A DNA stretch of 37,973 nucleotides, from NCBI GenBank assembly GCA_013288485.1, contig JABDBW010000018.1, forward strand, positions 663-38,635, in the 5' to 3' direction. Position numbers and translations under genes: made by a program. The notes under the pieces were generated by a model, which was not told the DNA's origin, searched no databases, and worked only from the letters and a program-made list of their open reading frames with translations. The DNA is from Bacteroidota bacterium. GTDB lineage: Bacteria > Bacteroidota > Bacteroidia > Sphingobacteriales > Sphingobacteriaceae. Of this stretch, positions 1 to 37,973 are shown piece after piece. Each line of letters starts with the position of its first letter. Position 1 is the first letter of the stretch.

Positions 1-2099
1 AATTCGCCATTCGGGTTCTCACTGGTTTTATGTATGCGCCAAATGTTGCCGGCATCCATAAACAGGGCGCCTTTTAATTTTGACCCGAAAAAGTTATTGG
101 CAATTTTATACCGGTATTCGGCATTGGCTATAATTTTTATTTCACCAAACTGGTCCAGGTATTTTAAGCGTTGGCGGGTAACGGTATCGGTGCCGTAGGC
201 TGTTCCGCGGTTAAACTGGCCGGGGCCCAAAGTGCGGGGCAACCAGGCTCTCACATCATTAGCGCCGCCTGCATAAAAGTTTTTTTCGAATATCAATTGG
301 CTGCTATTGCCGTACGGAACGCCAATGCCCGGGTTTATCCGGAATATAAATTGCCTTTCGCCGCCTAAGCTATGATACACCCTGAAATCTATTTCGGCCT
401 TGGCATATTGTGCAAAAGTATATCCCAAAATTGTGCGCTGGCCAAGCGTGTCTTTAGGGGTGTTCAGTATTTTGCTTACGCCTGAAAGCAAATTGCCGCC
501 TACATCAAGCGACCCCCTGAAATAAGTAAAATTCCCGTAAGTGTTTAGCAAATTACCATTTGCCTGGTAAGTATATTGACTGCCGGTAGTAAAAATAGTG
601 CGGCCTATTAAATAAATATACGAATAACGGTTCTGGCTTAACAATTCCTGGTAAGCAACCGGGTCAATGGAACCTTTTGAAAATTCAATATCAATAGGGG
701 TTATACTATGGACTTTGTTTGCTGTTTCCAGGAAATCGTAAGTAACCGAATTGATAAAGCTTGTACGTTCAACCAGGCCATTTTGATAAAATAGCGAGTA
801 ATTTGATGAAAATGTAGTATGGGGCACACCAAATTTGCCTGGCCTGGCCACTTTAAATGGTGAAACTATACGCGGGTAGATCAAACTCGCGCCTATTTTA
901 AAATCCTGGTTCTCAATACCGCTTGAGCTTACGGTGTTACGGCTGTTATCAAACAATATGCTGTAATTAACTTTTACCTGTAAGGCTACCGCCTGCTTAA
1001 ACAGGTTACGGTCGGTAAAGGTATTGCCTATATTATAACCATACCGGCCACCGCTAAATAAAAATTCACCTTCCATACGGTTCCTCATTTGCGGCAGCGG
1101 TATAATATCTATGCTGGTGTTTAACCGGTTGGTGCTGTCGGCCGTTTTTGTATAAGTTGGGTTGGGAACATTAACGAAAACATTTAATTCTGAAAGGCGC
1201 GAAGTGGTGACCGTTTGCATATCGGTGTTAAACAGATCTCCTTTTATCTCGTAAACATAATCAGTAACCGTATGAGGTTTAAACTTGTGCGTATAATCAA
1301 CAAACCTGAATTGGGAGTCGACCTGTATGGTATCTGCTTTCAATGTATTGCGCCTGTTAGAGCCTATGGTAATCAATGTGTTATTTATAGTATAAACGGG
1401 ATGATCCGGCCTATCGGCAGGGTTATCAATTATCATATCCAGGTCTACTATGCTACTGCTAAAAGTAGTATCGCCAACAAACCTGATGTACTGGCGGTAA
1501 AAATCGTAATACCCATTGCGCTTCATTAACAGGAAAAAAGCGTCACGGTCATAAGCCACACTATCGGTATCAAAACGCCCCCCCGGTTGTAAATGTGAAA
1601 AATTGTTACGGTTAGCACGGTATAGGTTGCGCACTTTTACATCCGGAATGCTATCGTTAATTTTACGTATTCTAAACATCGGGCCCTCAGTTGCAGTAAA
1701 TAACAGGGTAGCTCTTTTCTTTTTAATGGTAATAGTATCAGCTACTTTAGCCTTTAAATACCCTTTGCTTTGTATAAACTTTTCTATTTGAATACGTGAA
1801 AAATCAACCAGGTTGCTGTCTAAAACTGAGGGGGGCTCGCCAATATTTCTTTTACCGCTTTTATTAAACATGTAATAAAGCTGCAGGTTAATTACATTGT
1901 TAGGCTGCTGTTGTTTGTCAACGTAGTTTAGAGCCTGTTCTTCAAACTCCTTATCCATTCCCTTTATCACAACTTTACGTACCAGCGACTGGTTGCCCTT
2001 AAGCCCGCGCGTTAAACTACAGCCCCAGCCCGTAAAGAGCAGAAGAATACTTAATATTGCAACGAGATAACTATTTATTCTATTAAAGTATGCTTTCAA
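1..2099 (-). CDS. tamL: TamL-like Omp85 outer-membrane protein, 3' end outside the window
   Basis: The minus frame is open from a TTG at 2099 to the left edge, about 699 residues. The N-terminus has a basic stretch, a hydrophobic segment (about residues 11-24) and a cysteine at residue 27 followed by SLTRGLKGNQSLV, as in the lipoprotein TamA homologues of Bacteroidota (TamL), although the residues before the Cys (GWG) are not a textbook lipobox. POTRA-like segments follow, then a beta-barrel region with alternating aromatic strands and the motif GGANDVRAW near the end, matching the Omp85 VRGY-type motif. Family knowledge: TamA-type proteins insert outer-membrane proteins or support lipid transport together with TamB; tamB is not in the window. 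An in-frame stop lies just upstream, so TTG (or ATT) is the only start that keeps the signal sequence. The 5' end overlaps the divergent methyltransferase by 10 bp. Family call secure, TamL subtype likely. Confidence 0.82.
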   Translation of the reverse strand, partial: MKAYFNRINSYLVAILSILLLFTGWGCSLTRGLKGNQSLVRKVVIKGMDKEFEEQALNYVDKQQQPNNVINLQLYYMFNKSGKRNIGEPPSVLDSNLVDFSRIQIEKFIQSKGYLKAKVADTITIKKKRATLLFTATEGPMFRIRKINDSIPDVKVRNLYRANRNNFSHLQPGGRFDTDSVAYDRDAFFLLMKRNGYYDFYRQYIRFVGDTTFSSSIVDLDMIIDNPADRPDHPVYTINNTLITIGSNRRNTLKADTIQVDSQFRFVDYTHKFKPHTVTDYVYEIKGDLFNTDMQTVTTSRLSELNVFVNVPNPTYTKTADSTNRLNTSIDIIPLPQMRNRMEGEFLFSGGRYGYNIGNTFTDRNLFKQAVALQVKVNYSILFDNSRNTVSSSGIENQDFKIGASLIYPRIVSPFKVARPGKFGVPHTTFSSNYSLFYQNGLVERTSFINSVTYDFLETANKVHSITPIDIEFSKGSIDPVAYQELLSQNRYSYIYLIGRTIFTTGSQYTYQANGNLLNTYGNFTYFRGSLDVGGNLLSGVSKILNTPKDTLGQRTILGYTFAQYAKAEIDFRVYHSLGGERQFIFRINPGIGVPYGNSSQLIFEKNFYAGGANDVRAWLPRTLGPGQFNRGTAYGTDTVTRQRLKYLDQFGEIKIIANAEYRYKIANNFFGSKLKGALFMDAGNIWRIHKTSENPNGE

Positions 2100-2839
2100 A
2101 ATCTCATATCAGTTTATTACAGTCTTTGCAACATAAAAAATTTCGCAGGGAACACGGCTTTTTTTTAGTTGAGGGCTACAAATCGGTCAGCGAATTTGTT
2201 AACTCGCCTTACCAGGTTGAAACCGTTTACTATACGCCTGCCATTGCCCCAAAAGTGCTTAAATTATCGCAGAAAATAAACTTTCAGGAAATTTCATCCG
2301 GCATACTCGGAAAAATAAGCGCTTTAAAAACTCCTGCCAATATTATCGCGGTAATTAAAATCCCCCAATGGCCTGTTTTAAATTACAATATGCTTAACAA
2401 AAAATTTTCAATATTGTTGGATGGCATACAAGATCCTGGTAATATGGGCGCCATTATCCGCACCGCCGATTGGTTTGGAATAGAACATATTATTTGTTCG
2501 GAAGATAGTGTAGACGTATATAACCCTAAGGTAGTGCAGGCAACAATGGGTTCGTTAGCGCGAGTTAATGTGCATTATACCGATCTGTCTGCTGTTTTAT
2601 CACAAGTTAATCTGCCCGTATTCGGCGCTTTATTAGATGGTGAAAATATTTACCATACAAATTTCGGCCCCGAAGGGCTAATTGTAATGGGTAATGAAGG
2701 TAACGGCCTCAGCCCTGAGGTTAAGCAGTTGGTTAACAAAGCCGTAACCATACCGCGCATGGGCCATGCCGAATCATTGAACGTAGCTATTGCAACAGCC
2801 ATATTCTGCTCAGAGATAACCAGAAGTAAGCATTTATAA
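2090..2839 (+). CDS. TrmH/SpoU-family RNA 2'-O-methyltransferase
   Basis: A 249-aa protein with the SPOUT/TrmH layout. The N-terminal substrate-binding part (residues 1-90) has FFLVEGYKSVSEF near residue 24. The C-terminal SAM-binding trefoil-knot domain shows the three SpoU motifs: DPGNMGAIIRTADWFG (motif 1, with the conserved N and R), MGNEGNGLSPE (motif 2) and IPRMGHAESLNVAIATAI (motif 3). Such enzymes methylate ribose 2'-O positions in rRNA or tRNA; the exact target cannot be read from the sequence. It acts in the cytoplasm. It is transcribed divergently from the tamL-like gene, and the two 5' ends overlap by 10 bp, so each promoter must lie inside the other's coding region. Length is normal for the family. 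Confidence 0.9.
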   Translation: MLSKSHISLLQSLQHKKFRREHGFFLVEGYKSVSEFVNSPYQVETVYYTPAIAPKVLKLSQKINFQEISSGILGKISALKTPANIIAVIKIPQWPVLNYNMLNKKFSILLDGIQDPGNMGAIIRTADWFGIEHIICSEDSVDVYNPKVVQATMGSLARVNVHYTDLSAVLSQVNLPVFGALLDGENIYHTNFGPEGLIVMGNEGNGLSPEVKQLVNKAVTIPRMGHAESLNVAIATAIFCSEITRSKHL

Positions 2840-2850
2840 ATAAAAATTTA

Positions 2851-2916
2851 GTGGACCAGGTGGACCACCCCGGACCACCCCGGACCAGGTGGACCATGTG
2901 GTCCAGGCGGTCCGGG
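2851..2916. repeat. GGACC-rich iterated repeat with a strong hairpin
   Basis: The word GGACC occurs five times between 2853 and 2895 (GTGGACCAGGTGGACCACCC and variants), followed by two GGTCC complements. The right part folds into a hairpin: arm 2879-2896, loop TG at 2897-2898, arm 2899-2916, with 15 of 18 positions complementary and the core GGACCA/TGGTCC. It lies between the methyltransferase stop and the tRNA-Cys promoter. No T tract follows on the plus strand, so a classical terminator is not clear. Confidence 0.6.
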
Positions 2917-2985
2917 CACATCGGCAGCAGATACAGGGTTTTCAATTTAATCGCTAAACGCTTATAATAAATAATAAATAATTGC

Positions 2986-2993
2986 TATTTTTG
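2986..2993 (+). promoter_or_regulatory. -7 element TATTTTTG upstream of tRNA-Cys
   Basis: TATTTTTG matches the Bacteroidota -7 consensus TAnnTTTG and lies 14 nt before the tRNA 5' end, a sensible spacing for a short precursor leader. No clear TTTG -33 box was found at the usual distance. Confidence 0.5.
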
Positions 2994-3007
2994 CAATCCT
3001 TAAAATT

Positions 3008-3078
3008 GGTCGGGTGGCCGAGTGGCTAGGCAGAGGTCTGCAAAACCTTTTACAGCGGTTCGAATCCGCTCCCGACCT
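3008..3078 (+). tRNA. tRNA-Cys (GCA)
   Basis: A complete cloverleaf can be drawn. The acceptor stem GGTCGGG pairs with CCCGACC (3071-3077). The D arm is GCC...GGC, the anticodon stem GAGGT/ACCTT holds loop CTGCAAA with anticodon GCA, and the T arm is AGCGG TTCGAAT CCGCT. The discriminator base is T (U73 in RNA), which is the cysteine identity base. The CCA end is not encoded. At 71 nt it has a short variable loop, normal for tRNA-Cys. Confidence 0.96.
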
Positions 3079-3111
3079 CGAGGTTAACAAAAATATTAAA
3101 TAAAAATTATC

Positions 3112-3285
3112 ATGGGCGTAACACGTTTAAAAAGAAAAGATAGAAAAAATAAAACCACTTCAAGATTAGAAGTTCAGTTTTTAAAGAATGCTACCAACCT
3201 GGAACCGGGAAGCCGCTCGCACGAGTCGCCAAACAACCAGATAGCAAAAAACAATGTGGCTTTAGCCAAAGCTGCAGGTAAATAA
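3112..3285 (+). CDS. Small basic protein, 57 aa, function unknown
   Basis: ATG at 3112 opens a 57-residue frame ending in TAA at 3285. The N-terminus is strongly basic (MGVTRLKRKDRKNKTTSR), the middle reads EVQFLKNATNLEPGSRS, and the end is Ala/Lys/Asn-rich. I believe similar small proteins occur across Sphingobacteriaceae, but that is from memory and not checked. It sits 33 nt after tRNA-Cys and is followed by a good intrinsic terminator at 3312-3342, so it is probably cotranscribed with the tRNA or expressed from the same promoter. The basic head suggests RNA or ribosome contact, which is inference only. There is no signal peptide or membrane segment. Confidence 0.7.
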   Translation: MGVTRLKRKDRKNKTTSRLEVQFLKNATNLEPGSRSHESPNNQIAKNNVALAKAAGK

Positions 3286-3311
3286 TATTGTTAGAAGAGT
3301 GATTTTTTGAG

Positions 3312-3342
3312 TCCTGCTGGTTTTATATCGGCGGGATTTTTT
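3312..3342 (+). terminator. Intrinsic terminator after tRNA-Cys and the small protein gene
   Basis: Stem TCCTGCTG (3312-3319) pairs with CGGCGGGA (3329-3336), with two G-T wobbles and a nine-nt loop, followed by six T residues (3337-3342). It ends the tRNA-Cys/57-aa gene unit. Confidence 0.7.
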
Positions 3343-3349
3343 GTGAGTT

Positions 3350-3450
3350 TTGTCTGAACCATGATTTTTGGGATTAAAAGATTACCTTGATTTTGTTTGG
3401 GATTACCACTCAAGGTGATCCTCAAATCCTAAAAATCATGGTTCAGACAA
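3350..3450. repeat. Inverted repeat with ends TTGTCTGAACC, overlapping the 3' end of pyrD
   Basis: The left arm (3350-3391) and right arm (3409-3450) are complementary over about 42 nt with a few mismatches; the outer 20 nt are TTGTCTGAACCATGATTTTT on each side. The arms continue into ATTACCTTGA-type sequence around an 18-nt centre. The right arm runs into the pyrD reading frame and supplies its last codons and stop. The form fits a dispersed palindromic element and could also end transcription from both sides. Confidence 0.8.
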
Positions 3451-4479
3451 TATCTTTCTATTTATCCTTTTTATCAGCCCGGGCCCTTCATAAATAAACC
3501 CCGTATATAATTGAACAAGCGATGCGCCGGCCTCCAGTTTCTCCAGCGCGTCGGCACCGGAATGTATGCCGCCAACCCCAATGATGGGGAAGGCGTGTTT
3601 TGACCTTTCGGCAAGGTAACGTATAACTTCAGTCGACCGCTTAGCCAAAGGCACTCCGCTTAAACCGCCCGCTTCTTCTTTTATTTTTTTATTGGTCAGC
3701 GTGGCCTTATCAATGGTAGTATTGGCGGCAATAACCCCGGCTATTTTTGTTTGTTGAACGATCTCTACAATATCGTCTAATTGCTCATTAGAGAGGTCGG
3801 GCGCTATTTTTAACAGGATAGGTTTGCTTATGCCGTTTTTGTTATTGCGTTGCTGCAGGGTGTTTAATAGGTGCATTAGCGGCTCTTTTTCCTGCAGGGC
3901 ACGCAAACCGGGCGTATTGGGAGAGCTTACATTCACTACAAAATAATCAACCACATCAAATAAACGGTCGAAACATTTAATGTAATCGCTTACCGCGTCC
4001 TCATTGGGCGTATTTTTATTTTTACCGATGTTGCCGCCAATTATTAAGCCTTTTTGCGCCGGGGGGGCATTTCTGCGGTAGGTGGCTATCCGTTCGGCAA
4101 CCACATCAACGCCCAAATTATTAAAACCCATGCGGTTAATTATTGCCTTATCGGCCACACTGCGAAACATACGCGGTTTAGGGTTGCCGGGCTGCGGCAG
4201 GGGCGTTACCGTGCCTACCTCAATAAAGCCAAACCCCAAATTGGCCATTTCGCCAATGAACTCGCCATTTTTATCGAAGCCAGCAGCTAAACCTACAGGG
4301 TTTTTAAATTTAAGGCCGAATACTTCTTTTTCTAAACGGGTGTCTTTCAAATCCCATAAAGCCCTGCTCAATGCCGCGCCGCCGGGAAAACGGTTAAACC
4401 TTTTTAAATTCCGGGTTACAAAATAATGTACTTTTTCAGGGTCGAACAGGAAGAGAATAGGTTTGAGCAGCGGATACAT
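3436..4479 (-). CDS. pyrD: Dihydroorotate dehydrogenase (quinone), class 2
   Basis: 347 aa, the usual length of class 2 enzymes. PyrD oxidises dihydroorotate to orotate with quinone as acceptor, the fourth step of UMP synthesis, on the inner face of the cytoplasmic membrane. Visible landmarks are an N-terminal membrane-associating helix region (about 1-40), [48 protein letters not shown] with the class 2 catalytic serine, [19 protein letters not shown], and the FMN phosphate site IIGVGGI...[11 protein letters not shown]. Start ATG 4479 follows a -7 element at 4484-4491 by only 4 nt. The last codons (Leu-Ser-Glu-Pro-stop) lie inside the inverted repeat 3350-3450, so the C-terminal end has been remodelled by the repeat. 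pyrR and pyrB lie about 31 kb away in the same window. Confidence 0.96.
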
Positions 4480-4483
4480 GGTG

Positions 4484-4491
4484 CAAAGTTA
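4484..4491 (-). promoter_or_regulatory. -7 element TAACTTTG of pyrD
   Basis: On the minus strand TAACTTTG fits TAnnTTTG and ends only 4 nt before the pyrD ATG. If it is used, transcription starts at or next to the start codon, giving a leaderless or nearly leaderless mRNA. Confidence 0.5.
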
Positions 4492-4500
4492 GGTTTTTTA

Positions 4501-4768
4501 GTTCATGGTTGATGGTTCATGGTTAGCCCCCTCTAAATCTCCCCCTGTAGGGGAGACTTTCCCCACACTCAAGGCCCCCTTATCAATAAACGCAAAAGGT
4601 TTAATTTTTGGCAAATCAAAAGTCTCCCCTACCGGGGGAGATTTAGAGGGGGCTGCGGCTATTCTTTGAATAATAAAAATACTTATATTAGCCCCAGCCT
4701 AAGTCATAACGTTAACCAATTGCCGCTATGAACTATCATCCATGAACCATCAACTATTAACCATGAAC
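4501..4768. repeat. Outer repeat family of ATGGTTCATGG-type words around an inner inverted repeat
   Basis: The words TTCATGGTTGATGGTTCATG at 4502-4521 are matched in inverted form by CCATGAACCATCAACTATTA at 4740-4759, with another copy of ACCATGAACC at 4760-4769. The two outer blocks bracket the separate inverted repeat at 4524-4653. The right block contains both candidate start codons of the SGNH hydrolase gene (4742 and 4763). With the inner repeat it fills most of the 262-bp pyrD/SGNH spacer. Confidence 0.65.
4524..4653. repeat. Inverted repeat with arms AGCCCCCTCTAAATCTCCCC
   Basis: The left arm (about 4524-4560) and right arm (about 4617-4653) are reverse complements over roughly 36 nt with one mismatch. 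Each arm itself holds a small palindrome (CCCCCTGTAGGGG, CCCCTACCGGGGG). This looks like a dispersed repeat and would make a large stem in either transcript. It lies between the divergent pyrD and SGNH genes. Confidence 0.85.
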
Positions 4769-5530
4769 CAAACGAACAACCGACGCAGTTTTATCCGTAA
4801 CGCTTCCTTCGGCACCATTGCCGCTATCAGTATCCCGCAAATTGTATCCTCGGCTTTCGCTGCCGCGCCGAAAGGCAAACGGGTAACTATTGAGAAGGGT
4901 GATACTATTCTTTTCCAGGGCGATTCTATTACCGATTCGGGCCGCAGCAAAAACGGTGTCGCGGCACCCAATAATGCCGGAGCGTTAGGAAATGGTTATG
5001 CGCTAATGGCTACCGGCGAATTATTGCTGCAGCACCCTGATAAGGACCTGAAATTTTTTAACAAAGGCGTTAGCGGTAATAAAGTTTATCAAATGGCCGA
5101 CCGTTGGGACGCGGATACCATTGCTATAAATCCGAATGTTTTAAGTATACATATTGGCGTGAATGATTTTTGGCATACCTTAACCAATGGCTATAAAGGC
5201 ACTATAGAAACTTATATAGCCGATTATAAAAAATTACTTGACCGTACCAAACAGGCATTACCCAATGTAAAACTGGTTATTTGCGAACCTTATGCTGTAT
5301 TAGGTGTAAAAGCCGTTGATGATAAATGGTACCCGACGTTCAACCTGTTCCGCAAAGCGGCAAAGGATATGGCCGACCAATATAACGCCCCGTTTGTGCC
5401 TTTCCAGGCAGTTTATGATAAAGCAATAACCCAGGCCCCACCTGCTTACTGGACACCTGACGGTGTACATCCATCTGTGGCCGGCGCTGCGCTAATGGCG
5501 CGTACCTGGCTGGAGGCGGTTAAGGGGTAG
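4763..5530 (+). CDS. Secreted SGNH/GDSL-family esterase
   Basis: About 255 aa from ATG 4763; an ATG at 4742 would add seven residues. I prefer 4763 because the extra residues (MNHQLLT) are encoded by a repeat. The N-terminus NRRSFIRNASF followed by a hydrophobic stretch and AFA resembles a twin-arginine signal peptide, so the protein is probably exported. SGNH blocks are clear: FQGDSITDSG (block I, nucleophile Ser), GNGYALMA (block II region), SIHIGVNDFWH (block III, Asn), and TPDGVHPSVAGAALMA (block V, Asp and His). Relatives remove acetyl or other acyl groups from polysaccharides; the substrate here is unknown. It is followed by an inverted repeat and the ABC-F gene and is probably monocistronic. 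Confidence 0.88.
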   Translation: MNQTNNRRSFIRNASFGTIAAISIPQIVSSAFAAAPKGKRVTIEKGDTILFQGDSITDSGRSKNGVAAPNNAGALGNGYALMATGELLLQHPDKDLKFFNKGVSGNKVYQMADRWDADTIAINPNVLSIHIGVNDFWHTLTNGYKGTIETYIADYKKLLDRTKQALPNVKLVICEPYAVLGVKAVDDKWYPTFNLFRKAAKDMADQYNAPFVPFQAVYDKAITQAPPAYWTPDGVHPSVAGAALMARTWLEAVKG

Positions 5531-5666
5531 GTTTTGAGGTAAAAGGTGAAAGGCAAAAGGTTTGCTTTAGTTTAATAATAGTTGATATGCTACAGTAGAT
5601 GCTGAGGATTGACCACTATGCCCTTACCTTTCGCCTTTAACCTTTTACCTTTCGCCTCAAAAACCC
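5530..5666. repeat. Imperfect inverted repeat built from AAAGG-type words
   Basis: Starting at the stop codon of the SGNH gene, GGTTTTGAGGTAAAAGGT and related AAAGG words (5530-5561) are matched in reverse complement at about 5621-5666 (TACCTTTCGCCTCAAAAACC and similar). The arms contain internal repeats of AAAGG, so pairing can slip. The right arm ends directly at the -7 element of the ABC-F gene. It may serve as the SGNH terminator. Confidence 0.65.
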
Positions 5667-5674
5667 TATCTTTG
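5667..5674 (+). promoter_or_regulatory. -7 element TATCTTTG of the ABC-F gene
   Basis: TATCTTTG fits TAnnTTTG exactly and ends 7 nt before ATG 5682, implying a leader of almost no length. Confidence 0.55.
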
Positions 5675-5681
5675 CGGCGAA

Positions 5682-7610
5682 ATGATTGCTATAAACAACC
5701 TTACGTTCGAGATCGGTGCGCGCGCATTATATGATGAAGCCAACTGGCACATTAAACCCGGTGAAAAAATAGGCCTTATTGGGGCTAACGGAACCGGGAA
5801 AACCACCCTCCTGAAAATTATTACCGGCGAATATAGTCCTACATCGGGTACCATATCAATGGCTAAGGATTTGACGATGGGTTACCTTAACCAGGACCTG
5901 CTGTCGTACTCATCCGATAAAAACATTGTGCATGTGGCTATGGAGGCCTTTGAGCGACAGAACCAATTGCATGACGAGATAGAAGCCCTGCTTCAAAAAC
6001 TGGAAACAGATTATACAGAAGATCTGCTGCATAAATTAAGCGATAAGCAACATGAGTTTGAGCTGCTTGACGGTTATAATATTGAATATAAGGCGCATGA
6101 AATTTTAGCAGGTTTAGGATTTACCGAAGCTGATTGCTCGCGTAAGTTAAGCACCTTTTCGGGTGGGTGGCGGATGCGGGTAATGCTGGCCAAGATATTA
6201 TTACAGGCACCCGATATTTTATTGCTGGATGAGCCTACCAACCACCTCGACCTACCCTCTATACAATGGCTGGAAGATTATTTAAAAGCGTTTAGCGGCG
6301 CCATTGTGATTGTATCGCACGATAGATGGTTTTTGGATAGGGTAATAAACCGCACAGTTGAAGCGCGTAAGGGTAAGCTGAATGTTTATGCAGGTAACTA
6401 CACTTTTTACCTCGAAGAAAAGGCCATGCGCGAAGAAATTCAGCGGGGAGAGTTTAAAAACCAGCAGTCAAAAATAAAACAGGAGGAGCGTTTAATTGAG
6501 CGTTTCCGAGCCAAGGCAACCAAAGCTAAGATGGCGCAGTCGCGCATAAAAATGCTCGATAAATTGGAGCGGGTGGATGATGTGGATGATGATAACCCGA
6601 GCGTTAACTTCAGTTTCCGTTTCAGCAGGCAATCGGGGAGGCACGTGGTAACGATGGAGCATATCACCAAAAAATACCCGGCTATTGATATTTTAGATAA
6701 CGCCGAAGCGATAATTGAAAAAGGCGATAAAATAGCCCTTATCGGCGCGAACGGTAAAGGTAAATCAACCCTGTTGCGCATTATTGCAGGGGCCGATAAA
6801 GAGTTTAAAGGCACCAGCCTGACCGGCCATAATGTAACGCAAACATTTTTCGCGCAACATCAGTTAGAATCGCTGCATTTGGAGAACCAGGTATTGCAGG
6901 AACTGCAGGCCTTCGCGCCCAAACACACCGAAACAGAGCTGCGTTCTATTTTAGGTTCGTTTTTGTTTACGGGAGATGATGTATTTAAGAAGATAAAAGT
7001 GCTTTCGGGTGGTGAAAAATCAAGGGTGGCATTAGCCAAAGCGTTAACCGCCGACGCTAACTTCCTGATACTGGATGAGCCCACCAATCACCTTGATATG
7101 GCTTCTGTAAATATATTGGTGCAGGCATTGCAGCAATATGAAGGTACGCTTATCGTGGTATCGCACGACAGGTATTTCCTGGATAAGGTAGCCAACAAGA
7201 TATGGTTCATTGAAGATCAGAAAATAAAACAGTACCCCGGCACTTATGTAGAATATGAAGAGTGGTCATCAAAACGCAAACTGGAACCAAAAGCGGCGAT
7301 ACCAACTCCTCAGCCAAAAAAGGAAGAAAAAAAGGAATTAGAACCTATTAAACTTCATCAACCATCAGACAATAAGCATCAGCAATTAAAAAAGCTGAAT
7401 ACTGATCTTTCAAAAATGGAAGAGCAGATTGCCGGGCTGGAACTATTAGTTAAGCAACTGGAAAGCCAATTGGCTGATGATAAAATTTATACTGACCCTA
7501 CTAAACTGAAAGAAACCAACACCGTTTATTCTCAAAAGAAAGCTGAATTAGAACAAATTCAACAGCAATGGGAAACATTGGCTGAGCAGATTTTGGAGTT
7601 GGAGGCGTAG
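5682..7610 (+). CDS. ABC-F family ATPase (translation factor type, Uup/EttA-like)
   Basis: 642 aa with two ABC ATPase domains and no membrane segments, the mark of ABC-F proteins that bind the ribosome E site and act in translation or antibiotic protection. Domain 1 has Walker A GANGTGKT (34-41), signature FSGGWRMRV and Walker B LLLDEPTNHLD. Domain 2 has GANGKGKST, LSGGEKSRVALAK and LILDEPTNHLD. Between them is the charged P-site tRNA interaction linker (about residues 245-305, rich in Glu, Lys and Arg). The C-terminus (about 565-642) is a heptad-rich coiled coil like the Uup C-terminal domain. The exact subfamily cannot be fixed from the sequence alone. The gene stands alone with its own -7 element; the Plug gene follows after a repeat. 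Confidence 0.93.
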   Translation: MIAINNLTFEIGARALYDEANWHIKPGEKIGLIGANGTGKTTLLKIITGEYSPTSGTISMAKDLTMGYLNQDLLSYSSDKNIVHVAMEAFERQNQLHDEIEALLQKLETDYTEDLLHKLSDKQHEFELLDGYNIEYKAHEILAGLGFTEADCSRKLSTFSGGWRMRVMLAKILLQAPDILLLDEPTNHLDLPSIQWLEDYLKAFSGAIVIVSHDRWFLDRVINRTVEARKGKLNVYAGNYTFYLEEKAMREEIQRGEFKNQQSKIKQEERLIERFRAKATKAKMAQSRIKMLDKLERVDDVDDDNPSVNFSFRFSRQSGRHVVTMEHITKKYPAIDILDNAEAIIEKGDKIALIGANGKGKSTLLRIIAGADKEFKGTSLTGHNVTQTFFAQHQLESLHLENQVLQELQAFAPKHTETELRSILGSFLFTGDDVFKKIKVLSGGEKSRVALAKALTADANFLILDEPTNHLDMASVNILVQALQQYEGTLIVVSHDRYFLDKVANKIWFIEDQKIKQYPGTYVEYEEWSSKRKLEPKAAIPTPQPKKEEKKELEPIKLHQPSDNKHQQLKKLNTDLSKMEEQIAGLELLVKQLESQLADDKIYTDPTKLKETNTVYSQKKAELEQIQQQWETLAEQILELEA

Positions 7611-7619
7611 TTAATTAAA

Positions 7620-7744
7620 GCGTCATTGCGAGGAACGAAGCAATCTCTTCATATGCAAATCAAACAGTATAATATTGTTGAAAAGATAAAAGCAAACTGC
7701 AATGCCTGTCGATGCAGAGATTGCTTCGTTCCTCGCAATGACGC
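7620..7744. repeat. Inverted repeat of the GCGTCATTGCGAGGAACGAA family, overlapping the 5' end of the Plug gene
   Basis: Arm 7620-7648 and arm 7716-7744 are perfect 29-nt reverse complements beginning GCGTCATTGCGAGGAACGAA and ending GCAATCTCT. The 67-nt centre carries weaker complementarity. A relative of the same family lies at 9014-9110 on the other side of the Plug gene. The right arm contains an ATG (7738) that begins a signal-peptide-like frame. Confidence 0.9.
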
Positions 7745-8999
7745 GTGGTTTTTTATATGCTTGTTTGTTTTTTTATTTGGTAACAGTTCTTTCGCCCAAT
7801 CCGCTTACGACAATAACGTATACAGCACCGCAATTAAAACCGTTGAGTTTTACAATACCAAAAAACAAGGCTCTTTTCCCATTATCGCTTTACAATCGGG
7901 CGAGCAGGTGCTTTTGGCATTTGATGACCTGCGCGGGAGCAGCCGTAATTATTATTATACCATTGAGCATTGCGACGGCAAATGGAACTCATCTAACTTA
8001 TCATCATCCGAGTATTTAAAAAGTTTTTCGGATGACAGGATAACGGATTATACCTACTCTTCCAGTACCATTCAAAAATATACGCATTACGAGCTGAAAT
8101 TACCTAATGATATAATCGCCCCCAAAATAGCCGGCAATTATATCCTGAAAGTTTATGAGGATGATGACCAGTCGAAAATGATACTGACCCGAAGGTTGTA
8201 TGTAGTGGGCACCAGGGTTTCGGTGGCTGCTGATATTGTTGCTTCAAATGACCCCTCGTTGCGGCAAACCAATCAAAAAATTAATTTCCAGGTGAATTGC
8301 GGCGGTTTACCGGTACAAAATCCCAATGCGGATATACGGGTATTGATCATGCAAAACGGGCGAGCCGAAACCGGGATATGGAATACCGCGCCATCCACTA
8401 TAAGGGGGCAGCAACTGGTGTATAATGATTATAGCACGAACGATTTTCCCGCGAGAAACGAATTCAGGCATTTTGATACCCGCAGTTTGAAATTGAATTC
8501 AGACAGGGTTTCGCATATTTATCATGATACGGCTTATACCGTTGTTTTATTAGGCGATCCGCTTCGCGACCAGACTACTTATTCGTTCCAGTATGATAAC
8601 GACGGTAACTTTTTCGTCCTGAACCAGGATGGTAACGACCCGCGCCGTGATGCTGATTACGCGCATATGTATTTCAGCCTGGCCGCCAATAAAACGGATA
8701 AGGAAGGCGCCGCTTATATTGTTGGTAAGTTTAATGACTACAAAATTGATGAGCGCAGTAAAATGGATTACGAGCCTGTAAAGGGCCGCTTTTATACCAA
8801 CCTGTTTTTAAAGCAGGGTGTATATGATTATGAATATATTTGGGTTGACAGTAAAACTGGCACCGCTGACGACGTGCCCATTGAAGGGACCCATTTTGAT
8901 ACAGAAAATGACTACCAGCTACTGGTTTATTATCGTCCCCCATCCGCACGCTGGGAAGAGCTGGTAGGGTATAGATTGTTGAATACGGTGAAGAAGTAA
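7653..8999 (+). CDS. Type IX secretion Plug-domain protein (DUF5103), start unresolved
   Basis: The mature part resembles the family known as DUF5103, now named the type IX secretion Plug protein, which closes the SprA translocon at the outer membrane. Landmarks include YYYTIEHCDGKWNSSNL, DYTYSSSTIQKYTHYELKLP, GNYILKVYEDDD and PIEGTHFDTENDYQLLVYYR. A hydrophobic stretch FFICLFVFLF ending SSFAQ looks like a signal peptide core, but the frame has no ATG near it: the nearest in-frame ATG (7653) or TTG (7626) lies in a repeat and adds about 35-45 odd, Cys-rich residues. An ATG at 7738, one frame off, would give MTRGF before the core and joins it by a -1 shift at T TTT TTA (7749-7755). The gene may be damaged, frameshifted in expression, or carry a one-base sequencing error. 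Confidence 0.8.
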   Translation: MQIKQYNIVEKIKANCNACRCRDCFVPRNDAWFFICLFVFLFGNSSFAQSAYDNNVYSTAIKTVEFYNTKKQGSFPIIALQSGEQVLLAFDDLRGSSRNYYYTIEHCDGKWNSSNLSSSEYLKSFSDDRITDYTYSSSTIQKYTHYELKLPNDIIAPKIAGNYILKVYEDDDQSKMILTRRLYVVGTRVSVAADIVASNDPSLRQTNQKINFQVNCGGLPVQNPNADIRVLIMQNGRAETGIWNTAPSTIRGQQLVYNDYSTNDFPARNEFRHFDTRSLKLNSDRVSHIYHDTAYTVVLLGDPLRDQTTYSFQYDNDGNFFVLNQDGNDPRRDADYAHMYFSLAANKTDKEGAAYIVGKFNDYKIDERSKMDYEPVKGRFYTNLFLKQGVYDYEYIWVDSKTGTADDVPIEGTHFDTENDYQLLVYYRPPSARWEELVGYRLLNTVKK

Positions 9000-9013
9000 G
9001 CCCACAACCACAA

Positions 9014-9110
9014 CGTCATTGCGAACGAGGAACGAGTGTGGCAATCTCTGCACGATAGGTGAATTACATATCTGTCGTGTAGAGATTGCCACGCTACGCT
9101 CGCAATGACG
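9014..9110. repeat. Inverted repeat of the CGTCATTGCGA...GCAATCTCT family
   Basis: Outer words CGTCATTGCGA (9014-9024) and TCGCAATGACG (9100-9110) match, and inner words GTGGCAATCTCT and AGAGATTGCCAC match as well, with a bulge between them. It lies between the convergent Plug and esterase genes and could end transcription from both sides. It is related to the repeat at 7620-7744. Confidence 0.8.
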
Positions 9111-9128
9111 TGTGCGGGGAGGGGCTAT

Positions 9129-9992
9129 CTAAAACTGGTGAAACGCGTCCGAAACAAACGCCAGTACTTTCGGCAGGGCACCGCGCCACACCGTCCAGGT
9201 ATGGGCGCCGTCAACTACACGAAATTGGTGATCTATTCCTTTTTTACGCATAGCGATATGTACCAGGCAATTGGGTTCGCTCAGTGCATCATCATCGCCC
9301 ACCTCTGCAAACCAGCGTACCGCTTTTTTCTGTGCGTCGGGCATATTATTTATCAACGCGATAACACTTTGGCGGTTATAATAATTAGTTACCACCGAGT
9401 CGGGGGCATCAGGAAGTGTGCGGAGAACTGTTGTACGGGCATCCGCAAGCGCCATTGGCCCAACCGCAGCGCTTAAAGGGCAAGCTGATGAGAACAGCTC
9501 GGGATGGTGCAGGGCATAAATAAAAGTGCCGCCGCCGCCCATTGATAAACCCGAGATCGCGCGCGAACGCTTATCGGTTTTAGCCCGGTAATTTTTTTCG
9601 ATGTACGGTATCAGTTCCTGGAAAAAGAAATCTTCGTAGTTCCAGTCGCCTTTAATATCGTTAAAATACCCCCGGCGGCCGGTATTGGCATCGGGCATTA
9701 CAATGATCATGGGTGTTGCCGAGCCATCGGCTATGGCTTTATCGGTAATATGCTGTACCTCGCCAAAGGTTACCCAGCCGGTTTGGTCATCGCCCGAGCC
9801 ATGCAACAGGTACAGCACGGGGTAACTGCGTTTTGAGGTTTCGTAATCGGGTGGTAAATAGATGGCAAATTTGCGTTCGCTTTTTAATATTTTACTGGGT
9901 AATGAAAGATCGTCAAATACCTTCCCGCTTTGTGCTAATAATACAACCGGGCTTAGTAATAGTGCAATTGCTGCAACAAATATTTTTTTCAT
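9129..9992 (-). CDS. Secreted esterase, PF00756 alpha/beta-hydrolase (copy 1)
   Basis: 287 aa with a Sec signal peptide (MKKIFVAAIA plus hydrophobic core, cut near AQSG at about residue 21). The esterase D/feruloyl-esterase fold is shown by YLLHGSGDDQTGW, MIIVMPDANTG, GDWNYEDFFFQELIPYIE, the nucleophile elbow GLSMGGGG (Ser150), the acidic candidate in VGDDDALSE and the catalytic His in DGAHTWTVWR (about 267). It probably hydrolyses acyl or feruloyl esters on carbohydrates outside the cytoplasm; the true substrate is unknown. It lies 34 bp downstream of a close paralogue on the same strand, so the two probably form an operon made by tandem duplication. Confidence 0.88.
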   Translation of the reverse strand: MKKIFVAAIALLLSPVVLLAQSGKVFDDLSLPSKILKSERKFAIYLPPDYETSKRSYPVLYLLHGSGDDQTGWVTFGEVQHITDKAIADGSATPMIIVMPDANTGRRGYFNDIKGDWNYEDFFFQELIPYIEKNYRAKTDKRSRAISGLSMGGGGTFIYALHHPELFSSACPLSAAVGPMALADARTTVLRTLPDAPDSVVTNYYNRQSVIALINNMPDAQKKAVRWFAEVGDDDALSEPNCLVHIAMRKKGIDHQFRVVDGAHTWTVWRGALPKVLAFVSDAFHQF

Positions 9993-10026
9993 GTATAGTT
10001 TAATTACTGTTTGTTAATCAAAAAGA

Positions 10027-10893
10027 TCATGGTTGGTGAAATGCTTCGGATACAAAATCCAATACTTTGGCTAATGATGCGCGCCAAAACACCCAGTTAT
10101 GGCCGCCGTCCTCAACACGAAACTCATGCGGGATATTGGCTTTGCGCATAGCGATATGCACCAGCGCGTCACCCTCGCCCAAACCATCCTGATCGCCAAC
10201 TGCCATATACCAGCGTACTGCCTTTTTCTGCGCTTCGGGCATGTTTTCTATCATTGAAATAACGCTATGGCTTTTATAATAATTTACAATAACCGAATCG
10301 GGCAGGTTGGGGTTGCCGCGGGTATAAGCTTTGCGCGCGTCTTCCAGCGTAACCGGGCCAATGTCACCGCTTAACGGGCAGGCCGACGAGAACATTTCCG
10401 GGTGATGCAAGGCGTATATAAAAGTACTACCGCCACCCATTGACAGGCCCGAAACCGCGCGGAATTTCTTATCAGTTTTAACGCGGTATTTCTTTTCGAT
10501 GAACGGGATCATCTCCTGGAAAAAGAAATCCTCAAAGTTCCAGTCGCCTTTAATGTCATTTACAAATCCCCGGCGCCCTCCGTTGCCATCCAGTATAACA
10601 ATTACCATAGGGGTTGCTGTGCCTTCGTTTATTGCCTTATCGGCAATATGCGATACTTCGCCAAACTGTACCCACCCGGTTTGGTCGTCAAGCGACCCGT
10701 GCAATAGGTACAACACCGGGTAAGTGCGGTCGGAGGTTTCATAATCAGGCGGTAAATAAACGGCATAATTCCGGGTGCTGTTTAATATTTTACTGGGCAT
10801 TGTAAGGTGGTCAAACACCTTCCCCATTTGGGCCGAGGATGCAAATGGTTGCACAAGCAATAGCGCAATAAATGCAATAAGCAGTTTTTTCAT
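10027..10893 (-). CDS. Secreted esterase, PF00756 alpha/beta-hydrolase (copy 2)
   Basis: 288 aa, colinear and highly similar to the gene at 9129-9992 over nearly the whole length. Signal peptide MKKLLIAFIALLLVQPF with cleavage near SSAQ. Nucleophile elbow GLSMGGGS (Ser151), acid candidate VGDQDGLGE, His in DGGHNWVFWR. Differences cluster at the residues just after the oxyanion-hole motif (HGSLDD versus HGSGDD), in the DGNGG/DANTG loop and in the stretch after CPLS, which may reflect different substrate choice (inference). It is the upstream member of the pair and diverges from the GT39 gene across a 114-bp spacer in which I see no convincing promoter. Confidence 0.88.
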   Translation of the reverse strand: MKKLLIAFIALLLVQPFASSAQMGKVFDHLTMPSKILNSTRNYAVYLPPDYETSDRTYPVLYLLHGSLDDQTGWVQFGEVSHIADKAINEGTATPMVIVILDGNGGRRGFVNDIKGDWNFEDFFFQEMIPFIEKKYRVKTDKKFRAVSGLSMGGGSTFIYALHHPEMFSSACPLSGDIGPVTLEDARKAYTRGNPNLPDSVIVNYYKSHSVISMIENMPEAQKKAVRWYMAVGDQDGLGEGDALVHIAMRKANIPHEFRVEDGGHNWVFWRASLAKVLDFVSEAFHQP

Positions 10894-11007
10894 TGTGTGG
10901 TTAATTGGTTAATTCAATATTTGAGAAATATTGACAGGCTAAATTTAATATAAAAAATTCATTATAAACCAATATCAAAACTCTGCTTACATTTACCCGG
11001 TTGTAAT

Positions 11008-12675
11008 ATGAATAAACTAAACTCCGCCGCGATTAATACTAAATGGCTGTACCTATTTATAGGGATGGCTGCAGCTATAAATTTTAGCGGACTATTTGTG
11101 CCCATAACCGGTCCCGACGGTACTTTATACGCGGCTATAGCAAAAACTATGGTACAGCGTAACAACTATGCCGAACTGTTTGCCTATGGCAAGGACTGGC
11201 TGGATAAACCTCATTTTCCTTTTTGGGTTACCGCGTTTTTTTTTAAGTGTTTCGGGTTTAAAACCTGGGCCTATAAGCTGCCTGCCATATTGTTTTTATT
11301 GATGGGCGCCGGTTATACTTATTTGTTTGGGAAAGCATTGTATAATAAACAAATTGGCTTGTGGGCAGTGCTGATATTGCTTACCGCGCAGCATATTATC
11401 CTGTCGAACAATGATGTACGTGCCGAACCCTATTTAACCGGGTTGGTGATTGCCGCTGTTTATCATTTCTATAAAGCGCATACGGGTAATAATTATTGGC
11501 ATTTGGTAGCGGGCTGCCTTTTCACCGCCTGCGCCATCATGACTAAGGGCCCTATAGCTTTGGTACCAATCGGCGGCGCCATAGCCGGACATTTTATGAT
11601 AACCCGGCAATGGAAACAGCTTTTTAACCTGCGCTGGTTGATTGCCGTTGTATTGATACTGCTATTTATCACCCCCGAACTCTATTGCCTGTACCGTCAA
11701 TTTGACCTCCATCCCGAAAAATTAATTTTCGACAGGCACAATGTATCGGGTATCCGGTTCTTTTTTTGGGATAGCCAGTTTGGCCGTTTTTTTAATACCG
11801 GCCCTATTAAAGGTAACGGCGACCCTTTCTTTTTTGTACATACTACTTTATGGGCATTTCTGCCCTGGTCGCTTTTATTATTCGCGGCTATATTTCAATT
11901 TATAAAAAAGGGCAGCAGGAATGTCCGGCATACAGAGTGGTACTGCTTATGCGGATCGATGCTTACCTTCCTGCTTTTTTCGGCTTCAAAATTTCAGTTG
12001 CCGCATTATCTCAATATTGTATACCCGTTTTTCGCCATTATAACCGCGCAGTACTTATACCATATTAAAACTGAAAAAAGCGTAAAGGCTATCCGCATTA
12101 TACAAACCGTAATTATTGTACTGTTATTGCTGGTGGTGGGGCTATTGCATTATTTTTACCGGCCTGAAACTTTTACCCTAACTATTGGCATTTGTTTATT
12201 TATTTTATTGCTGGCCTTAGGGCTGTTGCCGCAAATGATAACCAATAAGGTTATTCCCAGGATAGTATTACGAACTCTGTTGGCCTCTTTTATTATCAAC
12301 CTGTATTTGAATACCGTGTTTTATACTTCATTACTGCGCTATCAGTCCGGAAGCGAGGCGGCTATGTGGATCAACCAGCATAATCCCCAAAAACTTCCGG
12401 TGGTACAAATTAAGGATGATTATGTTTCGGCAATGAATTTTTACAGCGACGCGCCGGTGATAACCGTCGATGCCGGGGAGCGGCTTCCGCCCGCGCCATT
12501 TATATTGTACGCCGATGCGGGTACAATTAAAAATCTTTCCGCCAACGGCTTGCATTTACAACCACTTAAAACCTATCAGCGTTACTGGATAAGCCGCTTA
12601 ATACCGGCCTTTTTAAACCGATCAACACGAAGCAAGGAGCTGACAGAAATGGAAATAGTTATGGTTAACCCCTGA
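11008..12675 (+). CDS. Glycosyltransferase family 39 (ArnT/PMT-like) membrane protein
   Basis: 555 aa with about 11-12 hydrophobic segments. The N-terminal loop GPDGTLYAAIAKTMVQ, with the conserved acidic residue, and WLDKPHFPFW match the ArnT/PMT_2 pattern in which an Asp near the first periplasmic loop is catalytic and K-P-P/H-W follows. Other blocks are NNDVRAEPYLTGLV, MTKGPIALVPI and FLPWSLLLFAA. Such enzymes move a sugar from a polyprenyl-phosphate carrier to lipid A or proteins on the outer face of the inner membrane; donor and acceptor are unknown here. The stop is 4 bp from that of the convergent histidine kinase gene. Regulation by that two-component system is possible but only inference. 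Confidence 0.88.
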   Translation: MNKLNSAAINTKWLYLFIGMAAAINFSGLFVPITGPDGTLYAAIAKTMVQRNNYAELFAYGKDWLDKPHFPFWVTAFFFKCFGFKTWAYKLPAILFLLMGAGYTYLFGKALYNKQIGLWAVLILLTAQHIILSNNDVRAEPYLTGLVIAAVYHFYKAHTGNNYWHLVAGCLFTACAIMTKGPIALVPIGGAIAGHFMITRQWKQLFNLRWLIAVVLILLFITPELYCLYRQFDLHPEKLIFDRHNVSGIRFFFWDSQFGRFFNTGPIKGNGDPFFFVHTTLWAFLPWSLLLFAAIFQFIKKGSRNVRHTEWYCLCGSMLTFLLFSASKFQLPHYLNIVYPFFAIITAQYLYHIKTEKSVKAIRIIQTVIIVLLLLVVGLLHYFYRPETFTLTIGICLFILLLALGLLPQMITNKVIPRIVLRTLLASFIINLYLNTVFYTSLLRYQSGSEAAMWINQHNPQKLPVVQIKDDYVSAMNFYSDAPVITVDAGERLPPAPFILYADAGTIKNLSANGLHLQPLKTYQRYWISRLIPAFLNRSTRSKELTEMEIVMVNP

Positions 12676-12679
12676 ACAA

Positions 12680-13945
12680 CTATTTAAAGCTTATTTTAAA
12701 CGTGTGTAACGATGATTCAAAGCTATAGGTAAGGTTAAAACCATATTGGCTGCAAATATTTTTGGCAATGGTTAAGCCTAAACCTGTACCATCAGAATTT
12801 TTTCCTTTTTTAAACCGTTCAAAAATTTCACTGCTATTAAGCGGGCCGCTTTCGCCGGTGTTTTGAAACACCAATTCATTTGGGGTAAGGTCAATAAATA
12901 TTTTGCCACGCGTAATATTGTGTTTTATGGCATTGTTAAAAAGATTGTTGATCAATATCTCAATTAAATACCTGCTGGCAGTAATTTCTTTATCGCCAAG
13001 CAACTCCGTTATTTCTATTTGCTTGTTTTGATTAAGTTCCTGGAATTGATGTATTTTTTCAAGAATAATGTCTTTTAAATTAAAAGTGGCATTGTCCTGT
13101 ATCAGGTCATTATCAATTTTAACCAGTAATAAAAGCGATTGGTTTAAACGTGATAGTTTATTTGTAGCCGCATATATATCAGTTATCTGGGTAAATTGTT
13201 CAGCCTTAAGTTTTTCGTCCTGTATAAGCGTATCCAGTTTTGAGGTGATCACAGCTATAGGGGTAAGCATCTCATGCGACGCGTTTTCGGTAAAGGTTTT
13301 CAAGTTTTGATAATCACTTTTAACTCTTGCAGACATGGTTATCACTGCTTCATTCAATTCCCCAAATTCATCGATGTTGGTTTTACTCAAATTAAAGCTG
13401 CCCGAATCGGCAATATTAAATGCTTTTAATTGTTGTAAAATAGAATAGAAAGGTTTCCATAACCCCCTAAAAATATAACGGTTAGTAATAGCCAGAATTA
13501 GCAATAAAAGCGCGGTAAGCAACAAAGTTATACCAATTATCAGCTGTGTCAAATGTTCAGACGCATCCTTTGATTCGGTAACGGTTAACAGGTAATTATC
13601 ACCTTTTAATGAAACTAACGCTTTTACTGCCCTGCCCGATTCGGTTTTATTATGCCCGGGTTTATGCTTTTTTTTATAATAAGGCGCGTCATAAAAAGCC
13701 ATTTCATTTAACTTTTCATTTGTTTTGGTGAGTGTGAGTTGGTCGTCCTCAAAATCAAGCTTTCCGGGCAAGCGTTGATTAAGGTTTACAAACTCGGTTA
13801 TTTCCTCTACCTCTTCTTTTAAGTCGCGGTCAAGCTGATTATTAACAATATAGGTTATGGTACAGTAGTAAATTATACCCGCGATAAACAATACTGAGAA
13901 AGTAATGATCAACGTGGCTTTACTATAGTGGGCTGATAGTTTCAT
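12680..13945 (-). CDS. Two-component sensor histidine kinase
   Basis: 421 aa. Membrane segments at about 9-31 and 135-156 enclose a periplasmic sensor loop of about 100 residues with a Lys/His-rich patch (KKKHKPGHNK). A HAMP-like linker follows, then the HisKA H-box SHEMLTP (His224) and the HATPase_c region with LINNLFNNAIKHN (N-box) and GTGLGLTIAKNI (G-box). It autophosphorylates and passes phosphate to the regulator encoded just upstream; the gap is one base, so translation is probably coupled. The signal sensed is unknown. The architecture resembles PmrB/QseC-type kinases. Confidence 0.93.
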   Translation of the reverse strand: MKLSAHYSKATLIITFSVLFIAGIIYYCTITYIVNNQLDRDLKEEVEEITEFVNLNQRLPGKLDFEDDQLTLTKTNEKLNEMAFYDAPYYKKKHKPGHNKTESGRAVKALVSLKGDNYLLTVTESKDASEHLTQLIIGITLLLTALLLLILAITNRYIFRGLWKPFYSILQQLKAFNIADSGSFNLSKTNIDEFGELNEAVITMSARVKSDYQNLKTFTENASHEMLTPIAVITSKLDTLIQDEKLKAEQFTQITDIYAATNKLSRLNQSLLLLVKIDNDLIQDNATFNLKDIILEKIHQFQELNQNKQIEITELLGDKEITASRYLIEILINNLFNNAIKHNITRGKIFIDLTPNELVFQNTGESGPLNSSEIFERFKKGKNSDGTGLGLTIAKNICSQYGFNLTYSFESSLHTFKISFK

Positions 13946-13946
13946 G

Positions 13947-14618
13947 CTATAAAAATTTATAACCTACACCATAAACAGATTTAATATAATCCTTATGCGC
14001 TGCTTCCATTAGTTTTTTGCGGATATTTTTAATATGGGTATATATAAAATCAAAACTATCTATCAGGTCAATTTCATCGCCCCATAAATGTTCGGCAATA
14101 GCATTTTTCGATATTACTTTCCCCTTGTTGGCTATAAAATATAACAGCATATCATATTCTTTCCGGGTAAGTATAATACCTGTTGTGTTTACTTCAACCT
14201 CGCGCGCCAGCAGGTTAATGCTGATCTGGTCGTAGGTTAGTACATTGGTTGTATTAAACGCTTTCCTCCTGAATATGGCGGCTATTCTTGCTTTCAATTC
14301 GGCCAGGTGGAACGGTTTGGTCAGGTAATCATCGGCCCCCAGGTTTAATCCCTGTACTTTGTTATCCAATGAATTACGTGCCGAAATAATTAATACACCT
14401 TCGTTTTTTCCGCCTTCTTTTAAATGTTCCAGCAGGGCAAAGCCTTCGCCATCGGGCAGGCCAATATCAAGCAATATGCAATCATATTGATATAGCGTGG
14501 TTTTGCTGATGGCAGTACTCAGATCACTGCAGCTTTCGCAAATAATTCCCTCTTCGGTAAAATATCGTTCAATACTTTCCCTTAAACCTTGTTCGTCTTC
14601 TACTATAAGCAGTTTCAA
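13947..14618 (-). CDS. OmpR/PhoB-family response regulator
   Basis: 223 aa. The receiver domain (1-115) has the acidic pair Glu7/Asp8, phospho-acceptor Asp51 in LLDIGLPDGEG and Lys101 in YLTKPF. The C-terminal winged helix (about 125-223) has LLAREVEVN...LTRKEYDMLLYF and the ending KSVYGVGYKFL typical of Trans_reg_C. It is the first gene of a two-gene operon with the kinase. Targets are unknown; the convergent GT39 gene is one candidate. I see no clear operator. Start ATG 14618 gives the normal family N-terminus. Confidence 0.94.
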   Translation of the reverse strand: MKLLIVEDEQGLRESIERYFTEEGIICESCSDLSTAISKTTLYQYDCILLDIGLPDGEGFALLEHLKEGGKNEGVLIISARNSLDNKVQGLNLGADDYLTKPFHLAELKARIAAIFRRKAFNTTNVLTYDQISINLLAREVEVNTTGIILTRKEYDMLLYFIANKGKVISKNAIAEHLWGDEIDLIDSFDFIYTHIKNIRKKLMEAAHKDYIKSVYGVGYKFL

Positions 14619-14709
14619 GAAATATTTTTTCGATAAATATAATAATTGAATTTGAGTAAAATTTGAAGCGTTTATAACGGTAAAAGCATACCCGGCGAAA
14701 AATAAAACC

Positions 14710-14717
14710 TATTTTTG
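14710..14717 (+). promoter_or_regulatory. -7 element TATTTTTG of the HAD gene
   Basis: TATTTTTG fits TAnnTTTG and ends 7 nt before ATG 14725, again implying a very short leader, as at the ABC-F gene. Confidence 0.5.
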
Positions 14718-14724
14718 CCGCCTG

Positions 14725-15369
14725 ATGGACACTTCACTAAAAAACAAATTCGACAGCATTATTTTTGATTTGGATGGTACGCTTTGGGATAGCTCGGCCA
14801 ATGTGGTGCTGGCCTGGCAGGCCGCCAAACAGCAGGTAGATTATATTAAGGAGGATTTTACCCAACCGATGATCCATTCTATAACCGGGATGACCTATAA
14901 GGCTATTTTTGAGACTTTACTGCCTTATTTAACGGAAGGGCAGCGCGAAGATTTTAAAACTATCGCCAGTAAAAAATAACTGGAAATACTTTACGAAAAA
15001 GGCGGCGAGCTTTATCTCGGCCTGGAGGAGACTTTAAAGCAGTTAACAAAAAAATACAAACTGTTTATAGTAAGTAATTGCCAAAGCGGGTATATCGAGG
15101 TGTTTTTTAAAATAAGCGGACTGGAGCATTATTTTTTAGGGCACCAATGTTATGGTACCAAAAGCCTGCCCAAGGCCGACAATATCATGGATATTATAAA
15201 AGACCATAACCTTGCCGCCCCGGTTTATGTGGGCGATACTATGGGCGATTATACTGCAGCCGTAAAAGCAGGCATACCGTTTATTTTTGCGGATTACGGG
15301 TTTGGGGTTGTCGAGGAGGACCAGGTAGCTACTATTAGCCGGTTTAGCGAGTTGGTGGATATTTTGTAA
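14725..15369 (+). pseudogene. HAD-superfamily phosphatase interrupted by an in-frame TAA
   Basis: One reading frame runs from ATG 14725 to TAA 15367-15369, but codon 85 (14977-14979) is TAA. Upstream is HAD motif I (FDLDGTLWDSS, nucleophile and acid Asp) and part of the cap. Downstream, in the same frame, are motif II (IVSNCQ), motif III Lys in YGTKSLPKADNI and motif IV GDTMGDYTAA. All catalytic motifs are present, so a single substitution (from AAA, CAA or GAA, for example) explains the break. Neither half could work alone: the second half lacks the nucleophile. The intact protein would be a 214-aa phosphoglycolate-phosphatase-like enzyme. Readthrough or a sequencing error are the alternatives. 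The UlaG-like gene follows. Confidence 0.85.
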
Positions 15370-15438
15370 TTTCATAACAGCCCAATAGAAGAAAAAACTT
15401 TTACAGGGACATACAGTTATTCTTTTAATCATATCGGT

Positions 15439-16098
15439 ATGAAAATTTCGAAATACCTCCATTCCTGTTTGGTGTTTGAGTTGAACGGGCATAAATTATT
15501 ATTCGATCCGGGTAAATTCACTTTTGCCGAAGGAATAGTAAGTCCTGCTATGTTTGCTGAGGTGAATAGTATTATCATAACCCATATACACCCCGATCAC
15601 CTGGATACTGAAAACCTTAAAAATATAGCCAACTTAAGCGGCGCGAATATATATACCAATGAACAGGTGGGTGAAGTATTGCAAAAAGCAGGCATAGCCC
15701 ATAGCGTATGGAAGGATGGCATTCATCATTTGGGTCCGTTTAAACTGCAGGCTATAACTGTTGTACACGAACCCATATTAGATAACCCCCTGCCGCAAAT
15801 GACGGGTTTTTTAATAAACGACCAAGTGCTGCACCCGGTTGATTCGATGGAAGACGCGTTATTTGCTTATGAAGGTATTGAGTTGTTAATAATGGTAACT
15901 ATGGCGCCCTTTGCCAACGAGTTGCGGATCACCGCCTTTGCCGATAAATTGCGGCCCAAACAAATACTGCCTGTTCACGATGGCTACGCCAAAGAGTTTT
16001 TTATTAAACAGCGTTATGAAGCCTACCAGAAACATTTTGACAGGCAGGGAATAAAATTTAATGGTATTTATAAGGTAGGGGATAGTATCACTATTTAA
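15439..16098 (+). CDS. Metallo-beta-lactamase-fold hydrolase (UlaG-like)
   Basis: 219 aa with the short L-ascorbate-lactonase/UlaG-like form of the MBL fold. The metal motif THIHPDHLD (His49, His51, Asp53, His54) is intact. Further ligand candidates are His in VVHEP, Asp in HPVDS and His in PVHDGYAK near the C-terminus. There is no signal peptide, so it is cytoplasmic. The substrate is unknown; relatives act on lactones or phosphoesters, and many are annotated only as MBL-fold hydrolases. It lies 69 bp after the broken HAD gene and could be cotranscribed with it. Confidence 0.87.
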   Translation: MKISKYLHSCLVFELNGHKLLFDPGKFTFAEGIVSPAMFAEVNSIIITHIHPDHLDTENLKNIANLSGANIYTNEQVGEVLQKAGIAHSVWKDGIHHLGPFKLQAITVVHEPILDNPLPQMTGFLINDQVLHPVDSMEDALFAYEGIELLIMVTMAPFANELRITAFADKLRPKQILPVHDGYAKEFFIKQRYEAYQKHFDRQGIKFNGIYKVGDSITI

Positions 16099-16199
16099 AG
16101 TCCAATTAACTTCCAATCACAAATCATTACTTATTAGTAAGTTTATAGCGATAATTCTGTTACACAGTTATAATTTAGTTTATAATATCAACTAATTTT

Positions 16200-16207
16200 T
16201 AATTTTG
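16200..16207 (+). promoter_or_regulatory. -7 element TAATTTTG of the efflux operon
   Basis: TAATTTTG fits TAnnTTTG. It overlaps the TTG at 16205, so that codon cannot be the start; ATG 16229 lies 21 nt downstream of the box. Confidence 0.5.
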
Positions 16208-16228
16208 CGCTACATAATTCCCCGTGTA

Positions 16229-17632
16229 ATGTTCAATTCTGTATCTAAATATGCCTTGTTAGGTGTTTTTAGCATTTTTTATGCAAGCCAGGCCCGAAGT
16301 CAGCAAAAGGTATTAAGCCTTAAAGAAGCAGAGCAAATTGCGTTGGCGAACTACGGAACAATTAAAGCTAAGGCCAGCCAGCTAAACGCTTCAAAAGCTT
16401 TTTTAAAAGAAACTCATACCGAAGCCCTGCCAGACCTTAATATTTCTTTGCAGCAAGCCTACGGTACGGTTAACGGCTCAAATGGCCCGCTTTTGGGCTA
16501 TCATGGGTTGGCGGTGGCTTCATCGGGGCCGGTGCTGCCCAATCAAAATAGCAATGCCGCCTTTGGCTCTCTATATGTAAGCAATGTAAACTGGGACTTT
16601 TTTGCATTCGGAAAAGCAAAGGAACGGGTTAAAGTGCAAAGCTCCATCGTATCATTGGATGAGACCGATCTGGCGCAAGAGCAATTTCAGCACGAAGTGC
16701 GCGTAGCAAGCACCTATTTAAATTTACTCATAGCCCAGCAGCTAAGCAAGGCGCAGCAGGATAACCTGAACCGCGCGACAGATCTGCAAAGGGTAGTGGT
16801 TGCCCGGGTAAAAAACGGGTTAAACCCCGGCGTGGATTCCGCTTTGGCAAATGCGGAAGTCTCCAACGCCAAAATAGCGTTAACCAATTCACAGCAAGCA
16901 GTACAGGACCAAAGCAGCCAGCTGGCGCAATATTTAGGCATACCACCGCAGGATTTTATATTAGACAGCGCATTTGTAACCAAAACGCCGCCAAAACCCG
17001 ACGCGCAGCCCCTCGTGAATTTTGATGACCATCCCGAATTGCGTTATTTTCGTAACCGGATAGGGGTGAGCGATGAACAGGCCAAATATTTAAGCACATT
17101 CAGTTACCCAACATTTAGCCTGTTTGGTGTTTACCAGGGCAGGGGGTCGGGTTTTAAGGCCGATTATGGCACCAATACAACCGATTACAGCACCGGCTTT
17201 GGCGCGGGCGCCGACCCAACCCGGTTTAATTATTTAATTGGCGCGGCCGTGATATGGAATGTTACCAACCCGTTCAGGGTGAGGTACCAGGTGCAATCGC
17301 AAAAGTTTATTTCCGATCAATACCGGAACGAATATGACGTGGTTGGCCAGCAATTGCGCGATCAGCAATTATTGGCCGAAACACGCATCAACAACGCTTT
17401 AAAGAATTATAAAGAAGCGCCGGTTGAGGTTAAAGCGGCTACCGATGCTTATAACCAAAAATTTGCTTTATATAGAAACGGGCTTTCAAATATTGTTGAT
17501 TTCACCCAAGCGCTATATGTATTGAACCGTGCCGAAGTTGACCGGGATATTGCCTCGAACAACGTTTGGCAGGCGGTTTTGTATAAAGCAGCCGCCACCG
17601 GCGATTTTGGTGTATTTATGAATAATTTTTAA
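16229..17632 (+). CDS. TolC-family outer-membrane efflux channel
   Basis: 467 aa from ATG 16229. The alternative TTG 16205 lies inside the -7 element and adds eight residues ahead of the signal peptide MFNSVSKYALLGVFSIFYAS (cut near ARSQ). The mature protein starts LSLKEAEQIALANYG, the typical beginning of OEP repeats, and the two alpha-helical OEP repeats are rich in Gln/Ala/Asn (for example LLIAQQLSKAQQDNLNRATD and ALANAEVSNAKIALTNSQQA). It forms the outer-membrane duct of the tripartite pump. It is the first gene of the operon, 13 bp before the RND pump gene. Confidence 0.92.
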   Translation: MFNSVSKYALLGVFSIFYASQARSQQKVLSLKEAEQIALANYGTIKAKASQLNASKAFLKETHTEALPDLNISLQQAYGTVNGSNGPLLGYHGLAVASSGPVLPNQNSNAAFGSLYVSNVNWDFFAFGKAKERVKVQSSIVSLDETDLAQEQFQHEVRVASTYLNLLIAQQLSKAQQDNLNRATDLQRVVVARVKNGLNPGVDSALANAEVSNAKIALTNSQQAVQDQSSQLAQYLGIPPQDFILDSAFVTKTPPKPDAQPLVNFDDHPELRYFRNRIGVSDEQAKYLSTFSYPTFSLFGVYQGRGSGFKADYGTNTTDYSTGFGAGADPTRFNYLIGAAVIWNVTNPFRVRYQVQSQKFISDQYRNEYDVVGQQLRDQQLLAETRINNALKNYKEAPVEVKAATDAYNQKFALYRNGLSNIVDFTQALYVLNRAEVDRDIASNNVWQAVLYKAAATGDFGVFMNNF

Positions 17633-17645
17633 CAAAATATAAATA

Positions 17646-20600
17646 ATGGGATTGATAAAAGGCGCACTCAGAAGGCCAATTACCGTACTGGTTTTAGTAG
17701 CGGGGTTGTTCTTCTTTGGTATTGGGGCCATTCGCACCATCAAAATAGATATTTTCCCTAACCTTAACCTGCCCGTAATTTATGTGTCGCATCCGTATGG
17801 CGGTTATACGCCTAACCAGATGGAATCGTACTTTGGTAAGCAATACGTTAACTTATTATTATATGTATCGGGCGTAAAGAGTATAGAAACCCGCAATATA
17901 ACAGGGTTAACACTCATGAAGCTTACTTTTTACGAAGGCACCAACATGGCGCAGGCTGCCGCCGAGGTAACGGCCTACACCAACAGGGCGCAGGCAAACT
18001 TTCCGCCCGGTTCGCAGCCGCCTTTTATTTTAAGGTTCGATGCTTCTACCTTGCCCGTTGGGCAACTGGTATTAACCAGTCCAACAAAAACCAATAACGA
18101 ACTGCTTGACCTCGCCAACATATACATCCGGTCTTCATTTACCTCTATACCCGGCCTGGTTGCCCCGGCGCCGTTTGGGGGTAATCAACGCAGTATTTTA
18201 ATTAAAGTAGACCCGGAACTGCTACGCGCGCATAATTTAACGCCCGACCAAATAGTTACCGCCCTGCGCGATAATAACCAGAATACGCCCGCGGGTAACG
18301 TGCGCATAGGCGATTATAATTACCTGGCCCCTGCTAATACCAGCATGAAGCAGGTTAAGGATTTTGGAGATATAGCTATATATAAAAACGGCATACAAAC
18401 GGTGTTTTTAAAGGATGTCGCGACTGTAGAGGATGGCGCTGATATTACCACCAGCTACGCGCTTATTAACGGCAAGCGCTCGGTTTACCTGCCCATAACC
18501 AAATCGGCTGATGCCTCAACGTGGGATGTGGTACAGGGCCTTAAAAAAGCTATACCCCGTTTCCAGGCCCTGATGCCCGAAGATGTGAAACTATCCTATG
18601 TGTTCGATCAATCGGTATATGTTATTAACGCGGTAAAAAGTTTGGCCGAGGAGGGGGCAATAGGCGCTGTGCTTACCGGTTTAATGGTGCTTTTATTTTT
18701 GGGCGACAGGCGCGGCGCGCTCATTGTTATATTAACTATACCTACTTCTATTATATCGGGCATATTTTTCCTGTCGCTGTTTCATCAAACCATAAATATC
18801 ATGACGCTGAGCGGGCTTTCGCTGGCTATAGGTATCCTGGTCGATGAATCAACAGTTACCATCGAGAATATTCACCAGCATTTTGATATGGGCAAACCTA
18901 AGGCTTTGGCTATATGGGATGCCTGTAAAGAAATTGCGTTCCCCAAGCTGCTTATTTTGTTTTGTATACTGGCGGTGTTCGCGCCGGCCTTTACCATGAA
19001 GGGCATCCCGGGCGCATTGTTCCTGCCTTTGGCGTTGGCTATTGGTTTTTCCATGGTCACTTCATACCTGCTTGCTCAAACCTTTGTGCCGGTTATGGCC
19101 AACTGGATAATGAAAAATGAGCATGAGGATAAAAGTCACCCCGATGGTTTCGCATTGGATGATGAAGGCGACGCGTGGGAACAAAAAGAACTCGCCATAA
19201 AAAATGCTACCCAAAAGGATAAAAGCAAGTTAACCCGGTTTGATAAATTCAGGCTTCGCTTTTTACTTTTAATGGATAGGATGATGCCTAACCGCAAGAT
19301 CATTGTATCGCTTTATGCCATTGCGGCTTGTGGTTTGGCGTTCCTGCTGTTAAACACAATAGGGCGCGATGTATTGCCAAAAGTAAATTCGGGCACGTTC
19401 CAGGTTCGGCTGCGGGCGGCGGATGGCACACGTTTGGAGCGCACCGAAGCTATTACCCTTAAAGCTCTGCATATATTGAACGACCTGGTGGGCAAACAAA
19501 ACATTGAAGTTACGTCTTCACTGGTTGGGCAACATCCCGGACAATTTTCAACCAGCCCAATTTATTTATTTATGGCAGGCCCGCAGGAGGCCGTAATGCA
19601 GGTAAATTTAAAGGAAGACTATAAAGTTGACCTGGATGAACTGAAAGAACGCTTCCGTGCCGAAATGCATAAGCAGTTGCCTGAAATATTGCTCTCTTTC
19701 GAGCCTATTGAGCTTACTGATAAAATTTTGAGCCAGGGATCGCCAACGCCTGTTGAAATTGCTATATCAAGCAAAAACAAGGCACAAAATGTGGCATTCG
19801 CTTTTAAGGTATTGGATAAATTAAAAAAAATACCCTACCTGCGCGATGCGCAGATCGGCCAGTCGTTTAAATATCCTACCCTGAATATTGATATCGACAG
19901 GCAGCGTGCGGCCCAGTTGGGGGTAAGTTTAAATGATATATCCCGGTCGCTGGTTGCTTCTACCTCATCATCCCGGTACACCGAAAAAGTTGTATGGTTG
20001 GATGAAAAAGTTGGCTTAAGCTACGCCGTGCAGGTAGAAGTGCCCGAATACCAGATGGCCAGTATAAATGATATTCGTGAAATACCCGTGTTAAGCAACC
20101 AGTCCCGGCCGGTATTAAGCGATGTGGCCAACATAACCACCGGCACCACCTATGGCGAAGATGATGATATAGGCGCAATACCCATGCTATCGGTAACCGC
20201 TAATTTGAATAATAAAGACCTGGGCACAGCTACTGATGATGTGCAGAAAGCAATTAATTCATTGGGTAAATTGCCGCGGGGCTTAACCGTTGAGCTACGG
20301 GGCTTAAGCTCTACGTTAACTGATACGCTTGATAGTTTGCAAACGGGGTTACTGGTAGCGGTTATAGTGATATTTTTAATGCTGGCCGCTAATTTTCAAT
20401 CGTTCAAAATGTCGTTCGTGGTATTATCAACAGTTCCGGCGGTATTGTTTGGTTCGCTGTTTTTAGTAAAGCTAACCGGTGCCACGTTAAACCTGCAATC
20501 GTATATGGGCATGATCATGTCGGTAGGGGTATCCATATCAAACGCGGTATTATTAATAACAAATGCCGAGGAGTTGCGCAAGCATAACGGCGATGCCCTT

Positions 20601-20891
20601 AAATCGGCCCGCGAAGCGGTTGCCCTGCGTTTGAGGCCCGTTTTAATGACCAGCCTGGCCATGATAGTAGGCATGATCCCTATGGCATCAGGAATAGGCG
20701 AGGGGGGCGACCAAACCTCGCCGCTTGGCCGCGCGGTTATTGGCGGCTTATTTGCCTCAACCTTTGCTGCCCTGCTCATATTACCGCTGGTTTTTGCCTG
20801 GGTACAGGGCAATGCCACCACCGATTCTGTTTCATTAGACCCTGAAGATAAAGAAAGTAAATTTTATGTCCCACAGCACCATCATGAATAG
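17646..20891 (+). CDS. RND efflux pump, inner-membrane permease
   Basis: 1081 aa, the length of AcrB/CusA-type pumps. One membrane segment near residues 13-30 is followed by a large periplasmic porter domain, segments around 335-540 and a second such set from about 890. The proton relay region reads GILVDESTVTIENIHQH (Asp400, Glu401): the second Asp of AcrB is Glu. At the site of AcrB Lys940 the motif is VGVSISNAVLL with Ser965 in place of Lys. These changes fit a separate subfamily of Bacteroidota RND pumps, not an inactive gene. The substrate is unknown. It uses the proton gradient with the TolC and adaptor proteins encoded on either side; the stop overlaps the adaptor gene. Confidence 0.94.
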   Translation: MGLIKGALRRPITVLVLVAGLFFFGIGAIRTIKIDIFPNLNLPVIYVSHPYGGYTPNQMESYFGKQYVNLLLYVSGVKSIETRNITGLTLMKLTFYEGTNMAQAAAEVTAYTNRAQANFPPGSQPPFILRFDASTLPVGQLVLTSPTKTNNELLDLANIYIRSSFTSIPGLVAPAPFGGNQRSILIKVDPELLRAHNLTPDQIVTALRDNNQNTPAGNVRIGDYNYLAPANTSMKQVKDFGDIAIYKNGIQTVFLKDVATVEDGADITTSYALINGKRSVYLPITKSADASTWDVVQGLKKAIPRFQALMPEDVKLSYVFDQSVYVINAVKSLAEEGAIGAVLTGLMVLLFLGDRRGALIVILTIPTSIISGIFFLSLFHQTINIMTLSGLSLAIGILVDESTVTIENIHQHFDMGKPKALAIWDACKEIAFPKLLILFCILAVFAPAFTMKGIPGALFLPLALAIGFSMVTSYLLAQTFVPVMANWIMKNEHEDKSHPDGFALDDEGDAWEQKELAIKNATQKDKSKLTRFDKFRLRFLLLMDRMMPNRKIIVSLYAIAACGLAFLLLNTIGRDVLPKVNSGTFQVRLRAADGTRLERTEAITLKALHILNDLVGKQNIEVTSSLVGQHPGQFSTSPIYLFMAGPQEAVMQVNLKEDYKVDLDELKERFRAEMHKQLPEILLSFEPIELTDKILSQGSPTPVEIAISSKNKAQNVAFAFKVLDKLKKIPYLRDAQIGQSFKYPTLNIDIDRQRAAQLGVSLNDISRSLVASTSSSRYTEKVVWLDEKVGLSYAVQVEVPEYQMASINDIREIPVLSNQSRPVLSDVANITTGTTYGEDDDIGAIPMLSVTANLNNKDLGTATDDVQKAINSLGKLPRGLTVELRGLSSTLTDTLDSLQTGLLVAVIVIFLMLAANFQSFKMSFVVLSTVPAVLFGSLFLVKLTGATLNLQSYMGMIMSVGVSISNAVLLITNAEELRKHNGDALKSAREAVALRLRPVLMTSLAMIVGMIPMASGIGEGGDQTSPLGRAVIGGLFASTFAALLILPLVFAWVQGNATTDSVSLDPEDKESKFYVPQHHHE

Positions 20892-22014
20892 TCGTAAAAA
20901 CAGACCGATCACTGCGTTAGCCGTTCTGGCTATCAGCATCAACTTATTACTGGGTGCCTGTCATTCGGATGATAAAGCAAACCTGGCAGCCGATCAGCAA
21001 GAGCAGCAGCAAAACGCTGTTGATGTTCCTGCGGTTAGTGTCGCGCCGGTAGAAAAAGGCAAGTTAAGTTCAACCATTGCCGTACCGGGCGAGCTATTGC
21101 CCTATCAGCAGGTTGACCTGTATGCCAAGATAAACAGCTATGTAAAAAAATTATTTGTTGATATTGGCTCGCAGGTGCACCAGGGGCAACTGCTGGTAAG
21201 TTTAGAAGCGCCCGAGATAAACCTGCAGCTAACAGGCGCGCAATCAAGAATAAAACAACAGGAGGCCATTTATTCGGCCAGTAAAGCTACTTACGACCGT
21301 TTATTGAACACCAGCAAAACCCCCGGAACAATTTCGCAGAACGACCTGGAGCAGGCCGAAGCAAAAAAGAATGCCGATAAGGGCAATGTTGATGCTGCTA
21401 ATTCGGCCTATAAAGAAGTAATTGCAAACCTAAATTATTTAGAAATAAGGGCGCCGTTTGATGGGGTGATAACCACGCGCAACGTAAATTTGGGCGCTTA
21501 TGTTGGTCCCGGAGGTAAAAATGCCGACCCTATGTTTGTATTGCAGGACCAAAACAGGCTGCGTTTAGTGGTATCGGTACCCGAAAGCTATACCGGCGGG
21601 TTAAGCAATAACAGCGAAGTCACTTTTACTGTGCGCGAACTACCCGGCCAGCAATTTACTGCTAAAATTGCCCGTTTAGCCGGTGCTATTGACGATAAAT
21701 TACGCTCGGAGCGGGTAGAGATAGACGTTTATAATAAAAGCAAAAAACTGCTCCCGCACATGTATGCCGACGTGAATGTGCCCTTACCATCGCACGACAG
21801 TACGCTTATCGTACCTAAAAGCGCCGTAGTAACATCAACCGAAAAGGTATTTGTTGTTAAGGTTGTTGATCACCATGCTGTATGGGTGGATGTAAAGAAA
21901 GGCTTTCAGTCGGGCGATAAAATGGAAGTTTACGGCAACCTGAAACCCGGCGACCAGGTAGTTAAAAACGCTACTGATGAAATACGAGACGGGCAACAGG
22001 TTAAGGATAATTAA
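20866..22014 (+). CDS. RND efflux periplasmic adaptor (membrane fusion) lipoprotein
   Basis: 382 aa from ATG 20866, which overlaps the RND gene by 26 bp; an ATG at 20884 (8-bp overlap, MNSRKNRP) is equally possible and gives a more usual signal. The lipobox is LLLGAC, so the mature protein is lipid-anchored. Barrel-sandwich halves are at VPGELLPYQQVDLYAKINSY and LEIRAPFDGVITTRNVNLG, separated by a helical hairpin (about residues 120-190), followed by beta-barrel and membrane-proximal domains ending EIRDGQQVKDN. It bridges the RND pump and the TolC channel. Placing the adaptor last in the operon is less common than adaptor-pump-channel. Confidence 0.92.
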   Translation: MSHSTIMNSRKNRPITALAVLAISINLLLGACHSDDKANLAADQQEQQQNAVDVPAVSVAPVEKGKLSSTIAVPGELLPYQQVDLYAKINSYVKKLFVDIGSQVHQGQLLVSLEAPEINLQLTGAQSRIKQQEAIYSASKATYDRLLNTSKTPGTISQNDLEQAEAKKNADKGNVDAANSAYKEVIANLNYLEIRAPFDGVITTRNVNLGAYVGPGGKNADPMFVLQDQNRLRLVVSVPESYTGGLSNNSEVTFTVRELPGQQFTAKIARLAGAIDDKLRSERVEIDVYNKSKKLLPHMYADVNVPLPSHDSTLIVPKSAVVTSTEKVFVVKVVDHHAVWVDVKKGFQSGDKMEVYGNLKPGDQVVKNATDEIRDGQQVKDN

Positions 22015-22026
22015 ACCCGGCGGGGG

Positions 22027-22100
22027 TGTCATGCTGAGCTCCGTCGAAGCATGGGCGTAAAGGCCCTCGCACATAGTCTTCGACGGGGCTCAGACTGACA
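22027..22100. repeat. Inverted repeat TGTCATGCTGAGCTCCGTCG family at a convergent gene junction
   Basis: TGTCATGCTGAGCTCCGTCG (from 22027) is matched by CTTCGACGGGGCTCAGACTG (from 22078) with few mismatches over about 23 nt. It lies between the stop codons of the convergent adaptor and serine hydrolase genes and may act as a two-way terminator. Confidence 0.75.
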
Positions 22101-22134
22101 ACGCTCTTTTGTTCGAAATGACATTTTTCTTTTC

Positions 22135-23586
22135 TTATTGCAACGTAATCAAAAGCCTTTTACCCAACTCATCGGTGCTTGCAGCCGCGTTGGATAGTAT
22201 AATTACAGCAACATTCCTTTTGGCATTAAAGGCAAGAAAACTGCTGCTGCCATAGGTGCCGCCATTATGGAAAATATAATCTACCCCGTTTACGGTTATA
22301 ATATGCCAGGCCAGCGCAACTTTAGTGTCGCCGTCGAGGGTTATTTTGTGCGTTAATTCAAATGCTTTTGCGAGTTTAGTATTGCCCGGGGTAATATTTG
22401 ATTCTGCATACATCATCAGGTCGTTCACAGTCGATCGGAGCGAGCCACAGGGAGCAAATACGTCAAAATCCCAGGCCGGGGTTTGGTCGCCTGCGTCATC
22501 ATAAACAGTTGTAAAGCGCGTAGCAATCATCGGGTATAAATGCTGCATCGTACTTTTCATTTGTAAAGGGGCGCAAATAATTTCTGAAACCATTTGTTCA
22601 AAAGTTTTATGGCTCACCTGCTCTAAAATAGTACCCAATAAGCCGACCGCAAGGTTTGAATAATCATATTTTTCGCCGGGTTTGCTGTTCAAAGTGCAAT
22701 TTTTGAGGTAAGCATATAGCAATTGCTTTGTATAGTTTTTATAGGGATTTAGCTTATCATAAGGATTTTGTGCCGAAAAATTATCAGGCAGACTTGCCAA
22801 GCCCGAGGTATGGTTGCTTAAGTTAAGTAAGGTAATGTTTTGAAGCGCCGGGTTACGCACTACCGAATCGGGCAAATACATCGTTACGGGATCGGTTAAA
22901 CGCAACCTGCCCTCATTAACATAATAAGCTAATAGGGTAGAGGTAAATGTTTTGGTGATAGACCCGATCTCGAACAGGGTGCCGGCAGTGGGCAAATGCT
23001 GATTGCCCTTTTTTGTTTCGCCGTAGTTATAGGTATTAACCTTGCCATCTTTAATTATGCCGATGCTTAAACCAACCGTATTTGATTTTTGTATATAGTT
23101 ACGCGCCGCGGAATCAACTTTCTTATCTATTGCAGTTATTAAAGGATTTGACGACGCGACAAGCGCGGGCTTATCAAAAGGCTCTATTTTAAACGGCTGA
23201 AATAAAAATAGCTCTATTTTATCGTTCTGGTCCAAATTCATAAGCAGTTGCATGGTTACCGCTTCAAATTGTATTTTGTAGGTAGCTGTTTTATTATTCA
23301 CAAAACTTAAAAGCGAGTCTTTTTTTATTTCGCCCAAGGGGAAAAGATTATTGAAGCAAATATCCCTGAATGCGCCCTGGGTTATGGCTTTTTTAAAATT
23401 AACGCCCGTAAGCGCGTAAATGGCATCAGCATCCTTTGTTTTGAAATATTTTTTAACCAGTGTTAAAACTGAATCTGTTTTTTTAAGCTGCATGTTTTGG
23501 GCATAGGTGTTTAATGATAGTAAACTTACAAGCAGGGTTATTAATATTTTAAAACATACGGTTCTCCTAATAAATAAAGCTGGCAT
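22135..23586 (-). CDS. Serine hydrolase, beta-lactamase class C / DD-peptidase-like (PF00144)
   Basis: 483 aa with a signal peptide (hydrophobic core about 13-26, NTYAQ cleavage near residue 30). An N-terminal region of about 120 residues (35-135) resembles the DUF3887-type alpha/beta domain that often precedes this catalytic domain. The beta-lactamase fold follows: nucleophile motif Ser209-Ile-Thr-Lys212, Tyr309-Ser-Asn311, and HNGGTYG near the C-terminus in place of KTG. It is exported, probably periplasmic. It could be an esterase, a D-amino-acid peptidase or a weak beta-lactamase; resistance cannot be inferred. The upstream spacer of 837 bp is mostly repeats. Confidence 0.9.
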   Translation of the reverse strand: MPALFIRRTVCFKILITLLVSLLSLNTYAQNMQLKKTDSVLTLVKKYFKTKDADAIYALTGVNFKKAITQGAFRDICFNNLFPLGEIKKDSLLSFVNNKTATYKIQFEAVTMQLLMNLDQNDKIELFLFQPFKIEPFDKPALVASSNPLITAIDKKVDSAARNYIQKSNTVGLSIGIIKDGKVNTYNYGETKKGNQHLPTAGTLFEIGSITKTFTSTLLAYYVNEGRLRLTDPVTMYLPDSVVRNPALQNITLLNLSNHTSGLASLPDNFSAQNPYDKLNPYKNYTKQLLYAYLKNCTLNSKPGEKYDYSNLAVGLLGTILEQVSHKTFEQMVSEIICAPLQMKSTMQHLYPMIATRFTTVYDDAGDQTPAWDFDVFAPCGSLRSTVNDLMMYAESNITPGNTKLAKAFELTHKITLDGDTKVALAWHIITVNGVDYIFHNGGTYGSSSFLAFNAKRNVAVIILSNAAASTDELGKRLLITLQ

Positions 23587-23741
23587 AATGTTTAATGTTC
23601 TTGTTCTGTAACGGACAATTCTTCTAAAGGTATATATCCTTGCTATTTTAATGGCGAAGATACACGATTACGGGTGTTCGGAAGATTTATAAACACTGAC
23701 TAACGCTATCTTAAACCAGCACGACATTTAGGATGTGCCAC

Positions 23742-23923
23742 GAGTCCAAAAGGACTCCTTCGAAGAGGCGTAGCCTCGGATAATATTGTAACAACGGATT
23801 TTAATCCGTTGAGCCGACAAACCGAATAAATAAAAAAACCATAGGTTCGGCCAATATAAATATGGGTCGTGCCTATGGCACTCGTTATTGAGTGTGGGGT
23901 GGTCGCCGGGTTAAAACCCGGCG
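23742..23923. repeat. Cluster of four small palindromic hairpins
   Basis: In order: GAGTCC-AAAA-GGACTC (23742-23757), GAGGC-GTA-GCCTC (23765-23777), CAACGGATT-TT-AATCCGTTG (23792-23811) and CGCCGGGTT-AA-AACCCGGCG (23904-23923). Each has perfect arms. The arrangement suggests a mosaic REP-like element, of the kind that RAYT transposases mobilise elsewhere; no transposase gene is present here. Confidence 0.7.
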
Positions 23924-23994
23924 TTATAAGATTTGTCGAGCCGATGTCTCTTAAAACAAAAATGGCGGCTGTTAGTCCGGATTTGCAATTAAGA

Positions 23995-24169
23995 GTGTTC
24001 GAAAAATGCCGTACAAGTGCAATTTGTCATTCTGAACGTAGTGAAGAATCTTATATAATTGATAGGACTGCGCCAGACTAATTATGCGTTCGTATCGCGT
24101 GTATAAGATTCTTCACTACGTTCAGAATGACAAAAGAGATAATTAATGGATTTTTTATCTTTCGAACAC
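23995..24169. repeat. Nested inverted repeats: outer GTGTTCGAAA, inner 33-nt arms
   Basis: The inner arms at 24023-24055 and 24102-24134 are perfect 33-nt reverse complements starting TTTGTCATTCTGAACGTAGT. The outer 10-nt arms GTGTTCGAAA (23995-24004) and TTTCGAACAC (24160-24169) enclose them. The layout looks like a small non-coding mobile repeat of about 175 bp. Confidence 0.75.
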
Positions 24170-24196
24170 CGCTGTCTCAAAAGGCGCAACCTCCTT

Positions 24197-24401
24197 TGTT
24201 TCATGCTATCAAAATAAGCTAATTTATAATTATTTGAATATCAATATAATAATGTAAAATTACACCTAAAAATACTGACGAATACGTTGTTACATCTTGT
24301 TTCATTCTGTTTCACTCCATTTTTATAAAGTGTTATTTTTCAATTTGTTAAGTCAAAATCTTGTTTCACGTGTTTCATCTGTTTCACACACGCGTGAAAC
24401 A
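24197..24401. repeat. Array of TGTTTCA heptamers
   Basis: TGTTTCA occurs at 24197, 24298, 24308, 24362, 24371 and 24380 on the plus strand, and as TGAAACA at 24395. Four neighbouring pairs are 9-10 nt or one small palindrome apart, close to one helical turn. It could be a protein-binding array or a simple expanded repeat. Confidence 0.6.
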
Positions 24402-24419
24402 TCCCGATAGCTATCGGGA
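24402..24419. repeat. Perfect palindrome TCCCGATAGCTATCGGGA
   Basis: An 18-bp perfect palindrome lying 4 nt beyond the GH13 stop codon on the minus strand. A related palindrome is found upstream of tyrS (31373-31390). It may protect or end the GH13 transcript. Confidence 0.7.
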
Positions 24420-24423
24420 CACA

Positions 24424-26142
24424 TCAAAAAGCAAGCAATACACCACTCATTTGCGGTAGGATAAAGGTTAAGCCCATCGTCTCTATATTGCCGGTATCAA
24501 ACCGGTTCCCGGTTAACAGGTCGGTAAATGTTACCGGGCCGCTCACATTCATCCACAATAATAACTCCTGCGGAATATTGACGTGAATGGCCTGGTCGTT
24601 ACGGTCGAAACTGGCAATTACCAATACCCGTTGGTTATCGGTATAACGCATATACATATACATGCAGTCGTTAAAGTTAGCCTGGTTAGCTAACAGTAAC
24701 TCGTAAAACTTGCCTGCATATAAGGCTTCATTATTCCGGGCGGCATTGAACAACTTACTGTAAAACCCACGCAACCTACTCTGACTATCAGACAACTGGC
24801 CGCCATCATACAAGCCACCATTAACCCATTTCTGATGTTCGGGCACGCCCCAGTAGTCAAATATGCTGGTGCGCCCGTCGTTATCGCCAAACCCTTCCAG
24901 CCCCTCGCCCGGCTCACCAACCTCCTGCCCGAAATAGATCATCACCGGCCCATTCGACAGGGTGGCGCAAACTATCATCCCCGGTACCGCATACCACGCA
25001 TCCCCCGCGAAACTACCAGACGTTACGCGTTGCTCATCGTGGTTCTCCATAAAGCGCAGCATATAATCGTCGATCCCGTTGGTCTGGTTGTTCCATACGT
25101 TGTTAATATCCCATACAGTGGCGCCGGTTTGGTTAGTGGTTAATTTCCTTACCGCGTCCAATATGCCCGCCTTGTCATACAAATAGTCAAACTTACCGTC
25201 AAAAATATAGCTGTCGTAATCCGTTGTATTATAGGCTTCGCCTATGAATACCAGGCCGGGGTATTGAGCTTTTAATTGCCCTATCACCCATCCCCAAAAC
25301 TCAAAAGGTATCTGCTCCACCATATCGCAACGAAAACCGTCAACCCCTTTGGCGCACCAATAATTAAGTATATCAAACAGCTTATGCCATAAGGGCGGCG
25401 GCGGGTTATAGTGAATGGCATTGCCATTCTGTACATCAATGCCATAGTTTAGCTTTACCGTTTCGAACCAATCATTAATACCCGGCGCGGCGCTAAAAAG
25501 GTTATTCCCCGTTACTTTTGCCGGGTTCTCCTCAAACCGGCCATCCTTAAGCGGGCTTTTAAAATTATCGCCCCCGGCATTATAGCCGGCAGGTACGGTA
25601 AAAGATTGCCCCGGCAGGTAATAAAAATCGTTATCAGCGGCAAATGCTTTGGTATTATCATCATCCGCGCCGATATCGCGCACGCCGCTTGGTTTAACAT
25701 CCGAATTGTAAGTGCGCGCCACATGATTGGGCACAAAATCCATAATTACCTTTAAGCCGTTAGCATGGGTGCGTTTAATAAGCGCCTCATATTCGGCCAT
25801 GCGATCGTTAACATTTACGGCGAGGTCTGGGTCAACATCGTAATAGTCCTTTATCGCATAGGGCGACCCGGCAATGCCTTTTACTACATCCGGGTCATCA
25901 GGCTTTATACCGAACCAGGAATGATCGGTCATGGTAGCATGTTCAATAACCCCGGTAAACCAAATATGTGTTATACCCAGTTTTGATAGCTCCTGCAGGG
26001 CCATATCGGTAATGTCATTGAATTTGCCGGTACCGTTTTCATCAATGGTGCCATAATATTTATTGTTGGTATTGGTATTACCAAACAAGCGCGGCAATAA
26101 TTGGTAAATGACAAGCTTATTATTAGTAGATGGTGTGCCCAT
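24424..26142 (-). CDS. Glycoside hydrolase family 13 (alpha-amylase family), cytoplasmic
   Basis: 572 aa with a full GH13 barrel and no signal peptide, so it acts in the cytoplasm on imported maltodextrins, or on trehalose-type or storage glucans. Conserved regions are DFVPNH (135-140, region I), GVDGFRCDMVE (nucleophile Asp273, region II), FIGEAYN (acid/base Glu302, region III) and FMENHDE (Asp369, region IV). The C-terminal beta domain runs from about residue 490. An uncommon insertion of about 90 residues follows region I (about 145-235). It lies downstream of the SYLF gene in the same direction but is separated by a strong two-way terminator. The exact specificity is not readable from sequence. 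Confidence 0.9.
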   Translation of the reverse strand: MGTPSTNNKLVIYQLLPRLFGNTNTNNKYYGTIDENGTGKFNDITDMALQELSKLGITHIWFTGVIEHATMTDHSWFGIKPDDPDVVKGIAGSPYAIKDYYDVDPDLAVNVNDRMAEYEALIKRTHANGLKVIMDFVPNHVARTYNSDVKPSGVRDIGADDDNTKAFAADNDFYYLPGQSFTVPAGYNAGGDNFKSPLKDGRFEENPAKVTGNNLFSAAPGINDWFETVKLNYGIDVQNGNAIHYNPPPPLWHKLFDILNYWCAKGVDGFRCDMVEQIPFEFWGWVIGQLKAQYPGLVFIGEAYNTTDYDSYIFDGKFDYLYDKAGILDAVRKLTTNQTGATVWDINNVWNNQTNGIDDYMLRFMENHDEQRVTSGSFAGDAWYAVPGMIVCATLSNGPVMIYFGQEVGEPGEGLEGFGDNDGRTSIFDYWGVPEHQKWVNGGLYDGGQLSDSQSRLRGFYSKLFNAARNNEALYAGKFYELLLANQANFNDCMYMYMRYTDNQRVLVIASFDRNDQAIHVNIPQELLLWMNVSGPVTFTDLLTGNRFDTGNIETMGLTFILPQMSGVLLAF

Positions 26143-26171
26143 AATTGACTGCTAATATACAACCGTATATA

Positions 26172-26210
26172 TAAAAATAGCGATGGGTTTCAAACCCATC
26201 GCTATTTTTA
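26172..26210. terminator. Bidirectional terminator hairpin between the SYLF and GH13 genes
   Basis: Arms 26172-26190 and 26192-26210 are perfect 19-nt complements (TAAAAATAGCGATGGGTTT) around one central base. The GC core GCGATGGG is flanked by A- and T-rich tails on both strands. On the minus strand it ends the SYLF transcript before GH13. Confidence 0.85.
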
Positions 26211-26230
26211 GGAATGACGAAATGAATTAA

Positions 26231-26902
26231 TTATAAAGCGTTTAAAGTTTCCTTTAACACCCGTACGGCTTCATGGTCGCTTTTGCCTGTCTCAAATATA
26301 TCCTGCGAACTCATGTCATTACCATAAAACGCGGCATTCGCGCTTTTATCTATTGATAAGTTTGAACCGTGTATACTAATACCCGCAAAAAGCCCGCGGC
26401 TGCGCGAATAAGAATATACTTCGGCTTCCAGTTTATAATCGGTGCTGGCTGTCGAGCTTCGTCCAACCGGGCCTGCCGCTGCTGATATATCGCCTCCGAT
26501 AGTAAAATCGCCATTCTTCACTTTGGTAAGCACCCCTTTATGACGGAACACCAACACCATATCAACCGATTGCATTCCTATTTGAAAACCAAAGCTGCCC
26601 CCTGTTAACGTAATAAAGACGGGGTCGCTCCATTTGCCGTCAGGGAGTTTTACCAGGGCAACGCCCCGGCCTCGTTTAGCGCCAATACCAAAACCCGCAT
26701 TTAACAGGTTGGGGATAATAACCACACCCTGGTAACTTTCCAGCAAGTCGTGAGGGATGCTTTCCTTCATTTTGCCAAAGGCTTTTAATACATTGGCAGA
26801 ATCATGTATCCTTTCAATTTCCTTACTTGGATCCGTAGCTGATAGTAGTACGAGGAATACACTTAATAAAACCGGTAGCCCTAACAATTTTAATGTTTTC
26901 AT
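26231..26902 (-). CDS. SYLF-domain lipid-binding protein (Ysc84/BPSL1445-like)
   Basis: 223 aa with a signal peptide (MKTLKLLGLPVLLSVFLVLL, then SATDP). The mature protein contains the SYLF domain: IPHDLLESYQGVVIIPNLLNAGFGIGAKRGRG, split here into IPHDLLESYQGVVIIP and GFGIGAKRGRG, then TGGSFGFQIGMQSVDMVLVF, FTIGGDISAAAGPVGR, and the C-terminal SRSRGLFAGISIHG motif. SYLF proteins bind phosphoinositides in eukaryotes; bacterial members are periplasmic with poorly known roles. It diverges from the DHCW cupin gene. Start ATG 26902 gives a normal signal peptide. Confidence 0.88.
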   Translation of the reverse strand: MKTLKLLGLPVLLSVFLVLLSATDPSKEIERIHDSANVLKAFGKMKESIPHDLLESYQGVVIIPNLLNAGFGIGAKRGRGVALVKLPDGKWSDPVFITLTGGSFGFQIGMQSVDMVLVFRHKGVLTKVKNGDFTIGGDISAAAGPVGRSSTASTDYKLEAEVYSYSRSRGLFAGISIHGSNLSIDKSANAAFYGNDMSSQDIFETGKSDHEAVRVLKETLNAL

Positions 26903-26952
26903 AGTTTGATTTGCTTGTTTTAATCAACAACCCTAAAAACGGGCAGTTGTTT

Positions 26953-26985
26953 TTTGTTTATTACCTTGTGTAAATTTTATTATTG
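26953..26985 (+). promoter_or_regulatory. Promoter of the DHCW cupin gene: TTTG, N21, TATTATTG
   Basis: TTTG at 26953-26956 and TATTATTG at 26978-26985 are 21 nt apart, close to the Bacteroidota spacing. The -7 box has one mismatch to TAnnTTTG. The ATG follows 10 nt later. It also shows that an earlier ATG at 26954 is inside the promoter and is not the start. Confidence 0.45.
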
Positions 26986-26995
26986 CAGTAAAAAA

Positions 26996-27349
26996 ATGAA
27001 CAATAAAAATATCCCGTTCCAAATAATTGACTGGGATCTGATCGAAAAAGCAGATCATCCCGGCGAGGCTGGAAATGCGACCTGGCAAACCTTGCAATTT
27101 GCAGGCCTGCGCATACGTATTGTTGAGTATTCCGCTGGTTATATCGCCGACCATTGGTGCCAAAAAGGGCATATTGTTCATTGCCTGGAAGGCGAATTTA
27201 TTACCGAACAGCAAAACGGCGAACATTTCACCCTAAAAAAAGGAATGAGTTATGTGGTAACCGATGAATTAAGCTCGCACCGTTCTGTAGCTAAATCCCC
27301 TGTAAAATTGCTTATTGTTGATGGCGATTTTTTGAAGTACCAGCAATAA
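26996..27349 (+). CDS. DHCW-motif cupin-fold protein
   Basis: 117 aa from ATG 26996. The family is named for its conserved DHCW motif, seen here as ADHWCQKGHIVHCLEGE around residues 49-65 (variant order DHWC), followed by the second cupin strand pair (FTLKKGMSYVVTDELSSHRS). The His and Glu residues resemble a cupin metal site. It is a small cytoplasmic protein with unknown ligand. It is 42 bp before the LuxE-like gene and transcribed in the same direction, perhaps as one unit. Confidence 0.82.
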   Translation: MNNKNIPFQIIDWDLIEKADHPGEAGNATWQTLQFAGLRIRIVEYSAGYIADHWCQKGHIVHCLEGEFITEQQNGEHFTLKKGMSYVVTDELSSHRSVAKSPVKLLIVDGDFLKYQQ

Positions 27350-27391
27350 ATACGAAACAGGTATTTGTACTTTAACCCCTATCTTTACTGT

Positions 27392-28378
27392 GTGAACAAA
27401 CCAAACAAACAGCAAATATTCTCCATAAATACCTCCGAGCAATTTAATACCATTGCTTTACAGGTTTTTCAGTACCAGGCTAAAAATTGTAAAGTTTATG
27501 CCGATTTTATTGCAGGTTTAAATATTGACCCGGTTTCGGTTACAACTATCGGGCAAATTCCTTTTTTACCTATTGAGTTTTTTAAGTCACAACTTATAGT
27601 TAGTTCGACCAATGCGGTACAGGTAACTTTTACCAGTTCAGGTACTATAGGCCTAACTACCAGCAGCCATGCTATTACTGATATAAGTTGGTATGAGGAT
27701 AGTTTCCGCAACGCGTTTAAACTGTTTTATGGTGATATAGAAAAGTATACAATTTTGGCATTACTGCCCTCATATTTAGAGCGGCAGGGTTCATCATTGA
27801 TCTATATGGCTGAAGACCTAGTGAAGCGATCGAATAATTCTGATAGTGGATTCTATTTATACAATTACGATGAATTAGCCGCCCAATTAAACAAACTGCA
27901 AGAGGCAAAAAAACAAACCTTGCTTATAGGTGTTACGTTTGCATTGCTTGATTTTGTTGAACAGTATCAGGTCAATTTTCCTGAACTGATAGTGATGGAA
28001 ACAGGCGGTATGAAGGGCCGCCGCAAAGAAATGATACGCGAAGAGCTGCATGACACTTTATGTAAAGGTTTTGGTGTTAATACCATACATTCGGAATATG
28101 GTATGACCGAGTTATTATCGCAGGCTTACTCCAAAGGTTCGGGTATATTTAACTGCCCGCCGTGGATGCGCATTATTACCCGCGATACTAACGACCCTAT
28201 GAGCATCGTTACCAATGGAAAGGCCGGGGGTATTAATGTGATCGACCTCGCTAATATCAACTCCTGCTCATTTATTGCTACACAGGACCTGGGTAAAATA
28301 TATGATAATGGCACGTTTGAGGTATTGGGGCGATTTGATAATGCCGATATTCGTGGCTGTAATTTGCTGATAGCTTAA
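27392..28378 (+). CDS. LuxE-like acyl-protein synthetase
   Basis: 328 aa from GTG 27392; a TTG at 27365 would add nine residues. GTG is preferred because the protein then begins NKPNKQQIFSINTSEQFN, as family members do. The adenylation-type fold includes the ATP loop TFTSSGTIGLTTSSH, METGGMKGRRKEM, SEYGMTELLSQAYSKG (ANL-type A5 motif) and VIDLANINSCSFIATQDLGKI with the hinge region. LuxE members activate a fatty or aromatic acid as acyl-AMP and pass it to a protein. No reductase gene (LuxC) lies beside it. In Bacteroidota such proteins sit in phenazine- or flexirubin-type or unknown contexts. It is cytoplasmic. Confidence 0.82.
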   Translation: MNKPNKQQIFSINTSEQFNTIALQVFQYQAKNCKVYADFIAGLNIDPVSVTTIGQIPFLPIEFFKSQLIVSSTNAVQVTFTSSGTIGLTTSSHAITDISWYEDSFRNAFKLFYGDIEKYTILALLPSYLERQGSSLIYMAEDLVKRSNNSDSGFYLYNYDELAAQLNKLQEAKKQTLLIGVTFALLDFVEQYQVNFPELIVMETGGMKGRRKEMIREELHDTLCKGFGVNTIHSEYGMTELLSQAYSKGSGIFNCPPWMRIITRDTNDPMSIVTNGKAGGINVIDLANINSCSFIATQDLGKIYDNGTFEVLGRFDNADIRGCNLLIA

Positions 28379-28407
28379 AACTTAATCTACAACTAACAGA
28401 ATTTAAT

Positions 28408-28415
28408 TATTTTTG
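28408..28415 (+). promoter_or_regulatory. -7 element TATTTTTG of the PH/SHOCT gene
   Basis: TATTTTTG fits TAnnTTTG and ends 16 nt before ATG 28432. No convincing -33 box is seen. Confidence 0.45.
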
Positions 28416-28431
28416 CAATAAAGTAAACAAA

Positions 28432-29070
28432 ATGATCGAGAAATTTCTGAACGACGAACAGGACCCTAAAGCCATTGAAAAAGTTTATAAACGGCTGGCC
28501 GACCTGCTTACCACGGGAGAAGAAATAATATACATAGCGGTTCAAAAAAAGCCGTTGGTAAACCTGTTGCCCGACTGTATAGCGTTAACCAATAAACGCA
28601 TATTGTTTTTTACCCCGGCCAACCTGGGCCTGTCTATAAAATTTATTGATTTTGTTTGGAAAGATGTGGTTGACGTATATACCAAAGAAGAAATTATAGG
28701 CGCCATATTCAGCATAAAAACTACCAACGGCGCCGAAATGGGTGTTGACTACCTACCTAAAGTACAGGCGCGTAAACTATACCAATACGCCCAGGAGCGC
28801 AAAGAATCTGAGCGGGAGGCCCGCCGGTTACGCGACCTGGAGGAAAAACGTGCCGAGTCGGGCTCGGTACAATTTGAAAGCCCGTCGCAACCTGTGGCTG
28901 CTTTCCAGGTAGCCAACCCTGTCCAGCAGCCAGAACCTATCGTTCAGGCAGAGCCAAAACCCGATGAACTTACCGAAAAACTAAAGAAACTAAGAACCCT
29001 GTTTGATCATGGTTTAATATCGCAGGAAGAATACAACCATAAGAAACTGGAGTTATTAAGCGATCTGTGA
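28432..29070 (+). CDS. PH-domain and SHOCT-domain protein
   Basis: 212 aa. The N-terminal part (about 20-115) resembles bacterial PH-like domains of the YokE type: LTTGEEIIYIAVQK, DCIALTNKRILFF, WKDVVDVYTKEEIIG. A charged, probably coiled linker (118-145) and a Pro/Gln-rich stretch (148-180) lead to a C-terminal SHOCT motif, LKKLRTLFDHGLISQEEYNHKK (shown in part: LKKLRTLFDHGLISQEEY), which is a short helical oligomerisation element. There is no signal peptide, so it is cytoplasmic or peripheral. Function unknown. Its stop is directly followed by the stop of the convergent RES toxin gene. Confidence 0.83.
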   Translation: MIEKFLNDEQDPKAIEKVYKRLADLLTTGEEIIYIAVQKKPLVNLLPDCIALTNKRILFFTPANLGLSIKFIDFVWKDVVDVYTKEEIIGAIFSIKTTNGAEMGVDYLPKVQARKLYQYAQERKESEREARRLRDLEEKRAESGSVQFESPSQPVAAFQVANPVQQPEPIVQAEPKPDELTEKLKKLRTLFDHGLISQEEYNHKKLELLSDL

Positions 29071-29523
29071 TTATTTCACCAATCTTTCATCAAAACTAAA
29101 CGGTTTCTTGCTCAGTATTTTTACCGACGGAGCCTGTTTGTGCAGTGGGTTCATCAGGTAATTATATTCTTCGTTTACCAAAGCCGAAGGTACCTTCAGC
29201 AAAAGATGCTTCGCTTGCTGTAAAAAAGCATTGCCCATTTGTTTCAAAATATTTTGCTCGGGGTATTCCTGCCAGTTTTGGGGTAATTGGGTAATATCAA
29301 CTTCGCCAATACTATCCGGCGTTTCTATAATGGTCATGCAATAATCATCAGGCAAATTGGTCGGGTTAAAATGCACCAATGCTTCCAAAACAGCCAGCGA
29401 GCGCGATGATGCCATATAAACCATTTGTTTTCCTTCGCTGTTCCACCTCCCGCCATATAAACGCGCGCCGGTGCCGCTTAGGTCGTCGGCATATACACAT
29501 CTAACTATACGGTAAAGAATCAT
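29071..29523 (-). CDS. RES-domain toxin (NAD+-degrading type)
   Basis: 150 aa, the usual RES length. Landmarks are YRIVR near the start, the GGRWNSEGKQMVYMASS block (Arg in GGRW and the following Tyr are family active-site positions), SLAVLEALVHF and VPSALVNEEYNYLMNP with the conserved Ser and Asn. RES toxins (MbcT, Res) destroy NAD+ and stop growth. The gene overlaps the antitoxin gene by one base (TGATG), so it is translated after it. Its C-terminal end abuts the PH/SHOCT gene. Confidence 0.92.
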   Translation of the reverse strand: MILYRIVRCVYADDLSGTGARLYGGRWNSEGKQMVYMASSRSLAVLEALVHFNPTNLPDDYCMTIIETPDSIGEVDITQLPQNWQEYPEQNILKQMGNAFLQQAKHLLLKVPSALVNEEYNYLMNPLHKQAPSVKILSKKPFSFDERLVK

Positions 29524-30020
29524 CAGGCAAAAATACCATGCTCAATACGGCCCAGTTCTTTGAAAACCATATCAAAACCTATAGAAGTATCCAGAAGAGA
29601 AACAGGCGCTTCGCCCCTGAAAACATGAATAGGGGTTTTCATCCAAATTTTAAATTTATCAAGCGAGCCAAAAACTTCCTCGCCGCGGGTATATAAACGG
29701 GCAAGTTCAACGGCCTTCTCGGCATATTCGGTTTTGATGATATCATTATCATCATAGCGTTGTAAGGTGCGTTCAGAAATATGCATAATATTGGCAAATT
29801 CCTGTAACGTTAACGAAATTTTCTTAGCCAAAGCCATTAAAACGTGTTTGGAAAACCCTTCCCTTGCTGATTTCAAAATATCAAAATCACTCATAAAGTT
29901 AAACTGTTTAGCTGTACTGCCTAATAAATTGCTAAACAGGCTTTCGGGAGTTTGTAAGCCATAAATAACCATCGGCTCACTTACTTTACTTATGGGTGTA
30001 TCAATTTTATATTTTTTCAT
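29523..30020 (-). CDS. Xre/MbcA/ParS-family antitoxin
   Basis: 165 aa. A helix-turn-helix-like region reads ISLTLQEFANIMHISERTLQRYDDNDII (shown in part: LQEFANIMHISERTLQRY), followed by the DUF2384 toxin-binding domain (EKAVELARLYTRGEEVFGSLDKFKIWM, in part ELARLYTRGEEVFGS, and VFRGEAPVSLLDTSIGFDMV). This is the standard partner of RES toxins and probably represses its own operon. It is the first gene of the pair, with a canonical promoter upstream. Confidence 0.92.
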   Translation of the reverse strand: MKKYKIDTPISKVSEPMVIYGLQTPESLFSNLLGSTAKQFNFMSDFDILKSAREGFSKHVLMALAKKISLTLQEFANIMHISERTLQRYDDNDIIKTEYAEKAVELARLYTRGEEVFGSLDKFKIWMKTPIHVFRGEAPVSLLDTSIGFDMVFKELGRIEHGIFA

Positions 30021-30036
30021 ATTTCAGACATTAATC

Positions 30037-30068
30037 CAAAAATATGTACTTTTTGTCGTATTATCAAA
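30037..30068 (-). promoter_or_regulatory. Promoter of the RES-Xre operon: TTTG, N20, TATTTTTG
   Basis: On the minus strand TTTG (30065-30068) and TATTTTTG (30037-30044) are 20 nt apart, the textbook Bacteroidota promoter. The antitoxin ATG follows 16 nt after the -7 box. The -33 box ends at the tyrS stop codon, so the operon has its own promoter directly after tyrS. Confidence 0.7.
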
Positions 30069-31352
30069 TTATTTCACAATTATTAAAAAATAATTTTTCT
30101 TTCCTTTTTGAGCCACTAAAAACCTACCATTAATAAGTGTGTCACTTTGGTAAATTGCTTCCGCCGAATCTATTTTTACTTTATTAATAGATACGCCACC
30201 GCCCTGTATCATTTTTTTCGCTTCTCCTTTTGATGGAAAAACGGTTGTTTGTGAAGCCAGTAAATCAGTTGCATTTATGCCTTGTTGCAGGTCAGTTAAT
30301 GCTATTGTAAAGTTAGGCACACCTTCAAACAAAGCGATTACTTCTGCTTCGTTCAGCTCACTTAAAAACTCAATGCCAATATTGCCAAATAAAAATTCCG
30401 ATGATTTAATGGCCTTTTCATATTCTGCCTCGCCATGTACACGTATGGTAATATCTTTTGCCAAAGCTTTTTGCAGCGTACGCAAATGCGGTGCGGCATC
30501 TTGTTCAGCCTCTAAGTTTTCTATAGTTTCCCTATCAAATAAAGTAAATATGCGAATGTATGCCTTGGCATCATCATCACTGGTATTTAACCAAAACTGG
30601 TAAAATTTATAGGGCGATGTTTTCTCAGGGTCGAGCCATATATTGCCACCTTCTGATTTGCCGAACTTGCTGCCATCCGATTTTTTTATCAGTTGGGTCG
30701 TTAAGGCATAAGCTTCACCCCCGTCTTTACGACGGATCAATTCTGTCCCGGTTACAATGTTCCCCCACTGGTCCGACCCGCCCATTTGCAAAACGCAGTT
30801 ATAATTTTTCCATAAATAATAAAAATCATAGCCCTGAACCAACTGGTAAGTAAACTCGGTGAATGACATACCCGCCTCGCTGCTGATACGGTTTTTCACC
30901 GAATCCTTGGCCATCATATAATTTATAGTAATGTGTTTGCCTACATCGCGTATAAAATTTAAAAAAGTAAGCTCCTTGAACCAATCATAATTATTAACCA
31001 TTTGGGCGCTGTTAGCGCCACTGTTAAAATCCAGGAATTTCTCTAGCTGTTTCTTTATTCCATTCAAATTATGTTGCAAAACATCTTCTGAGAGTAAATT
31101 GCGCTCAGCCGATTTACCTGAAGGATCGCCCACCATACCGGTAGCGCCGCCAACCAGGGCGAACGGTTTATGCCCCGCCTGCTGAAAGTGTATCATGGTC
31201 ATAATTTGCGCCAGGCTGCCTACATGCAGCGAATCTGCTGTGGGGTCAAAACCAATATAGCCCGACGCCATACTTTTATTCAGCAGGTCCTCAGTTCCGG
31301 GCATAATATCATGCAACATGCCCCGCCAGCGTAATTCATCAACAAATTTCAT
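30069..31352 (-). CDS. tyrS: Tyrosyl-tRNA synthetase
   Basis: 427 aa, normal for bacterial TyrRS. It charges tRNA-Tyr in the cytoplasm. The class I signature HIGH appears as HVGS (43-46), the tyrosine site includes [15 protein letters not shown] and [11 protein letters not shown], and the KMSKS loop is KFGKS (229-233). The C-terminal S4-type RNA-binding domain (about 360-427) has [12 protein letters not shown]. The upstream -7 element at 31403-31410 places a strong palindrome in the mRNA leader. The gene points towards the RES-Xre pair, which has its own promoter. Confidence 0.96.
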
Positions 31353-31372
31353 CGTGTTTTATCTTTCAATTC

Positions 31373-31398
31373 CCCCGATAGCTATCGGGGCTATCGGG
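31373..31398. repeat. Palindrome CCCCGATAGCTATCGGGG plus an extra half copy, in the tyrS leader
   Basis: CCCCGATAGCTATCGGGG (31373-31390) is a perfect 18-bp palindrome, followed by CTATCGGG at 31391-31398, so two alternative hairpins can form. It lies between the tyrS -7 element and the start codon. The same core occurs after the GH13 gene (24402-24419). Confidence 0.7.
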
Positions 31399-31402
31399 AG
31401 GC

Positions 31403-31410
31403 CAAAGATA
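31403..31410 (-). promoter_or_regulatory. -7 element TATCTTTG of tyrS
   Basis: On the minus strand TATCTTTG fits TAnnTTTG. It would start transcription about 45 nt before the tyrS ATG, just ahead of the palindrome 31373-31398. No clear -33 box. Confidence 0.5.
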
Positions 31411-31521
31411 ATAGAATATGTGCTTTTGTATAGAAAAGAAAAGCGGGCTTATAAAATTATTTTCATTCAAATAGCAACTAAAACCGCATAATTTCTGTAT
31501 TTTTAAAATGAAGGGCTGCTT

Positions 31522-32193
31522 ATGAATTTCTTGTCTCATCATTATTTCGACCGGAATACCACCAACTGCTACCATATATTGGGTACAGTAATGCCCGATC
31601 TTTTAAAAAATGCCGATAAAACTATCATACTTCATCCCGAAAAATTACATCATCAAAATGAGCATATTAACAGCATCATAAAAGGATGGAACAAACACCT
31701 TGATGTTGACCGCTATTTTCATTCTTCAGGATTTTTTATTACGCATTCAAATCAGTTAAAAAAATTGCTGGCCCCGGTAATTGAAGGTTCGCCGGTAAAG
31801 CCTTTCTTTTTGGGGCATATCGGGGTAGAGTTAATATTAGATAATTTATTGCTCACCACCGGTAAAATTACTGTTGATGATTTTTACTGTCATTTGAGGG
31901 GTTGCGATAATGCCGTTATTGAAGAATTTTTAACTTTTGCAGGACTAAAAGATACTACTCGTTTTTTCAGGTTCTATGAAGGGTTTAAAAGAGATGGCTA
32001 TTTGCATACGTATGCAGAAACGCAGCAAATTGCATATGCCTTAAAAAGAATTTGCATGAGGGTATGGCCAAACCCGTTTACACCCGAACATGAAACCCGT
32101 ATGAACGTAGTGTTAACCGCCTATCGCCAATTGTTATTACCTGATTTTATGACTATTTTTAATGAAATTGAGCATAAATTACTTGCTCAATAA
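31522..32193 (+). CDS. AcpH-like (ACP phosphodiesterase family) protein
   Basis: 223 aa. The opening MNFLSHHYFDRN and the block GTVMPDLLKN resemble the acyl-carrier-protein phosphodiesterase/DUF479 family (MNFLAH..., GN..PD), followed by HLDVDRYFHSSGFF and FLGHIGVELILDNLL with the conserved His and Asp residues. Family enzymes remove phosphopantetheine from ACP, but members in Bacteroidota are untested. It is mostly alpha-helical and cytoplasmic. The relationship is distant, so an unknown hydrolase of the same fold is an alternative. It is divergent from tyrS and upstream of rpsA. Confidence 0.6.
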   Translation: MNFLSHHYFDRNTTNCYHILGTVMPDLLKNADKTIILHPEKLHHQNEHINSIIKGWNKHLDVDRYFHSSGFFITHSNQLKKLLAPVIEGSPVKPFFLGHIGVELILDNLLLTTGKITVDDFYCHLRGCDNAVIEEFLTFAGLKDTTRFFRFYEGFKRDGYLHTYAETQQIAYALKRICMRVWPNPFTPEHETRMNVVLTAYRQLLLPDFMTIFNEIEHKLLAQ

Positions 32194-32322
32194 CCCACCC
32201 TTTTGTTTACAGAAGCGACGTATCTGCAAAAAAATACTCGTAAAACCACTTATAAGTTGGCAAAATCGCTCAAAAATGAGCTTTTAACAGTAAATTAATT
32301 TTTTTGAATAAAATTATAGTCA

Positions 32323-32330
32323 TACCTTTG
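32323..32330 (+). promoter_or_regulatory. -7 element TACCTTTG of rpsA
   Basis: TACCTTTG fits TAnnTTTG. A TTTG lies at 32303-32306, but the spacing of 16 nt is short. It excludes the upstream frame start at 32304 and supports ATG 32373, which is preceded by the purine run AAAGGAG at 32353-32359. Confidence 0.5.
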
Positions 32331-32372
32331 CAGTCCCAATTAACAAATTGGGAAAAGGAGATAAATTATTTA

Positions 32373-34331
32373 ATGGCAAAAAAACAAGAAGCAGAAAAAG
32401 AATTAAAAGCTAAAGAGGCTGAACTGGAAACGGTTACCGCCATTAGCGAAAAAGAAACTATTGAATCAGAGGCTGATTCGATATCAATCGAAGAGATCAA
32501 ATCTCAAATTGCAACCGCACCAGGCGAAGATTTCGACTGGGATGCAGACGACAAAAAATTTGGCAATTACAGCGACAGTGAGCGTGAAAAAATGGAGAAA
32601 TTGTATGATGGAACTTTCAGCTCCATCACCAAGGGCGAAATTATTACCGGCACCGTTGTAAATGTTAACAGCAAGGATGTAGTATTGAACGTTGGGTTTA
32701 AATCTGATGGTTTGGTATCTGTTTCTGAATTCCGTGATACACCTGATCTGAAGATCGGTGATACCGTTGATGTATTTGTTGAATCGCAGGAAGACGCTAA
32801 CGGACAGTTAGTACTTTCACGTAAACGTGCAAAAACTCAAAAATCATGGGAAAGAATTAATTCTGCACTGGATAACGATGAGATCATTACCGGCTTTGTT
32901 AAAAGCAGGACCAAAGGTGGTTTAATTGTAGATATAATGGGCGTAGAAGCCTTTTTACCAGGTTCACAGATCGACATTAAACCTATCAGGGATTATGACG
33001 TTTATGTGGGCAAAACAATGGAATTTAAAGTTGTTAAAATAAACCACGAGTTTAAAAACGTGGTGGTATCGCACAAAGTGTTGATTGAGGATGACCTTGA
33101 AAACCAAAAAACCGAAATTGTTGCCAAATTGGAGAAAGGCCAGGTACTGGAAGGCACAGTTAAAAACATTACCGACTTTGGTGTATTTATAGACCTTGGT
33201 GGTGTTGACGGCTTATTACACATTACCGATATTTCATGGGGCCGTATTGAGCACCCGAGAGAAGTATTGTCATTAGATCAGAAGATCAACGTTGTTGTTC
33301 TTGATTTTGATGACGAGAAAAAACGTATCGCGCTTGGCTTAAAACAATTAACCCCACATCCTTGGCAAAGCCTTGACGAAAAAATACAGATCGGTTCGAA
33401 AGTTAAGGGCCGAATAGTAACAGTTGCCGATTATGGCGCTTTCTTAGAAATTATCCCGGGTGTTGAAGGTTTGATACACGTGTCAGAAATGTCATGGTCG
33501 CAAAACCTGCGTAACCCACAGGAATTCCTGAAAGTTGGCGACGAAATTGAAGCACAAGTTTTAACATTGGATCGCGAAGAACGCAAAATGTCATTAGGTG
33601 TTAAGCAATTAACTCCCGATCCATGGCAAAATGCTGCTGAACGTTATGCAGTTGGTACCAAACATACTGCTACAGTAAAAAACATGACCAACTTTGGCGT
33701 GTTTGTTGAGTTGGAAGACGGAATTGACGGATTAATACATATCTCTGACCTTTCATGGTCTAAAAAAGTAAATCACCCTAATGAATTCACTAAAGTTGGT
33801 GAAAAATTAAACGTGGTTGTTTTAGAGCTTGATGTAGAGAACCGTAAATTAAGCCTGGGCCACAAACAACTGGAAGAAAACCCATGGGATACTTTTGAAA
33901 CCATCTTCACTATTGATTCAATACATGAAGGTACCGTAATAAAAGTAACTGATAAGGGCGCTATTGTTGCTTTACCTTATGGTGTTGAGGGCTTTGTGCC
34001 AACCAAGCATCTGGTTAAAGAAGATGGCAAGAGTTTAAAAGCTGAAGAAGCCGCTGAATTTAAGATCATTGAATTTAACAAGGAAAACAAACGTATCGTT
34101 ATTTCACACTCACGTATATGGGAAGAGGCTCGTGCCGATGCCCGTGTGCAGGAATTTGAAAACCGTAAAAAGGAAGCAAAATCTGCTAACAACGCGGTTA
34201 AGAAAGTGAAAGAATCAGTAGAAAAATCAACTTTAGGCGATCTGAGTGTACTGGCCCAATTGAAAGAACAAATGGAAGGTGCCGAAAGCAAAGCCAGGAA
34301 AACTAAAAAATCAGAAGAAGAAGCTAAATAA
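32373..34331 (+). CDS. rpsA: 30S ribosomal protein S1
   Basis: 652 aa from ATG 32373. A Lys/Glu-rich N-terminal tail typical of Bacteroidota S1 (MAKKQEAEKELKAKEAELE) is followed by repeated S1 RNA-binding domains. Recognisable copies include KGEIITGTVVNVNSKDVVLN, GQVLEGTVKNITDFGVFIDL, GSKVKGRIVTVADYGAFLEI and GTKHTATVKNMTNFGVFVEL, with linkers such as EFLKVGDEIEAQVLTLDREE. It binds mRNA and helps bring it to the 30S subunit, which matters in a phylum where Shine-Dalgarno pairing is weak. A frame start at 32304 lies upstream of the promoter box and is rejected. The C-terminus is charged, with Lys and Glu. A strong terminator follows. Confidence 0.95.
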   Translation: MAKKQEAEKELKAKEAELETVTAISEKETIESEADSISIEEIKSQIATAPGEDFDWDADDKKFGNYSDSEREKMEKLYDGTFSSITKGEIITGTVVNVNSKDVVLNVGFKSDGLVSVSEFRDTPDLKIGDTVDVFVESQEDANGQLVLSRKRAKTQKSWERINSALDNDEIITGFVKSRTKGGLIVDIMGVEAFLPGSQIDIKPIRDYDVYVGKTMEFKVVKINHEFKNVVVSHKVLIEDDLENQKTEIVAKLEKGQVLEGTVKNITDFGVFIDLGGVDGLLHITDISWGRIEHPREVLSLDQKINVVVLDFDDEKKRIALGLKQLTPHPWQSLDEKIQIGSKVKGRIVTVADYGAFLEIIPGVEGLIHVSEMSWSQNLRNPQEFLKVGDEIEAQVLTLDREERKMSLGVKQLTPDPWQNAAERYAVGTKHTATVKNMTNFGVFVELEDGIDGLIHISDLSWSKKVNHPNEFTKVGEKLNVVVLELDVENRKLSLGHKQLEENPWDTFETIFTIDSIHEGTVIKVTDKGAIVALPYGVEGFVPTKHLVKEDGKSLKAEEAAEFKIIEFNKENKRIVISHSRIWEEARADARVQEFENRKKEAKSANNAVKKVKESVEKSTLGDLSVLAQLKEQMEGAESKARKTKKSEEEAK

Positions 34332-34357
34332 GCTTTAGATAATTTTAAATTATAAAA

Positions 34358-34387
34358 AGCCCTGCCGATTTCGGTGGGGCTTTTTTT
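34358..34387 (+). terminator. Intrinsic terminator of rpsA
   Basis: Stem AGCCCTGCCG (34358-34367) pairs with CGGTGGGGCT (34372-34381) around ATTT, with two G-T wobbles, followed by a run of T residues to 34387. Confidence 0.9.
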
Positions 34388-34431
34388 GTTGTGTAAAACT
34401 TTACTAAATTGGCGTTATTGTTATTTAAATT

Positions 34432-35313
34432 ATGGGACTGTTCACCAAAAGAAAAATAAAAAAGGCACAAGAATTACTGGATTTTGCAATTTCTTTGAAA
34501 GAAAATCAAGAAGAGGAAGCAATAAAAATTTATGATGAGGTGATTAAGCTTAGGCCGGATTGGTCGACACCCTATTACAATTTAGGCTTATTATATAAGT
34601 ATCGCAATGATTGGGAACAGTCACTATATTATAATACTCAGTCAGTAAAGTTAGACTACGAAAATGAAGCTGGATGGTGGAATTTAGGAATTGCAGCAAC
34701 TGTATTGAATAAATGGGAGATTGCAAGAGAAGCATGGTCAAAATGTGGAGTAGAAATAGAAATCAACAAAAATGAACCAAATATGCAACTTGGGAATACT
34801 CCAATAAGATTAAACCCTAATTCAAATCCTGAGGTAATATGGGCTAAACGAATTGACCCGGCAAGAGCCATCATCCTCAACGTTCCTTTTCCCTCTAGCG
34901 GTCGTAGATATTCTGATATCGTATTAAACGACGGCGCTCCGCAAGGGTATAAAATTGTTGGAGAAATTGAATATGCTATATTAAATGAATTGGAATTAAT
35001 AAAAAAGTCCGATTATAAAACCTATTCATGTGATATTTACACGAGCGATCCTAAAAACATAGAAGAACTAACAAAAATTTGCGAACAGTCCGATATTGAA
35101 ATGGAAGATTGGTCAACAGTAAGATATTTTTGCAAGAAATGTAGCGAGGGTATAACACATGAGAGCCATGATCATGACTTAAAAGAAAAAGATAAAAACC
35201 TATCAGCTATTGGTTTTGCATTAACAGATGTGGAATTATTAAAGGAAGCCTTGCAAAAATGGTATGTTATAACTTTATGTGAGTATGATAATTTAAAACT
35301 TGAATTAGAATAA
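34432..35313 (+). CDS. Tetratricopeptide-repeat protein with an uncharacterised C-terminal domain
   Basis: 293 aa. The N-terminal third holds TPR units: EEAIKIYDEVIKLRPDWSTP, YYNLGLLYKYRNDWEQSLYY and EAGWWNLGIAATVLNKWEIA (about residues 27-105). The C-terminal part (about 125-293) contains VIWAKRIDPARAIILNVPFP, GRRYSDIVLNDGAPQGYKIV and a CKKC motif that could bind zinc. I recall similar TPR proteins in other Bacteroidota but cannot verify this. There is no signal peptide. It is AT-richer than its neighbours, with many AAA, AAT and TTA codons, which hints at recent transfer. Its stop is 30 bp before the pyrR -7 element. Function unknown. Confidence 0.78.
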   Translation: MGLFTKRKIKKAQELLDFAISLKENQEEEAIKIYDEVIKLRPDWSTPYYNLGLLYKYRNDWEQSLYYNTQSVKLDYENEAGWWNLGIAATVLNKWEIAREAWSKCGVEIEINKNEPNMQLGNTPIRLNPNSNPEVIWAKRIDPARAIILNVPFPSSGRRYSDIVLNDGAPQGYKIVGEIEYAILNELELIKKSDYKTYSCDIYTSDPKNIEELTKICEQSDIEMEDWSTVRYFCKKCSEGITHESHDHDLKEKDKNLSAIGFALTDVELLKEALQKWYVITLCEYDNLKLELE

Positions 35314-35343
35314 AGACATCACTACAACATCTATAAAAATTAC

Positions 35344-35351
35344 TACCTTTG
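35344..35351 (+). promoter_or_regulatory. -7 element TACCTTTG of pyrR
   Basis: TACCTTTG fits TAnnTTTG. It overlaps the TTG at 35349, which rules that codon out as a start; ATG 35370 lies 18 nt downstream. Confidence 0.5.
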
Positions 35352-35369
35352 CCCAAATCCACCCAAACG

Positions 35370-35915
35370 ATGCAAAACCTTACGCTGCTCGACGGTCAGA
35401 AGTTTCAAATCACTATACAGCGTTTATGTCGTCAATTAATTGAAAATCACAATGATTTTTCCGGGTCGGTATTAATTGGTATTCAGCCCCGCGGCATTTA
35501 TCTCGCCAACCGTATAACTGAAGAATTAAGAAAAATATTACCCGGCCACACAATAGAACAAGGCGACCTCGACATTACTTTTTACCGGGACGATTTCCGC
35601 AGGCGCGAATTACAGTTGGTGCCCAATCAAACTAAAATAGATTTTATTGTTGAAGGCAAAAAAGTAGTCATGATGGATGATGTGCTTTGGACGGGCCGAA
35701 CCATACGCGCCGCAATGGACGCGATGCTTGATTTTGGCCGGCCAGAAAAAATTGAATTGCTGGCATTGGTTGACCGCCGGTACTCGCGCCACCTGCCCAT
35801 TGCTGCCGATTATATAGGTATTGAAGTCGATTCCATCGCGTCGCAAAAAGTAGTGGTAAGCTGGAAGGAAACAGATGGGGAAGATAAGATTGTTCTTTTA
35901 TCTGAGGCAAAGTGA
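35370..35915 (+). CDS. pyrR: PyrR, bifunctional pyrimidine regulator / uracil phosphoribosyltransferase
   Basis: 181 aa from ATG 35370. The type I phosphoribosyltransferase fold shows the PRPP-binding motif VVMMDDVLWTGRTIRAAMDA, the flexible hood region DITFYRDDFRRRE, IGIQPRGIYLANRI and ELLALVDRRYSRHLPIAADY. PyrR binds pyr mRNA when UMP is high and lowers expression of the operon, and it also salvages uracil. pyrB follows after the S23 element. The upstream leader is too short to hold a standard attenuator; any RNA target would lie between pyrR and pyrB or elsewhere. Confidence 0.93.
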   Translation: MQNLTLLDGQKFQITIQRLCRQLIENHNDFSGSVLIGIQPRGIYLANRITEELRKILPGHTIEQGDLDITFYRDDFRRRELQLVPNQTKIDFIVEGKKVVMMDDVLWTGRTIRAAMDAMLDFGRPEKIELLALVDRRYSRHLPIAADYIGIEVDSIASQKVVVSWKETDGEDKIVLLSEAK

Positions 35916-35921
35916 GTAAAT

Positions 35922-36399
35922 AATATCGAATAATGAATGTTGAATATCGAATAATGAAGTAGTAATTAATGAAAGATAATAAGTACGATTTAGAAGAAAG
36001 ACTGATAGATTTTGCAATTATTATATTTGACATTGTTGATGGCTTACCCGTTTCAAGGCTTGGCCATTATATGGCGGGACAATTAGTGCGCTCGGGGTGC
36101 TCACCAGCTTTAAATTATGGCGAAGCGCAATCAGCGGAGTCAAGAAATGATTTCATTCACAAAATGAAAGTCATATTAAAAGAACTTAGAGAGTCACTTA
36201 TTTCGATAAAAATAATAGAAAGAAAAAAATTGCATGATTCGGAGATGGTATTAAAAGCTAAGGACGAATGCAATCAATTGGTCGCAATTTTTGTAAAAAG
36301 CATTGAAACATCAAAAAAGAATAATATAAAGTAATATCAGATACTGAAAATTGAATGACAACTTCATCATTCGATATTCAACATTCGATATTCGATATT
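35922..36399. repeat. 39-nt inverted repeat enclosing an S23 four-helix-bundle gene
   Basis: Arm 35922-35960 and arm 36361-36399 are reverse complements over 39 nt with three mismatches; the shared core is GTTGAATATCGAAT. The words ATATCGAA and TGAATATCGA repeat inside each arm. The arms lie 7 nt after the pyrR stop and 8 nt before the pyrB start and enclose one gene of 366 bp. In mRNA they would form a long stem with a 400-nt loop. This is the boundary of a likely mobile element. Confidence 0.85.
35969..36334 (+). CDS. Four-helix-bundle protein, S23/IVP family
   Basis: 121 aa, the usual length of the family first seen in 23S rRNA intervening sequences. Four helical segments are predicted: about 8-24, 28-45, 53-86 and 95-115. 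Family hallmarks are GHYMAGQLVRSGCSPALNYG (the R-S-G-x-S-x-x-x-N-Y block) and EAQSAESRNDFIHKMKVILK, shown here in part as AQSAESRNDFIHKMKVIL. The fold is related to the Avd accessory protein of diversity-generating retroelements and may bind nucleic acid. It is very AT-rich compared with pyrR and pyrB. No reverse transcriptase gene is present in the window. It sits inside the inverted repeat 35922-36399 between two pyrimidine genes, which makes it a probable insertion. Confidence 0.88.
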   Translation: MKDNKYDLEERLIDFAIIIFDIVDGLPVSRLGHYMAGQLVRSGCSPALNYGEAQSAESRNDFIHKMKVILKELRESLISIKIIERKKLHDSEMVLKAKDECNQLVAIFVKSIETSKKNNIK

Positions 36400-36407
36400 C
36401 AAATAAA

Positions 36408-37331
36408 ATGGCATTAAGTACAAAACATCTTTTAGGAATTAAGGACTTAAACCCGGCAGATATCCAGCTGATATTTGAAACAGCCGATAATTTTAAAACC
36501 GTATTAAACCGGCCCATAAAAAAAGTCCCTTCCCTGCGTGATGTAACTATTGCCAATATATTTTTCGAAAACTCCACCCGTACCCGTTTATCTTTTGAAT
36601 TAGCCGAAAAACGCTTATCGGCCGATGTGGTAAATTTTGCCGCATCGTCATCATCTGTAAGCAAGGGCGAAACATTGATAGATACGGTAAACAACATCCT
36701 GGCCATGAAGGTGGATATGGTGGTGATGCGCCACCCTTATGCCGGCGCGGCCACCTTTTTATCCAAACATGTAAAGGCGCAAATAGTAAACGCCGGCGAC
36801 GGCGCGCACGAACATCCTACACAGGCCTTGCTCGATGCGTTCTCCATCCGTGAAAAATATGGCGATGTTGCCGGAAAGAAAGTCGTCATTGTGGGCGATA
36901 TTTTACATTCGCGCGTGGCCCTGTCGAATATTTTATGCCTCAAACACCTGGGTGCTGAGGTAATGGTTTGCGGGCCAACTACGCTTATACCTAAATACAT
37001 CAGTGCCCTGGGCGTTAAGGTGGAACATAACCTGCTTAAGGCGCTTAACTGGTGCGATGTAGCCAATATGCTGCGTATACAACTGGAAAGGCAGGATATT
37101 AAGTATTTCCCTTCGCTGCGCGAATATACGATGCTGTACGGCCTTAATAAACAAATACTCGACTCGTTAGATAAAGAGATAACCGTAATGCACCCCGGCC
37201 CCATCAATCGCGGCGTTGAAATAACCAGCGATGTTGCCGACAGCAAACAATCCATCATACTCGACCAGGTGGAAAACGGCGTTGCCATACGCATGGCCGT
37301 ATTATACCTGCTGGCCGGACAAACAACCTAA
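36408..37331 (+). CDS. pyrB: Aspartate carbamoyltransferase catalytic subunit
   Basis: 307 aa from ATG 36408. A longer frame beginning at 36351 passes through the inverted repeat and gives residues unlike the family, so I reject it. Carbamoyl phosphate site Ser56-Thr-Arg-Thr-Arg60 in FENSTRTRLSF, KGETLIDT, VVMRHPYAGAA, HEHPTQALLDAF, and the aspartate-binding HPGPINRGVEI near the C-terminus are all present. The enzyme makes carbamoyl aspartate, the first committed step of pyrimidine synthesis, in the cytoplasm. It is separated from pyrR only by the S23 element and ends 14 bp before the convergent GH92 gene. No pyrI gene is seen. Confidence 0.96.
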   Translation: MALSTKHLLGIKDLNPADIQLIFETADNFKTVLNRPIKKVPSLRDVTIANIFFENSTRTRLSFELAEKRLSADVVNFAASSSSVSKGETLIDTVNNILAMKVDMVVMRHPYAGAATFLSKHVKAQIVNAGDGAHEHPTQALLDAFSIREKYGDVAGKKVVIVGDILHSRVALSNILCLKHLGAEVMVCGPTTLIPKYISALGVKVEHNLLKALNWCDVANMLRIQLERQDIKYFPSLREYTMLYGLNKQILDSLDKEITVMHPGPINRGVEITSDVADSKQSIILDQVENGVAIRMAVLYLLAGQTT

Positions 37332-37345
37332 CTTCCCCAATAAAT

Positions 37346-37973
37346 TTACTCCGGCTGAGACATTGACGGAGGTACCGCATCAGGAGAACTGCCCCATTGC
37401 TTGTTAGGCCTGGGGCCCATGTTTAGCACAAGAGTACCACCTTTCATAAGCGTAGCATGTTCAAACCAGGGTTTATTAAGCGGCGCACCGTTTAAAGTGG
37501 CTGATTGAACGTACTTGTTACTTGCCGATACATTTTTTGCCTCGATCACAAAAATCTTTTTATTACCCAACGTAATGGTTGATTTTGAAAATATAGGGCT
37601 CCCTATAAGCCATACCGGGTAACTGGGTATCATGGGGTCAGAGTAAATGCCCATTGCACTGTTTACGTAAAAGTGAGAAAGCAAGCCGGTGTCTTCATCG
37701 CCGCATATGCCCAACGGACTTGCGCTATACCATACATCCATAATTTCCCTTACGCGCCGTTGTGTTTTCCACGGCTCGCCCGAGTAGTTGTACAGGTAAG
37801 GTATATTCCGTGAGAATTCATTTCCGTGGGCATAATTCCCGATCAAGCCTGTCATATCAGGGAACAGGTCTAAAAAATTATATTTCGATCTTTTATATTG
37901 TTCAACAAAAAGTGCATCCAGTTTAGCATTAAAATTATTGTTGCCGCCAAATAAATTTATCAGGCCCTGTATA
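37346..37973 (-). CDS. GH92-family alpha-mannosidase-like enzyme, C-terminal part
   Basis: 208 residues are visible; the frame is open to the right edge, so the N-terminal part is outside the window. Conserved GH92 features include FPDMTGLIGNYAHGNEFSRN (in part GLIGNYAHGNEFS), GEPWKTQRRVREIMD, ICGDEDTGLLSHFYVNSAMG (with the conserved GDED) and IGSPIFSKSTITL...SATLNG. GH92 enzymes are calcium-dependent exo-alpha-mannosidases, usually secreted, in Bacteroidota glycan-use loci. The C-terminal end shows no type IX secretion sorting domain. It converges on pyrB. Confidence 0.92.
   Translation of the reverse strand, partial: IQGLINLFGGNNNFNAKLDALFVEQYKRSKYNFLDLFPDMTGLIGNYAHGNEFSRNIPYLYNYSGEPWKTQRRVREIMDVWYSASPLGICGDEDTGLLSHFYVNSAMGIYSDPMIPSYPVWLIGSPIFSKSTITLGNKKIFVIEAKNVSASNKYVQSATLNGAPLNKPWFEHATLMKGGTLVLNMGPRPNKQWGSSPDAVPPSMSQPE

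Follow-up and report, generated by a model that had tools for sequence, protein, structure and literature searches.

The segment at 35922–36399 of the window, as we call the whole 37,973-nucleotide stretch of DNA analysed here, probably represents a widespread type of selfish element, about 0.5 kb long, in which an S23 protein recognises its own heptamer hairpins in a manner like that of RAYT–REP systems but with no known enzyme. Both the recognition of the hairpins by S23 and the movement of the element are what we infer. The armed S23 architecture itself recurs in several phyla and fills most of the gap between adjacent genes, and the set of words that makes up the arms goes with the clade of the S23 protein, also where homology between the flanks was not found.

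An S23 gene within inverted heptamer arrays splits pyrR and pyrB

The element lies between pyrR (35370–35915, forward strand, from an internal ATG at 35370; NF003549, 190 bits against a cut-off of 138) and pyrB, the aspartate carbamoyltransferase gene (36408–37331, forward strand; NF002032, 408 bits, cut-off 263), and not in a 23S rRNA gene. Inverted-repeat and period analysis delimited the left arm (35922–35967), a degenerate array of the heptamer GAAYNNN with a period of 7. The right arm (36354–36399) is the heptamer array inverted, and neither arm is assigned a strand. The ORF between them (35969–36334, forward strand) is co-directional with the operon and encodes a 121-residue four-helix-bundle protein of the S23/IVP family, as called from the reading frame, the profiles (PF05635, 34.0 bits, cut-off 33.8; TIGR02436, 63.8 bits, cut-off 24) and a structure model. 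The element comprises inverted ends that can form a stem and an ORF in the sense of the host transcript. The two arms are 46 nt each and complementary at 41/46 positions (89%); over the shorter span of 35922–35960 and 36361–36399, 36/39 positions match when counted by eye.

An earlier note on this DNA had described an S23/IVP gene within inverted arms in the pyrR–pyrB gap, which the profile scores above cut-off and the 36/39 matching positions bear out. It had placed the right arm correctly, 8 nt before the pyrB ATG (36408), but the left arm begins 6 nt after the pyrR stop (35915), not 7. Its statements that a single gene is enclosed and that no transposase lies between the arms also hold: the window ORF list contains no second ORF of at least 60 aa wholly between pyrR and pyrB, and PF05635 was the sole profile match of the enclosed ORF. 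The window arms scored 33.5, against a maximum of 15 in 285 shuffles over all loci. Folding of the transcript, proposed in the same note, gave z = −4.8, a value equalled by 0/100 shuffles. No known RNA family was matched over the element up to E 1 when 34300–37973 was searched, the seven sub-threshold matches all falling at 34300–34398. A match to AAATAA, a candidate target-site duplication, can be seen by eye outside both arms, in AT-rich sequence. The source genome is a 2.5-Mb draft that is 62% complete.

Modelled as a monomer, the product of the window ORF is predicted to be a four-helix bundle (pLDDT 93), and the model resembles the S23 structures 2RLD and 2GSC with TMq 0.77–0.83; titles of the solved S23 structures refer to unknown function or to conserved hypothetical proteins. 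The suggested likeness to Avd of diversity-generating retroelements was recovered in the model, more weakly than that to the S23 structures (4DWL, TMq 0.71–0.76, E 0.07–0.2). Proteins of the S23/IVP family assemble as oligomers (pentamers), and we know of no catalytic activity in the family. Neither phage records nor viral contigs contained a match to the one S23 query searched.

Armed S23 genes recur in several phyla

We assembled 95 S23 loci from 30 related genomes (30 loci from a profile search, 60 further matches and five loci of the window's genome), which are best-scoring matches rather than a random sample and on which the arm thresholds were also set. TIGR02436 was matched in 31/31 relatives. 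Inverted arms with a score of at least 12 were present at 81/95 S23 loci compared with 29/570 swapped pairs and 2/285 shuffles; 14/95 loci fell below the threshold. Control ORFs reached this score in 5/103 cases, two of which are themselves S23 genes, leaving 3/101. The window's genome holds five or six S23 genes, and the five found with Pfam are all armed, with differing words. One locus (L085) duplicates another (L002); it is counted among the 95 and was excluded from the period, Mantel, flank, G–U and geometry analyses.

A period of 7 was the best period in 58/80 arms versus 24/316 control stretches, another period being best in 22/80 arms, and the lag-7 match over the 80 arms was 0.525 versus 0.298 after shuffling. 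G exceeded C in the upstream arm at 79/80 loci. The median element length over the 80 loci was 483 nt. The left arm followed the upstream stop by a median of 2.5 nt (68/80 loci, those at which a co-directional upstream gene was found) and the right arm preceded the next start by a median of 6 nt (73/80 loci). Both neighbours were co-directional with S23 at 71 of 94 loci, one ran against it at 17, both ran against it at 0 and one neighbour was uncalled at 6. In the wider clade (best 80 of 539) the same classes contained 54, 13, 0 and 13 loci, the strands of neighbours in both sets being taken from open-frame calls rather than from annotation. At 14 annotated plasmid S23 loci, S23 was co-directional with both sides at 10, with one side at 1 and with neither at 3. 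From these counts S23 therefore seems reliant on the host transcript in Bacteroidota-type loci, and not strictly so elsewhere.

The wider relatives of the window S23 gene were taken as the best 80 of 539 confirmed, 78 of them testable and 2 without a flank. These best 80 belong mostly to Bacteroidota and Ignavibacteria, with single or few MAGs labelled Cloacimonadota, Neomarinimicrobiota, Chlorobiota and Armatimonadota. Arms were found at 64/78 of the loci; the swapped control was high (81/234) because many of them share one word family. GAAYNNN arrays flanked 36/78 of these loci compared with 6/1766 background stretches. Both pyrR and pyrB were present at 13/78 loci of this best-80 set and not both at the other 65/78. 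Among 12 inspected loci, five split the pairs CBS/CGL, fumarase-beta/mdh, nuoJ/nuoK, pnuC/nadR and lepA/folD, the genes being named by best profile match, in some cases below the curated cut-off.

Plasmid S23 loci from Cyanobacteria, Gemmatirosa and Azospirillum (16 of the 25 records found, two being copies of one block) were armed in 13/16 cases versus 28/240 for swapped pairs. One plasmid S23 gene lies between two ribonucleotide reductase subunit genes and one between cas10 and a cmr3-family gene. On a Pseudanabaena plasmid (L157, 1260–1945), long and nearly perfect AAAAGCT/AAAAGCC arms surround an S23 gene between cas6 and cas4. Plasmids 1 and 2 of Calothrix brevissima NIES-22 (L155, L156) have matching blocks in which an armed S23 gene is accompanied by a phage-type integrase and two other ORFs.

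GxxExxY genes were armed with a score of at least 12 in 21/29 cases (L193 excluded) versus 24/145 swapped pairs. The arm style is therefore not exclusive to S23, and GxxExxY may be another gene family that lives in this way. The inverted arms at these TIGR04256 genes (L171–L200) consist of short quasi-periodic words, such as ACCACAGAGACACAGAG.

Arm words track the S23 clade

Over 80 loci, arm similarity followed S23 similarity (Mantel r 0.63, 0/2000 permutations). Among cross-genome pairs, arms were alike in 85/98 pairs with close S23 proteins (score ratio of at least 0.7), the other 13/98 having dissimilar arms, in 28/243 middling pairs and in 6/2,704 distant pairs (ratio below 0.4); within genomes, the corresponding figures were 2/3, 0/13 and 0/99. 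The 101 close pairs comprised 50 with similar arms and homologous flanks, 37 with similar arms and no flank homology found, 5 with homologous flanks and dissimilar arms and 9 with neither, flank homology being searched within at most 700 nt and some flanks being shorter. The unit has therefore often been inherited in place and elsewhere has apparently been relocated.

Evidence that the arms of an element compensate for each other's changes in pairing was weak: in 17 pyrR–pyrB elements (L203 and L219 left out), own arms barely beat species-swapped arms (mean pairing 25.1 versus 23.7), with 609/10000 permutations as good. A wobble signature at the RNA level was absent and even slightly reversed, the arm mismatches of the 80 S23 loci amounting to 73 G–U versus 100 A–C in the sense transcript. 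With no G–U excess and weak pairing within the element, what is conserved therefore seems to be the set of words and not the exact pairing, which we read as favouring protein recognition over a pure RNA stem function.

S23 presence at the pyrR–pyrB junction is labile

The genus group was named Mucilaginibacter from the closest named relatives of the window S23 gene (among the best 80 of 539 confirmed); the cultured species M. pedocola (L339) is one carrier of the element. PyrB was found in 116/120 genus genomes, with pyrR adjoining in 116/116. These 116 junctions divide into 19 with S23 of the window clade, 13 with S23 of a distant clade and 84 with no S23; the earlier note had suggested seeking empty junctions in relatives. 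The second clade, at 26–35% identity, has TTCGGAT-type arms on both sides in 13/13 cases; that note missed it, as it did the 7-nt periodicity and the clade-matched words. Two other S23 loci of the second clade split nuoC/nuoD (genes named by reading), and a third (L222) has the same downstream gene as these two and no visible right arm.

TTCGGAT arms were present on both sides at 10 of the 84 S23-less junctions, on the right only at 27, on the left only at 8 and on neither side at 39. Arm-like remnants thus occur at 45/84, matched with up to 3 errors, a setting that gave 0 matches in reversed gaps. In the 27 genomes of the same family outside the genus that were read at this locus, the pyrR–pyrB gap measures 24–134 nt, which leaves too little room for an S23 gene. 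A REP-like palindrome, GTCATTGCGAGG...GAAGCAATC, was seen with up to 4 errors at 31/84 S23-less junctions (among L231–L330) and at 0/32 junctions with S23; its core also occurs in the window, at 7622–7742. Some pyrR–pyrB copies (L203, L207, L212, L216) carry an extra arm downstream of the S23 gene, which makes nearly a whole hairpin.

The pyrR tree of the 116 junctions (312 nt; an earlier version was built without 13 short-pyrR rows) is weak, with 14/113 inner branches strongly supported. The state changes needed on it number 16 for the window clade, 12 for the second clade and 28 for all states together, compared with shuffled means of 17.9, 12.5 and 30.3. Branches with strong support require at least 5 changes for the window clade, at least 4 for the second clade and at least 7 for the S23-less state. 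As state changes on this weak tree are near random, S23 presence at the junction is therefore very labile. For separation of the two messages as the purpose of the element, proposed previously, we found no evidence, in view of this lability and of the lack of a G–U excess in the arms of 80 loci.

Close relatives of the window S23 (at least 71% identity) numbered 19 in the 120 genus genomes, all at pyrR–pyrB; 17/19 are intact and two (L214 and L219) are broken. A recent arrival of the window copy was not supported, all 19 close relatives in these genomes being at the same junction. Window-clade S23 has a dN/dS of about 0.05 in the 8/136 pairs that are unsaturated (broken L214 and L219 excluded) and a pN/pS of 0.163 versus 0.106 for pyrR, and its distances follow pyrR distances (r 0.51, 0/5000 permutations). 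The sequence comparison argues for long residence of the window clade with many losses or allelic replacement and not for recent jumping, and inheritance of the clade at pyrR–pyrB looks mainly vertical. The earlier idea of an rRNA-IVS-like, stem-bounded unit moved into a protein operon is accordingly upheld in part: the unit resembles an IVS, its arm copies are dispersed and a published 23S IVS, in the passage describing it, has tandem heptamers at the RNase III site (PMC4990558), but recent arrival of the window copy is not upheld.

Dispersed arm copies and gene-less hairpins

Comparison of arm copies across the genome had also been suggested beforehand. The window element gave 34 matches at 16 places in its own genome, 15 of them elsewhere, and at many of the 14 places inspected there is a hairpin that has a small loop, similar ends and no gene. 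One hairpin, flanked by genes that we read as tag and polA, occurs in the window's genome only and is absent from 29 other genus genomes; this comparison covers 30 genus loci from 59 genomes with a polA match, with tag upstream in 28/30. Matches to four-unit GAAYDHY arrays had a median of 27 in the 19 window-clade genomes versus 1 in the 101 without (Mann–Whitney p 6e-9, or 5e-5 minus 7 own-site matches, in a test that ignores relatedness). Among the 101 genomes without the window clade at pyrR–pyrB, 46 had no match, 55 had at least 1 and 22 had at least 10; some word matches in clade-free genomes are plain microsatellites, for example of GAACTAT.

The window contains further gene-less structures. 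At 5532–5663, in the gap between an ORF that ends at 5530 and one for an ABC-type ATPase that starts at 5682, a pair of AAAGGT/ACCTTT arms uses the same words as the S23 gene of locus L001. At 4499–4771, inverted TTCATGG-type heptamer arrays surround about 200 nt without an S23 gene; words of this type also flank the S23 genes of relatives L126, L128 and L141. The palindrome CCCGATAGCTATCGGG occurs in the window at 24403 and 31374, and the same sequence or a near copy is found inside some heptamer hairpins (L012, L018, L021), as if inserted.

Discussion

In the reading that we favour, an S23 oligomer would bind its cognate heptamer hairpin, as RNA or as single-stranded DNA, and host enzymes would copy the bound hairpin into operon gaps or insert it there, S23 then being expressed by read-through from the operon. 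Gene-less hairpins would be derivatives served in trans, and the binding protein would take the place of the known transposase in a RAYT–REP-like logic. For RNase III, the stem of the pyr message is probably a substrate that is tolerated. A bolder proposal, possible but put forward tentatively, is that S23 represents a new class of mobile element that itself encodes neither a nuclease nor a transposase nor a reverse transcriptase. The oligomer and its lineage-specific heptamer hairpin would then replicate as a pair and spread among operon gaps by way of a hairpin of RNA or single-stranded DNA. Many of the heptameric repeats of bacteria, as well as rRNA IVSs, would derive from this class, with GxxExxY as a second cargo lineage.

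The element could instead serve its host as an RNA device, in which a predicted RNase III-processed stem would separate or tune the pyrR and pyrB messages and S23 would bind or autoregulate the stem. Such a role would suit the very stable fold (z = −4.8), the strong purifying selection on window-clade S23, the orientation of S23 (against both neighbours in 0/94 and 0/80 Bacteroidota-type loci) and the excision of the analogous rRNA element by RNase III, as described in a passage of PMC4990558. We nevertheless consider it unlikely, given the near-random distribution of states over the pyrR tree (28 changes against a shuffled mean of 30.3), the 39/116 junctions with neither S23 nor either TTCGGAT arm, arm mismatches without G–U excess, the broken S23 copies at pyrR–pyrB and the many unrelated gene pairs that are split by similar units.

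That two separate things have met, REP-like heptamer palindromes having occupied the gaps first and S23 genes having been inserted later, strikes us as quite improbable. The match of clade and words across genomes, also without flank homology, is not expected from random insertion, and the two clades at pyrR–pyrB have different words; the idea would, on the other hand, accommodate arm copies at 15 further places, more than the five or six S23 genes of the genome, and both TTCGGAT-family arms at 10/84 S23-less pyrR–pyrB sites. Least credible to us, and very improbable, is a retroelement in which an Avd-like accessory protein would work with a reverse transcriptase acting in trans, as in diversity-generating retroelements. 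The Avd-like fold (4DWL, TMq 0.71–0.76, E 0.07–0.2) and an RNA stem that suggests an RNA intermediate point towards it, but 14/31 S23-bearing genomes have no RVT_1 match, and two RVT_1-free genomes are single contigs with 5 and 6 S23 matches. A reverse transcriptase is therefore not required in the same genome, and dependence on one is disfavoured.

For the favoured reading of a selfish, hairpin-recognising element, a close parallel is RAYT–REP, in which, as outlined in passages of PMC2817692, a gene lies between inverted repeats, the repeats covary with the protein and cognate repeats are dispersed. The S23 arms, too, vary together with their protein and have copies scattered through the genome. 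The S23 element differs from RAYT–REP/BIME in being without a tyrosine transposase match, in encoding a four-helix bundle and in having arms made of heptamer arrays; moreover, rayt genes are described as fast-evolving in those passages whereas the window S23 clade is under purifying selection. Avd has a similar fold, but unlike in a diversity-generating retroelement no reverse transcriptase was found in the four proteins scanned, and the 62%-complete genome yielded no match to RVT_1.

The element shares with 23S rRNA IVSs a length of about 0.4–0.5 kb, stem-forming ends and one sense S23 ORF. In the passages on the Coxiella 23S IVS (PMC4990558), tandem heptamers (GACAGAT) lie at its 5' end, upstream of the ORF and at the RNase III site; the IVS is excised by RNase III, IVSs are noted as earlier suggested mobile elements, and the function and origin of rRNA IVSs are called unclear. 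The S23 elements described here differ in lying between protein genes, with many target gene pairs, and in having clade-matched heptamer arms on both sides together with dispersed gene-less hairpins. By this comparison, rRNA IVSs may be one case of the S23 element class. The heptameric tandem repeats of Calothrix/Nostoc and Xanthomonas, as presented in PMC4692102, are likewise mostly intergenic 7-nt arrays, and the paper, whose subject is G-rich heptamers in Xanthomonas and Nostoc, gives 70 and 75 convergent inverted heptamer pairs (GGGAATC) in two Xanthomonas genomes and few in Nostoc; its main text, however, contains 'four helix' and 'S23' 0 times and makes no link to S23.

Should each S23 protein bind its own word set and not that of another, S23 proteins, rRNA IVSs and heptameric repeats may belong to a single system, and one would have to explain how a mobile element manages with no enzyme of its own. 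The clade-matched arms provide a direct test of own-word binding by S23. Across titles, abstract openings and passages of the open-access literature, we found no link of S23 in protein operons to heptamer arms. A table in PMC5524665 lists, for Flavobacterium columnare, a four helix bundle gene between the genes for guanylate kinase and nicotinate nucleotide adenylyltransferase.
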